Below, one piece after another: positions 1-64,000 of a DNA stretch of 64,000 nucleotides (position 1 is the first letter of the stretch; each line of letters starts with the position of its first letter). A program made the position numbers and the translations under genes. The notes under the pieces were generated by a model. It did not search any database, was not told the origin of the DNA, and worked only from the letters and a program-made list of their open reading frames with translations. This DNA is from a gamma proteobacterium HTCC2207 (GTDB taxonomy: Bacteria > Pseudomonadota > Gammaproteobacteria > Pseudomonadales > Porticoccaceae), in contig CAJJDA010000009.1 of NCBI GenBank assembly GCA_905182855.1, positions 124,001 to 188,000 on the forward strand, read 5' to 3'.

Positions 1-17
1 ACCTCTATTTTTTGCAT
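1..17 (-). CDS. Start of a downstream gene, cut by window edge
   Basis: On the minus strand an ATG at 17 follows a good ribosome-binding site (GGGAG, about 8 bases upstream). It lies 13 bases beyond the stop of the DUF1638 gene, so it looks like the next gene of the same operon. Only five codons (M-Q-K-I-E) are inside the window, so no family can be assigned. In related clusters a corrinoid activation protein or a methylcorrinoid:tetrahydrofolate methyltransferase often sits nearby, but nothing here shows that this is one. Confidence 0.4.
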
Positions 18-30
18 TTTCGTACTCCCA

Positions 31-657
31 CTATGCGTTAAACTTTAAAACTTGTTCTTGCAGGCCTGTCTGAAGGTCACCGTAGCCGCAGGGGACTGTC
101 TCGAACCCCAATGCTAAAAACTCGGCCGCCTTTTGTGCCTGCTGCACCAGCCAGCTGTCCTGCCGCTGCGACAAATAAACAACCTTTGTATAATTGGCAA
201 ATAACTGCGCACGCAACTCGGGATGTTTATCGAGCCGCAGCCCACGGATGATTAAGCGGTCAAAATGTTCGACCAAAAAATCTGTCAGATAAAACGTACC
301 TAAATTCTGCTCAGCCAATTCAGAGAACCGCTGTTCGCCGGCATAAAACGAATAGCAATGCGCGCCAGGTAAGCGCTCGATGCCCTGCATAGACTCTTCA
401 GCAAGAAGAGCATCAATCTGACCACCAGTGCCGCAATCGGCATAGGCAACGAATATATGCTGATACTTTTGCCGGTTTTGCTCGATTTTCAACCGCAACT
501 TCTCAGGAATCAGCTTGGGTCTGTTGTGTAATTCAGCGTCCAGACATTGCAAATCAAACTGCTGCCAACCATTAGCTTTTTGTAACCATACAATCTCTTT
601 GGCCAAAGCGCCGCAGGCGATAACCAATAGTTTTTCCTGAGCCTGAGTTTGGCGCAC
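31..657 (-). CDS. DUF1638 protein of a corrinoid methyltransferase operon
   Basis: This 208-residue protein matches the DUF1638 family over its whole length. It has the N-terminal IACGALAKEI stretch, LHNRP, the YADCGTGG core, LPGAHCYSFYAG, then YLTDFLVEHFDRL and LDKHPELR. The conserved Cys and His residues suggest metal or cofactor handling, but the biochemical role is unknown to me. The start is GTG and shares its first base with the TAG stop of the corrinoid gene (TAGTG), so translation is probably coupled. Family members recur beside MttB-type methyltransferases and their corrinoid proteins, as here, which points to an accessory role in that system. Family assignment is firm; function is open. 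Confidence 0.85.
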   Translation of the reverse strand: MRQTQAQEKLLVIACGALAKEIVWLQKANGWQQFDLQCLDAELHNRPKLIPEKLRLKIEQNRQKYQHIFVAYADCGTGGQIDALLAEESMQGIERLPGAHCYSFYAGEQRFSELAEQNLGTFYLTDFLVEHFDRLIIRGLRLDKHPELRAQLFANYTKVVYLSQRQDSWLVQQAQKAAEFLALGFETVPCGYGDLQTGLQEQVLKFNA

Positions 658-1356
658 TAGGCTGGCTCTAATACTCGACGTTCAGCAACCAAACGAATAG
701 CGGTCGTGGCCGCATCTGCCGCATCACGGCAGTAGGCATCTGCACCAACCGCTAAGCCAAATTCTTCATTGAGAGGAGCCCCGCCAACCATGACAATATA
801 GTTGTCGCGCAAACCCTGATCTTTCAATGCATCCACAACGACTTTCATATAGGGCATAGTGGTGGTTAACAGAGCCGACATTCCCAGAATGTCCGGTTTA
901 TGACGCTCAAGGGCAGCGAAGTAATCTTCGACTGAATTATTAATACCGATATCATGCACCTCAAACCCGGCACCTTCCATCATCATGGATACCAAAGTTT
1001 TTACCAATATCGTGAATATCACCTTTGACGGTGCCAATCACCATAGTGCCGACTGGCCTAGCGCCAGTTTCTGCCAGCAGTGGCTTGAGAATCGCCATGC
1101 CACCCTTCATTGAATTGGCCGACAGCAGGACTTCCGGGACAAACAAAATACCATCACGGAAATCGATGCCGACAATGGTCATGCCGTCGACTAACGCCTT
1201 ACCCAGAACCTGCTCAGGGCTCCAGCCTCGGTTCAACAGAATTTGTGTGCCCTCCTCTATCTCTTCTTTTAGCCCGTCATACAAATCGTCATGCATCTGT
1301 AATACCAGATCCTCATCGGACAGGTCCGCCAAGATAATATCGTCTTCTTCAGACAT
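657..1356 (-). CDS. Corrinoid-binding methyltransferase protein (MttC/MtbC-like), frame broken
   Basis: This is the vitamin B12-carrying partner of the adjacent MttB-like protein: it would accept a methyl group on cob(I)alamin and hand it on. The N-terminal half is the helical B12-binding cap (residues about 10-95). The C-terminal half is a Rossmann-like cobalamin domain with the His-ligand motif GDIHDIGKN, followed by a GxxxDxG-like segment (FEVHDIG) and a SALLTTTM loop. The frame breaks just after GKN near 994-996, where one extra base in an A run shifts it. Removing it gives a continuous product of about 232 residues, normal for the family. A start at 1356 is supported by AGGGGC upstream. 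It lies 29 bases after mttB and overlaps DUF1638 by one base. I regard the break as a probable sequence error. Confidence 0.85.
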
Positions 1357-1385
1357 ATAGTGCCCCTGTTAATATAGCGGTAAAG

Positions 1386-2927
1386 TTAATAATCGCGATC
1401 GGCAAACGACGCTTTACGCCGCGCCATAAAATCTTGTAATGCTTCATCGATCCCAGGGTCTATAGCTGGCGCCTGATAATCATTGAGCATTTTTTTCCAA
1501 AGGGTATTGGCGCGCTGAGCCGTATCCAAAGCACCATCCGCGGTCCACTGTTCAAAACTATTGTTGTCGGCCACCGTGGAGCGGTAAAAAGCCGTTTCAA
1601 AGTTGGCCAACGTATGTGCGGAACCCAGGTAGTGTTTGCCTGGGCCTACTTCTCGCACCGCCTCCATCGCCTGACCGTTTTCAGACATGTCCATGCCACC
1701 GAGCAGAACCCCAATCATGCTGGCCTGATCGCAATCCATAATAAATTTTTCGTAACCCATGGCCAGGCCTCCCTCGAGCCAACCGGCTGTGTGCAGCATA
1801 AAGTTGACGCCTGCCAGTGCCGAAGTTTGCAAGGTATTGGCCGCCTCATAGGCTGCTTGCGCGTCGGGCAGTTTGGAGCCACAAAGACCACCACCACTGC
1901 GAAAGGGAACACCCAGCCGACGTGCCAGTGCGGCAGCGGCATAGACCACCATGCTAGGCTCGGGCGTACCAAAGGTCGGCGCCCCTGTAGCCATTGAGAC
2001 GGCTGCAGCAAAAGTGCCGAAAATTACCGGTGCCCCTGGACGACAAAGCTGAGTGAATGCGATACCCGCTAATGCTTCGGCAAGAATTTGCGTTACCGTA
2101 CCGGCAGTTGTCACTGGTGACATAGCACCGGCAAGAATAAACGGCGAAACAACCGTCGCCTGATTATTGCGGGCATACACTTTTAGGGAACCGAGCATGG
2201 TGGCGTCATAAACCATCGGCGAGTTGACATTGATCAAACTGGTTAACACACAGTTTTGGTCGACAAACTCATCGCCAAATACCAGCTTCGCCATGTCGAC
2301 CGTGTCCTGGGCACGCTCATGATGGGTAACAGAGCCCATAAGTGGCTTATCACTGTATTTGAAATGGGTGTAAATCATGTCGAAGTGACGTTTGTTCACC
2401 GGCAGATCAACTGGCTCACAAATCGTGCCACCAGAATGGTGTAGCCCAGGCGCCATATAGGCAAGCTTTACAAAATTTTCAAAATCTTGGATCGTCGCAT
2501 AACGACGTCCCTCATCGATGTCGTGAACGAAAGGCGAACCATAGGCCGGCACTAATACCGTGCGCTTACCCCCAATAATGACGCTGCGATTAGGGTTGCG
2601 AGCGTGCTGAGTGAATTCTTTTGGCGCGGTCGCCTGAATCAATGAGCGGCATAGTCCTTTCGGAAAATGTACACGGGTACCGCGCACATCGGCACCTGTG
2701 GCTTGCCACAGCGCCAGAGCCTCGGGATCATCCAAAAAGTCGATACCGATCTCTTCCAGTAAAATATCGGCATTGTCTTCGATCAGCTGCAGATTTTCCT
2801 CGCTGAGATATTCAAAATAAGGAATTTTGCGCTCGATAAATGCGGCCTGTTCGACCACTGTATTTTCGCGCGCTTCTCTTCGCCCATCGCGACCACCACC
2901 TTTTCTTCGACCAGTTCTTTCAGTCAT
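1386..2927 (-). CDS. MttB-family (non-pyrrolysine) quaternary amine:corrinoid methyltransferase
   Basis: This 513-residue member of the trimethylamine methyltransferase family (MttB, TIM barrel) is expected to demethylate a quaternary or tertiary amine and pass the methyl group to the neighbouring corrinoid protein. Family features include the N-terminal ENLQLIEDNADILLEEIGI helix, the VPAYGSPF segment, ICEPVDLP, and a Gly-rich GGGLCGSKLPDAQAAYE stretch around residues 343-359. No in-frame amber codon occurs, so it belongs to the non-pyrrolysine branch, whose characterised members act on glycine betaine, proline betaine or carnitine. A basic, Gly-rich N-terminus (residues 5-20) precedes the fold. 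ATG at 2927 follows GGGGGA. The dimethylglycine dehydrogenase upstream favours glycine betaine as substrate, but this is inference. Confidence 0.88.
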   Translation of the reverse strand: MTERTGRRKGGGRDGRREARENTVVEQAAFIERKIPYFEYLSEENLQLIEDNADILLEEIGIDFLDDPEALALWQATGADVRGTRVHFPKGLCRSLIQATAPKEFTQHARNPNRSVIIGGKRTVLVPAYGSPFVHDIDEGRRYATIQDFENFVKLAYMAPGLHHSGGTICEPVDLPVNKRHFDMIYTHFKYSDKPLMGSVTHHERAQDTVDMAKLVFGDEFVDQNCVLTSLINVNSPMVYDATMLGSLKVYARNNQATVVSPFILAGAMSPVTTAGTVTQILAEALAGIAFTQLCRPGAPVIFGTFAAAVSMATGAPTFGTPEPSMVVYAAAALARRLGVPFRSGGGLCGSKLPDAQAAYEAANTLQTSALAGVNFMLHTAGWLEGGLAMGYEKFIMDCDQASMIGVLLGGMDMSENGQAMEAVREVGPGKHYLGSAHTLANFETAFYRSTVADNNSFEQWTADGALDTAQRANTLWKKMLNDYQAPAIDPGIDEALQDFMARRKASFADRDY

Positions 2928-3129
2928 TAAATATCCCCCACTTGAGAGCCTAGAACTCTCTTATCAATAGACCTTTATTCAGCGCAGTTTGTGCCTGTTT
3001 TTAACTTCTCGCATCCAGTTTTGCGACGCGGCAATATCAGTCCGCGACGCGCCTGAAATGAAGCCATAATATTTCCTTTGCTACCCCTTGGGCGGCGTGA
3101 TGAAATCTAAGCGTTTCGGAGCCCCTAAT
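2928..3129 (-). other. Leader between dimethylglycine dehydrogenase and mttB
   Basis: This 202-base gap separates two same-strand genes. It contains one short reading frame (2975-3067) behind a good ribosome-binding site, and a weak inverted repeat (GAGAG/CTCTC) just upstream of the mttB ribosome-binding site. I see no clear promoter and no cobalamin riboswitch signature. It could hold an internal promoter or processing site that gives mttB separate expression. Confidence 0.4.
2975..3067 (-). CDS. Possible small protein, 30 residues
   Basis: On the minus strand an ATG at 3067 lies six bases after AAAGGA and opens a 30-codon frame ending in TAA. The product would be basic, starting M-A-S-F-Q-A-R-R-G, with two cysteines. 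It lies in the gap between the dehydrogenase and mttB genes. Apart from the ribosome-binding site nothing supports it, and I recognise no family. It could be a leader peptide or chance. Confidence 0.2.
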   Translation of the reverse strand: MASFQARRGLILPRRKTGCEKLKTGTNCAE

Positions 3130-5643
3130 TTAGCTGCGCAGGGCTGTGTTATCGGGATCAAATGCCGACTCTTCAATCACTGTGGCGGCATAGCGCTGAC
3201 CAAGAATTTCAATCTCCAATTGAGTACCAATGGCCGCATATTCTGCCTTGATTAGGCCCAGCGCTAGTGATTTCTGGGTTCGGAAACCGTAGCCCCCAGA
3301 TGTTGCGCGCCCAACTAGCAGACCGTCGCAATAAAGACCTTCGGAGCCGCGGGCGTCGGCATCAGTAACCCCGTGCACCTCAAGTGTCGCAAAACTGTTA
3401 ACAAAACCCCGAGTCTGCCACGCCAGAAGTGCCTGCTTGCCGACGAAGTCGCATTCTTTATCCAGCTTTACAAAACGATCAAGTCCAGACTCCAGAGCGG
3501 AATACTCAATCGACATTTCACGGGGAATCAATCGGTACGATTTTTCTAACCGCATACTGTCCATCGCGCGTATACCGAAAGGTTTAATATCAAATTCAGC
3601 ACCGACCTTCATCAGTTCATCAAAGATATAGTTCTGCATCTCGATGGGATGATGTAATTCCCAGCCCAGCTCACCGACAAAGTTAACCCTGAGAGCCTCG
3701 GCTTGGGCATAACCCACATTGATTGATTTTCCCGTCAGCCATTTAAAATTTTCATTGCTAAGGTCGGCATCGGTAAGCTTTTGTAATACCTCTCTGGACC
3801 TAGGTCCGGCCAGTACCAGTACACCCATTTGGGTGGTGATTTTCTGCAATGCGACGGAGCCATCGTTAGGCACCAGCTTAGTCAGACAATCCCAATCATG
3901 ACGCTCATTAGCACCCGCAAAAACGAGGTAATAACTATTCTTAGCCCGCTTATAAATCGTGAACTCTGCTCGCACACCGCCATTTTTCGACAACATATGG
4001 CACAGGCCTATACGACCGATAGCTTTGGGAACGTTATTAGCTACTACAGAATTTAGCCAGGCTTCTGAGCCGCGGCCCGTAACTGTCGCCTTAGAGAAAG
4101 CAGACATGTCCAGCAGGCCAACCTTGTTGGTGACATGGAGGCATTCCTGACCAACAAAATCAAAGTAGTTGGAGCGGCGAAAGCTGTTCTTCTCAACAAT
4201 GCGACCATCTGTAGTGGCCCCCGAATGGTTCTTATTCCAAAGCGTGTCGTCTTTATTGAGGTCTGCCTCAGACAGTGAATAGCCTGGAGGCGCAAACCAA
4301 TTAGGCCGCTCCCATCCATACACTGATCCGAATACCGCGCCCAAATCTTTCATGCGGTCATAACAGGGCGCTGTCTTTAATGGCCTAGCAGCGCTACGCT
4401 CTTCATCAGGGTAGTGATTTTTAAATACATGGTCGTAGGCTTCTTCATTTTTCGCACGAAGATAACCTCGGGTTGCGTAGGGACCAAAACGACGCGGGTC
4501 AACGCCCATCATGTCAACGGTAGGCTCACCATCTACAATCCATTCAGCCAACTGCCAACCAGCACCGCCAGCCGCGGTAATACCAAAACTGTGCCCCTCG
4601 TTAAGCCAAAAGTTTTTAAGGCCCCAGGCCGGCCCAACGATAGGGTTACCGTCTGGCGTATAGGCAATAGCGCCGTTATAAACAGTCTTAACACCCACCT
4701 CAGCAAATGCGGGAACCCGTTTCATGCAGGCTTCGATATGCGGCATTAGGCGATCGAGGTCACCGTTGAATAGTTCGTATTCCGACTGATCGCTAGGACC
4801 CTCTACATAACAGCAGGGCGCTCCCTCTTCGTAGGGACCGAGAATAAAGCCCCCCGCCTCTTCTCGCAGATAGTAACCAGCATCGGGTTCTCTAAGGACA
4901 GCTTGCTCAGGCTTGCCAGCGGCTTTACGAGCCAAAATATCCGGGTGCGGGTCGGTCACAATATATTGGTGCTCGACAGGAATAACTGGAATATCTAGGC
5001 CGACCATCTGCCCGGTTTTACGTGCAAAATTGCCTGTGCAGCACACCACATGCTCACAGTGAATGTCCCCTTTGTCCGTTTTTACAATCCAACTATCATC
5101 CGGCTGAGCTTCTAAATCCAGCACCACAGTATTACGGTAAATTTCTGCACCACGGCTACGGGCGCCTTTCGCCAGCGCCTGCGTTAAATCGGCCGACTGA
5201 ATATAACCATCATCCGGATGCTGAATCGCGCCGATAACCCCATCAACATTGCACATAGGCCAGGTCTCTTTAACCTGTTCAGGAGTCAGAAAATTAACTT
5301 CCACACCCACGGTCTGTGCTATCCCAGCATAGTATTTATATTCATCCATACGATCTTCTGTAGACGCCAAACGGATATTCGACACCACACTAAAGCCAAC
5401 GTTTTGACCCGTTTCTTTTTCCAATTCATGATAAAAATCAACTGAGTACTGATGTAGCTTGCCGACCGAATAGCTCATATTAAATAGCGGCAATAAACCT
5501 GCTGCATGCCAAGTAGAGCCGGAGGTCAGTTCTTTGCGCTCAACCAACACAACGTCTGTCCATCCTTTTTTGGCCAAATGATACAACGTGCTGACACCGA
5601 CCACACCACCACCGACTACCACTACTTTTGCATGTTTTTTCAT
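3130..5643 (-). CDS. Dimethylglycine/sarcosine dehydrogenase-like flavoprotein (DAO + GcvT domains)
   Basis: This 837-residue protein resembles mitochondrial dimethylglycine dehydrogenase from end to end. Residues 5-370 form the FAD-dependent DAO domain, with the dinucleotide motif VVVGGGVVGVSTLYHL and SGSTWHAAGL, whose His46 matches the covalent FAD attachment residue of the family. An FAO_M linker follows (about 375-430), then a GcvT aminomethyltransferase fold (about 460-735) and a GcvT C-terminal barrel ending near residue 830. The expected reaction is oxidative N-demethylation of dimethylglycine or sarcosine, with the C1 unit captured as 5,10-methylene-tetrahydrofolate. It is the first gene of the minus-strand methyltransferase operon and is divergent from fhs, another tetrahydrofolate enzyme. 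Which of the two substrates it prefers cannot be decided from sequence alone. Confidence 0.87.
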   Translation of the reverse strand: MKKHAKVVVVGGGVVGVSTLYHLAKKGWTDVVLVERKELTSGSTWHAAGLLPLFNMSYSVGKLHQYSVDFYHELEKETGQNVGFSVVSNIRLASTEDRMDEYKYYAGIAQTVGVEVNFLTPEQVKETWPMCNVDGVIGAIQHPDDGYIQSADLTQALAKGARSRGAEIYRNTVVLDLEAQPDDSWIVKTDKGDIHCEHVVCCTGNFARKTGQMVGLDIPVIPVEHQYIVTDPHPDILARKAAGKPEQAVLREPDAGYYLREEAGGFILGPYEEGAPCCYVEGPSDQSEYELFNGDLDRLMPHIEACMKRVPAFAEVGVKTVYNGAIAYTPDGNPIVGPAWGLKNFWLNEGHSFGITAAGGAGWQLAEWIVDGEPTVDMMGVDPRRFGPYATRGYLRAKNEEAYDHVFKNHYPDEERSAARPLKTAPCYDRMKDLGAVFGSVYGWERPNWFAPPGYSLSEADLNKDDTLWNKNHSGATTDGRIVEKNSFRRSNYFDFVGQECLHVTNKVGLLDMSAFSKATVTGRGSEAWLNSVVANNVPKAIGRIGLCHMLSKNGGVRAEFTIYKRAKNSYYLVFAGANERHDWDCLTKLVPNDGSVALQKITTQMGVLVLAGPRSREVLQKLTDADLSNENFKWLTGKSINVGYAQAEALRVNFVGELGWELHHPIEMQNYIFDELMKVGAEFDIKPFGIRAMDSMRLEKSYRLIPREMSIEYSALESGLDRFVKLDKECDFVGKQALLAWQTRGFVNSFATLEVHGVTDADARGSEGLYCDGLLVGRATSGGYGFRTQKSLALGLIKAEYAAIGTQLEIEILGQRYAATVIEESAFDPDNTALRS

Positions 5644-5915
5644 ACTCGTCTCTCAGGCGCCCACTTTGCATTTATTTTTGCAGTTTAACTGGCAAGACTG
5701 GTCCGATAGGGCGCAATTACGACAAATATATATCATCCACCGCCACTGTAAAATCAGTCTCTATACGCCGCCATAGTCGTTTTTAGAACACCATTTGCCG
5801 GTCTCAGAAAGCCATCGACAATGTGCTTTACGGAAGATGTCAGCTCATGATTACCGCTCGATCCAAGGGTGCCATTGTGTGCCAACTATTAGCCTAATTA
5901 TTGGAGCAAGACTCA
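5644..5915. promoter_or_regulatory. Divergent control region between dehydrogenase operon and fhs
   Basis: These 272 bases separate the two divergent transcription units of the C1 module and must contain both promoters unless fhs is read from elsewhere. I found no gene, no convincing -35/-10 pair and no clear riboswitch fold. The only well-defined element is GGAG at 5903-5906, which places the fhs start at the ATG at 5916 rather than the TTG at 5901. A shared regulator site here is plausible but not visible. Confidence 0.45.
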
Positions 5916-7583
5916 ATGAGTGACATCGAGATCGCCCGCAACGCCAGCACCCAACCCATTGCCGATGTGGCTGCCAAACTAGGCATCCCTGACACCGCAT
6001 TAATTCCCTACGGCAGAACCAAGGCGAAACTCAGCCCAGACTATCTAGCCAATCTAAAGGACCGTCCAGACGGCAAACTTATTCTTGTCACTGCAATTAC
6101 TCCAACGCCAGCAGGTGAAGGTAAAACTACAACCTCTGTAGGTCTTACTGATGGGTTAAATCGCATTGGTAAAAAAGCATTGGTCTGTCTTCGTGAGCCC
6201 AGTCTGGGCCCTTGCTTTGGCATGAAAGGCGGCGCTGCGGGCGGTGGCTATGCTCAGGTCGTACCCATGGAAGATATCAACCTGCACTTTACCGGTGATT
6301 TTCATGCCATAGGTGCCGCCCACAATCTTCTGTCGGCACTAATAGACAATCATATCCACTGGGGCAATAGTCTTGAAATCGATGCTAGACGAATCGTGTG
6401 GAAGCGAGTCGCCGACATGAATGATCGCGCTTTGCGCAGTATTAATTGTGGCCTCGGCGGCCCCGGCAATGGCTTCCCAAGGCAGGATGGCTATGACATT
6501 ACCGTCGCGTCTGAGGTGATGGCTATCTTCTGCCTCGCGACAGATTTAGATGATCTCAAAGCTCGCCTGAACAAAATTGTTATAGGCTACACTCGCGATC
6601 ACAAACCCGTTCACGCCAGCGACATAAACGCGACCGGCGCTATGACTGTACTGCTAAAAGACGCTGTGGCGCCTAATTTGGTGCAGACGTTGGAGAACAA
6701 TCCCGCCATCATCCACGGCGGTCCCTTTGCCAATATTGCCCACGGCTGTAACTCTGTAATCGCCACTAAAGCGGGTTTAAAGATGGCCGATTATGTGGTC
6801 ACAGAGGCCGGCTTTGGCGCGGATCTGGGTGCTGAGAAATTCTTTGATATTAAGTGCCGCTCTGCGGGACTGAACCCAGATGTGGCTGTCATAGTTGCCA
6901 CCACACGTGCGTTAAAGATGCACGGCGGCGTCAGTAAAGAGGACTTGGATAAAGAAGACCTAGCGGCCCTTTCTGAGGGCTGCTCAAATCTCGTCCGCCA
7001 TATTGAGAATGTAAAATCTTTCGGTGTTCCGGTGGTGGTTGGTATCAATCGATTCACCTCAGATACTGACGCCGAAATTGAATTGATTAAAGCGCTCTCT
7101 ATGGCCAATGGCGTCAAAGCCGTTGACTGCACACACTGGGCCGATGGTAGCGCAGGCACCGAGGAGTTGGCTCAGGAGGTGGTTGCTCTGGCTGACTCTG
7201 GGGCAGCCAGTTTTGCTCCACTGTACGTAGATGATATGCCAATCTGGGACAAAATAAAGACTGTTGCCACTCGACTCTATCGCGCAGATGATATCATTGC
7301 TGACCAAAAAATTCGTAATCAGATTCGCGACTTACAAGAGAACGGCTACGGCCATTTCCCAGTCTGTATCGCCAAGACCCAATACAGTTTCTCCACCGAC
7401 CCCAACCTTAAGGGTGCGCCCAACAATCATGTGGTTGCGATTAGAGAGATTAGTTTGTCTGCAGGCGCAGGATTCATTGTTGTGGTGTGTGGAGATATAA
7501 TGACGATGCCTGGATTGCCTCGGGTGCCCGCGGCAAACAGTATTGATATAGATGCTAAGGGTGAGGTAGTCGGGCTTTTTTAA
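5916..7583 (+). CDS. fhs: Formate-tetrahydrofolate ligase
   Basis: Fhs joins formate to tetrahydrofolate with ATP, giving 10-formyl-tetrahydrofolate, and can run in reverse to make ATP and formate from oxidised C1 units. The 555-residue product has the family length and the P-loop-like [12 protein letters not shown] at residues 62-73. [19 protein letters not shown] and the HFTGDFHAI segment follow, and the C-terminus has [12 protein letters not shown] frame is open from a TTG at 5901, but the GGAG at 5903-5906 supports the ATG at 5916. It is divergent from the dimethylglycine dehydrogenase-like gene, so its likely role is handling C1 units released by methylated-amine breakdown. The family assignment is secure. 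Confidence 0.96.
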
Positions 7584-7673
7584 GCGATAATTGGGCAGCA
7601 CTCTAGGGACTTTTGATTTAACATTGGTCACAAAAACTGTAAGCTGTCGGCCTACCGTTTTTTAGAGCCTAAC

Positions 7674-8621
7674 GTGTCTGAACCCTTTTCATATCCGCCC
7701 TTTCGCCCGAGAGATAATGAGCAAAATCCGCCTGAGCCGGCCGCTGTTCAGGCCCTCAAATCCTCTCTGTTTAAATGCCCAAGCTGCTCCAGCAACTTAG
7801 GTCAGCCCACCGAGGGTCAGGTGAATACCTACCAATGCGCTAATCGGCACTGTTTTGATATAGCCAAAGAAGGTTATGTTAATTTACTGCTGGCCCAGCG
7901 CCGACGAAGTACAAAACCTGGCGACAGCGATGAGATGATACGCAGTCGACAGCGCTTTTTAAACGCCGGTTACTATCAGCCGTTAGCCGATGCCATTACC
8001 CAAAAGGTACAGCAGTTTGGAGCCCATCAACGGGTTTTGGATATCGGTTGCGGTGAGGGTTATTACCTACAACAGCTGCGCACTAGCGCCTCTGACATTC
8101 AGCTCTATGGTATTGATATTTCGAAAACGGCCGTGCGCTTGGCTGCCAAGCGTAAACTGAATGCCCAACTTGCGGTCGACAGCGCCTTTAATATTCCGCT
8201 TATCGATAGCTCGATCAATACGGCGATCTCGGTGTTTTCACCCATTAGCGCCATCGAAACCGCACGGGTACTGACCCCCAAGGGGCGACTAATCATGGTG
8301 GGCCCAGGTGCAAAGCATCTGGCTGGGCTAACGGCACACATCTATGAAAACACCGTTCCTCATCAGGGTAATCCCTTCAATACTACGGCAACTGACAGCG
8401 AATTTAACCTGCTTGAAACTCTTGAACTTGAACAAGAAATTACCGTTAGACTATCTGATATCGAAGATCTTTTGAAGATGACCCCCTACTATTGGTATGC
8501 CCGTCCAGAACAGCAGCAGACCATCTGTGCATTAAAAGAATTAACCACAACCGTTCATTTTGTGATTCACATTTATGCACCGAAAGAAGCAGCCGACCTA
8601 TCGCCGATTGCGGATCAATAA
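7674..8621 (+). CDS. rlmA: 23S rRNA (guanine-745-N1)-methyltransferase
   Basis: RlmA methylates N1 of G745 in helix 35 of 23S rRNA using S-adenosylmethionine. The 315-residue product starts with an unconserved tail of about 30 residues. A zinc-binding module of the family follows: CPSC, then C and HC before FDIAKEGYVNLL. After GDSDEMIRSRQRFL and AGYYQPL comes the Rossmann methyltransferase domain with motif I VLDIGCGEGYY around residue 120. The C-terminal MTPYYWYARPE is also typical. The start is GTG at 7674 with no strong ribosome-binding site; a later start is possible because the first 30 residues are not conserved. It stands alone between fhs and the convergent GST gene. Confidence 0.92.
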   Translation: MSEPFSYPPFRPRDNEQNPPEPAAVQALKSSLFKCPSCSSNLGQPTEGQVNTYQCANRHCFDIAKEGYVNLLLAQRRRSTKPGDSDEMIRSRQRFLNAGYYQPLADAITQKVQQFGAHQRVLDIGCGEGYYLQQLRTSASDIQLYGIDISKTAVRLAAKRKLNAQLAVDSAFNIPLIDSSINTAISVFSPISAIETARVLTPKGRLIMVGPGAKHLAGLTAHIYENTVPHQGNPFNTTATDSEFNLLETLELEQEITVRLSDIEDLLKMTPYYWYARPEQQQTICALKELTTTVHFVIHIYAPKEAADLSPIADQ

Positions 8622-8690
8622 CCGTCAATAGGAGTCTGTCAGTTTTTGTCTTCACTGCCATCTGTGACGCCATTACGATGTTAGTGGGCC

Positions 8691-9350
8691 TTATTGATCG
8701 GTTGGACCGAATGCATAGAATCCACCTTTCTTGAGGGCTCGCTGATAGGCTGGTCGTGCCTGACAGCGGTTTCGAAAAGCTAATAAATTTGGCAACGATT
8801 CAAAACTGTAAAGCATCGGCGTGATTTCAGCTACGAATGACAACTGTATATCTGCAGCTGAGAAGCGATTGTCGACAAACCAGTCGACCCCCTTGAGCGC
8901 CTGTTCTAAATATCCCAGGTGTCGTTGTATCTCATCATTTATTCGAGGCTGCAGGGCAGCGCCTGCATCGCTCAACTTAGATGTGTAGAGTTTTAACATC
9001 AGCGGCAGCGCGGCGCTTCCCTCAGCGTAATGTAGCCACTGCAGATACTCTTCATACTGGTGCGTATCAACCTGCGGCGTAAGCCTGTGCTTATTCTCCT
9101 CGGTTACAGCGGCTTTAGAATAATGCCGAAGGATGTAATCAATAATTGCCCCTGACTCAATAAAGGTTCTGTCGCCATGAGTAATCATCGGTGACTTACC
9201 CAGAGGATGAATCGCCTCGAGTTCAGGCGGGGCCAAATTGGTTACAGAGTCTCTCGCATACTGTTTTATCTGATAGTCCGCTTCGAGCTCCTCCAAGAGC
9301 CAAAGAATTCGCTGTGAGCGAGAATTGTTTAAATGGTGAACAGTTAACAT
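8691..9350 (-). CDS. Glutathione S-transferase family protein
   Basis: This cytosolic GST-fold protein would conjugate glutathione to electrophiles or act in a related thiol reaction. The N-terminal thioredoxin-like domain (residues 1-80) shows HHLNNSRSQRILWLLEEL with the active-site Ser/Arg region, then HPLGKSPMI with the cis-Pro loop and the ESGAIIDYIL glutathione-binding segment. The C-terminal helical domain contains FSAADIQLSF, the conserved N-capping motif. The frame is open 28 codons further upstream, but homology begins at the ATG at 9350, giving 219 residues. It converges with rlmA and has no functional partner nearby; substrate cannot be inferred. Confidence 0.88.
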   Translation of the reverse strand: MLTVHHLNNSRSQRILWLLEELEADYQIKQYARDSVTNLAPPELEAIHPLGKSPMITHGDRTFIESGAIIDYILRHYSKAAVTEENKHRLTPQVDTHQYEEYLQWLHYAEGSAALPLMLKLYTSKLSDAGAALQPRINDEIQRHLGYLEQALKGVDWFVDNRFSAADIQLSFVAEITPMLYSFESLPNLLAFRNRCQARPAYQRALKKGGFYAFGPTDQ

Positions 9351-9760
9351 ACTTATTGCCTTTGGGAATGAGGTCATGGTTGATAATGAGTCGGCCGAAT
9401 AAATCAACAAGGAGCAGCCTGTTTTCAGCATCATGATCTCTCAATCTTACATCTTAATCTTATTCATTATTCAGGCAACGTCGCATAGGACTTAGTCAAG
9501 TATCACTCCGTCACCGTCCGTAAGGGGTCAATGACCGTTTTACAGCACAGAGATGTCTAACCGACAGCTAGTATCTAACAGCTCCCTCATGATTAGCATA
9601 CCATCGTAGCGATGCACCATCGTGCGCTCGTTGGAAGCCTCGCTAAGCGCATCATTGACAGCGGAATGCTATATTATACGAAGTCCGTCGCCGCGAACCC
9701 TACTCTTTTCCACTCTAACGTCGTCGCCTGGCAGTGCTAACTCAACGGACGCAAGTACCT
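9351..9760. other. Divergent intergenic region, GST / glycerate kinase
   Basis: About 410 bases lie between two divergent genes. There is no coding frame with homology I recognise. TTGACA occurs at 9655-9660 followed by an AT-rich stretch (TATATTATAC, 9670-9679), but the spacing is too short for a normal sigma-70 pair, so I do not call a promoter. Nothing repetitive or tRNA-like is visible. Confidence 0.4.
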
Positions 9761-10612
9761 ATGACTCTCGCAGAACAGCGATTCTTGCACCGCAACCAGC
9801 TACCAGATAGCTACCTTGCAATGGCTGAGCAATGGTTTCAACCACTATTAGACGATTTTAGCCTGCCATCGCAGATTAGTTTTGGCCCCAGAGTTATATT
9901 AATTAATGGCTCCCAGGGCTCGGGAAAATCTACCCTTGCAGACTATCTTTGCACCGCGCTGAAGGACCGGCAAGGTATGCACTGCGTCGCGCTGTCGTTA
10001 GATGACTTTTACCTTACTCGGACGCAACGAATGGTGCTCGCGCGGGAGGTCCACCCTCTCCTAGCCACGCGAGGTGTGCCAGGCACCCATGATATTCCGC
10101 TCGCTGCGGCTACTCTTAAAAGCTTAATACGAGGACAGGATGAGACGCTGATTACTCGCTTTGACAAGAGTACTGACGACAGATATCCGATATCAGACTG
10201 CCAGACTATTAGCGGACCCGTCGGGCTAATTATTTTGGAGGGCTGGTGCGTAGGCGCAACGGCCCAAAGTAACGAGGCCTTAGAGACAGCGGTTAATAAG
10301 TTAGAGCAGGAAGAGGACGCCATCGGACTGTGGCGAGCCTATGCAAATAATGCTCTGGGCGGTGCTTATCAGAGACTATTTAAGATGGCTGATACACTCG
10401 TGATGCTAAGAGCACCCTCGTTCGACGCCATATTTGAATGGCGACTCGAACAGGAGCGTAAAATGGTGGCACCTCTAATGACTGAGACTGAGGTACTGCG
10501 ATTTGTTCAGTATTACCAAAGGCTGACAGAACACTGCCTGTTTGAGTTACCGAAACGAGCCGACCACCTGTTTCACCTGAACTTTGAACGCCAGGTAATT
10601 GGGTCTCAGTAG
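9761..10612 (+). CDS. P-loop D-glycerate kinase-like protein
   Basis: This protein resembles the P-loop glycerate 3-kinase family (plant GLYK / yeast TDA10 type), which phosphorylates D-glycerate to 3-phosphoglycerate. Walker A is NGSQGSGKST (about residues 47-56). LSLDDFY follows (Walker B-like), then HPLLATRGVPGTHD, the family-typical lid segment, and later ILEGWCVGA. The C-terminus has the EWRLEQERKM and FVQYYQRLTEH helices. I chose the ATG at 9761 (283 residues); a GTG at 9734 in the same frame is possible, and neither has a strong ribosome-binding site. It ends six bases from the convergent CBS gene. The exact substrate is not proven by sequence; uridine-kinase-like enzymes share the fold. 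Confidence 0.8.
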   Translation: MTLAEQRFLHRNQLPDSYLAMAEQWFQPLLDDFSLPSQISFGPRVILINGSQGSGKSTLADYLCTALKDRQGMHCVALSLDDFYLTRTQRMVLAREVHPLLATRGVPGTHDIPLAAATLKSLIRGQDETLITRFDKSTDDRYPISDCQTISGPVGLIILEGWCVGATAQSNEALETAVNKLEQEEDAIGLWRAYANNALGGAYQRLFKMADTLVMLRAPSFDAIFEWRLEQERKMVAPLMTETEVLRFVQYYQRLTEHCLFELPKRADHLFHLNFERQVIGSQ

Positions 10613-10618
10613 GGCCTT

Positions 10619-11041
10619 TTATTCAGAAGCCGCGGCGGCAGTCTCGTTAAAATGGCTGACGACACGCAGTAGCTGACGACAGGTAATCTGCCCCACGAGC
10701 TTGCCATGATCGAGCACCGGCCTCCGGCGATGGCCCTTTTTGAGCATATCGTCCGCCACATCCACTAGGTCGGCATGAACGTCGCAAAAATCTACATCCA
10801 CTGTCATATAGGCACTGGCATTACCCACATCGCCATTTTCATTGTAGGTGGCACTCAGGACTGCCCGCAGGCAATCTAGCTCCGAAAGCACCCCAACCAA
10901 CATACCCTGCTCGTCTACGACACAGAGACCTGATACTTTGTGATCATGGATGAGGCCTATCGCCGTAAACATATCGTCCTCAACCGTAATGGTGACGGGG
11001 TCATGAAGCATGTAATCACTTAGATCAACTGAACGTAACAT
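10619..11041 (-). CDS. Tandem CBS-domain protein behind nuoN
   Basis: This 140-residue protein consists almost entirely of two CBS motifs. The first (residues about 8-65) has ITVEDDMFTAIGLI and VSGLCVVDEQGMLVGVLSELDCLR; the second (about 75-130) has DVHADLVDVADDML and RRPVLDHGKLVGQITCRQLL. CBS pairs bind adenosine nucleotides and act as energy-sensing modules. There is no attached catalytic or membrane domain. Start ATG 11041 has a strong AGGAGT. It lies 17 bases after the nuoN stop on the same strand, so it is probably the last gene of the complex I operon. A regulatory link to respiration is suggestive but unproven. Confidence 0.85.
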   Translation of the reverse strand: MLRSVDLSDYMLHDPVTITVEDDMFTAIGLIHDHKVSGLCVVDEQGMLVGVLSELDCLRAVLSATYNENGDVGNASAYMTVDVDFCDVHADLVDVADDMLKKGHRRRPVLDHGKLVGQITCRQLLRVVSHFNETAAAASE

Positions 11042-11058
11042 AGGTTACTCCTATTTTT

Positions 11059-12480
11059 CTAAAGTCGGCCTGCAATTTCTATAAAAGGCTGAGGCCAGCT
11101 GCCAAGCATGATTACCATTGCGACTAAAACAATAACCAGCAGGTCCTGAGCCTGTGTCGGAGAATCTGACGATATCTTCGACGCCTTACTCATAGCAAAA
11201 ATAATCCTTAAATAATAATAAATGGCAATAGCGCTACCCATCACCAATGCTGCTAACAACCACCATAATCCGGACTGAATGCCAACACTGATTATATAAA
11301 ATTTACCCATAAACCCAGCGGTCAAGGGAATACCTGCAAATGAGAGCATAGCCACAGTAAGACCGATGGCTTGGATTCGCTTGCGCCAAAATAGTCCTTC
11401 AAAGAATGTAATATCGTTCTTTTCCTCCTCCTCACCTGCAATTGTGGCGACCACGGAAAAGGCCAGTAACGTCGTTAATATATAGGCTCCAAGATAAAAA
11501 GTGATGGCCTCATTGACCAAAGGCCCATCCTGATAGGCTAGAGCTACCAGTACCACCAACAGATAGCCAAAATGAGCAATCGAGGAATAGGCCAATAGAC
11601 GCTTAACATTGTTCTGTTTTAACGCCAGTAAATTGCCTATCAGCATCGACGCAATCGCAACCATAGACAGAACACCAATTAATGAACTGTACTGGTAGAG
11701 TTGACCCTCGATAAAGAAGCGTGCCAATGCGACAAACACAGCCCCCTTTGACACAGTAGCCAGAAACCCAGTCACTGGCGTTGGTGCGCCTTCATATACA
11801 TCTGGCGTCCACATATGAAATGGTACCAGCGATAATTTAAAACAAATGCCGGCCAGCACCAACACAGTGCCGGAGATTACCAAAACGGGGTTCTGAGCAT
11901 AAGCCAGTATCGCCTTAGTACCAATACCCGCGTAGCTGAGATCGCCAGTTGCAGCATAGAGCAGGGCAAAACCATACAGGAGCATCGCTGAGGCGCAGGC
12001 TGATAAAACAAGATATTTTATAGCCGCCTCGAGGGGTAACTGCCCTCTTTCGGGAAAGGCGATCATGGCGTAAAGCGCAACGCCCATCAGTTCCATTCCA
12101 AGCAGTAATGACACCATGTGAGTTGACTGAATCAGTACCACTGCGCCTAGCACACTTAGCACCAACAGCAGGTAGAACTCCTCTTTACGCTCGCCTTCCG
12201 GGGAGAATGTATCTTTCGATAAAACTAAGGTCACCACCGAGGCTAGTAAAACAAGCGTGGTGAAGTAAAGCCCCCAATCATCTACCGACAACAACACCGT
12301 GACTGTTTGAGTAAAACCTCTGGCATATCCTGCAGCCCACAGAGAAACCAAAAAACCAATACCCGTAATCATCCATGCAATAGACTGATCCCGTTTGATC
12401 GACGCCTGAATCATCAATACCACAACGGTGAGTGACAACATCAGAATGGGCAGTAGCGCCATCATTGAACTACTGTTCAT
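11059..12480 (-). CDS. nuoN: NADH-quinone oxidoreductase subunit N
   Basis: NuoN is one of the three antiporter-like proton-pumping membrane subunits of complex I. The 473-residue product is built from about 14 hydrophobic segments. It carries the family motifs GMELMGVALYAMI (with the conserved Glu in TM5), KYLVLSACASAMLLYG, KLSLVPFHMWTPDVYEGAP, NVKRLLAYSSIAHFGYLL and AGIPLTAGFMGKFYI. Its ATG overlaps the nuoM stop (ATGA). It is the last nuo gene, followed closely by the CBS-domain gene. The frame is intact. Confidence 0.97.
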   Translation of the reverse strand: MNSSSMMALLPILMLSLTVVVLMIQASIKRDQSIAWMITGIGFLVSLWAAGYARGFTQTVTVLLSVDDWGLYFTTLVLLASVVTLVLSKDTFSPEGERKEEFYLLLVLSVLGAVVLIQSTHMVSLLLGMELMGVALYAMIAFPERGQLPLEAAIKYLVLSACASAMLLYGFALLYAATGDLSYAGIGTKAILAYAQNPVLVISGTVLVLAGICFKLSLVPFHMWTPDVYEGAPTPVTGFLATVSKGAVFVALARFFIEGQLYQYSSLIGVLSMVAIASMLIGNLLALKQNNVKRLLAYSSIAHFGYLLVVLVALAYQDGPLVNEAITFYLGAYILTTLLAFSVVATIAGEEEEKNDITFFEGLFWRKRIQAIGLTVAMLSFAGIPLTAGFMGKFYIISVGIQSGLWWLLAALVMGSAIAIYYYLRIIFAMSKASKISSDSPTQAQDLLVIVLVAMVIMLGSWPQPFIEIAGRL

Positions 12481-13979
12481 GGGGTCACCTCCAGCAAACT
12501 CTGAAGCACTGGTTGGGCCATGTCCAACAACGGCTGTGGGTAGATGCCCAGACCAATCAATGCAAGCATCATGACCACCATAGTAATCATTTCACGAGTA
12601 CCAAAATCGACCAGACCCATCTCTGTCAACTTGGGATTTGGCTCACCATGAAAGGAGCGCTGCATGAGCATTAACGAATAGACTGCTCCGGCAATCAAGC
12701 CAAGAGCCGCGACAGCTGTCATCCAGGGATCAACCTGAAACAGACCCAATAGAACCAAGAACTCAGCGACAAAGTTACCTAGTCCAGGTAGGCCTAATGA
12801 GGCCAAAACGAAAAACATCGCCACCGCTCCCATGCGCGGCATATGTTGCCATAGACCACCCATCTCACGTAACTCTCTGGTGTGCAATCGTTCCTGCAAC
12901 GCGCCGGCTATCATAAAGAGCGCAGCGGTACTGAAGCCGTGTGCCACCATCTGCATCACCGCACCCTGTAATGCCAGCTCATTCCACGCATAGACCCCCA
13001 ACAGGACAAAGCCCATGTGACTAACACTGCTGTAAGCGATTAAGCGCTTAAAGTCGGTTTGACCAAAGGCCAGTATCGCCCCGTAAATTATACCGGCCGC
13101 CCCAAGCGCCATGGCTACATAGGAAAAGTCCATAGCGGCTTCAGGAAATAACGGCACGGCAAAGCGAATCAAACCATAGGCACCGGTCTTCAGCAGAATA
13201 CCTGCCAGAATTACACTACCCGCAGTCGGTGCCTGCGTGTGAGCATCGGGCAACCAAGTATGAAACGGAAACGCGGGCAGCTTTACCACAAAGGCAATAA
13301 AGAAACCCAGCATTAACCAGTGGGCTACCTTTTCACTCATCGGCGTCCCTAACAAATCAAAATAACTAAAGCTCCATTGGCCGGTCGCACTTTGATTAAC
13401 CGACACCAATGCCAGTATAGAAATTAGCATTAATAAACCACTGACCTGAGTGAAGATAAAGAACTTCATGGCCGCATAACCGCGATTTTCGTGGCCCCAA
13501 ATCGCGATCATAAAGTACATGGGAATGAGCATAACCTCCCAAAAAAGAAAGAACAGAAATAAATCGAGGGCCATAAATACGCCCAAGACTCCTGCTAATG
13601 TCCACAGTAAATTGGCCTCAAAAAAACCTCTCCGTATCTTAATGTCAGTCCAGGATGCACTAACCGCGATCGCGCCTAACACCAGCGTAAGCGTCACCAT
13701 GAGTAGGCTAATACCATCCAGCGCCAGTTCCAAGCTAATCCCAAACGCTGGAATCCACTCGGCTTTGAAGTGCATCAACCATGTCCCTGGATCGCTGGGT
13801 ATGGGTGCCTGCAGTTGGGTAAGGTCAGACATACCTGATAGCTGACTCAACAGATATACTAAATCTATAAGTACAATTCCGAGCGCAACAATGCGCGGTA
13901 CATTTTTGCCAAACCGTTCTGAAATCATGGCTAACAGGCCACCCACTAGCAGTATCAATATCAGATTAACCATAATCAT
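12477..13979 (-). CDS. nuoM: NADH-quinone oxidoreductase subunit M
   Basis: NuoM is an antiporter-like proton-pumping subunit in the membrane arm of complex I. The 500-residue product has about 14 transmembrane segments. Conserved features are FWEVMLIPMYFMIAIWG with the essential TM5 Glu, VKLPAFPFHTWLPDAHTQAPT with the TM7 Lys, DFKRLIAYSSVSHMGFVLLG and GLPGLGNFVAEFL. The start at 13979 shares one base with the nuoL stop (TGATG); a second ATG two codons later is an alternative. It overlaps nuoN by four bases. The frame is intact. Confidence 0.97.
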   Translation of the reverse strand: MIMVNLILILLVGGLLAMISERFGKNVPRIVALGIVLIDLVYLLSQLSGMSDLTQLQAPIPSDPGTWLMHFKAEWIPAFGISLELALDGISLLMVTLTLVLGAIAVSASWTDIKIRRGFFEANLLWTLAGVLGVFMALDLFLFFLFWEVMLIPMYFMIAIWGHENRGYAAMKFFIFTQVSGLLMLISILALVSVNQSATGQWSFSYFDLLGTPMSEKVAHWLMLGFFIAFVVKLPAFPFHTWLPDAHTQAPTAGSVILAGILLKTGAYGLIRFAVPLFPEAAMDFSYVAMALGAAGIIYGAILAFGQTDFKRLIAYSSVSHMGFVLLGVYAWNELALQGAVMQMVAHGFSTAALFMIAGALQERLHTRELREMGGLWQHMPRMGAVAMFFVLASLGLPGLGNFVAEFLVLLGLFQVDPWMTAVAALGLIAGAVYSLMLMQRSFHGEPNPKLTEMGLVDFGTREMITMVVMMLALIGLGIYPQPLLDMAQPVLQSLLEVTP

Positions 13980-15826
13980 CAGATGGCCTCCGGCGATAGC
14001 TGTAAGGCAACAGCCACTAGAACAACCAAACCGGCCACCATGCTAGTAATATACCAACGCATCCGCCCTGTTTGCGACTGACTCAACCAGCCATTAAGGG
14101 CTTCATTAAAGGTCACGACCAAGCCGTATACTGCGTCGACTGGCTCGGCCTTGAGTAAGCTAGCGAAAGCGTAGTAAGGACGAACAAAAAGACGCTCGTA
14201 CAGCCAATCGATGCCCCAACCACTCAACCAGAACTGGCGCATGATTTTGCCAATCGCAGAGTTTACCAATCCATCTACCCTGAGCTGGCCACTTTGAAAA
14301 ATAAGATATGCCAGCAACAAACCTACCAGAGGCACCGAAATTGATACGTACTCTACCCAGTGCGCTGGGTGCGTCCCAGTCGACATTGGAAATACTGACT
14401 CTACTGGAATTATAAAGTAACCCCCGACCAACGACAGCCCACACAAGACTGACAGTGGCAGTGCCATGCGCCAGCCTGTATCTTTGTCCGGTTTAGTTTT
14501 CACTTGACCAAAGAACACCACAAATACTAAGCGAAAACTATACATGGCGGTTAGTAATGCGCCACACAGACCTGCAAACCATAACCAGGGTCCGATATCC
14601 GGAAACTGATAGGCCTCGAGTAAGATTTGATCCTTACTAAAAAAGCCAGAGGTCATTGGCAGCGCCGCCAAAGCCGCTGAACCGATCATAAAACTCCAGA
14701 AGGTTACCGGCATTTTGCTACGCAAACCTCCCATTTTGAAAATATTATGTTCGTGGTGCAGGCAGTGAATAATCGCCCCAGAACCTAAAAATAACAGCGC
14801 CTTAAAAAATGCGTGCGTCATTAAATGAAAGATTCCTGCCGTCCATGCACCTACCCCTAAGGCGAGGAACATATAACCGATCTGGCTAATGGTCGAATAG
14901 GCCAAAATGCGTTTTATATCGGACTGCATCAAGGCCGTAAACGCCGCTATCAGCGAGGTAGTAATACCGATAATTGCCACCACCAACATTGCCGTGGGTG
15001 CGAGTAAAAATAAGCCATGAGTCCGAGCAATCAAATACACACCGGCTGTGACCATAGTGGCCGCATGAATCAGGGCGCTTACAGGGGTTGGGCCTGCCAT
15101 AGCATCTGGGAGCCAAGTATGTAGGGGTAACTGAGCCGACTTGCCCACTGCCCCCCCCAATAATAGTAGGCAGGCAATCAGCGGAAGGGTATCTCCAACC
15201 TGCCAAGACTCATTGGCGGCACCGACCATTGACTGAATGTTTAGGGTTCCCAACTCGGTAAACAACAGCAGTAGACCAAGAGCCATTGCCGTATCACCGA
15301 TTCTTGTCACAATAAAAGCCTTGCGCGCAGCCTGACCATTGGCACTATTTTGGTACCAGAAACCAACCAGCAGATAACTGCAGACGCCTACTCCCTCCCA
15401 ACCTAAATAAAGTAGTAACAAATTATCCGCCATCACCAACACCAACATAGCGGCAACAAACATATTTAAGTAGGCAAAATAGCGGGCATAACTAACATCG
15501 TCTTCCATAAATTCCGTAGAGAAGAGATGAATCAAAAAACCCACGCCGGTAATTACCGACATCATCACCAGTGTCAGCCCATCAAAATAAAAGGCGACCC
15601 CTGGCGCAAAACTACCGACTTGCATCCAAGTCCAAAGCGTCAATTGCAGCACTTCTGGATTAGCCATAAAGTCAAGACCCAATGCCAGAGTCAATAACGC
15701 TGCACTGCCCACAGAGCCAACGCCCAAAAGCCCAATTAACAGTCGCGGAAATTTGCCTGAGCTCAGCATTAGAGTTACCGAACTCAGCAATGGGATAAGT
15801 GGTATCAGCCAAATAAGCTCGCGCAC
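13979..15826 (-). CDS. nuoL: NADH-quinone oxidoreductase subunit L
   Basis: NuoL is the distal antiporter-like subunit of complex I, with the long lateral helix that spans the membrane arm. It shows LYLGWEGVGVCSYLLVGFWY, KSAQLPLHTWLPDAMAGPTPVSALIHAATMVTAGVYL, DIKRILAYSTISQIGYMFLALG and HAFFKALLFLGSGAIIH. A frame opens at a TTG (15832), but GGGAGG at 15833-15838 lies only there and is correctly spaced (6 bases) for the GTG at 15826. I therefore start there, giving 615 residues, like E. coli NuoL. The ribosome-binding site is inside the end of nuoK. Confidence 0.96.
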   Translation of the reverse strand: MRELIWLIPLIPLLSSVTLMLSSGKFPRLLIGLLGVGSVGSAALLTLALGLDFMANPEVLQLTLWTWMQVGSFAPGVAFYFDGLTLVMMSVITGVGFLIHLFSTEFMEDDVSYARYFAYLNMFVAAMLVLVMADNLLLLYLGWEGVGVCSYLLVGFWYQNSANGQAARKAFIVTRIGDTAMALGLLLLFTELGTLNIQSMVGAANESWQVGDTLPLIACLLLLGGAVGKSAQLPLHTWLPDAMAGPTPVSALIHAATMVTAGVYLIARTHGLFLLAPTAMLVVAIIGITTSLIAAFTALMQSDIKRILAYSTISQIGYMFLALGVGAWTAGIFHLMTHAFFKALLFLGSGAIIHCLHHEHNIFKMGGLRSKMPVTFWSFMIGSAALAALPMTSGFFSKDQILLEAYQFPDIGPWLWFAGLCGALLTAMYSFRLVFVVFFGQVKTKPDKDTGWRMALPLSVLCGLSLVGGYFIIPVESVFPMSTGTHPAHWVEYVSISVPLVGLLLAYLIFQSGQLRVDGLVNSAIGKIMRQFWLSGWGIDWLYERLFVRPYYAFASLLKAEPVDAVYGLVVTFNEALNGWLSQSQTGRMRWYITSMVAGLVVLVAVALQLSPEAI

Positions 15827-15828
15827 AA

Positions 15829-16143
15829 TCAACCTCCCATCCTGTTGGCATGATCCATATCCAGAGTTTTAAAACGCCTCTGAATCTGCAGAACCAGACC
15901 CAGCCCCACCGCAACTTCAGCGGCAGCGACCGTAAGAATTAGCATAAAAACAACCTGCCCATCGGGCTGCCCCCAATGAGCACCCGCCCCAACAAAGGCC
16001 AGTGCCGCAGCATTGAGCATGACCTCTAGAGACATCAAAATAAAAATAATATTTCTACGTATCATCAACCCTAAGAGCCCTATTACGAACAGCAGCGAGG
16101 ATACGAGTAAGACATGATTAAGAGGAATATTAAGACCATCCAT
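15829..16143 (-). CDS. nuoK: NADH-quinone oxidoreductase subunit K
   Basis: NuoK is a small three-helix (MrpC-like) membrane subunit of complex I that lines the proton path near the quinone-linked channel. The 104-residue product has three hydrophobic segments with the two conserved Glu residues in [13 protein letters not shown] and [14 protein letters not shown] 16143 overlaps the nuoJ stop by one base (TAATG). The frame is intact and of normal length. Confidence 0.97.
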
Positions 16144-16688
16144 TATTCTGCTTCCCTTCTCGCTGCACTATTTTCAACGTCAAAGCTATCGCGCTCTAAA
16201 TAACGACGCCCCAGATGAAAGGACCCAACCAGACCCGCAAGCAGCAGCATTGAGGCAATCTCAACCGCTAGCACATAGGGTCCAAAAAGAGACAGGCCTA
16301 CTTCTTTTGCCGAGACCGACGTAGTGGAAACCGGACCCTCAGCGGTGCTTATGACGTAGAGCAGTTCAATAAATAACACAATCGCTAAGACTGCAGGCCC
16401 CGCCCAGACCTTGAGCTGCAACCACTCCCGTTCCTGACGATCGCCTTTATCACCTAAATTCAGCATCATAATGACAAACACAAACAGCACCATAATGGCG
16501 CCCGCATAGATCACTATTTCTAGGGCTGCTGCAAACGGCGCACCGATTAAAAAAAAGATCACCGCTATCGCTAGCAGGGAGACAATCAGATAAATCAATG
16601 CATGAATCGCATTGGCTCTCGTCATCGCCATTACTGTCGCTATTAGCGCAACGGTCGCAGCAGTATAAAAAAGCGTGATCTCAAGCAT
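16143..16688 (-). CDS. nuoJ: NADH-quinone oxidoreductase subunit J
   Basis: NuoJ is a five-helix membrane subunit of complex I, carrying the pi-bulge helix at the junction with the quinone site. The family signature is [25 protein letters not shown]. The open frame begins 17 codons earlier, but the ATG at 16688 has GAGG upstream and begins the conserved hydrophobic N-terminus, giving 181 residues. It overlaps nuoK by one base and follows nuoI by ten bases. Confidence 0.96.
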
Positions 16689-16698
16689 AAAAAAACCT

Positions 16699-17229
16699 CT
16701 AGGGTAACAAACTCTTAGTATCAATCGGCGAGGCTTCATTTCTTCCTTCGCCCTTATCTTTAGTGGCCGTTTTCATTCCCGAAACACGATAGAAATTGTA
16801 GTCCGGATATTTACCAACGCCATTGATTAACAGATGTTCTTTCTCGTACACCATATTCTGTCGATCGTACTCACACATTTCAAAATCTGGTGTTAACTGA
16901 ATAGCATAGGTGGGGCAGGCCTCTTCGCACATACCGCACATGATGCAACGGGAAAAATTAATACGGAAAAATTCGGGATACCAGGTACCATCTTCGCGCG
17001 TGTCTTTTTGCAGCGCAATACAGTCAACTGGACAGACCGCAGCACAGAGGTTGCAGGCGACGCAGCGCTCCTCACCGTCAGGGTCTCTGGTCAATACAAT
17101 ACGCCCACGATAGCGTGGCGAGAGATAAGGCATCTGCTCGGGATACTGCACCGTTTCAGCCTTAGTAAAGGTGTGTTTAAGCACTTCCCAGATAGTACGC
17201 AATTCACTCAACATCAGCTTCCTCACCAT
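16699..17229 (-). CDS. nuoI: NADH-quinone oxidoreductase subunit I
   Basis: NuoI is the 8Fe ferredoxin-like subunit carrying clusters N6a and N6b, which pass electrons to NuoB. Two motifs [16 protein letters not shown] and [16 protein letters not shown] hold the eight ligating cysteines, and [17 protein letters not shown] precedes the first. The open frame reaches 17373, but that extension is the out-of-frame end of nuoH. The ATG at 17229 has GGAGGG about seven bases upstream and shares a base with the nuoH stop (TAATG), giving 176 residues. Confidence 0.95.
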
Positions 17230-18217
17230 TAAGCACCCTCCATCCATAACAGCACAGCACCGGTTACCAACAAGTTGACCAGCGTAATCGGCAACATGAC
17301 TTTCCAGCCCAGCGACATCAATTGGTCGTAGCGAGGTCGTGGAATGGCGGCGCGCAAAAGGACAAAAAAACAAATAACAATAAAGACTTTAAAACCAAAC
17401 CAGAAAAGTGGTGGCAGCCAATGGCCCGATTAGGGCGGGACCATGCCAGCCACCAAAGAAAAGTGTCACAATCATGCAGGAGATGAGCATCAGACCAAGA
17501 TATTCGCCCAGCATAAACATAGCGAATTTCATACCGCCATACTCGGTATGAAACCCTGCGGTTAACTCGTGTTCCGCCTCGGGCAAATCAAAGGGTAGTC
17601 GATGGCTTTCAGCAATACCTGCGATCACAAATACAATAAGTCCGAGCGCTTGGGAAAAGCAAAACCAAACATCACTCTGTGCCGCAACAATATCAACCAG
17701 ACTAAAACTGCCAGACATCATTACAACGCCCATCAGTGATAGGCCCATAAAGACTTCGTAGCTGACCATCTGAGCCGCGGATCTCAATCCACCAAGTAAG
17801 GCATATTTATTATTCGATGCGAGCCCTCCCAATAGCACACTGTAGACCGCTAATGAGGTCATTCCCAGAAAGAATAGCAGACCGATATTAACATCAATGA
17901 TCATCACATCAGGCGCAAAAGGGACCACGGCAAAGCCCATCATCATTGCGACCACAATCGCCGTCGGCGCAAAAATAAACACCATGCCGATCGGCAAAGG
18001 GTGGTACCCAATCATCTTTTAACAGCAACTTGATCATGTCCGCGGACGACCTGGCCGATGCCCCAAGGGGCCGAGTGCGGTTTGGACCGTAGCGATCTTG
18101 CCAAACACCCAGCAAACGCCGTTCAAACCAAGTTAATATGGCGGCTCCGGCTACGCCACCAACTAGAATAATGAGCGCCAGTAACACTGGCATTAATTCT
18201 GCCGTTAACTCAGGCAT
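17229..18217 (-). CDS. nuoH: NADH-quinone oxidoreductase subunit H, frame broken
   Basis: NuoH is the eight-helix membrane subunit forming part of the quinone cavity of complex I. Recognisable pieces lie in successive frames: [81 protein letters not shown] with [10 protein letters not shown], then [18 protein letters not shown] to the stop at 17229. One inserted base near 17987 and one near 17420 explain the two visible shifts. Three more inserted bases around 18045, 18065 and 18073 cancel out in frame but garble about a dozen residues between GPNR and ADMIK. Corrected, the protein is about 328 residues, as expected. It overlaps nuoG by eight bases and nuoI by one. I read the breaks as sequence errors. 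Confidence 0.9.
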
Positions 18218-20970
18218 TTGCTCCTCCCCTGTCGGTTAGCAACGGACTAGGACGAGTCTTGTCGGTGGCGATCAACAGAGGTTCACGGCGACGCCATGAG
18301 GGATCTTTCTCTAGGGTTACCTGCATACCGGCCTCTAAGCCCAGCGTCGTTTGATAACCGACGCTATAGCCAACACAGCGGTTCGCGACGCGTTGGATAA
18401 TGATCACCTCCAGCGACAGGCTAATTCCGGCATGCGTCAGGATTAAACCATCACCCGCGACAACGTCGAGGGACTTGGCATCGACAGGACCAAGCGCAAT
18501 CGAGGCAGCACCCGCCAGTTCGGCAATCTCATCAGTCTGGACAGACAATTCCTCAGAGCCATGCACCCTATATCTGGGTACCAACAACCAGTTTTCAGGC
18601 GCTAACTCAAGATGACTTTGACTTGCCTTTCGCGCAGCCCCTCGCTTCGTTGACTGGATTAGCCTCACACCTGCTGGGCCACCTTTTAAAGGACCATCCA
18701 CCTCCGCCTGAAACTTCTGTAAGGATTGATTGGAATTCCATCCTGGCGACCAAAAATACGGCGTCAAGCTGGCCGGCTGATCCCTATTCAAGCCCTCCAT
18801 GCTATAGGATAACGGGGCTTTCCTGCATCAATCGGCTGCTGAGGCTCGTGCACCGATAGACCCGCATTCATCGCTGTACGGCCGCTGTATCTGTGCGTCT
18901 GACGAGGAATCTTTGAGCCTCTATCACGAAACTGACTGCCCGGTGCTACGTCAGTTAACTGTTCAAAAATCGGGCGGCTACGAGCAATGGCTTCAACCAC
19001 CTGATCAAAATGTTTCCAGATCCCATTGCTGGCCACAGGCCGGCGCCAAGTCTAGCAACCATTGCCAGCTAGACTGCCGTTCCGCCAGCGGCTTATAAAC
19101 GGAGAAATAGCGCTGGGCACGCCCTTCGCTACTGACAAAGGTGCCCTGAGACTCTGCAAAGGAGGCCACCGGTAACACCAGGTCCGACTGACTCAACGTA
19201 GTGTTTTCCAGCATATCCATGCTGATTACCTTACTGTCTCCGTTTAACAGACTCTCCAGTGTCCTTCAGACGCACGACGCCCTAGGTCGTTTTCTAAAAT
19301 AATCAAGGCGCTGATGTCGCCAGCACTTTTTCGCCAGACTCGCTTAGGCTTAGCCCCTCCACCGTCGACCAGCAGCGCAAGGCCAAGGGAGTTGGCTTCC
19401 GGCAGAGCTAAGGACAGCATAGTCTGTTTGGGAAGCGCTTCCGCAACGGCCACTGAGCTATTGATTACACCCTGATGGAGCATACTCGAGCCACTAATAA
19501 TTAGAGGATTTTTCGCATCCTTTAGAATTTTGGCAACCTGAATTGCCTCTGTATTGTCTGTGTCTTTCCCTAGCAGCGCCTGGGCAACAGCAACACCAAA
19601 ATCGGCAATATCATCCGGCGCCAGAGAAATCCTCTGACTGGCGACATCATCAAGCCGGGTATCCATAGCTGATACAATAATTAGGGGTGAACGTTGATCC
19701 TGAGCCAGATTGCGCACTGCCGCATCCTGCCAAGCATGCAGTCCCATCTGTTCGGCTAATTCAAAAGCCTTGTTACGGACCGCTTGGCGCAGCGCTAGCG
19801 CAACCCGAGGCGCGGTGCTGGTAATGTCCTCGCCAAGAATTAAAATCGCATCGGCACCTTCCATCTGTTTAATTGAAGGATTCGAGGCCTTAGTGGTTTG
19901 TAGTATCTTGGCGATGCTGGCAATGATACTGCCTTCAACATCAGAGAAGCCCGCGCAAAAATTATCTGCACCCACTAATTCCCGCAATAAATAGTTCGCC
20001 TCCAAAGACGCCCTAGGAGACCCTATTCCGGCAACCTTTTTTCCTTTAATCCAATTTGCGGCTGTGTCTATGGCCTGCCGCTGATGCACTGCGAAAAAGC
20101 TGTCATCGGGTTTTCGAATGCCCGCATAATCTAAGCGAGCATCGCTGTTAACATAACCACTGCCAAAGCGACCCCGGTCGCAGAGAAAATATCCATTGAC
20201 CTCATTGTTATATCGATTGTGTATGCGTTTCAGTTTACCGTAACGTTCCCCTGGAGCAATATTGCAGCCTACAGCGCAACCACTGCAGATAGAAGGGGCT
20301 GATTGTAAATCCCATTTACGGCTGTAATGCTTCAAAAACGGTTTGTCGGTAAACACGCCAGTAGGACAGACCTCGACCAAGGTTCCCGGAAAATTCACTT
20401 TCTAGTACGCCGTCCTGCTGGCGGCCAAAATACAGTCGGTCGCGCGATGCTTGGGCGCCGAGGTCGGTGCCGCCGGCGTAGTCGCGATAGATAGCGCTCG
20501 CAGCGATAGCAGGTGATGCAGCGATTCATTTCATGGTGAATAAGTGGCCCAAGGTACTGGTTTCGAAAAGTATTTTTGGTACCTGTATAGCGGCGGTCAC
20601 GGTGCCCTACCATCACCGTCATATCCTGTAAGTGACATTCGCCGCCCTCCGCACAGACGGGACAGTCATGGGGATGATTCAACATAAGCGACTCGACGAC
20701 AGCGCTACGGAATTCTGCTGCCTTTTCAGCTGACACAGAAAAGCGCGCACCTTCGGTCACTGCAGTCATGCAGCCCATCACTATACGCCCTTCGGTATCC
20801 TCTTCATTTTGGTACTGTAGCAGAGCACATTGGCGGCAGGAACCAACCGAGCCCATAGCTGGGTGCCAGCAGAAATAAGGTAAATTTAAGCCCGCATTAA
20901 GACAGACTTCGAGAATATTATCACCGTCTTTAACCTGCAGTTCCTGACCATCTATAAATATGGTTGGCAT
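18210..20970 (-). CDS. nuoG: NADH-quinone oxidoreductase subunit G, frame broken in several places
   Basis: NuoG is the large iron-sulfur subunit of the peripheral arm. The N-terminus (from 20970) has the [2Fe-2S] ferredoxin domain ([14 protein letters not shown]), [16 protein letters not shown] and NRCITCYRC. The molybdopterin-oxidoreductase-like domain follows with [10 protein letters not shown] and [17 protein letters not shown]. The C-terminus contains [40 protein letters not shown] and a terminal domain ending near 18210. The frame is interrupted near 20490, 20381, 19261, 19013, 18822 and 18815; all but the 19261 case are explained by one extra base. Together the span encodes about 919 residues, like E. 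coli NuoG. Nothing is missing, so I treat it as one gene with sequence errors. Confidence 0.9.
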
Positions 20971-20983
20971 AATTTAAACTCTT

Positions 20984-22266
20984 TTAATGATAGGGGCACC
21001 GGCCACCAGTAATATGTTGTTTAAAATCATAATAAAAATATTTAAGCGCACTCTGCAACGGCTCCATCGCGCCTGGAGCTAGGGCACAGTGAGTATTGCC
21101 CATAGTGCCTATGTACTTAATCTGGTAAGCCAATGTCTCTAAGTCTTCTGGCTGACCGCGCCCCTGTTCTATATCAAGTAGTACCTGATGAGTCCATGGC
21201 AGTCCCTCTCGACAGGGCGTGCAAAAGCCACAGGACTCATGAGCGAAAAAACGAATAAGGTTTAGCACCATTCCTACAGGACAGGTCTGGTCATCTAAGA
21301 TAATCATAGTACCTGTACCCATGCGACTACCCGCCTTACCGATGACGTTATAGTCCATCGCTAAATCCAAGTGGTCGGGGGTTAGAGAAGTCGGTCGAGC
21401 CACCGCCTGGCAAAAAACCTTTGAGCTGCAATCCAGCTTGCATACCACCGGCATGATCCTCGAGTATTTCGCGAATCGGCGTGCCCATAGGCAGCTCCCA
21501 GCAGCCAGGGTTTTTCACCCGGCCGCTGACACCAAACATCTTGGTTCCACTATCTTCACCCAACCCTAAACTCTTAAACCAATCGGCGCCATGATCAATA
21601 ATATGCGAGATGTTGCACAGAGTTTCGACATTGTTGACGATCGTGGGACGGCCCCATAGACCACTTACTTGAGGGAACGGTGGCTTAGCTCTAGGATTTG
21701 CGCGCTTGCCCTCAAGAGCATTAATTAGCGCGGTCTCTTCACCACAGATATAACGACCGGCACTGGGGTGCACATACATGTTAAGGCTAAAACCACTGCC
21801 AAGAATATTATCGCCAAGGTAGCCTTTGGCGTAGCACTCAGCCAGCGCATCGCGCAGCCGCTGGATGGCTACTACATATTCACCTCGGATAAAAATATAG
21901 GAGATATCAGCATCAATCGTATAGGCACTGAGAATCATCCCTTCAATCAACTGATGCGGGTCGCACTCCATTAACAGACGATCTTTAAAGGCCCCTGGCT
22001 CCATCTCATCAGCGTTACAAACCAGATACTTGTGCCCCGGAGTGCAGTTGTCACCCTTGGGAACAAAGCTCCATTTCATGCCGGTTGGGAACCCGGCTCC
22101 ACCACGACCGCGAAGATTCGAGGCGCTAATGACATCCTGACAGTCTTTTGGCGATAGCTCAGCGAGCGCTTTACGCTAGTGCTCTGTAACCACCATTGGC
22201 TTCATAGGCTCTTAAATCAGTCGGCTGTAGGTCGGCACCGATGTTACGAGTAAGGACTTTTTCCAT
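20984..22266 (-). CDS. nuoF: NADH-quinone oxidoreductase subunit F, frame broken
   Basis: NuoF binds NADH and FMN and carries cluster N3, where electrons enter complex I. The first part (22266 to about 22175) reads [14 protein letters not shown] and ends at a false stop caused by one extra G near 22175. In the next frame come NLRGRGGAGFPTGMKWSF, NADEMEPGAFKDR, AGRYICGEETALINALEG and LPGGGSTDF. A second extra base near 21385 shifts to the last frame with ESCGFCTPCREG, the N3 cysteine motif. Corrected length is about 427 residues. ATG 22266 has AGGA upstream and overlaps the nuoE stop (TAATG). nuoG follows after 13 bases. Confidence 0.9.
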
Positions 22267-22794
22267 TATTCCTGACTCCCTTTTTTCGCTTGATTTGTGG
22301 CAAAAACCTGCTCGATTATATTGTTATCTCAAGATGGGTCACTAAGTCATCGCCAACCATCATCACCGGCGCCCTGATCACAGGCTCCCAAGCAGGGGAC
22401 CGGGATCAAGGTGTAGCGGTTATCGAGCCGTGGTTTCGCCATAGTCGACACCCAGCACATCGGTAATCTTTTGTTTGACCCCATCGCAACCACAGATCCA
22501 GCAACTGACGCTGTCACAAAATAAAATGACTTTCTCTCCGACAGGCCGACGATAAATTAAATTATAAAAAGTGGCCACGCCCTCGAGTTCTTCAGCAGAC
22601 ATTTCCAAATGCTTTGCAATACCTTGCAAGCATTCATCAGAGACCCAGCCTCGTTTCGCCTGAACAATCTTTAATGCATCAATAGCCGCCCCAGACTTGT
22701 AGGGAACGTGACTGAGTTCATGATCTATCTCGTCGATCTCCTGCTGACTGAGCACCGATGTCAGATCGGATTGAATTATCTCTGGTTCATTCAT
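22266..22794 (-). CDS. nuoE: NADH-quinone oxidoreductase subunit E, frame broken
   Basis: NuoE is the thioredoxin-fold [2Fe-2S] subunit (cluster N1a) beside NuoF. The N-terminal 115 residues are intact: helical [18 protein letters not shown], then [15 protein letters not shown] and a [10 protein letters not shown] ligand segment. After GVDYGETTA the frame shifts. Removing single extra bases near 22425 and 22373 restores [18 protein letters not shown] with the last two Cys ligands, and adding one near 22324 carries it to the TAA at 22266. The repaired product is about 176 residues. It overlaps nuoCD by four bases (ATGA) and nuoF by one. Confidence 0.88.
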
Positions 22795-24542
22795 CGGTCT
22801 ACGTCCGCCATAACAAAATCAATACTCGCAATAATCGCGATCAAATCAGGAATCATCAGTCCTTTACTGATCAGCGGAATCTGCTGCAGATGGGGAAAAG
22901 ATGGCGTCCGAATTCGAGTCCGGTACGAACTTGTGCCGCCATCACTGATAAGGTGATAACTATTCATGCCTTTGGTAGCCTCAATCATCACTGAGGCCTC
23001 CCCTTCGGGTATCACAGGACCCCAACTCACATTCAAAAAATGGTGAATTAGTGTTTCAATATCCTCCATAGTGCGTTCTTTCGGCGGTGGAGTCGTAGCC
23101 GAGTGATCACTCTTATATGGCCCCAATGGCATATTGTCGAGGCACTGACGAATGATACGCAGACTCTGGCGCATCTCTTCAATCCGCAAAAGAGCGCGGT
23201 CATAGCAGTCGCCATTAGTGGCTGTGGGCACATCAAATTCAAATTGGTCATAGCCGCCATAGGGCCGCTTTTTACGGACGTCCCAATCACTGCCCGTAGC
23301 GCGCAATCCCGGGCCAGTAATACCCCAGTCGAGAGCCTCTTGTTTGGTGTATACACCAATGCCGACCGTGCGCTCTTTGAGTATTTTATTTTGCATCGCC
23401 ATTCGATCATATTGATCTAGACGTGCGGGTAAATAATCGATAAATTCACGGACCAAACGATCCCAACCATTGGGAAGATTCTGAGCAACACCGCCTATCC
23501 GGAACCAGGCTGGATGCATACGACCACCAGTGATCGCTTCAATGATACCGAACAGTCGTTCGCGATCGGCAAACATATAAAACACTGGAGACATCTGTCC
23601 AACATCTTGCACAAATGTCCCATAAAAAACCAAATGGCTGGATATGCGAAATAATTCGGATAGCATGATACGAATTATCTTGGCTCGCTCAGGAACCTCA
23701 ATACCCGCTAGCATTTCCACGGACTGAATATAGGCGAGATTATTCATTACGCCGCCTAAGTAATCGATACGATCGGTATAAGGAATATAACTATGCCATG
23801 TCTGACGCTCTCCCATCTTTTCAGCGCCGCGATGGTGATAGCCAATATCAGGCACCGAATCAACAATCACCTCTCCATCAAGCTGCAAGGCAACTCGAAA
23901 AACACCGTGCACACTAGGATGGTTTGGTCCCAGATTTAGGAACATATACTCGCTGTCATCACTGGCTTTTTCCATGCCCCAATCTTCGGGGCGAAAGCGC
24001 AGGGCTTCCTGTTCACGGGCTACTCTCTCCGGGCCCATTTCAAAGGGGCCCATTTCTGTGGCTCGCGCGGGGTGGTCTTTGCGTAGCGCATGGCCTTCCC
24101 AGGTCGGGGGCAATAAAATTCGATAGAGATTAGGATGACCGGAAAATAATATGCCGAACATATCCCAGGCTTCACGCTCGTACCAATTAGCATTGGGCCA
24201 GATCGATATAATCGTCGGAATATTAAGATCGGCCTCAGTCAATGCGATTTTGAGACGAAGATCTTGATTATTCTCCATCGATAGGAGTTGATAAACAACC
24301 GTAAAATCAGATGGCGGCTGACCTTTGCGATGAACTCTGGTCCGTTCATCAATGGCGAAAAGATCATAGAGCATTGAAAAATTCGGCCTGAGAAACTGTA
24401 ATACTTCAACTAAATATTCACGGCCTAACCAAAGAGTAGGGACATTGTCCGCACAGATCTGGGAAACAAATAATTGCTGCCCAAACTTGCGATACAGGTG
24501 CTCTTCTACCTGGCTATGAACCAGAGATTCAGCCGATTGCAT
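22791..24542 (-). CDS. nuoCD: NADH-quinone oxidoreductase fused subunit C/D
   Basis: This 583-residue protein fuses the 30-kDa (NuoC) and 49-kDa (NuoD) subunits, as in many gammaproteobacteria. Residues 1-185 are NuoC-like, with [39 protein letters not shown]. From about residue 200 the NuoD part has [61 protein letters not shown] and [17 protein letters not shown] at the C-terminus. NuoD forms the quinone-binding site with NuoB. It begins 30 bases after nuoB and overlaps nuoE by four bases. The frame is intact, in contrast to its downstream neighbours. Confidence 0.96.
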
Positions 24543-24572
24543 TTAAGATCCTTAGAGGTTTATTTGAATAGC

Positions 24573-25211
24573 CTATATATTTTTAGGTTCTCTTAACTCG
24601 GTCGCCTTAATACGCTGGGCAGTGAGTTCATCACGTTTACTAATGTTAGGCGGCTTAACCACTGTCTGATCACCCGCAGCCCAGGTCAGCGGCCTGCGCT
24701 CTTTACCAATGGATTCTTGCAACATAATCAAACCTTGCATTAATGCCTCAGGACGCGGTGGGCAACCAGGCACATATACATCTACCGGAATGAATTTATC
24801 AACACCCTGAACTACAGAATAAATATCATACATGCCGCCCGAATTAGCGCATGAGCCCATAGATATAATCCACCGAGGTTCGAGTAACTGTTCATAAAGA
24901 CGCTGTATTACCGGAGCCATTTTTAAAAAACAGGTACCGGATATCACCATCAAATCAGCCTGTCTTGGCGTCGCACGGATGACCTCAGAGCCGAAGCGCG
25001 CAATATCATGGCGGCTGGTAAAGGCGGTGGCCATCTCAACATAACAGCAAGATAGACCAAAGTTAAACGGCCAGAGAGAATGGGCACGGCCCCAGGCAAC
25101 CAGATCCTCAAGTTTGGCAAAGGCAACATTGCGCTTGACCTCCTCCTCGATAAAAGCATCAGACTCATTGAGTAGATTGCCTTCATCCGGTTTACTTAAA
25201 CTCCACTTCAT
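24573..25211 (-). CDS. nuoB: NADH-quinone oxidoreductase subunit B
   Basis: NuoB holds cluster N2, the last iron-sulfur centre before quinone. The 212-residue product has all four ligands: adjacent Cys55-Cys56 in GLSCCYVEM, Cys121 in [14 protein letters not shown] and Cys150 in [14 protein letters not shown]-like amphipathic C-terminal tail after residue 165 is longer than the conserved core. It overlaps nuoA by four bases (ATGA). Confidence 0.96.
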
Positions 25212-25648
25212 TGATTTCCCTCAAGGATTTTTTGTTGTGCGTCTTTTTCCCGGGCAGCTGCTAGGCCGACTCGTGTTTTATTACCCCACTCCAGGGCTCC
25301 AGAGCGCCATTCGTAGATCAGAGCCAAAGCTAATACGGCGATAAATACAACCATTGAAAAATAACCCTGCCAGCCAAGCTCAAAGAAAGCGATGGCCCAA
25401 GCAAAGATAAAAACAGTTTCTAAGTCAAAGATAACAAAGAAGATTGCGACCAGATAAAACTCTACGGAGATACGGATTTGCGAACCGCCAACAGAGACAA
25501 TTCCCGATTCAAAGGGATCGTTAGTTGCGGCCTCTCTGCGACGCTGCCCCAACAACCAAGATAGGACTAACATCGTTATAACCAGAAGGATTACCATGCC
25601 GAAGTAGATGGCGAGTGGCCAGATCTCAGTAGAGTATTCGTTGACCAT
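25208..25648 (-). CDS. nuoA: NADH-quinone oxidoreductase subunit A
   Basis: NuoA is a three-helix membrane subunit beside the quinone cavity and the first gene of the nuo operon. The 146-residue product has TM1 near residues 12-34, the conserved loop [34 protein letters not shown] with its acidic residues (split here across loop and TM2), and TM3 around residues 95-115. ATG 25648 follows GGAG at a spacing of six. The promoter of the operon should lie in the gap that follows upstream (25649-26104). Confidence 0.95.
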
Positions 25649-25966
25649 TAAAACTCCGAACCGCGACGGTATAAACGGAGGCGTTTGCTTTTTAAAGTGC
25701 TAAAGATCGGGCTAAAAGAAATTCTCACCACCCAGAATTGGTGGCGCGGGCGGCATAAAAGAAACAGTTCCAAATACATATTAAGCGGCATAATTACCCC
25801 AAACGTATCGGATTTCTATCGCCTGTTTAAAACACAACTGGCATGAAATCCATTTGTTTTTATTCAGTGCTACGCTTTTAAGTTACCTAAATTAACGGTC
25901 TTTCGCAAGAGTGTTTTGTCGGCGACAGGATGAACCGCACTAGAAGGGAGTCTATCGAGGAAAAAT

Positions 25967-26035
25967 ATGACTGAGAAATTTGACTACTCGAAGCTGGTAA
26001 GATTGTGGCCAAACCCATATAGGATAAGGCCATAG
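25967..26035 (+). CDS. Possible 22-residue ORF with strong ribosome-binding site
   Basis: ATG at 25967 lies six bases after GAGG and opens a 22-codon frame (beginning M-T-E-K-F-D-Y-S-K-L) that ends with TAG. The opening looks like a genuine gene start, so this could be a small protein or the 5-prime remnant of a decayed gene. It runs opposite to its neighbours. There is no homology I can name. Confidence 0.2.
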   Translation: MTEKFDYSKLVRLWPNPYRIRP

Positions 26036-26058
26036 AGAAGATAGTGCTGTAAACTAGA

Positions 26059-26087
26059 ACAGGTTACCTACGGTAATTAATACCTGT
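26059..26087 (-). terminator. Imperfect hairpin after purA
   Basis: Arms ACAGGT/ACCTGT enclose a second TACC/GGTA pairing, with a six-base bulge on one side. It begins 18 bases beyond the purA stop. The tail on the minus strand (TCTAGTTT) is only partly U-rich, so terminator function is uncertain. Confidence 0.3.
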
Positions 26088-26104
26088 AAAATTATTTATA
26101 AATA

Positions 26105-27419
<1,315 letters not shown>

Positions 27420-27441
27420 TTACATCACCTGATCACTAAAT

Positions 27442-28620
27442 TCAGGACAATTTTTGAATCACATAGCTACCGTCTTGCTCGATTAGCTGACGATCACATT
27501 TAATCTCTTGAAAATTCACGGTCTGACCGGCAAAACCCTGCACGACTCGGTTTCCCTGAGCACGTAGGTCGCCAATTTGCTTCTGGCGCTGATCATTTGC
27601 AGTGTAGGGGACAAAGATACCTGATACCAAACTGGAGTCACGCTGACCTAGATTGACCAGTGATTTTAGATCGAAGGCAAATCCAGTGGCCGGACGCGAA
27701 CGGCCAAAGGCTTCACCAACATGATCATATCGGCCTCCATTCCCTAAAGCCTTGCCGTAACCCTGCACGTAACCCGCAAATACAATACCCGTGTGATAGT
27801 GGTATCCGGGTAATTCACCCAAATCGAGATAGACTGTCACATCCCCTGCGGCAATGACCGCAACAATCTGTTCAAGCTGGTCGATGGCTGCCAATACAGA
27901 ATCCGGCGCACCCGCAAGGGCCTGCTTAGCTTCTGCCAGTACCTCAGCACTGCCCGCCAATCTTGGGAGCACGTTGAGCCATCCCGCCAGAGTAGCATCG
28001 CTAATATTACTGTGAATCCAGTCGCTTAACTCACCTGTGGCTTTGCGCTGCAGTAACTCAAATAGTTGGCTCTCTTGATCACTATCGAGATTCGCGACAG
28101 CCAATATCCCACGAAAGATATCGACATGACCCAAATCGAGATGCACATTATCTACTCCCGAACTTTTCAAGGTCTGTAGAAAAAGCTCAATGACTTCTAT
28201 GTCGGCGCTCAAGGTGGCCTCACCAAACAGTTCAACACCCAGTGATATCGGCGTACGCGACTCTAAGGGCCCTCGAGGTCGCGTATGCAGCACTGTGCCT
28301 GCATAACAGAGGCGATTAGGCCCTTCCCGGCGCAGGCTGTGGGCGTCCATTCTGGCTGTCTGAGGGGTGATGTCCGCGCGAATACCCATCATTCGCCCAC
28401 TTACTTGGTCAGTGACGCGAAAGGTCATTAAATCGAGGTCACTACCGGAGCCGCTTAGCAGGGATTCGGTGAATTCCACCATCGGCGGAATCACGAGGTC
28501 GTAACCCCATCGGTGATAGAGATCAAGTAGCTCACGACGCAGGCGCTCTACGACCAGCGCCTGCTCTGGAAGCACCTCATCAACACCATCGGGTAATAGC
28601 CAGCGATCTACATTTTTCAC
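27442..28620 (-). CDS. hisZ: ATP phosphoribosyltransferase regulatory subunit
   Basis: HisZ is a histidyl-tRNA-synthetase-like protein without synthetase activity that partners short-form HisG in histidine biosynthesis. The 392-residue product has class II-like motif 2 (MMGIRADITPQTAR, LCYAGTVLH) and lacks the anticodon-binding domain of true HisRS. The open frame reaches a TTG at 28656, but GAGAGGA lies five bases before the GTG at 28620, and homology begins there (KNVDRWLLPDGVDEVLP). Position between DUF2065 and purA is the usual one in this group. hisG is not in the window. Confidence 0.92.
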   Translation of the reverse strand: MKNVDRWLLPDGVDEVLPEQALVVERLRRELLDLYHRWGYDLVIPPMVEFTESLLSGSGSDLDLMTFRVTDQVSGRMMGIRADITPQTARMDAHSLRREGPNRLCYAGTVLHTRPRGPLESRTPISLGVELFGEATLSADIEVIELFLQTLKSSGVDNVHLDLGHVDIFRGILAVANLDSDQESQLFELLQRKATGELSDWIHSNISDATLAGWLNVLPRLAGSAEVLAEAKQALAGAPDSVLAAIDQLEQIVAVIAAGDVTVYLDLGELPGYHYHTGIVFAGYVQGYGKALGNGGRYDHVGEAFGRSRPATGFAFDLKSLVNLGQRDSSLVSGIFVPYTANDQRQKQIGDLRAQGNRVVQGFAGQTVNFQEIKCDRQLIEQDGSYVIQKLS

Positions 28621-28646
28621 AGCATCCTCTCTATTACTTGAATGAC

Positions 28647-28832
28647 CTAGCGCCAAATAACCAGTAATGCCAGTCCGACAAGCATACTCAGCAGTCCAAT
28701 TATTCTCATCGCGCGTTCATCTGTCGTAGCTAAGACCTGCGCCATATTACGCCAACGGCGAGGTGCCAAGAACGGAATAATCCCTTCGAAAACCAGCATC
28801 AAGCCAATCGCTTTGCCTATATCTTCGAACAT
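28647..28832 (-). CDS. DUF2065 small inner-membrane protein (YjeT-like)
   Basis: This 61-residue protein has two predicted membrane helices (about residues 5-22 and 40-59) separated by APRRWRNMAQVLATTDERAMR, the signature of the DUF2065/YjeT family. Function is unknown. The ATG at 28832 follows GAGG; an eight-codon upstream extension is not conserved. It sits between hflC and hisZ, its standard location, and is preceded here by a strong hairpin terminator. Confidence 0.85.
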   Translation of the reverse strand: MFEDIGKAIGLMLVFEGIIPFLAPRRWRNMAQVLATTDERAMRIIGLLSMLVGLALLVIWR

Positions 28833-28856
28833 TAGAGCCCACCTCAGAACCGGCAT

Positions 28857-28883
28857 AAAAAAACCGAGTTGCCCCGGTTTTTA
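28857..28883 (-). terminator. Rho-independent terminator after hflC
   Basis: Eight-base arms AAAAACCG/CGGTTTTT enclose an eight-base loop. On the minus strand the hairpin runs into seven Ts, a good intrinsic terminator. It would end transcripts from the hfq-hflX-hflK-hflC side, yet lies only 24 bases before the DUF2065 start. Confidence 0.6.
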
Positions 28884-28920
28884 AAGTTTAACAAAATCAC
28901 CACCAATGTGGCAGAGTTTT

Positions 28921-28949
28921 TAGACCAATTAAACCCTTTAATCGGTCTA
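28921..28949. repeat. Long inverted repeat downstream of hflC
   Basis: TAGACC-a-ATTAAA-ccc-TTTAAT-c-GGTCTA forms a 13-position stem with one mismatch and a three-base loop. It starts about 20 bases after the hflC stop. Neither flank is T-rich enough for a classical terminator. It may stabilise the hflC mRNA end or bind a regulator. Confidence 0.55.
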
Positions 28950-28968
28950 GACACTCAGACGCTACTCA

Positions 28969-29838
28969 CTACTTAGCACGCTGCTGGTTCAGATACTTAA
29001 AGAAATCACTATCCGGCTCTACCAACATAATATCACCCTTATTAGAAAAGGCTGATTTATAGGCATTAAGGCTGCGCATAAAGGAGTAAAACTCAGGGTC
29101 CTGCCGATAGGCTGCCGCATAGACGGAAGCGGCCTTAGCATCGCCCTGACCACGCAACTCTTCAGCATCACGATAAGCATTGGCCACTTCAATGGTGCGC
29201 TCACGATCAGCAGAGGCGCGAATTTTTTCAGCTCGCTCCTTACCTGTCGAGCGCAATTCTCTCGCTTCCTTATCGCGCTCAGCGGTCATACGCCGAAATA
29301 CCTGACTGCTTACTTCTTGTGGTAGATCAATTCGCTTGACCCGCACGTCCACGACTTCAATACCCAGATTTTCCAGTACAGTAGCATTCAGCTCGTCAGT
29401 GATGTTTTTCATCAATAGATCGCGCTCACCAGAAACAACTTCATTAAGGGTACGGGTACCAAATTGATTTCTGAGACCGTTGTTAACACGATTGGCTAAA
29501 CGGTTTTGCGCGACACTCTCTACACCACCAGTAGCCTTGTAATAAGTTTCAACATTGGAGATACGCCATTTAGCGTAAGAATCGACGATAAGACGCTTTT
29601 TCTCAACGGTAAAGAAACTGGCAGGCTGAGCATCCACTGTGAGGATACGAGCATCAAAGATACGCACATTATCGACAAAGGGCACTTTGACATGTAGGCC
29701 GGGCTGAATATCGGCTTCCACCAGCTTACCAAACTGCAGTTTGACGCCACGCTCAAACTCACTAACAACATATAGCGTACTGTTAGCCCCCAACAATATA
29801 ACCATCAGTACGATAACTGTTTTCATTAAATTATTCAT
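28969..29838 (-). CDS. hflC: FtsH modulator HflC
   Basis: HflC is an SPFH/prohibitin-family membrane protein that forms the HflKC cage around the FtsH protease. The 289-residue product has an N-terminal signal anchor (residues 5-22), the SPFH domain (FERGVKLQFGKLVEADIQPGLHVKVPF) and a long helical region with RMTAERDKEARELRSTGKERAEKIRASADRER (given here as the family hallmark around residues 185-220). It overlaps hflK by four bases (ATGA). Two hairpins follow its stop. Confidence 0.95.
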   Translation of the reverse strand: MNNLMKTVIVLMVILLGANSTLYVVSEFERGVKLQFGKLVEADIQPGLHVKVPFVDNVRIFDARILTVDAQPASFFTVEKKRLIVDSYAKWRISNVETYYKATGGVESVAQNRLANRVNNGLRNQFGTRTLNEVVSGERDLLMKNITDELNATVLENLGIEVVDVRVKRIDLPQEVSSQVFRRMTAERDKEARELRSTGKERAEKIRASADRERTIEVANAYRDAEELRGQGDAKAASVYAAAYRQDPEFYSFMRSLNAYKSAFSNKGDIMLVEPDSDFFKYLNQQRAK

Positions 29839-30958
29839 CGTCGTCTCTCCGATTGCCCTTGATTGCTGTTGCGCTGAAGCCTCTCAATCACTTCCGTGGC
29901 AATGTTATCAATCATCTGATCCTTGCTGCCACGACCCATAGATGCCTTCGCTGTAGTACCCTGCTGCATCAACTTATCCAATGGCAGATAGAGCATATTA
30001 TTACCGCCCTCGGTATCCACTAGGATTTTAGTACTGTTACTCATCACCTGTTCTATAGCGTCAATATAAAGACGTTCGCGAGTCACTTGCGGTGCTTTTT
30101 TATATTCTTTCAGCAGGCTGGTGAAACGTTTAGCTTCACCCTCAGACTTAGACACTACCTGGGAAAGGTAACCCTCAGCCTCTTCACGCAGACGCTGCGC
30201 CTCACCGCGAGCTTCCGGGATCACGCCGTTGGAGTAGGCCTGCGCCTCGTTGACTAATCGTTCGAGGTCCTCACGCGCTTTAATCACATCATCATAGGCT
30301 GCCCTAACCTCCGTCGGCGGACGAGCCTCCTCAATGTTAATCTTGACCACATTAATACCGCTGGTATAAACATTCAGTAGTTCCTGAAGTTTTTCAGCCG
30401 TACTGACCGCAACCTCTTCCCGACCCGTGGAAATCACACCATCTAATCCAGTGCTGCCTACCACGTGGCGTAAGGCGCTATCCGTAGCCTGCTCCAGACT
30501 TGTCACAGGGTTTTTGATGCTGAGCACAAAGTCTTTGGCATTGGCGATGTTGTACTGCACCGTTAATGAAATTTCGACTATATTCTCGTCCTGAGTCAAC
30601 ATTAATCCTCGCGCCTGATATTGGCGCTCTTCAGTAACGCGAACCGTGGTCACTTTGTCAATAAAGGGTGGATTCCATTGTAATCCTGACCCCAACGTAT
30701 CGCTGTACTTACCTAGACGTAATACAACAGCCTGTTCTTTTTCATCAACCTGATAGAAACCCAACAGACCCCAAATAATGGCCAGCACCATAAAATAACT
30801 GGCAAGAGCCCTTTGCTGCTCCCACCACCAGAACCGCCACCAAATTTAGCCAGCTTTTCTTTCAGTTTATTCAGTGCCTCATCAATGTCTGGTGGTCCTG
30901 CGTTGCCGCTATTACCACCCCAAGGATCTTTCCCGCCACCCGGTTCGTTCCATGCCAT
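29835..30958 (-). CDS. hflK: FtsH modulator HflK, frame broken
   Basis: HflK pairs with HflC to regulate FtsH. The cytoplasmic N-terminus is Gly-rich (MAWNEPGGGKDPWGG and FGGGSGGGSS), followed by a single membrane helix and the SPFH domain (EKEQAVVLRLGKYSDTLGSGLQWNPPFIDKV). The frame breaks in the A run at 30792-30795, inside the membrane helix. Adding one base gives a continuous GLLPVIFMVLAIIWGLLGFY-type helix and a product of about 374 residues. Start ATG 30958 has GGAG six bases upstream, four codons inside a longer TTG frame. The break is most likely a homopolymer error. Confidence 0.92.
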
Positions 30959-31028
30959 GTTGTTCTCCAACTTTAATAATTAATGAATTTTAGCGCTTTG
31001 GGTACTAACTCTCATATCCCAAAGCGCA

Positions 31029-32324
31029 TTACGATGGGACCAAATCCTGTAATTTGAGCCCTGAACTGTTCAATAGACGCAAAAAATCACTTTCTGGCAG
31101 TCTAATTTCCAAATTAATCGCACCCTGATCATCCGTCTGTTCAGATAATACGGCCTTGTGACTGTAAAGCGCAGCACGAAACGCGCCCTGATCGGGCTGC
31201 AAGTGCACCTGTCTATGCACCACGGTCTTGGGCACTCGTTCAACCACCGCCTGTAACAACAGATCCATACCCGCCCCACTCAGGGCAGACACCCAAACTG
31301 CGATGGGGACCCCCGCCTCATCTCTTTCAATGTGAGGTTGCACGTCTTCAAGCTGGTCAATCTTGTTGTATATCATCAGTGTTGGCAAGTCATGGGCACC
31401 AATCTCTTTGAGCACCTCATTGACGCGCAGTATGTTGATCGCGCGATCCTCAGCGTTAGCATCTACAATATGCAACAATAAGGTCGACGATGCTGCCTCT
31501 TCTAGCGTTGCCCTAAACGCATCTACCAGCCTGTGAGGAAGATGGCTAATAAAGCCTACTGTATCAGCAAATACTACTGGTCCCAGTCCCGACACATCGA
31601 GTCTACGCATCGTCGGATCTAAGGTAGCAAAGAGCTGGTCAGCAACAAAAACATCAGCACTGGTCAGCCGGTTAAAACATGTCGACTTTCCCGCGTTAGT
31701 ATAGCCGACTAAGGATACGGCCGGAATCTCTGCCTTGGTGCGCAAGCGTCGCCCCTGATCCCGCTGCTTTCTTACCTTTTCAAGCCGCTTCTGGATAGAC
31801 TTAATACGCTCTCTAACCATACGCCGATCAGATTCAAGCTGAGTCTCACCTGGCCCGCGCATGCCAATACCACCCTTTTCACGGTCAAGGTGCGTCCAGC
31901 CTCGCACTAACCTTGATGCCAGATGATGCAACTGCGCGAGCTCCACCTGAAGCTTTCCTTCATGCGTCCTAGCTCGCTGGGCAAAGATATCCAAAATCAA
32001 ACCCGTCCGATCAATCACCCGACACTGGAGCTCCGCCTCGATATTACGTTCCTGGCTGGGAGATAGATTATGATTAAAAATAACAATTTCAGCGCCACCA
32101 CTTTTAACCGCCGCGGCAATTTCTTCTAACTTACCCGAACCAACAAAGAATTTGGCACTTGGCGACTGTCGAGACCCAGTCAAAAACTCAACCGGGTCTC
32201 CGCCAGCAGAGATAACAAGCTCTTCAAATTCTTTCGGATCTTCAGGCTCAGACTCGCTGTTCAGCTTAATATGAACAAGAACTGCGCGCTCTCCACCACC
32301 ATGTCGCTCAAAAAACAATGACAC
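31029..32324 (-). CDS. hflX: Ribosome-associated GTPase HflX
   Basis: HflX splits stalled ribosomes under stress. The 431-residue product has the N-terminal HflX domain (FNHNLSPSQERNIE, VIDRTGLILDIFAQRA, LVRGWTHLDREKGGIGMRGPGETQLE). The TRAFAC GTPase domain has G1 GYTNAGKST, G3 DTVGF, G4 NKID and a C-terminal extension of about 60 residues. The start is GTG at 32324, three bases after the hfq stop, so its translation is likely coupled to hfq. Confidence 0.96.
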   Translation of the reverse strand: MSLFFERHGGGERAVLVHIKLNSESEPEDPKEFEELVISAGGDPVEFLTGSRQSPSAKFFVGSGKLEEIAAAVKSGGAEIVIFNHNLSPSQERNIEAELQCRVIDRTGLILDIFAQRARTHEGKLQVELAQLHHLASRLVRGWTHLDREKGGIGMRGPGETQLESDRRMVRERIKSIQKRLEKVRKQRDQGRRLRTKAEIPAVSLVGYTNAGKSTCFNRLTSADVFVADQLFATLDPTMRRLDVSGLGPVVFADTVGFISHLPHRLVDAFRATLEEAASSTLLLHIVDANAEDRAINILRVNEVLKEIGAHDLPTLMIYNKIDQLEDVQPHIERDEAGVPIAVWVSALSGAGMDLLLQAVVERVPKTVVHRQVHLQPDQGAFRAALYSHKAVLSEQTDDQGAINLEIRLPESDFLRLLNSSGLKLQDLVPS

Positions 32325-32327
32325 CGC

Positions 32328-32615
32328 TTAGTGGCTGTCATCGCTGTAGTTGCCCAGATCATCGTCGGCGCCATCATCTGATAGTACGCCGTCACCCGGC
32401 ATCGGTAGACGCACATTTCGTGATGGGACAACTGTAGATATTGCGGACTTATAGACCATTTGGCTGACAGTGTTTTTTAACAGAACAACAAATTGATCAA
32501 ACGACTCGATCTGTCCCTGTAATTTAATACCGTTGACCAGAAATATGGAGACCGGAATTCTCTCTTTTCTTAATGCATTAAGAAAAGGGTCTTGTAGATT
32601 ATGCCCTTTTGACAT
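32328..32615 (-). CDS. hfq: RNA chaperone Hfq
   Basis: Hfq is the hexameric Sm-like RNA chaperone that pairs small RNAs with mRNAs. The Sm1 and Sm2 motifs are clear: [34 protein letters not shown] and [19 protein letters not shown]. The 95-residue product has an acidic C-terminal tail (about residues 75-95, rich in Asp and Ser). The ATG at 32615 has AAGGAG at a spacing of eight; a longer frame to 32669 is not conserved. It is in the standard miaA-hfq-hflX order. Confidence 0.97.
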
Positions 32616-32727
32616 GGTACTACTCCTTGTTATTGAAAATTCAATGGGTGCTGCAATCGTCGCAGCCAAGATATCGGGTGGAATTGTGTCTCACTCAACC
32701 GCAAAGTTAATCCTTCTTCGCTAGGCT

Positions 32728-33696
32728 CTATATGGGCACGTCAATGAGCTTTTTCAAGCATTGATTGTAAATATATTCCGCACTGTAGTAGTGATCGCCA
32801 TCATCAACGGCGATTTCAATAGCTTCGGGCCAGTTACGCAGCCAGGTAATCTGCCGTTTGGCCAGCTGTCGAGTGGCGATGATGCCTCTTTCCACTGCAT
32901 CCTCCAAAGAGCAGCTACCCGCGCAGTAGTCCCATAACTGGCGATAGCCTACGGAACGAATAGCGGGCAGATCCGAGTTCAGATCGCCGCGCTGGTAAAG
33001 TCCCTGAACCTCGGAGGCAAAGCCTTGAGCCATCATGCTGTGGAATCGCTGCTCGATACGCTGATGCAGAAGCGCTCGATTATTCGGCATCAGTGAAAAC
33101 TGTTGGATCTGAAAAACATCATGCAAGCCCCCAACCATTGGCTTCGCCTGCAAAACCGACATAGGCACCCCAGTTATCCTGTGCACCTCGAGCGCACGCT
33201 GAATTCTCTGGGAATGGTTGGGGTGTAATCGAGCTGCTGTCTGGGGATCAATTTGCTGTAATTCTCGATAGAGACTCGGCCAACCAAATTCAGCCGCACG
33301 CTGCTCTATGTCCCGCCGAATATCTCGATCGGCCTCAGGCATTTCGGAAAGACCATCTAATAAGATTTTAAAATACATCATGCTGCCGCCCACCAACAGA
33401 GGGATTTTCCCACCACTGTGGATATCCTCCATCTCCCGTCGCGCGTCGGCCAAAAAATCAGCGGCGCTATAGGCATCCAGAGGATCACGAATATCGATAA
33501 GTCGATGGGGCGCCACGGCCAGAGTCGCCGCATCGGGTTTGGCACTGCCAATGTTTAGCTGCCGATAGACCTGCGCTGAATCGACATTGACTAATTCCAC
33601 CGGCAGTTGCTGCGCAAGGGCAATCGCTAGTGCTGTTTTGCCGCTAGCGGTGGGCCCCATAACAAAGATAGCGGCAGGCAGCGGACCTATACTCAT
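32728..33696 (-). CDS. miaA: tRNA dimethylallyltransferase
   Basis: MiaA transfers an isopentenyl group to A37 of tRNAs that read codons starting with U. The 322-residue product has the P-loop [11 protein letters not shown] (residues 12-22), [51 protein letters not shown] and [14 protein letters not shown] near the C-terminus. It lies five bases after mutL and 112 bases before the chosen hfq start, in the same direction. The frame is intact. Confidence 0.97.
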
Positions 33697-33701
33697 GGCG
33701 A

Positions 33702-35537
33702 TTACCGACCGCGCAAGAAAAGTTTATCTAACTCATCGAGCGTCAACTGTGACCAGGTAGGACGCCCGTGATTACACTGACCACTGCGCTCAGTCTCCTC
33801 CATGTCTCGCAGCAGGCCATTCATTTCGGGAACCGTCAACTTACGATTGGCACGCACGGATCCGTGGCAAGCCATAGTCGAAAGAATTTCATTGATATGA
33901 TGCCGGATGCGCTCAGAGGTACCATGTTCGATCAGGTCAGAAATAACATCTCTCAGTAGCGCCTCAACTTCAGATCCACGTAAGATTGCGGGAATCTGCC
34001 GCACAATAATACTTTCATTGGCCGCTCGCTCAACCACAAATCCAAGCTGAGCAAAGACCTCACCACTCTGTTCAGCCATATCAGCTTCACGCTGACTAAC
34101 CGCCAAACTCTCCGGTACCAGAAGGGGCTGGGACACCAGACCCTGATCGTCAAAGGCGGTTTTCATACGCTCGTAAATAATCCGTTCGTGGGCAGCATGC
34201 ATGTCAACAATGATCAAACCCTGAGCATTTTCAGCTAGAATATAAATACCTCTTAACTGAGCGATAGCAAAACCCATGGGTGGAATATCGCCCTGTTCAC
34301 TGGGCATCTCAGTCGCATAGAGTCCCTGATAGGCTGCCATGGGCGTATTAACGCCATAGCGATCCCCTGAATAACTCGGCTGTGCACCGAAGATGTCGCC
34401 AGCAGATTTGTTGCTGTGAGAGTGCTGCTCAGCAGGTCCCTGCCCGGAGGGAAATTGAATTGATGACTGAGCCGCCAACTGCTCAGCGTCTTGGTTGCTT
34501 TGCAGTGCCGCACCCGCCGACTGCAGATGGTCCTGAGGACGATCCTGAGACAGGGCTCTGTTTAACGTGCTGTAAACAAAACCGTGAATGGAGCGGCTGT
34601 CGCGAAAACGCACCTCATGCTTAGTAGGATGAACATTGACATCCACATCAGCCGGCTCAATCTCGAGAAATAAAACAAATGCTGGGTGGCGACCATGATA
34701 CAAAACATCTTGATAGGCCTGTCTTACGGCATGGGAGACCACCTTGTCACGAATCGCTCGGCCATTGACAAAAAAGTGCTGTAAATCGGTCTGACTTCTT
34801 GAAAATGTGGGCAGCCCCATCCAGCCCCACAGGCGGATACCTGTGCGGTCATTGTCTACATACAGCGCTTCTTTCATAAATGCCGGCCCACAGATATCAG
34901 CTACTCGCTTCTCCTGTTCAGCCTGACTATTCGCCGGTCGCAGATTTAACTGAGCGCGCTGGTTATGCCGCAAGCTAAAAGACACTTCCATACGGCTGAG
35001 TGCCAGCTTTTTAATACTGTCATCAATTCGATTGTATTCGGTAGCTTCGGTACGCAGAAATTTACGTCGCGCTGGCGTATTAAAAAATAAGTCACGGACC
35101 TCAACACTGGTGCCCTGAGGGTGGGCAGCAGGCTGCAATTCCACCGCCATATCTCGCCCTTCTGACACCGCCTTCCAGCCACTGCTGTCGCCTGAGTTCG
35201 AGGTCAGGGTCAAGCGTGATACGGATGCAATACTTGCCAGCGCTTCTCCGCGAAAACCCAAGGTTGCCACAGCCTCTAAGTCGTCGAGGTTATCTATCTT
35301 ACTCGTGGCATGCCGGCTGAGTGCCAACGCCAATTGATGTTCGGGAATGCCATGTCCGTCGTCACGGATTTTAATCAGTTTGACGCCACCCTGCTCCACA
35401 TCAATATCTATGCGCGTCGCTCCAGCGTCCAAACTATTTTCCACCAGCTCTTTGAGCACAGATGCGGGACGCTCAACCACCTCTCCAGCAGCAATCTGGT
35501 TCGCTAATTGCGGACTGAGTATTTTAATGCCAGGCAT
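33702..35537 (-). CDS. mutL: DNA mismatch repair protein MutL
   Basis: MutL couples MutS mismatch recognition to downstream excision. The 611-residue product has the GHKL ATPase N-terminus: [52 protein letters not shown] variable Gln/Ser-rich linker occupies about residues 340-415. The C-terminal dimerisation domain ([35 protein letters not shown]) follows. The CPHGRP-like motif here reads CNHGRPTW, still typical. It sits between amiB and miaA. Confidence 0.97.
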
Positions 35538-35549
35538 ACTTTTTAACCG

Positions 35550-36896
35550 TTAACTAGAGGGAATTAAAATTTTCTGCCCAATCCGAATCGAGCTTGATCG
35601 CATTTTATTATGGCGTAAAATTTTACGCACAGAGGTGTTGTAGCGAATCGCAATTTCTGAAAGAGTGTCGCCACGAGCAATCACATAACTCTGCTCAACT
35701 CTGCCACCATTTTTTGACAGTAAAGTACCCACGGGTGGGTTATCTGAGTAGTACTGAACGAGACCCCGATAAATCGCATCGGCCATTTTTTGCTGGTATC
35801 TTCGCGTACTTAAATCTCGAGCCTCTTTGGGATTGGAGATAAAGCCTGTTTCAATGAGTAATGAGGGTATGTCCACTGATTTCAACACCGAAAATCCAGC
35901 CTGCTCAACTTGCTTTTTATGGAGTCGTGCAACGCCACCCATATTTTTTAGGACATATTTTCCGGCGTCCAAACTGCTACTAAGCGTTGCTGTCATAGAC
36001 AGATCGAGCAGCACACCCGCCAGCACATCGTCTTTGTCATCCAGACTCAAAGAACTGGCACCACCAATTAGATCAGCACGGTTTTCTTTGGTCGCTAAAT
36101 AACGAGCTGCCTCACTGGTGGCACCTCTGGTAGACAATGCGTATACCGAGGCACCATAAGCTTTGGGGCTTTTAAAGGCATCAGCATGAATAGAAATAAA
36201 GAAATCAGCTCGTTTACCATGAGCAATTTTGCTGCGTTTTTTAAGAGGAATGTAGTAGTCACCGGTACGCACTAACTCACCCTGAAAATAGGGACTCTTA
36301 TCGAAAAGAGCATCCAGTTTCTGCGCAATTTGCAGAACCACCACTTTCTCACGCACACGTTTTGGGCCTATGGCTCCGGGATCTTCACCGCCGTGACCAG
36401 CATCAATGGCGATCACAATTTTAGTATTGTCCGTTTTGATAATATCTGAAACTGAACGACTAACCGAGAGTTTTTTGTCAAATAGATCGATCACTAGCCG
36501 ATCCCCTTTTTCTTCATTAGACTTAAGACTAAAGCTTTTCGGGTTAACCAAGCTCTTAAGATCTAATACCACACGCAGATCGGTTTTATTACGCACCGCA
36601 GAACGTATTTTTGCTATGGGTGTCTTACCAAGATCCAGTTGATCAAAGGCAGTTTTAAGATTGATGTTACTGATATCGATGACTAATCGATCGGGGTTTT
36701 TCAGCACAATTAACTGATGGTCTACAGCAGCACTAAGATCGAGTACTAGCCTAGTGCTATCCGGTGATCGCCACAGACGTGCTGATTCTAAATCTGCTGC
36801 CATGATATGACCAGACAACAACGCCAGAGTGACTAAGCAAAAGCCCAGTAAATACCGCGCTCTTAAAACTAACCCCAACTGCCGATCAAACTGCAA
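35550..36896 (-). CDS. amiB: N-acetylmuramoyl-L-alanine amidase AmiB-like, with LysM
   Basis: This periplasmic peptidoglycan amidase acts in daughter-cell separation. The 448-residue product has a hydrophobic signal segment (about residues 14-32, cleavage plausible after IMA). An AMIN domain follows (about 33-130), then a zinc-dependent Amidase_3 domain (about 160-375) with IAIDAGHGGEDPGAIGP and a catalytic Glu in SLLIETGFISN, and a C-terminal LysM repeat (about 400-446: YVIARGDTLSEIAIRYNT). The start is TTG at 36896 with GGGGG five bases upstream, overlapping tsaE by 11 bases; a later start is not available without losing the signal segment. Confidence 0.93.
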   Translation of the reverse strand: MQFDRQLGLVLRARYLLGFCLVTLALLSGHIMAADLESARLWRSPDSTRLVLDLSAAVDHQLIVLKNPDRLVIDISNINLKTAFDQLDLGKTPIAKIRSAVRNKTDLRVVLDLKSLVNPKSFSLKSNEEKGDRLVIDLFDKKLSVSRSVSDIIKTDNTKIVIAIDAGHGGEDPGAIGPKRVREKVVVLQIAQKLDALFDKSPYFQGELVRTGDYYIPLKKRSKIAHGKRADFFISIHADAFKSPKAYGASVYALSTRGATSEAARYLATKENRADLIGGASSLSLDDKDDVLAGVLLDLSMTATLSSSLDAGKYVLKNMGGVARLHKKQVEQAGFSVLKSVDIPSLLIETGFISNPKEARDLSTRRYQQKMADAIYRGLVQYYSDNPPVGTLLSKNGGRVEQSYVIARGDTLSEIAIRYNTSVRKILRHNKMRSSSIRIGQKILIPSS

Positions 36897-37392
36897 ATGA
36901 ACCCCCAGAACGTTCTAATTTTTGGACTAACTCTACACCAGCCTCTGATTGCGCCTTCAGCGTAACACAGCGTCCCTCGCCTGACTGTTCAATACTAATA
37001 TTCACATCCGCTAGCGGTAGAAAGCCTTCACCCCGTTCCGGCCATTCTATCAAACATAGAGCCGCATCTGATAAATAATCGGCAAATCCCATATACTCGA
37101 GTTCTTCCGCGTCAACCATACGGTAGAGGTCAAAATGATATACAGAACCTAACTCAAGCTCGTAGGGCTCAACCAACGCATAGGTCGGACTTTTCACATT
37201 ACCAGTATGGCCTAGACCCAATAAAATCCCCCGACTCAGGGTGGTTTTTCCCGCACCTAAATCACCCTGTAACGTAATCACTAGACTGGGGTTGACGAAT
37301 TTTGACACGCGTCTGCCAAGGGCAATGGTCTCAACCTCATCGGCCACCTCAAGCCTAATCGCGGCTAGGGTCTGTGCAATCACATCTGTCAC
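36886..37392 (-). CDS. tsaE: tRNA threonylcarbamoyladenosine biosynthesis ATPase TsaE
   Basis: TsaE is the P-loop ATPase of the TsaBDE complex that makes t6A37 in ANN-decoding tRNAs. The 168-residue product has Walker A GDLGAGKTTLS, the SPTYALVEPY loop, YHFDLYRM and CLIEWPERGEGFLP. The start is GTG at 37392, overlapping the nnr stop (GTGA). Cluster position between nnr and amiB is standard. Confidence 0.96.
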   Translation of the reverse strand: MTDVIAQTLAAIRLEVADEVETIALGRRVSKFVNPSLVITLQGDLGAGKTTLSRGILLGLGHTGNVKSPTYALVEPYELELGSVYHFDLYRMVDAEELEYMGFADYLSDAALCLIEWPERGEGFLPLADVNISIEQSGEGRCVTLKAQSEAGVELVQKLERSGGSFAV

Positions 37393-38903
37393 AGAGCTTC
37401 CTGATCCAGATTATTTAGCAAACTGCGGATATAGGGCAGAAGATCTGAGGTTACCAACCCTCTGGAACCCTGATCCTCAGCCGCCATATCCGCCGCCGAT
37501 GAATGCAGGCAACAACCCAATTCAGCAGCCATCTGCGGGCTCAGGCCCTGCGCCATAAGACCACCGATAATGCCGCTTAACATATCACCCATACCGGCCG
37601 TGGCCATAGAAGAGTTGCCATAGGGGCAAATCTTGATGGGCTTGCCCTGGCTATTTGACACCAGAGTCCCGGGCCCTTTAAGCAGCACCACTGCATTATA
37701 TTTTTGTTGTAACTGCGACACTGCGGCAAAACGATCTGACTGAATTTCAGCCACGGTCACACCCAGAAGACGAGCCGCCTCACCGACATGAGGCGTCAGC
37801 ACCCACTGCGACCCATCGGGCTTGGGCACTACGCGCCCCTCCGCAAGAATATTGAGTCCGTCAGCGTCAATAACCATAGGAAGATTGGCCGCCACTGCTT
37901 TTTGCATGAGTTGCTCAGACCAGGAGGATAGACCTAGGCCCGGGCCAATGATTAAAACGCTGGGCCGATCAAGTAATGGCTCCAATTGCTGACCAGATGT
38001 AACACCACAGGCCATCACTTCAGGCTGCCTGGCCAAGACAGCACTGACATGTTCAGGCCTTGTAGCAACACTGGCCAAGCCTGCGCCAACTTTTAAGCAG
38101 CCCTCTACGGCTATAATGACAGCGCCTCCAAAACTGTGATCACCCCCTATCACCATGCCATGCCCGCGCTGATTCTTGTAAAGGTCAGCATCGTCTTCAG
38201 GTAACTGTCCCAGCAATTCATCTAGATCCATCAACGCTGCGCTTGGGATCACCTGATTGAGGATATCCTCCTCAACCTCGAGAGAGTCATAAATAACCTC
38301 ACCGCATAGGCTCGGCCCTCGACCGGTAAACAATCCCTGTTTGGCCGCAATAAAGGTCAGGGTCATATCAGCCTTTACCGCTACCGAGGCAACGGCGCCC
38401 GTATCGCAATTAAGACCGGAGGGAATATCCATTGCCAACACGGGTAAGCCCGAATCATTAATTAGCGCGATCGCCTTCGCGTAGGGCTCACGAAGCTCAC
38501 CTTCATATCCTGTACCCAACAGGCTATCGACGATCACACCTTGATCCAGCTCGAAATGGCTATCCGCTTGACGGAAGCTGACTCTAGCCTGCTCAGCAAA
38601 CTGCTTAGCCTGCGTAGCATCTTCACCAAGACTAGCGCCCAGCTCTATACACTGCACCGTAATATTTTTTTCAGCAGCCAGTGCCGCCAGCACGTAACCA
38701 TCACCACCATTGTTACCAGATCCACAAAACACGGTAAGCAAGCTCGGGGTACCAAAGGCATCGAGCAGTTCGGCCAAGGCGGCTCTAGCCGCACGTTTCA
38801 TTAAAACCGTGCCCGCAATACCTTGCTGTTCTCGCGCTAATCGGTCGAGTTCCCGCGACGATTTAGCGGTAAATAAGGCGTCTTGAATAAGAGTGTGCGA
38901 CAT
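37389..38903 (-). CDS. nnr: Bifunctional NAD(P)HX epimerase/dehydratase
   Basis: This two-domain enzyme repairs hydrated NADH and NADPH. The N-terminal YjeF_N epimerase domain (about residues 10-215) has FCGSGNNGGDGYVLA and DIPSGLNCDTG. The C-terminal ADP-dependent dehydratase domain, with a ribokinase-like fold (about 235-500), has GGDHSFGGAVI, IGPGLGLS, VIDADGLNIL, LTPHVGEAARL and TAGMGDMLSGIIGGL. The 504-residue length is normal. ATG 38903 is divergent from queG, with 55 bases between them. Confidence 0.95.
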   Translation of the reverse strand: MSHTLIQDALFTAKSSRELDRLAREQQGIAGTVLMKRAARAALAELLDAFGTPSLLTVFCGSGNNGGDGYVLAALAAEKNITVQCIELGASLGEDATQAKQFAEQARVSFRQADSHFELDQGVIVDSLLGTGYEGELREPYAKAIALINDSGLPVLAMDIPSGLNCDTGAVASVAVKADMTLTFIAAKQGLFTGRGPSLCGEVIYDSLEVEEDILNQVIPSAALMDLDELLGQLPEDDADLYKNQRGHGMVIGGDHSFGGAVIIAVEGCLKVGAGLASVATRPEHVSAVLARQPEVMACGVTSGQQLEPLLDRPSVLIIGPGLGLSSWSEQLMQKAVAANLPMVIDADGLNILAEGRVVPKPDGSQWVLTPHVGEAARLLGVTVAEIQSDRFAAVSQLQQKYNAVVLLKGPGTLVSNSQGKPIKICPYGNSSMATAGMGDMLSGIIGGLMAQGLSPQMAAELGCCLHSSAADMAAEDQGSRGLVTSDLLPYIRSLLNNLDQEAL

Positions 38904-38958
38904 AGCGCGAATATCCCCGTAAAATTGTGTAATTATAATCCAAAACAGACATTAACAT

Positions 38959-40065
38959 ATGCCTGAAACACGACTAACTGCGGTAACTGAAGAGACAAAG
39001 CTTTTGCAGCTTGCCGAAAAGATTAAGGCATGGGGCGTCGAACTGGGCTTTCAGCAGGTGGCCATTGTTGAGCCAGATCTAAGTCAGGCATCTGAGCGCC
39101 TGAAGCAATGGCTGGCGTCGGGCTTTCAGGGCTCTATGCAATGGATGGGCGAGCACGGTGATAAACGCTATGTGGTTGACAAGTTGGTTGATCACACCCT
39201 GCGAGTTATCTCCGTACGTATGGATTATTTGGCTGACAGCAAGATGGTTGCCGTACTTAATAATGACCATAAGGCCTACATCTCCCGCTACGCTTTGGGT
39301 CGCGACTATCACAAACTGATACGCAAACGGCTGGCGACATTAATCCGAAAAATTGAAGCTGAGGTGCCAGATCTACAACTCTCACAACGCCCTTTTGTGG
39401 ATAGTGCGCCAGTGATGGAGAAGCCCCTAGCGGAACAGGCGGGGCTGGGCTGGATAGGCAAAAATACACTGCTGCTCAATGATAAAGCGGGATCCTGGTT
39501 CTTTCTTGGAGAGATATACACCTCATTAAAATTGCCCGCGGACCATAGCGAACAGAAAAATCGCTGCGGTAATTGTCGAGCCTGCTTAAAAGTTTGCCCC
39601 ACCAATGCCTTTCCTGAACCCTATGTACTCGACGCTAGAAAATGCATCTCATACCTCACCATTGAAAGCAAAGAGGCTATACCGAAGGAGCTACGACCGC
39701 TGATGGGTAATCGTGTATTTGGTTGCGATGACTGTCAGATTACATGCCCTTGGAATCGCTTTGCCTCGGCAACGCAAGAAGACGACTTCAAACCGCGGCA
39801 TAATCTCGATGATACTGATCTGGTGACACTATTTAACTGGCAGCCAGAGGAGTTTTTACAAAATACAGAAGGCTCTCCTATCCGTCGTATTGGCTATGAA
39901 CGCTGGTTACGTAATTTGGCAGTTGGCCTGGGTAATGCCAGCGCATCCGCGGAAATTTTAGCCCAGCTTAAAATGAAAGCCGAGCACCCTTCAGCGCTGG
40001 TGAGAGATCATGTGGAGTGGGCAATAGAGCAGCAAGAGCAAAAACTAAAGTCATCGCTCAGCTAA
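38959..40065 (+). CDS. queG: Epoxyqueuosine reductase
   Basis: QueG reduces epoxyqueuosine to queuosine in tRNA, using cobalamin and two [4Fe-4S] clusters. The 368-residue product has the cobalamin-binding DUF1730 region, the active-site segment [29 protein letters not shown], and the cluster motifs [12 protein letters not shown] and [13 protein letters not shown]. It ends in HEAT-like helices (about residues 300-360). It overlaps the convergent orn by eight bases. It is a second B12-requiring enzyme in the window besides the methyltransferase system. Confidence 0.96.
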
Positions 40066-40606
40066 CAATAAATACCTTGCGATAATAGGCCAGCTCGGCG
40101 ATCGAATCATAGACATCATCCATAGCTAGATGACTACCTCTCTTAGAAAACCCACCGCTTAATTCTGGTTTCCAGCGCCGCATCAACTCTTTAATGGTGC
40201 TGACATCAAGATTACGGTAGTGGAAAAAAGCCTCTAATTCAGGCATATACCGGACTAAGAAGCGTCGATCCTGGCCTATGGTGTTACCGCACATAGGCGA
40301 CTGTCCCGCCGGCACCCAGTCTTGTAAAAACTCTATCGTCGCAGCCATCGCCTCTTCCTCAGTTATCTGACTGCTCCGCACCCGCTCAGTGAGGCCCGAG
40401 CCACCATGCTGTTTGGTATTCCAGTCATCCATGCCCAGCAGTAACTCGTCATTTTGATGAATAACGATAGAGGGACCTTGGGCGAGGATATTTAAGTCAC
40501 CATCCGTCACCACTGTAGCAATCTCAATGATCCTTTCTTTAAGTGGGTCCAACCCCGTCATTTCGAGATCTAACCAGATCAGATTAAGTGCGTTAGTCTT
40601 TGTCAT
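40058..40606 (-). CDS. orn: Oligoribonuclease
   Basis: Orn degrades RNA dinucleotides, including pGpG from cyclic-di-GMP turnover. The 182-residue DEDDh exonuclease has [13 protein letters not shown] with the first Asp/Glu pair, [10 protein letters not shown] with the second Asp region, and [17 protein letters not shown] with the His/Asp pair. The divergent neighbour is rsgA, the same pairing as in Pseudomonas and E. coli. The start ATG 40606 follows a short AT-rich gap. Confidence 0.97.
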
Positions 40607-40722
40607 ATGAGTGCCTGTTTACTAGAGATAGCTTACAAAATGTTACTGAGGGCGATTATGCTATATCCTTGCAGCCAATAAGACCAGTGATGGTCGTTCT
40701 TTACACTGAGCACCCCCGGTAA

Positions 40723-41754
40723 ATGAGCAAGCGTAGACTGAATGACCGTCAAATAGATCGTATCCAATCGATTCAGGAGCGACGGCGTGATCGCGCTACC
40801 GCGAAAAAAGCGGTCAGCGAGGAAGATCTGCAAAATATGGCGCAGCTGGGACCGGAGATCATCGGCACCGTCATTACCAACTTTGGTGCCCAGGTAGATA
40901 TTGAAGGGATCGAAGCGCCCTACAAAGGCAGCATAGTGCGCTGTCATATGCGCGCCAATCTGGAGCGACTAGTAACCGGGGATACCGTTATTTGGCGCTA
41001 TGCACAGCCCCATGGTGTCGTCGTCGCCAGACAGGAACGAAAATCCGAGCTGTTGCGTCCTGATATCTACGGGAAACTGCGGCCTGTAGCGGCCAATATT
41101 GATCGTATCGCAATTGTCTTTTCACCCAAGCCTACGCCCTTTAGTAATCTAATTGATCGCTACTTAGTGGCCTCAGAGGATCAGGGTATAAAGCCTTTTC
41201 TGATACTCAATAAAACCGACATGCTTGCCGAGGAGGACTACCCCGATGTTCACCAGCTGGTCGCGGACTATACCTATATCGGTTACGACGTTTTAGTCGC
41301 CTCTGCGCAAACCGGTGAGGGAGTTTTGGAGCTGCAACGCTATCTAGCCAACCATACCTCAATTTTTGTCGGCCAGTCAGGCGTGGGTAAATCTTCATTG
41401 CTCAACCACTTGCAGCCTGAGGCCAATATGTTGATAGGACCGCTGTCATTGGGTAAAGAGAAAGGCACCCATACCACCACTGCATCGCGGCTATTTCATC
41501 TAGAGGGGGGCGGCGTGTTAATTGATTCACCGGGTATTCGAGAATTTGCACTTACCCACCTCAGCGCCGACAGAGTGATTGACGGTTTTATAGATTTCCA
41601 CCCCTATCTAGGGAGATGTAAATTTCGTGACTGCAAGCACAACAAAGAAATTGGTTGTGAGCTTTTGGCGGCTGTCGCCGACGGCCATATTCTGCCTATT
41701 AGACTACACAATTATCGACAAATTATTCTCTCTCAAGAATCAGATAGAACTTAG
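40723..41754 (+). CDS. rsgA: Small ribosomal subunit biogenesis GTPase RsgA
   Basis: RsgA checks late 30S maturation. The 343-residue product has an N-terminal basic tail, an OB-fold (about residues 45-115), and a circularly permuted GTPase with G4 (LNKTDM) before G1 (GQSGVGKSSLL) and G3 (DSPGIREF). A C-terminal zinc module carries Cys-Cys-His-Cys ligands (CKFRDCKHNKEIGC). ATG 40723 opens the conserved MSKRRL start. rhdA follows on the same strand after 49 bases. Confidence 0.96.
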   Translation: MSKRRLNDRQIDRIQSIQERRRDRATAKKAVSEEDLQNMAQLGPEIIGTVITNFGAQVDIEGIEAPYKGSIVRCHMRANLERLVTGDTVIWRYAQPHGVVVARQERKSELLRPDIYGKLRPVAANIDRIAIVFSPKPTPFSNLIDRYLVASEDQGIKPFLILNKTDMLAEEDYPDVHQLVADYTYIGYDVLVASAQTGEGVLELQRYLANHTSIFVGQSGVGKSSLLNHLQPEANMLIGPLSLGKEKGTHTTTASRLFHLEGGGVLIDSPGIREFALTHLSADRVIDGFIDFHPYLGRCKFRDCKHNKEIGCELLAAVADGHILPIRLHNYRQIILSQESDRT

Positions 41755-41803
41755 GGCGCGTCCGTTAAAAGTGATAAAATTCTGCGCTTAAAAAGGAGCA
41801 ACA

Positions 41804-42628
41804 ATGATACAGATCCCTCGGCTGCTAGAACCTCAGGATCTAGAATATCTGATACACGATGAACGATTGATTATTGTCGATCTTTCGAATCATGCTCTGT
41901 ATCAGCAAAAACACGTGCCGGGAGCAGTTCATCTGCGTGGTAATGCACTAGTGGCGGGCACCGGACCAATGCCGGGCAAAAACCCCGGCGCAGAGGCCCT
42001 CCAAAAGGTTGTCCAGCATCTCGGTATTGATCAGAGTAAACATGTGGTTCTATGTGACGATGAGGGCGGTGGCTGGGCCGGTCGACTGGCTTGGTCACTC
42101 GATCTTTTGGGCCTTACCAACTGGTCCTATTTAAATGGCGGTATAGTGTCTTGGATCAAGGAAGGCTATGTCACTGAGGCCGGCGTGAATAAACCGCAAA
42201 GCGTCGATCAGGTTCTCGTCGATGGCTTTACTCTTCCGCAAAGATTGATCAGCATGCAGCAGTTAAAGGCCTCCCTTGGCGTGGCGGAATTTACCATATG
42301 GGATGCCAGAAGCCCCAACGAATACAGTGGTGCAGACGCACGAGCAGAGCGCGGCGGACATATACCCGGTGCAATTAATCTAGAGTGGACGGCGCTGATC
42401 GATCAACAGCGCAATTTGCGTATCCGGGACAATGCCCAACAAATACTCGATGATTTAGGACTGGGAAAGGACAAGCATATCGTTACCCATTGTCAGAGTC
42501 ATCACCGCTCAAGCTTTACCTACATGGTAGCGCGTATTCTAGGCTATAAAAATATAGCAGGATATGACGGCTCATGGGCAGAATGGGGTAATTCACAAGA
42601 GACGCCCATAGTCTTGGGTATGGAGTAA
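41804..42628 (+). CDS. rhdA: Thiosulfate sulfurtransferase (rhodanese) RhdA-like
   Basis: This tandem-domain rhodanese would transfer sulfane sulfur, for example from thiosulfate. The N-terminal inactive domain (residues about 5-130) has HVPGAVHLRG and DDEGGGWAGRLAW. The C-terminal active domain has WDARSPNEYSG and the active-site loop CQSHHRS with Cys230, matching in position the Azotobacter RhdA cysteine, whose loop I recall as CQTHHRS. AAGGAG before ATG 41804 is a strong ribosome-binding site. Location directly upstream of psd also matches Pseudomonas rhdA. Physiological substrate is not shown by sequence. Confidence 0.92.
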   Translation: MIQIPRLLEPQDLEYLIHDERLIIVDLSNHALYQQKHVPGAVHLRGNALVAGTGPMPGKNPGAEALQKVVQHLGIDQSKHVVLCDDEGGGWAGRLAWSLDLLGLTNWSYLNGGIVSWIKEGYVTEAGVNKPQSVDQVLVDGFTLPQRLISMQQLKASLGVAEFTIWDARSPNEYSGADARAERGGHIPGAINLEWTALIDQQRNLRIRDNAQQILDDLGLGKDKHIVTHCQSHHRSSFTYMVARILGYKNIAGYDGSWAEWGNSQETPIVLGME

Positions 42629-42665
42629 CCTTTGGTCAACCACAACCTTTTAGAGACTAAAAATT

Positions 42666-43529
42666 ATGGCCTATAAAGCCGAATTGTTTGTTGCCCTTCA
42701 GCGGGTACTACCCAAACAGGCGCTGTCACGCCTAGTAGCCAGGGCCGCTGAATCAACTCTGCCCTGGTTAAAAAATGCTCTCATAAAGCTCGCTATTAAA
42801 GCCTTTAATATTAATATGGACGAGGCATTAACTAGTAATCTTGATGACTATAAAAACTTTAATTCCTTTTTTACACGAGAATTAAAAACAGGTGTTCGGC
42901 CGATAGATCTCGCGACTGATAGTATCGCCAGCCCGGCTGATGGCACTATTAGTCAAGCGGGAAAAATCAACAAAAATAAAATCTTGCAGGCCAAGGGCAT
43001 CGATTACACCGCCGAGCGTTTGCTGGGCAATGATGCGGATGCTAAACGTTATTATGAGGGCAATTTCGCCACCATTTATCTATCTCCTCGTGACTACCAT
43101 CGCGTGCATATTCCCCTTGCGGGCAAGTTGCTGCGAACACGCTATATTCCAGGCTCACTGTTTTCAGTCAACGACATGACTGCTCAGGCACTGCCAGGCC
43201 TTTTTTCCCGTAACGAACGACTAGTCTGTGAATTTGAATCCGATGATGCCGGCACCTTCGCCGTAATCTTTGTTGGCGCTATACTCGTAGCTGGTATTGA
43301 AACGGTCTGGAGTGGATTTGAAAAACCGGGACCCGGCGCGGTAAGAGATACAGACTTTTCGGCACAGTCAGTAAGCTTTATGAAAGGCGATGAGATCGGA
43401 CGTTTTAAATTCGGATCCACAGTGATTCTGTTATTTAAAAACCAAGCAACCAATTGGGAGGAAAGCATAGGCGCCCATGCTGCTGTGCAAATGGGTCAAA
43501 AACTAGGCTCTGTCATTAAAGCCCAATAA
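42666..43529 (+). CDS. psd: Phosphatidylserine decarboxylase proenzyme
   Basis: Psd makes phosphatidylethanolamine at the inner membrane and uses a pyruvoyl group formed by self-cleavage. The 287-residue product has FNSFFTRELK, SPADGTIS, TIYLSPRDYHRVHIPL and the cleavage site in FKFGSTVILLF, where Ser251 would become the pyruvoyl residue. The usual LGST is FGST here, with the cleaved Gly-Ser bond kept. It follows rhdA by 37 bases and converges with hemE. Confidence 0.96.
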   Translation: MAYKAELFVALQRVLPKQALSRLVARAAESTLPWLKNALIKLAIKAFNINMDEALTSNLDDYKNFNSFFTRELKTGVRPIDLATDSIASPADGTISQAGKINKNKILQAKGIDYTAERLLGNDADAKRYYEGNFATIYLSPRDYHRVHIPLAGKLLRTRYIPGSLFSVNDMTAQALPGLFSRNERLVCEFESDDAGTFAVIFVGAILVAGIETVWSGFEKPGPGAVRDTDFSAQSVSFMKGDEIGRFKFGSTVILLFKNQATNWEESIGAHAAVQMGQKLGSVIKAQ

Positions 43530-43534
43530 CCCCA

Positions 43535-43594
43535 CTAGCCAATCCCGCTGCGCCGTAGCGTGCAGCGGCGGTGGCCAGTGCATCAAGCGGCTAG
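43535..43594. terminator. GC-rich hairpin between psd and hemE
   Basis: Outer arms CTAGCC/GGCTAG (43535-43540 and 43589-43594) enclose an inner seven-base GC-rich stem CCGCTGC/GCAGCGG (43545-43551 and 43562-43568). It fills the gap between the convergent genes and may act as a bidirectional terminator or transcript end structure. No T tract follows on either strand, so the role is tentative. Confidence 0.4.
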
Positions 43595-44661
43595 CTCCGG
43601 GTAGAGAAGTTAGCCACCGCGTCGATAAAGACTTTCACATTGTCTGGATGGATATCTGGAGTAATACCATGGCCCAGATTAAATATATGGCCTGTACCAC
43701 TTCCGTAAGACTGCATAATACTGGCAACCTCTTTTTCAATAATCGCGCCATCGGCTCTTAAAAGTGCGGGATCCATATTACCCTGCAAGGCGACCCGATC
43801 ACCAACGCGACTGCGCGCTGAACCAATGTCCACGGTCCAATCCAACCCTAAACAATGACAACCCGTATCTGCAATGGCTTCCAACCAGTGACCGCCACCT
43901 TTGGTGAATAGAATCACTGGCACTTCACGACCGTCGATATGGGTAATAAGACCGCGTACAATTTTGTCCATATAGGCCAGTGAAAACTCTTGGTACGCCG
44001 CATGACTCAGGGCGCCGCCCCAGGTATCAAAAATCTGCACGACCTGAGCGCCGGCACGAATCTGTGCATTTAAATAGTCGATCACGGAAAGGGCTAACTT
44101 ATCCAGCAACTGGTGCATTAATTCAGGCTGAGTGTAGAGCATGGTTTTGGCCCGAGCAAAATCCCGACTACTCTGGCCTTCAATCATGTAGGTCGCCAAT
44201 GTCCAGGGGCTGCCCGAAAAACCAATCAATGGCACTCGGCCATTGAGCTCACGCCGAATCATAGACACGGCATCAGTCACATAGCTCAAATCAGTCGCGG
44301 TGTTAATCACCTGAAGACTCTCAATATCAGCTTCCGTGCGCACGGGCTTTCGAAACTTGGGCCCTTCACCTTCTGAAAAATATAACCCGAGTCCCATAGC
44401 ATCTGGAATAGTTAAAATATCTGAAAATAAAATCGCTGCATCCAACTGAAAGCGTTCAAGTGGCTGCAGGGTCACTTCACAGGCTAGCTCCGTATTTTTA
44501 CACAGGCTCATAAAGTCGCCAGCCTGTGCACGAGTAGCACGATACTCCGGTAAATAGCGACCGGCCTGGCGCATCATCCACACAGGTGTGCGGTCTACTG
44601 GTTGTCGTAAAAGTGCCTTTATAAACCGATCATTTTTTAACTCAGATGTAAATTCAGACAT
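43591..44661 (-). CDS. hemE: Uroporphyrinogen decarboxylase
   Basis: HemE converts uroporphyrinogen III to coproporphyrinogen III in heme synthesis. The 356-residue product has the N-terminal signature [18 protein letters not shown], then [41 protein letters not shown] and [15 protein letters not shown]. It is distinct from the methylcobalamin methyltransferases that share its fold because the N-terminal RQAGR motif is intact. It ends the gltB-gltD-hemE run on the minus strand, as in Pseudomonas. Confidence 0.97.
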
Positions 44662-44699
44662 TATTGATGCTATCCCTTAGTTTTTTAACACTATCTACT

Positions 44700-50606
<5,907 letters not shown>

Positions 50607-50855
50607 AGGTAAACTCTAAATTTAAACTGTTGGGTACTTAAAGACAGAAATCATGTCTTCGTGGACAAAAGCCCGTCATATTACACTGGGCGACTGTTTG
50701 GAACAATCAGTTATACGCGTCTAGGGTGGCCTACAGCCCAATTAGTCTATGATTTTTAGGCATAGCCCACATGCCGGCATGATTACAAAATCGATTCGAA
50801 CAACGTCAACCAATTCCCGTGGCAGACTGTCTTAGCCAACTGACGCACAGGGCCC
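50607..50855. other. Gap between gltB and the hemolysin-III gene
   Basis: This 249-base region should contain the gltB promoter. It has a perfect 12-base palindrome, CATGCCGGCATG (50770-50781), about 165 bases upstream of the gltB start. I see no convincing -35/-10 pair and no additional gene. Confidence 0.4.
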
Positions 50856-51485
50856 TCAGCGAACGTAACTGATCACGGTGATAAAGTGGCAGCTGGAGCC
50901 CACCAAGACTAAAAAATGCCATATGCCATGAGCGTGCGTGAACCACTTCAATTTGTCCATGATGTAAAAAACAACGCCGATCGTGTAGGCGACACCACCC
51001 CAGATTAACCAAAAGAAACCCGCCTCGGGCATAGCTGTCTTAAGTGCGTCTATATCCAAAAAGCAGGCCCAACCCATCAATAAATAGATCAGCATTTGCA
51101 AGACTTTAACAGCACGTCCAGACAAAAAAAACTCAGTCAAAATACCGATTGCCGCAAGCGTCCACACCAACGCCAATATCCTTCCTCCGCTATCATTATT
51201 GACCGTCACTAGCATCAGGGGTGTGTATGTACCTGCGATAAGCAAATAGATCGAGACATGATCTAGGACTTTAAATAGTCGCTTTAATCTTGCGGGGCTA
51301 AAACTGTGGTAAAGCGTGGACATGGTATAGAGCAACACCATGGTGACACCGAACACACCAAAAACCAGCGTCAGCTTGGTATCGCCTGCTTGGATACCAA
51401 CGGCTAGCAGTGCTCCTAGGCCCATTAGCGCCATTACAGCACCCATCAGATGACTGATACTATTTAACTTTTCACCGTGATACAT
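50856..51485 (-). CDS. Hemolysin III / PAQR-family membrane protein
   Basis: This 209-residue protein has seven predicted membrane helices and the HlyIII/YqfA signatures: KLNSISHLMGA at the start, YTMSTLYHSF, DHVSIYLLIAGTYTPLML and HAHGIWHFLVL. The conserved Ser/His/Asp residues of the PAQR (CREST-like) hydrolase group are present (His in SISHLMG, His and Asp in LYHSF and LDHVSIY, and paired His near the C-terminus). Physiological role is unclear; the haemolysin name is historical. It occupies the place between aroB and gltB where relatives usually have a SPOR-domain gene. Confidence 0.9.
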   Translation of the reverse strand: MYHGEKLNSISHLMGAVMALMGLGALLAVGIQAGDTKLTLVFGVFGVTMVLLYTMSTLYHSFSPARLKRLFKVLDHVSIYLLIAGTYTPLMLVTVNNDSGGRILALVWTLAAIGILTEFFLSGRAVKVLQMLIYLLMGWACFLDIDALKTAMPEAGFFWLIWGGVAYTIGVVFYIMDKLKWFTHAHGIWHFLVLVGSSCHFITVISYVR

Positions 51486-51700
51486 AGCAGATTAACTCCC
51501 AAAGCAATTAGCGCTGCCTTTGCGCAAAGGACCAGCGACGAGCATTGTAGCATCCGGCACAGGGCATTCCGCGCCTGGAGCTAGGACCAAAGAAAAGTGG
51601 GGATAATGTTGGCTAAACCTAGAGGTTAGTGAGTGCAATGACAACAATATTCTGCGTCAATACTGAATATCTAAATCCGCATTAGCAGAGTTTCTACGGT

Positions 51701-52813
<1,113 letters not shown>

Positions 52814-52875
52814 AATATTTAAAACCCTAATTAACCGATTAATTAAGTGTCAGTATGCTTAGACACCACAGAAAA

Positions 52876-53394
52876 TCAAAGCTCTGATAATGCTTCAGCC
52901 AATTTTTTTGCGATTTTGCTCGGCGGCATCGAACCAGAAGGGAATATAAGATCAGCTATCTCACGGTAGAGGGGGTCGCGATTTTCAACCAACTGGTCGA
53001 TCACCGCACGGCGATCATCGACCTGCAGTAATGGTCGATTTTTATCCTTGCGGGTCCGCTCATAGAGTTGGCCTTTGGTCGCGGATAGATAGACCACCTG
53101 CCCGCCCTCTTGCAGCATGCTGCGGTTCTGTCTCCGCAGCACAATACCTCCTCCGGTCGCAATGATACTGGAGCGAGACGTCTCTATAAGCCCTTTAAGT
53201 ACTTTGGATTCGCGATTACGAAACCCCTCTTCACCCTCCATATCAAATATCCATTGAATGTCCGCACCCGTCATGGTTTCTATTTCATTGTCCACGTCAA
53301 TAAACGGCCGGCATAGGAAGTCTGCCAACTGCCGACCAATAGTAGATTTGCCGGCGCCCATAGGGCCAATTAGAAAAATATGTGCTTCGCTCAT
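52876..53394 (-). CDS. aroK: Shikimate kinase
   Basis: AroK phosphorylates shikimate at the 3-hydroxyl. The 172-residue product has Walker A IGPMGAGKSTIGRQLA, FIDVDNEIE with the substrate Asp, FRNRESKVL with the substrate Arg, IATGGGIVLR and the lid region RTRKDKNRPLL. It overlaps the pilQ start side: its ATG at 53394 lies over the end of pilQ (four bases), continuing the conserved pilQ-aroK-aroB order. Confidence 0.97.
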   Translation of the reverse strand: MSEAHIFLIGPMGAGKSTIGRQLADFLCRPFIDVDNEIETMTGADIQWIFDMEGEEGFRNRESKVLKGLIETSRSSIIATGGGIVLRRQNRSMLQEGGQVVYLSATKGQLYERTRKDKNRPLLQVDDRRAVIDQLVENRDPLYREIADLIFPSGSMPPSKIAKKLAEALSEL

Positions 53395-55580
53395 CGATTT
53401 AGGAGGGTATCTTCAATTATTTTAGGAGTAATAAAGATAAGTATTTCACGTTTTTCAACATTTCGCAGGTCATTTCTGAAAAGCCTGCCCAAAAAGGGCA
53501 TATCACCAAATAGAGGCACCTTTTCTGTGCCTCGAAACTCTTCGGTATGAAAAATGCCTCCAAGCACCAGTGTTTGGCCATTGCCAACCAGCACTTGAGT
53601 TTCGATTTGGGTCACATCAATAGAGGGCTCCCCTCCTGAGATTATGGAGCCAATAGAATCCTGAGACACTAATAGATCCATAATAATTCGATTATCTGGG
53701 GTGATCTGGGGAGTCACCTGCAATTTTAGGACCGCCTCTTTAAACTCAACACTCGTCGCGCCACTGGAGGTCTGCTTTTGGTAGGCAATCTCGGTCCCCG
53801 ACTTAATAGTTGCCTGCTGTTTATCGCCCGTTAACACCTTGGGCTGGGAAACAATTTCGCCGTAACCATCGAGTTCTAAAGCACTCAATTCAAGATCGAT
53901 CAGGAAATTATCAGTTAGATAGCCAAGGCTAAATGAACCGGTAGAATTAACTACCCCCAAGTCCACCGCAAGGCTGTCGGCTAAATCAAATGCATAGTTT
54001 CTAGTGTAGGTGGCTGCCGGATCATCGGCCGAAGCTGGTTCACCAGGCTGAATTTCATCTGGCGAGTAAGTAAAGCTATCTACCACCCCCGCCCCTGGCG
54101 TCAAACCTGATCGGCGACCCGAAAACCCTAGAGTTTTATCACCAAAAGGACTGGTTACGGTCCCGCCCGAAAGTTTATCAATACCCGCGAGGCCCCATGT
54201 TGCGCCCAACTCTTTTTTAAATCCGGTATTGGCAATGACGATACGTGCTTCGATTAATACCTGCCTAATCGGTACATCTATTTCATCAACCAGCCGTCTA
54301 AACGCAGCGATATTTTTTCTCGTATCAGTCAATATAATGGTGTTCGTCCGCTTATCAACAACCACACCGCCCTGTTGAGAATGAATACGATTGCCCGTCT
54401 TAACATCTCGAGATCCGTGTAGCGCAACCCCCGGCTCATCATCAGGAGTAAACAGATCAAAGATATCTGTAGCATCGGCATATTTAATGCGTATGAACAC
54501 GGTTTCCAGTGGCGCCAGTTCCTGCACCTGCATATTCGCCTCAACGCGCTGTCTCTCATGCTTGGCAATCTCTTGCGCCGGTGCAATCATCAATACATTG
54601 CCCTCTAGCCGCTTATCTAGCCCCTGAGTCTTAAGTACAATATCTAAAGCTTGATCCCAAGGCACCTTATCAAGACGCAAGGTGATACTGCCGGCGACCC
54701 CATCACTGGCAACCAGATTGAGTGAGCTAAAGTCCGCAATTATTTGCAGTACTGCCCGCACATCAATATTTTGAAAGTTGAGTGATAATGGCCGTCCAAT
54801 AAAATCAAATTTCTTTTTATGCGCGTCAAGCTCAATGTCTGAAGCCAGTTTAACCCTAACGAGATATTGGTTACCCGTCTGGTAGGCTGAATAGTCATAC
54901 TGACCATCAGCCTCAATATTAATAACTGTGCTAGAGCCTTCCTGAATACTATCAATCACGCTAACCGGCGTGGCAAAATCGGCTACGTCCAATCTTCGAT
55001 CGAGTACATCGGGGAGTGCAGTGTGATAAAACTCCAACCGTATCTTTTCATCGATTCTGTTAACATCGACTTGAATAGAAGCATCGCTGAGATCAATTGT
55101 AATGACCCCTGCACCCTGATAATCTCGATGGAAATCAATTGCCATGAGAGATGACGTTGTGCTGTCTGCAACGCTAGCCATCTGAGATGCCTTGATCCCA
55201 ACACGCAGGATGAGCTTGTGGCCCTCAACTCTAGTTTCAAAGGGTGCTGCCGCCACTAGATTAACGATGAGTCGAGTATTGTCGCCATGAGATATGACGA
55301 TCAGATCTTGACCGTTTTCAAATGGCAGGAAATATCTTTTTTTATCAAGAGCACTTTGAACATCCTTAAAATCCAACACCAAATGTGCTGGAGTCGCAAT
55401 TTGGTAGGCCTCAGGTTCTGGTGGTAGCTCCGAAAATGTCAGTGCAATCTCAAATTGACCTTGCAATAACGGTTGGAAATCAACAGCAATAATCTCATTG
55501 GCATAGCCCACTGGACTACATAAAAGTATCGATAGGTGGAGTAATAAAAAATACATAATGAGCTTAAGTCGACTTATCAT
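53391..55580 (-). CDS. pilQ: Type IV pilus secretin PilQ
   Basis: PilQ forms the outer-membrane pore for type IV pili. The ATG at 55580 begins a signal peptide (hydrophobic residues about 5-25, cleavage plausible after GYA), giving 729 residues; a GTG at 55607 is less likely. Two AMIN domains (residues about 30-250) bind peptidoglycan. An STN/N0 domain follows (IDVRAVLQIIADFSSLNLV), then an N1 domain with KRTNTIILTDTRKNI, and the secretin core with VEIDVPIRQVLIEARIV and VLGGIFHTEEFRGTEKVPLFGDMPFLGRLFR near the C-terminus. Confidence 0.95.
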   Translation of the reverse strand: MISRLKLIMYFLLLHLSILLCSPVGYANEIIAVDFQPLLQGQFEIALTFSELPPEPEAYQIATPAHLVLDFKDVQSALDKKRYFLPFENGQDLIVISHGDNTRLIVNLVAAAPFETRVEGHKLILRVGIKASQMASVADSTTSSLMAIDFHRDYQGAGVITIDLSDASIQVDVNRIDEKIRLEFYHTALPDVLDRRLDVADFATPVSVIDSIQEGSSTVINIEADGQYDYSAYQTGNQYLVRVKLASDIELDAHKKKFDFIGRPLSLNFQNIDVRAVLQIIADFSSLNLVASDGVAGSITLRLDKVPWDQALDIVLKTQGLDKRLEGNVLMIAPAQEIAKHERQRVEANMQVQELAPLETVFIRIKYADATDIFDLFTPDDEPGVALHGSRDVKTGNRIHSQQGGVVVDKRTNTIILTDTRKNIAAFRRLVDEIDVPIRQVLIEARIVIANTGFKKELGATWGLAGIDKLSGGTVTSPFGDKTLGFSGRRSGLTPGAGVVDSFTYSPDEIQPGEPASADDPAATYTRNYAFDLADSLAVDLGVVNSTGSFSLGYLTDNFLIDLELSALELDGYGEIVSQPKVLTGDKQQATIKSGTEIAYQKQTSSGATSVEFKEAVLKLQVTPQITPDNRIIMDLLVSQDSIGSIISGGEPSIDVTQIETQVLVGNGQTLVLGGIFHTEEFRGTEKVPLFGDMPFLGRLFRNDLRNVEKREILIFITPKIIEDTLLNR

Positions 55581-55599
55581 TTTTATCACCGCTAGTAGG

Positions 55600-56146
55600 C
55601 TAGTCACTATTTATGGTCAGGGTTCTATACCGTTTAACCCATCCACCTTTTCCATCACGGACGGTTTCCAATACTGCTAATTCACGTTCATCAATGTCGA
55701 CAATCACGCCCAGATTTCTGCCAATATAGTTGCCCAAAGCGACCCGATAAATTTTTCCTTGACCATCATTTATTAACCCCCATATCTGGGCCTCTGTGGA
55801 CAGCGAACCTACCATTGACAGGGCAGTGATATCAAAGCGCTCCAATGGCTCCTGTAGCCGATCCTCATCTGGTGCGACAATCGCTGTACCTGACAGGCTG
55901 TCGTCTTTAATCAATTGTCGTTTTAGATTAAAGGGACTACGAAGAGTATGCGCGCTATAACTGAATAGCTCTGCCGACGGGTAGATCGGTAGAGACTTAA
56001 GAGTCACCATTGGACCAGCACGAAATCTCAGTTATATTCTTGTCCAAATCATCGTACCGACTGTCATCGATACAGCCTGTGAGACTGATAAAACTCGCTA
56101 GTAATCCCATATATTTAGTAGATGTCCCATTGATTGCCCAATTCAT
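55600..56146 (-). CDS. pilP: Type IV pilus lipoprotein PilP, frame broken
   Basis: PilP is the inner-membrane lipoprotein that links PilNO to PilQ. Reading from the ATG at 56146 gives a signal with the lipobox LTGC (Cys25) and then DDSRYDDLDKNITEIS, after which a false stop occurs. The frame of the rest, beginning MVTLKSLPIYPSAELFSYSAHTLRSPF, continues with the HR-like core domain (VGSLSTEAQIWGLINDGQGKIYRVALGNYIGRN) to 55600. A missing base near 56021 joins the two into about 182 residues, the family length. The ATG overlaps the pilO stop (ATGA). The N-terminal part is easily missed by automated calling. Confidence 0.88.
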
Positions 56147-56754
56147 TCCAAGCCCTCGATCTGATATCGGTAAGTCCTGGCCGTTATAACAAGATTTAGA
56201 CGATCATCCTCAGCCTGTTTAATCGAATAATCATGTAGAGTTACGATTCGAGATAGGGCAGCTATGCCGCTGACAAAATCGCCAAAACCATGATAACCGC
56301 CAATCACATCTATACTAATCGGCAACTCAATATAGACGTCTAGCGCTTTCTCCGGCAGCAATGAAATAGCGTTTATACTGAGACCGCTGGCGAAGGCCAC
56401 CGCACTAATATCTTCAAGTAATCCCGGCACTTCGGCGTTCTTGGGCAGCCGCTTTAATAGCGTTCCAAAAGTCCCATCCAGCTCCAAAACCTGCTGCTCA
56501 TAGATATCTAAATTGGCTGCATCAATTGTCTTACTCAGATATTCCTCTAGTAGCTCGAGCTCCATAATCTTGGCTTGTAGGTACTGCTCATCAATGTCTT
56601 TTACCTGCAAAAAGTAGCCCAGTACCAATATAAAAAGCAGTAGAAAAACTATTAGAATATACCTGACAGACTTGGGCCATACGCCAATGTATCGTATCTC
56701 GAGATCGGCGAAATCAGTGCTCATGAATTCATGAAAAATCTGTTGAAAAAACAT
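56143..56754 (-). CDS. pilO: Type IV pilus inner-membrane protein PilO
   Basis: PilO partners PilN in the alignment subcomplex. The product has one membrane helix (about residues 33-52: YILIVFLLLFILVLGYF) after the family motif GVWPKSVR, a coiled-coil segment (about 55-110) and a C-terminal ferredoxin-like domain (about 115-200). The start is unclear: ATG 56754 (203 residues) has AGGG very close, TTG 56769 is possible, and ATG 56724 would begin nearer the usual MSxxDFxDL start. It overlaps pilP by four bases. Confidence 0.9.
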   Translation of the reverse strand: MFFQQIFHEFMSTDFADLEIRYIGVWPKSVRYILIVFLLLFILVLGYFLQVKDIDEQYLQAKIMELELLEEYLSKTIDAANLDIYEQQVLELDGTFGTLLKRLPKNAEVPGLLEDISAVAFASGLSINAISLLPEKALDVYIELPISIDVIGGYHGFGDFVSGIAALSRIVTLHDYSIKQAEDDRLNLVITARTYRYQIEGLE

Positions 56755-56782
56755 AACCCTTTTGTCCAATGATCAAAAAATA

Positions 56783-57346
56783 TTATTTTCTAATTTCGGT
56801 GCGTACCGAAATCTCGATCGCTATTTGTAAATCGAATTTGCTGCCGGGAATATTAGAATCCGGGTTCTTTTGTATTTTTTTTAAATTAGGATGTTGGTAT
56901 TTATAGGAATTATCTAAGTTTCTCATTAAGGCTGAAATAGTATTATTTGACTCTGCGAATCCAGATATCTGTATGACCCCAGCCACATAGTTTAAGCTGC
57001 TGAATACTATCCCGCTGGGTATTGCGCGGACAAGTTCATCGAAGGCTTGAACGATCTCGACTCTATTACCCTGAAGGTCTTGAATTGCTTTCATTCTTAA
57101 AATAATTTCATTCTTTCTATTTTTAAGTAATCTGACTCTGATGATTTTCTTTTCCATTACCGCAATATGTTTTTCAAGATATAGGTTCCGTTTATCTTGA
57201 TACTCTAATCTTCCCAATGCCACGCTAGTCCAGATAAAAATAAATATTATAGCTAGCAGAGCAGAGGCGCTAAGTTTAAGTAGATAGTGCTTCTTGAGTC
57301 TCTCACGTGATACTTGGCGCCATGGAGCAAAGTTAATCTGGGACAT
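56783..57346 (-). CDS. pilN: Type IV pilus inner-membrane protein PilN
   Basis: PilN binds PilM with its short cytoplasmic N-terminus and dimerises with PilO. The N-terminal INFAPWRQ corresponds to the INLLPWR motif of the family. One membrane helix (about residues 25-46) and a coiled coil (about 47-90) precede the periplasmic domain. It is 187 residues long and shares one base with the pilM stop region. Cys-free throughout, normal for the family. Confidence 0.92.
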   Translation of the reverse strand: MSQINFAPWRQVSRERLKKHYLLKLSASALLAIIFIFIWTSVALGRLEYQDKRNLYLEKHIAVMEKKIIRVRLLKNRKNEIILRMKAIQDLQGNRVEIVQAFDELVRAIPSGIVFSSLNYVAGVIQISGFAESNNTISALMRNLDNSYKYQHPNLKKIQKNPDSNIPGSKFDLQIAIEISVRTEIRK

Positions 57347-58413
57347 CAGTCAAGACCTCCTAGAGCCAAACCGATCGCCAACATCATTGCCGGGGCGTCA
57401 TGGCTTAGGGAAGATTGATTAACCGATGGGCTTATTTGTAGCTTTGATAGGGGATTAGCGACCTCAGTAGGCATGTGTAATAATGCCTCTAACTCAGTGG
57501 CCAGATCCTTAAGCGCTGAAACACCGCCCATTAAAAACAGTCGGTCGATAGAAATTGATTGGCTAGAAGAATAAAAAAGCTGTAATGATCTGGCGATATT
57601 TTGTAGCAATAATGCCTTAAATGGCCTAATTACATCGTCCTCGTAGCCTTCTGGTCGGGCGCCCTTACGACTAATATCGCTCGCCTTTTGATATGACATT
57701 CCATAGCGACGCTGTATTTCATGGATAATAAGCTCCCCCCCGAACATCTGATTCTGGGTATAGCAAATTTTACCACTGACCAAAACAGAAAAGGTCGTCG
57801 TGGTATTGCCGATATCGACAATCGCCGACACCTGTGTAGCGGACTCTGTAAATTTATTGCACAGTAGGGTACAGGCTAGTTTAAGCGCATCACTTTCTAT
57901 ATTGACAACCTTTGCCGCCAGACCTGCCATTCTGAGCGCCCGACGACGCATCTCCACAGTATCCCGACGACAGGCTGCGAGCAATATGCGGACCCAATGT
58001 TGATTGCCTTCAACTGGGCCCAGTACATAAAAATCAAAGACAATTTCCTCTATGGGATAGGGAATATGTTGATCTGCCTCGAACTCAATCTGCATTTCCA
58101 TCTGTAAATCTGTCAGGCCAGCAGGTAACTCAATCTCTTTTGTAAGCACGGAGGAGTCGGACACCGCCACTGCCGTATCGGTATCTTTGGCGCCCGAGAG
58201 CTTGATGGCTTCCTCGATGGTCTCCACTAGAGCATTGATGTCGATAATATTTTTCTCAACAACCGTGCGCGGGGCTAGGGGTACAACGCCGTACGCCTCC
58301 ACCTTATATCCTGCCGCAGATCTGCTAAGCTCAATTAACTTGACTGCAGAAGATGAAATATCAACACCTAGCATGGTCTTTCTGCTATCTGACAAAAATT
58401 TGAATAATCGCAT
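57346..58413 (-). CDS. pilM: Type IV pilus assembly ATPase-like protein PilM
   Basis: PilM is a cytoplasmic actin-fold (FtsA-like) protein that links the pilus motor to PilN. The 355-residue product shows the phosphate-1 loop MLGVDISSSAVKLIEL, DIGNTTTTFSV for phosphate-2 and FLMGGVSALKDLATELEALL for the adenosine region. It is the first gene of pilMNOPQ-aroK-aroB and divergent from mrcA, with 78 bases between them, the conserved arrangement of gammaproteobacteria. Confidence 0.95.
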   Translation of the reverse strand: MRLFKFLSDSRKTMLGVDISSSAVKLIELSRSAAGYKVEAYGVVPLAPRTVVEKNIIDINALVETIEEAIKLSGAKDTDTAVAVSDSSVLTKEIELPAGLTDLQMEMQIEFEADQHIPYPIEEIVFDFYVLGPVEGNQHWVRILLAACRRDTVEMRRRALRMAGLAAKVVNIESDALKLACTLLCNKFTESATQVSAIVDIGNTTTTFSVLVSGKICYTQNQMFGGELIIHEIQRRYGMSYQKASDISRKGARPEGYEDDVIRPFKALLLQNIARSLQLFYSSSQSISIDRLFLMGGVSALKDLATELEALLHMPTEVANPLSKLQISPSVNQSSLSHDAPAMMLAIGLALGGLD

Positions 58414-58491
58414 ATGTTGCTAATCATCCTCGCTTTTAGGGACAGGCTTCGCAATCGATGGCAATGAACCTGCATCAATGGCCTGTAAAGG

Positions 58492-61059
58492 ATGCACTTC
58501 CCATTCCCTAGCCCTTATAATGGCCGCTCATTTATCGGTGTCGGAAAAATAGTGTCTCCAACTAAGCGTAAAATCTTTAGGTATTTATCAATCCTAACCG
58601 TGCTGGGAATCGGTGGTTGTTTAATTACCGTCTCCTGTATCTATCTTTACCTTAGCCCAAAACTGCCGTCGGTTGAGGAGCTAAAGGAGATACAGCTACA
58701 GATCCCTCTGCGAATTCATTCGCAAGACTTTAAAATAATTGCAGAATTTGGTGAAAAAAAGCGCTCACCCGTCAGCTTTGAGGAAATACCTCAGTCGATG
58801 ATCGATGCCTTTTTAGCAGCGGAGGACGATAGCTTCTTTGAGCACAAAGGTATTGTTTTCTCCGGATTGGCGCGTGCGGCCATAGAGTTGGTCACCACGG
58901 GGACTATTCGCAGTGGTGGTAGTACCATTACCATGCAGGTGGCACGTAATTTCTTTTTGACTAATCGTCAAGAATTTACCCGCAAGTTTAACGAAATACT
59001 ACTCGCCTTTAGAATTGAGGAAGAGCTATCCAAACAAGAAATTCTGTCGCTCTATGCCAACAAAATCTATATGGGTAAAAAAGCCTATGGTATAGGTGCC
59101 GCTGCTCAGGTTTATTATGGCAAGAGGCTCAGTGAGCTTAGTTTGGCAGAGATTGCGACCATCGCTGGACTACCTAAGGCACCATCTAGATATAATCCAC
59201 TGGCCAATTTGGAACGGACAATGGTGCGCAGAAATTGGATTTTAGGGCGCATGCTATCGCTGGGCAAGATCGATCAAGTGGCGTATGAAGACGCTGTCGC
59301 TGAGGTTGACAGTGCCTCATACCATGGCTCCATATCGGAAATTGATGCCGCCTATGTAGCCGAAATGGTGCGCCAAGAAGTGGTGGCCAAATTTGGCTTA
59401 AAAGCTTACACCGAAGGTTATACCGCAATTACTACATTAGATTCTGCCCTGCAGGCCCATGCGGTTGCAGCAGTTCAACGAGGCATTATTGCCTATGATA
59501 AGCGCCATGGTTATCGTGGTGCAGAGCAGCTGGGCCTGGTCGAAGTACTCTGGAACAAGACCTTGCGCACGACTCCTACCTATGGCGGATTAGAGCCTGC
59601 CATCGTCAGTGAGGTTTTCGAGGATCATCTGGTAATACTGAGCAAGGATGGTCAATTTGTTCCCCTAAATTGGCTCGATGGACTCGAGGGACTGAGATCC
59701 TATAAAACCGTCAATGTCCGCAGCGCACCTATTACTGCTGCGTCAGAGATTTTTTCAGTTGGCGATCTCATTCGTGTTCAGCGCTATCCCGCCACTAGTA
59801 AAAATACACTAGGCCGAGTAACGCTCGCTCAGCTACCTGAGGCGCAGGCGGCTATGGTTGCTCTTGCACCCGGCAATGGAGGTATCAAGGCATTAGTTGG
59901 GGGTTTTGATTACAGACAGAGTCGCTTTAACCGTGTTAATCAGGCGACTCGACAACCAGGTTCAAATTTTAAGCCTTTTATTTATGCCACGGCCCTCGGA
60001 AGTGGTTTTACTGCCGCCTCAATTATCAATGATGCCCCAGTGGTTTTTAATGACAACAAACTCGAAGATATTTGGCGACCTGAGAACGATGGTGGAAAAT
60101 TCTATGGCCCTACCCGTCTTAGAGAAGCCCTGTATCGCTCACGCAATCTGGTATCCATTCGCCTACTTAGGCGCATGGGCATCGATCGGGCGCTTGAGGG
60201 ACTTCAGGACTTTGGTTTTAATACTAGTGAGATGCCCTTGGACCTCTCTCTGGCGCTGGGAAGCCATGCCTTAACGCCACTTGAGATAGCCGCTGGATAC
60301 GCTATATTTGCCAACGGAGGATTTCAGGTAACCCCCCACATTCTGGATAAAGTGATCGATCGTGATGGTAATATGATCTACCAAGCCACTCCAGCAACGG
60401 TCTGTAATCCTTGCGAAAGCAACGTTGAGCCAGAGGATTTGGCGCGTATTGATTTTGAACTCGAAGAGTTAATCAATTCGCTAGCGCAGGAATCGCGACC
60501 AGAAAATGAGCAAAAGAGTTGGGATCTGATTAAACGGGCACTACAAAAGACACAGTCAGCAAGCATTGTGCCAGCCAAAAGAGCTATTGATGACCGCACC
60601 GCATTTTTGATTGACTCAATGCTTAAAGATGTCATTTTAAAGGGCACTGGTGTCAAAGCTAAAAAGCTTAATCGAACTGATTTGGGCGGTAAGACTGGCA
60701 CAACCAATGGACCCAGAGATGCCTGGTTTTCGGGCTATTCACCGCATTTAGTAACCACAGCATGGGTGGGCTTTGATGATAACGCTCTAATAGGACGCAA
60801 TGAATACGGGGGCTCCGCAGCCCTACCCATCTGGATAGACTTTATGGGCGTCGCGCTGGCCGGCAAGCCGAACATTAAGCTCCCTCAACCCAACGGTATT
60901 GTGATGGTCAAGGTCGATGCAAAGACCGGTAAGCGTGTTATGCCTAATCAATCAGGGATCTTTGAGTTTTTTAAGGCGGAGAACGCCCCCGAATTCCTAA
61001 ACATTGACGGCGCTGTGCCTGTCGATAATCAGACCCCATTACCCGAAGACCTTTTTTAG
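58492..61059 (+). CDS. mrcA: Penicillin-binding protein 1A (transglycosylase/transpeptidase)
   Basis: This bifunctional class A PBP polymerises and cross-links peptidoglycan. A membrane anchor (about residues 33-55) precedes the GT51 domain with AAEDDSFFEHKG (catalytic Glu), SGGSTITMQVARN and KQEILSLYANKIYMGKKAYGIGAAAQVYYGK. An OB-like insert follows. The transpeptidase has the SNFK motif (Ser about residue 491), SRN and KTGTTNGPRDAWFSGYSP. The ATG at 58492 gives 855 residues; a GTG at 58552, 20 codons on, would start with a more typical short cytoplasmic tail. The next gene starts one base after its stop. Confidence 0.95.
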   Translation: MHFPFPSPYNGRSFIGVGKIVSPTKRKIFRYLSILTVLGIGGCLITVSCIYLYLSPKLPSVEELKEIQLQIPLRIHSQDFKIIAEFGEKKRSPVSFEEIPQSMIDAFLAAEDDSFFEHKGIVFSGLARAAIELVTTGTIRSGGSTITMQVARNFFLTNRQEFTRKFNEILLAFRIEEELSKQEILSLYANKIYMGKKAYGIGAAAQVYYGKRLSELSLAEIATIAGLPKAPSRYNPLANLERTMVRRNWILGRMLSLGKIDQVAYEDAVAEVDSASYHGSISEIDAAYVAEMVRQEVVAKFGLKAYTEGYTAITTLDSALQAHAVAAVQRGIIAYDKRHGYRGAEQLGLVEVLWNKTLRTTPTYGGLEPAIVSEVFEDHLVILSKDGQFVPLNWLDGLEGLRSYKTVNVRSAPITAASEIFSVGDLIRVQRYPATSKNTLGRVTLAQLPEAQAAMVALAPGNGGIKALVGGFDYRQSRFNRVNQATRQPGSNFKPFIYATALGSGFTAASIINDAPVVFNDNKLEDIWRPENDGGKFYGPTRLREALYRSRNLVSIRLLRRMGIDRALEGLQDFGFNTSEMPLDLSLALGSHALTPLEIAAGYAIFANGGFQVTPHILDKVIDRDGNMIYQATPATVCNPCESNVEPEDLARIDFELEELINSLAQESRPENEQKSWDLIKRALQKTQSASIVPAKRAIDDRTAFLIDSMLKDVILKGTGVKAKKLNRTDLGGKTGTTNGPRDAWFSGYSPHLVTTAWVGFDDNALIGRNEYGGSAALPIWIDFMGVALAGKPNIKLPQPNGIVMVKVDAKTGKRVMPNQSGIFEFFKAENAPEFLNIDGAVPVDNQTPLPEDLF

Positions 61060-61060
61060 G

Positions 61061-61741
61061 ATGAGAGCATTCAACATAGATTGGCATAACATCGATACCG
61101 TTCTTTTAGATATGGATGGCACACTTTTAGATTTACACTTTGATAATTATTTTTGGCTCGAGCACCTACCCAAACGGTACTCGCAGCAATCTGAACGCGA
61201 TGAAAGTCAGGTGCGTGCTGAGTTGCAGCAGCGCATGACCGCTAGACAAGGTACTTTAAATTGGTACTGCACTGATTTCTGGAGCGAGGAACTCAATGTT
61301 GACATCGTCCATCTCAAGCGCGAGATTCTCCATCTAGTTAATGAGCGTCCACAGGTAGTCGACTTTCTGAGAGTTTTGGGGGAGATGGGTAAAGATCGTA
61401 TTCTCGTAACTAATGCCCACCGCGACAGCGTTAATATTAAGTTCTCCGTAACGGCGATTGAACCACTATTGGATCGGGTTATTTCATCTCATGATTACGG
61501 CTGGCCTAAGGAGGATCAGAACTTTTGGCGCGCATTACAGCTCAACATGCCCTTCGATCCAGCCAGAACTTTATTTATTGATGATTCTGAACCTGTGCTG
61601 CTCAGTGCCGAAAAGTATGGGATAGCCCATCTACTCTGCATCGCGCAACCCGATAGCCAGCAGCCCGACAAACTGGTCAAACGATTTCCAGTCATCGAGG
61701 CATTCGATCAGATTGTTAATCTCGAAAGCAGGCCTGACTAA
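61061..61741 (+). CDS. yrfG: HAD-family hydrolase, GMP/IMP nucleotidase YrfG-like
   Basis: This 226-residue HAD phosphatase has motif I LLDMDGTLLDLHFDNYFW, motif II ILVTNAHRDS, the lysine in YGWPKEDQNFW and motif III TLFIDDSEPVL. E. coli YrfG dephosphorylates GMP and IMP; that activity is inferred here from family and gene order. The reading frame is open from 61004, but the ATG at 61061 begins one base after the mrcA stop and fits the conserved start. It overlaps hslR by one base (TAATG). The order yrfG-hslR-hslO matches enterobacteria. Confidence 0.9.
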   Translation: MRAFNIDWHNIDTVLLDMDGTLLDLHFDNYFWLEHLPKRYSQQSERDESQVRAELQQRMTARQGTLNWYCTDFWSEELNVDIVHLKREILHLVNERPQVVDFLRVLGEMGKDRILVTNAHRDSVNIKFSVTAIEPLLDRVISSHDYGWPKEDQNFWRALQLNMPFDPARTLFIDDSEPVLLSAEKYGIAHLLCIAQPDSQQPDKLVKRFPVIEAFDQIVNLESRPD

Positions 61742-62115
61742 TGGATAAGGTGAGAATTGACAAGTGGTTGTGGGCAGCACGGTTTTTTAAAACTCGGTCA
61801 CTGGCGAAATCGGCGATAGAAGGTGGCAAAGTACAGATTGATGGCCAAAAGTCGAAACCGAGTCGCATTCTCGAAGTCGGCGTGATGTTAAGCTTGCGAC
61901 AGGGCGAAGACATTAAGACCATTGAAGTGATCGCGTTGTCAGAGCAACGCCGGGGGTCTCCTGAAGCCCGCCTGCTCTATTTGGAGACAGAACAAAGCAT
62001 TGAGCTACGCGAGCAGAAGTCATCAGAACGCGCCGCCTTTCATGGCTCCATGCCTGCCTCTATACGTCCCAACAAAAAGCAACGCCGTCAAATTCATCGC
62101 TTTATCAAAATTTAA
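61741..62115 (+). CDS. hslR: Ribosome-associated heat shock protein Hsp15
   Basis: Hsp15 rescues 50S subunits that carry a stalled nascent chain after premature dissociation. The 124-residue protein has the S4 RNA-binding fold VRIDKWLWAARFFKTRSLAKSAIEGGKVQIDG followed by a basic tail (KKQRRQIHRFIKI at the end). Translation is coupled to yrfG by a one-base overlap, and hslO follows after 29 bases. Confidence 0.95.
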   Translation: MDKVRIDKWLWAARFFKTRSLAKSAIEGGKVQIDGQKSKPSRILEVGVMLSLRQGEDIKTIEVIALSEQRRGSPEARLLYLETEQSIELREQKSSERAAFHGSMPASIRPNKKQRRQIHRFIKI

Positions 62116-62144
62116 TCTCTTCAGATCGGTAAATTACGTAACCT

Positions 62145-63014
62145 ATGAAAAATCACGATATATTGCAACGATTCCTCTTTGACGGCACTGATATCCGAGG
62201 TGAGATAACGACTCTCGAATCTAGCTATCAAAACATTGCTGGCAGGCAAAAATACCCAAAACCTGTCGCTCATCTATTGGGTGAGTTTCTGGCTGCCGCA
62301 AGCTTGCTAAGTGCTACGCTCAAGTTTCCCGGAATAGTTACCATTCAGGCTCGAGGAGATGGCCCATTATCAACACTGATGGTGGAATGTGCTCAGGTGT
62401 CCAACCTACGTGGCATTATTCGTGGCGACTTGGAGCGCGCAGAGGGCTTGCACAGCCTAACCGAATTGATGGGGTCAGCGACCTTAGCCATCACCATTGA
62501 ACCCATAGGTGGAGAACGCTATCAGGGGATCGTCCCTATGGAGGCAGACAATTTGAGCGCCTGCTTAGAATACTACTTTCAGCAGTCCGAGCAGCTGCCA
62601 ACGAAAATAAGTCTCACTGCCAATGACCAATTGGCAGGAGGCCTTTTGATCCAGCAGATGCCCAATAGCGCTGATCGCATCAAAGGTCAGACTGACTGGG
62701 AACATGTGTCAGCGCTTCTCAGCACCTTGAAAACCGAAGAACAGCTGGATTTATCCCATAATGATCAGTTATATTTACTATTTCATCAAGAGGCGATTCG
62801 GCTATTTGAGCCCAGAGACATCCACTTTTTTTGTAGCTGCTCAAAGCAGCGAACTGCAAATACCCTAGTGTCACTGGGCGCCGATGAAACCAGAGAAATC
62901 ATTGAAGAGCAGGGAGTTGTCGCGATTACCTGCCAATTCTGTGATGAAGAATATCGATTTGACAGCGACGACGTAGAGGACCTTTTTGACGACAATAAAA
63001 CAACGCTCCACTAA
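62145..63014 (+). CDS. hslO: Redox-regulated chaperone Hsp33
   Basis: Hsp33 is a holdase switched on by oxidation of its zinc site. The 289-residue product has the N-terminal substrate domain (LLGEFLAAASLLSATLKFPG, QARGDGPLSTLMVE) and the C-terminal redox switch with CSC (from the FFCSCSKQR segment) and CQFC, the four zinc ligands in the usual CxC...CxxC spacing. It forms a likely operon with yrfG and hslR. The acidic tail is short. Confidence 0.96.
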   Translation: MKNHDILQRFLFDGTDIRGEITTLESSYQNIAGRQKYPKPVAHLLGEFLAAASLLSATLKFPGIVTIQARGDGPLSTLMVECAQVSNLRGIIRGDLERAEGLHSLTELMGSATLAITIEPIGGERYQGIVPMEADNLSACLEYYFQQSEQLPTKISLTANDQLAGGLLIQQMPNSADRIKGQTDWEHVSALLSTLKTEEQLDLSHNDQLYLLFHQEAIRLFEPRDIHFFCSCSKQRTANTLVSLGADETREIIEEQGVVAITCQFCDEEYRFDSDDVEDLFDDNKTTLH

Positions 63015-63172
63015 ACTAGGGCTTACCATTGCTGGCCATTATAAGACGCTATTTGCGTAATTTATTCACTTAGAAATAAGGTCAGCTTGTTTAAAATCTG
63101 GCATACTAACTCGCTGAGAGGGAACAGGATTCCTTAAATTATTTTCGATCACTTTGGGAAGAGAGAAAGAGA

Positions 63173-64000
63173 ATGGCACAACCAGTAATTCACACCAACT
63201 TGGGCGCTACGGAGCTCACGGATATCGCTTTAAAACGCGGTGAGGGTCGCCTCAGCAGTTCCGGCGCATTTTTAGCCACGACAGGCCGCCGTACAGGCCG
63301 TTCGCCCGGTGATAGATTTATTGTCGACGAGCCTACCACGTCGGCCTCCATCGATTGGGCGTCTGTTAATCGCCCTATCTCCGGAGAAATATTTGACGCC
63401 CTTTGGGACCGAGTTATGGCCTATCTGGCGGATAGAGAGCGCTTTGTCTCACGCCTTCATGTCGGCCAGGATTCTGACCATTACATACCAGTTCAGGTCA
63501 CCACGGAAACAGCCTGGCACGGTCTCTTTGCGCATAATATGTTTATTCGCACCGATAGCTACAACCACGGTAGTAAGGGTGAGTGGCAGATTCTTCACGC
63601 GGCTAACTTTGTCTGCGAACCAGAGCGTGATGGCACCAATAGTGACGGCGCTGTAATTATCAACTTCGCTCAACGCAAAGTGCTTTTGGCTGGTATGCGC
63701 TATGCCGGCGAAATGAAAAAAGCCATGTTTTCAGTACAGAACTTTCTGCTGCCAGGCAATGATGTTATGTCTATGCATTGTGCCGCTAATGTTGGAGACG
63801 ATGGCGATACTGCGCTGTTTTTTGGCCTGTCGGGTACAGGTAAAACTACGCTATCAGCTGATCCAGATCGTTTCTTGATCGGCGATGACGAACACGGCTG
63901 GGGTAAGGGCACAGTGTTTAATTTGGAAGGCGGCTGTTACGCCAAGACCATAGACCTGAGTCAGAAGAATGAACCGGTCATTTGGGACGCTATTAAGTCA
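63173..64000 (+). CDS. pckA: Phosphoenolpyruvate carboxykinase (ATP), 3-prime cut by window
   Basis: PckA converts oxaloacetate and ATP to phosphoenolpyruvate, the entry step of gluconeogenesis. The first 276 residues are in the window, roughly half of the enzyme. Visible motifs are [17 protein letters not shown] near the start, [19 protein letters not shown], and the kinase P-loop [11 protein letters not shown] at about residues 218-228 followed by LIGDDEHGW with the metal-binding Asp pair. ATG 63173 follows a purine-rich stretch. The frame is open to the window end. Position after hslO resembles E. coli, where pckA is nearby. Confidence 0.93.

Follow-up and report, generated by a model that had tools for sequence, protein, structure and literature searches.

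Transfer of methyl groups through a corrinoid protein to tetrahydrofolate (THF) in an aerobe is known from the chloromethane (cmu) pathway, which has another substrate and another methyltransferase. A closer parallel was described in 2025 by Mausz et al., who combined mutants in mtgC and mtgD with proteomics and reported that the aerobe Ruegeria pomeroyi demethylates glycine betaine via MtgBCD, that RamA, DUF1638, and MetF2 are upregulated on betaine, and that MtgC and MtgD are needed for methionine too (PMC12478193). According to the same article, mtgC occurs in SAR116, SAR324, and SUP05. Frequently, the genes are accompanied by those of the later demethylation steps. The main text of the article mentions neither SAR92, HTCC2207, nor Porticoccaceae. 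Our searches found no open-licence literature joining SAR92 with trimethylamine methyltransferase, and a SAR92 paper places glycine betaine in its supplement (PMC6383258). We describe here an operon of this published pathway type in SAR92, and a new part, the PF13769 protein.

The DNA analysed, referred to below as the window, is a stretch of 64,000 nucleotides (G000:C9:124001-188000) from a SAR92-clade MAG of 1.64 Mb that is 76.4% complete; the host is taken to be aerobic. The minus strand was found to carry genes for a dimethylglycine dehydrogenase (DMGDH) homologue, an MttB-family protein, a corrinoid protein, and a DUF1638 protein, with fhs divergent, all with strong Pfam matches and as a sequence-only reading of the window had listed them. 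The fhs product, a formate-tetrahydrofolate ligase (5901-7583, plus strand), scored 897 bits against PF01268 and 916 bits against NCBIfam NF010030 (cut-off, 652). The DMGDH homologue (3130-5643, minus strand; 837 aa) has DAO, FAO_M, GCV_T, and GCV_T_C domains, that is, an FAD oxidoreductase joined to folate-binding GcvT-type domains, and is nearest to DMGDH, its best solved relative being the mammalian enzyme 4pab (629 bits). The MttB-family, MtgB-like methyltransferase (1386-2927, minus strand; 513 aa) matches PF06253 with 756 bits and has no in-frame stop. The MtgC-like corrinoid gene (657-1356, minus strand) belongs to the family named by the sequence-only reading, which nevertheless overlooked that it is split over two frames rather than forming one ORF: the PF02607 cap domain (961-1356) and the PF02310 B12-binding domain (657-1037) lie in separate frames. 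A DIHDIG motif near the end of the cap domain is presumably the cobalt-ligand motif.

The DUF1638 protein (31-657, minus strand; 208 aa; PF07796, 98 bits) is thought to help in corrinoid reactivation, by analogy with a Phaeobacter homologue for which fitness data are published; Price et al. (2018) linked B12 reactivation to a DUF1638 protein and a RamA-like one (PMC5764234). In an alignment of 39 sequences (A1), Cys14, Cys74, His99, and Cys100 were invariant and Cys37 nearly so; these residues could form a metal or iron-sulfur site. The first 17 nucleotides of the window are the start of a minus-strand gene for a 102-aa protein of the PF13769 "Virulence_fact" family, which extends outside it (C9:123709-124017; L003 709-1017).

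The module delimited by the sequence-only reading consists of real genes, but the unit continues on the same strand beyond the left edge of the window. There, PF13769 is followed by MetV (PF12225), MetF (PF02219), a pterin-binding methyltransferase, and a RACo/RamA activase (PF14574). The methyltransferase and the activase had been listed as missing; both in fact adjoin the window in the same operon region. The former, which we call MtgD, matches PF00809 and scored 362 bits (cut-off, 259) against the NCBIfam methyl-THF:corrinoid/iron-sulfur protein methyltransferase domain. A search of the whole genome located the activase family only in this operon, as two adjoining pieces in two frames, and PF00809 in the operon and one other place, taken for FolP. 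Past the activase, one AraC-type regulator is encoded in the operon's direction and a further protein of this type on the opposite strand, followed by SoxB, SoxA, and SoxG; SoxA and SoxB exceed their NCBIfam cut-offs, while SoxG does not (87 versus 144 bits), yet it exceeds its Pfam cut-off. The genome also encodes two strong BCCT carriers. Complex I turned out to be a mere neighbour of the operon.

We then compared the locus with the described systems. Homologues of MtgB, MtgC (in two frames as assembled), MtgD, RamA, DUF1638, and MetF occur together, as in the R. pomeroyi system (PMC12478193), and R. pomeroyi DSS-3 resembles our host further in being an aerobe and in having the dimethylglycine and sarcosine steps follow. 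The two differ in that SAR92 has everything but MtgE in one operon region, has MetV-MetF instead of MetF2, keeps MetH in its isolates, and has PF13769 in the operon. Since a system of this kind operates in aerobic Ruegeria, the remark in the sequence-only reading that such a module is unusual in an aerobe has been superseded. Sinorhizobium meliloti and Paracoccus aminovorans have a RamA-MtgD-MetF-MetV-DUF1638-corrinoid run beside MttB, in the latter on a plasmid with a carnitine dehydrogenase about 12 kb away; the Sinorhizobium record adds a "virulence factor," bmt, and a glycine betaine/proline ABC gene. Unlike in SAR92, MttB is divergent in both and no DMGDH is present in the stretch. Desulfitobacterium hafniense, with its MtgB/MtgC/MtgA system, is an anaerobe, and its MtgB shares fold and sequence kinship with the SAR92 protein (430 bits to 2qne), while the SAR92 corrinoid protein falls below the NCBIfam MtgC cut-offs.

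To determine how constant the operon is, we scored the best 80 of 355 MttB loci, each only where its flank sufficed. The nearest MttB relatives, taken as one genome per species, are SAR92/Porticoccaceae members with 71 to 92% identity, and the isolates HTCC2207, MOLA455, and H921 are among these best 80. A second, more distant MttB paralogue (356 to 365 bits) is found on other contigs of G011, G014, G015, G020, and G028. Dozens of relatives share the gene order, more than chance would give. Each corrinoid half was present in 62/70 loci, DUF1638 in 57/68, PF13769 in 58/65, mtgD in 58/62, and ramA in 50/58; MetV (38/65), MetF (36/63), and a divergent MetF2 (17/63) were less frequent, as were fhs (30/56), the first, same-strand regulator (27/56; the only regulator scanned), and soxB (27/51). 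DMGDH (at least 60% identity) was detected in 41 of the 64 loci with upstream flank, lying upstream on the same strand in 31 of these, and is therefore not a constant part of mtg loci. Within the genus, 36 further genomes have MttB; we fetched the operon region from 30 of them, and DMGDH directly preceded MttB in every region reaching far enough.

The folate module differed within the genus. A FastTree tree of MttB plus DMGDH, midpoint-rooted and built without a support test, contained a group of 22 genomes, including our own, with MetV-MetF in 20/20 readable operons, and a sister SAR92 clade of 9 genomes, in which a 312-aa MetF-like protein (MetF2) stood instead in 6/6 readable operons. MetF2 matched no Pfam family and gave only a weak score (27 bits) against a MetF model; with the plasmid-borne MetF of the cmu pathway of Methylorubrum extorquens CM4 it shares 35% identity. 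This split between the tree groups means that the folate module is exchanged within one genus. In the sister clade, the divergent MetF2 takes the place of MetV-MetF in an operon that has PF13769 as well (L137 7358-8612; L133 12226-13550). A replacement of MetV by PF13769 in that clade was considered and ruled out, PF13769 being present in both kinds of operon and MetV-MetF alone being swapped for MetF2.

The PF13769 protein showed a close tie to MttB. Of 50 genomes of the genus, 33 encode it, namely, 32 of the 37 with MttB and 1 of the 13 without. In the five MttB genomes lacking it, MttB lies near a contig end or is fragmentary, as judged from coordinates and from the G004 and G011 regions; the single exception of the opposite kind (G023) is a 3.5-kb contig with the order corrinoid-DUF1638-PF13769-MetV-MetF-mtgD, cut at both ends. 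We extended the survey to 199 Pseudomonadota genomes, our own and 198 others selected for a completeness of at least 90%. PF13769 was present in 22, MttB in 23, and DUF1638 in 34; all 22 PF13769 genomes carried both MttB and DUF1638, and the sole MttB genome without PF13769 (G137) has an MttB fragment of 73 positions. None of the 176 genomes without MttB had PF13769, and DUF1638 alone occurred in 12 of them (e.g., G058, G066, G094, and G152). Fisher's test for the co-occurrence gave 2e-28, a value that ignores kinship, the 22 genomes falling into six families, with 18 of them in two. In one family (f47), PF13769 lies at least 20 kb from any listed MttB or DUF1638 gene, or on another contig, in 11/11 genomes, which means that physical linkage does not by itself account for the association.

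The position of the gene was equally regular. Among 97 loci (the best 80 of 355 MttB loci and 17 around PF13769 in other genomes), PF13769 preceded mtgD on the same strand in 78 and stood on the opposite strand in none. Between the two genes lay MetV-MetF (42 loci), MetF2 (27), or neither or a remnant (9). In the other 19 loci, PF13769 or mtgD was absent, or mtgD was cut short, in the fetched piece; two loci (L058 and L077) have mtgD without PF13769. From 21 other genomes with PF13769, 17 regions were fetched, and mtgD followed PF13769 in all 17. Two motifs of the protein, WRDIP and RF, are invariant, and its structure, although modelled with confidence, matched no known fold. Bacillus subtilis was the only one of 14 control genomes to encode it, so the family is wider than the MttB/corrinoid system. 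No mention of PF13769 by name was found in open-licence papers, nor any open-licence literature linking a "virulence factor" with methylenetetrahydrofolate reductase, corrinoid, or DUF1638, and the main text of Mausz et al. mentions neither the family nor that name (PMC12478193). PF13769 looks like an undescribed core component of the system, for which the name "virulence factor" is misleading. We give little better than an even chance to a bolder version, a guess from gene order, in which the protein is an obligatory partner of the aerobic MttB/corrinoid system, targets either MtgD or the corrinoid protein, and may help cob(I)alamin chemistry in air. These two partners are favoured over MetF because the place before mtgD is constant whichever MetF module follows, or none. 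The absence of PF13769 from the operon stretch of the P. aminovorans plasmid slightly weakens the partner reading.

We consider the operon to serve glycine betaine catabolism in this SAR92-clade bacterium, with methyl groups passing via the corrinoid protein to folate, at a probability of roughly 0.8, because the families of the parts, their solved relatives, the conserved operon, the betaine, choline, or carnitine genes near relatives, the BCCT carriers, and the Ruegeria parallel all point that way; the path of the sequence-only reading, from corrinoid-dependent demethylation through DMGDH and sarcosine oxidation to THF, is supported to this extent. Against it stand the corrinoid and MttB proteins falling below the cut-offs of named models, the broken genes of the window's own genome, and the inconstancy of DMGDH. 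MttB is not of the pyrrolysine type: it matches PF06253 without an in-frame amber codon and aligns a leucine to the modified residue X334 of 7xcl (Pyl334, the named pyrrolysine position; PMC9842639), and among solved relatives it scored 758 bits to 4yyc, 430 to MtgB 2qne, 429 to 9yce, and only 119 to the pyrrolysine MttB 7xcl. The sole named model that it matched, TIGR02369 for the pyrrolysine trimethylamine enzyme, did so below the cut-off (260 versus 525 bits). Likewise, the intact corrinoid protein of a relative (L137) scored 170 versus 310 bits and 198 versus 370 bits against NF047995 and NF047996. Passages of PMC9842639 and PMC12155760 gave no betaine-pocket residues that would settle the substrate. 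The main substrate of MttB might be a different quaternary or sulfonium compound, with DMGDH and Sox serving betaine made otherwise; one MttB fold handles many substrates in Eubacterium (PMC12478193; PMC12155760), and some relatives have the mtg run with no DMGDH nearby. We regard this as unlikely, given the constant place of DMGDH before MttB in our genus, the single MttB of our genome, and an Azoarcus plasmid relative (69%) that lies near betA, betB, folD, and a choline ABC protein. The presence of DMGDH and SoxB/A/G is consistent with conversion of betaine to glycine. Decay of the operon into a non-functional state in this lineage, suggested by the frame changes in the corrinoid gene and ramA, is the least probable of the alternatives. 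Of the 64 genes of C9:104001-188000 that could be compared with the syntenic G027 stretch, at least 7, ramA included, match in more than one frame; the screen missed mtgC, which makes this count a lower bound. Three of these genes lie in the complex I operon (window about 17200-22300; by place and length, probably nuoF, nuoG, and nuoH), which points to numerous small indel errors in the assembly. The two halves of the corrinoid protein are still conserved in our genome; the protein is one ORF in 62/62 relatives with both halves, and RamA is an ORF of at least 640 aa in 48/50. With so many genes broken here and the relatives intact, errors of assembly are the most likely cause of the breaks.

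A further alternative is that the system works mainly as a split methionine synthase, in which MtgC, MtgD, and MtgE make methionine and betaine use is secondary. The genome encodes a protein of the MtgE type, with 47% identity to Sinorhizobium bmt across 311 aa, and neither MetH nor MetE (PF01717) was found in it. Still, this MtgE lies outside the operon, which contains MttB, DMGDH, and regulators instead; the genome is only 76% complete; and MetH was present in 26 of the 37 MttB genomes of the genus, including each of the SAR92 isolates (taken as G001, G002, and G027). We consider a mainly synthetic role very improbable. In total, 37 of the 50 genus genomes, our own included, had MttB and 38 had MetH, with 11 having MttB only, 12 MetH only, and 1 neither; one genome of the MttB-only group (G041) has a MetH-like fragment and was counted as MetH positive in the clade counts below. 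Weak matches to MetE, of 31 bits at most, occurred in 4/50 genomes. A narrower proposal, that one sub-clade lost MetH and relies on MtgC-MtgD-MtgE, is borne out only in part. MetH went undetected in 6/9 genomes of the MetF2 clade that have MttB (G004, G009, G013, G035, G037, and G042) against 4/22 of the MetV-MetF clade, several of these genomes being less than 90% complete, but the MtgE-type protein of the MetF2 clade, identified by score and length, occurs in G011 and G014, both of which have MetH, and the other stand-alone PF02574 type is only 23% identical to bmt.

To the observed gene content, order, conservation, and co-occurrence, we attach the following reactions, each read from protein families and the Ruegeria work, for glycine betaine catabolism. 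MttB/MtgB would transfer a betaine methyl group to the cob(I)alamin cofactor of the corrinoid protein, and MtgD would pass it on to THF; PF13769, as a guess from its place in the operon, would most likely act alongside MtgD or the corrinoid protein. MetF with MetV would convert methyl-THF to methylene-THF, in the direction proposed for Ruegeria, and RACo/RamA, helped by DUF1638, would re-reduce cob(II)alamin, as the families and published genetics suggest. DMGDH would turn dimethylglycine into sarcosine, and the heterotetrameric-type sarcosine oxidase sarcosine into glycine, each feeding methylene-THF, and Fhs could end the chain at formate with a gain of ATP.

The analysis puts the B12-dependent betaine route in the surface-ocean clade SAR92, where its genes form one operon region. 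Because isolates of this clade keep MetH, growth on betaine could be examined in them separately from the making of methionine. Through its close tie to MttB, the misnamed small protein PF13769 becomes a pathway component that can be tested, and a marker for a pathway that is reportedly widely expressed in the ocean. It is the clade, the exchange of the folate module, and above all the PF13769 tie that make the finding useful and testable.
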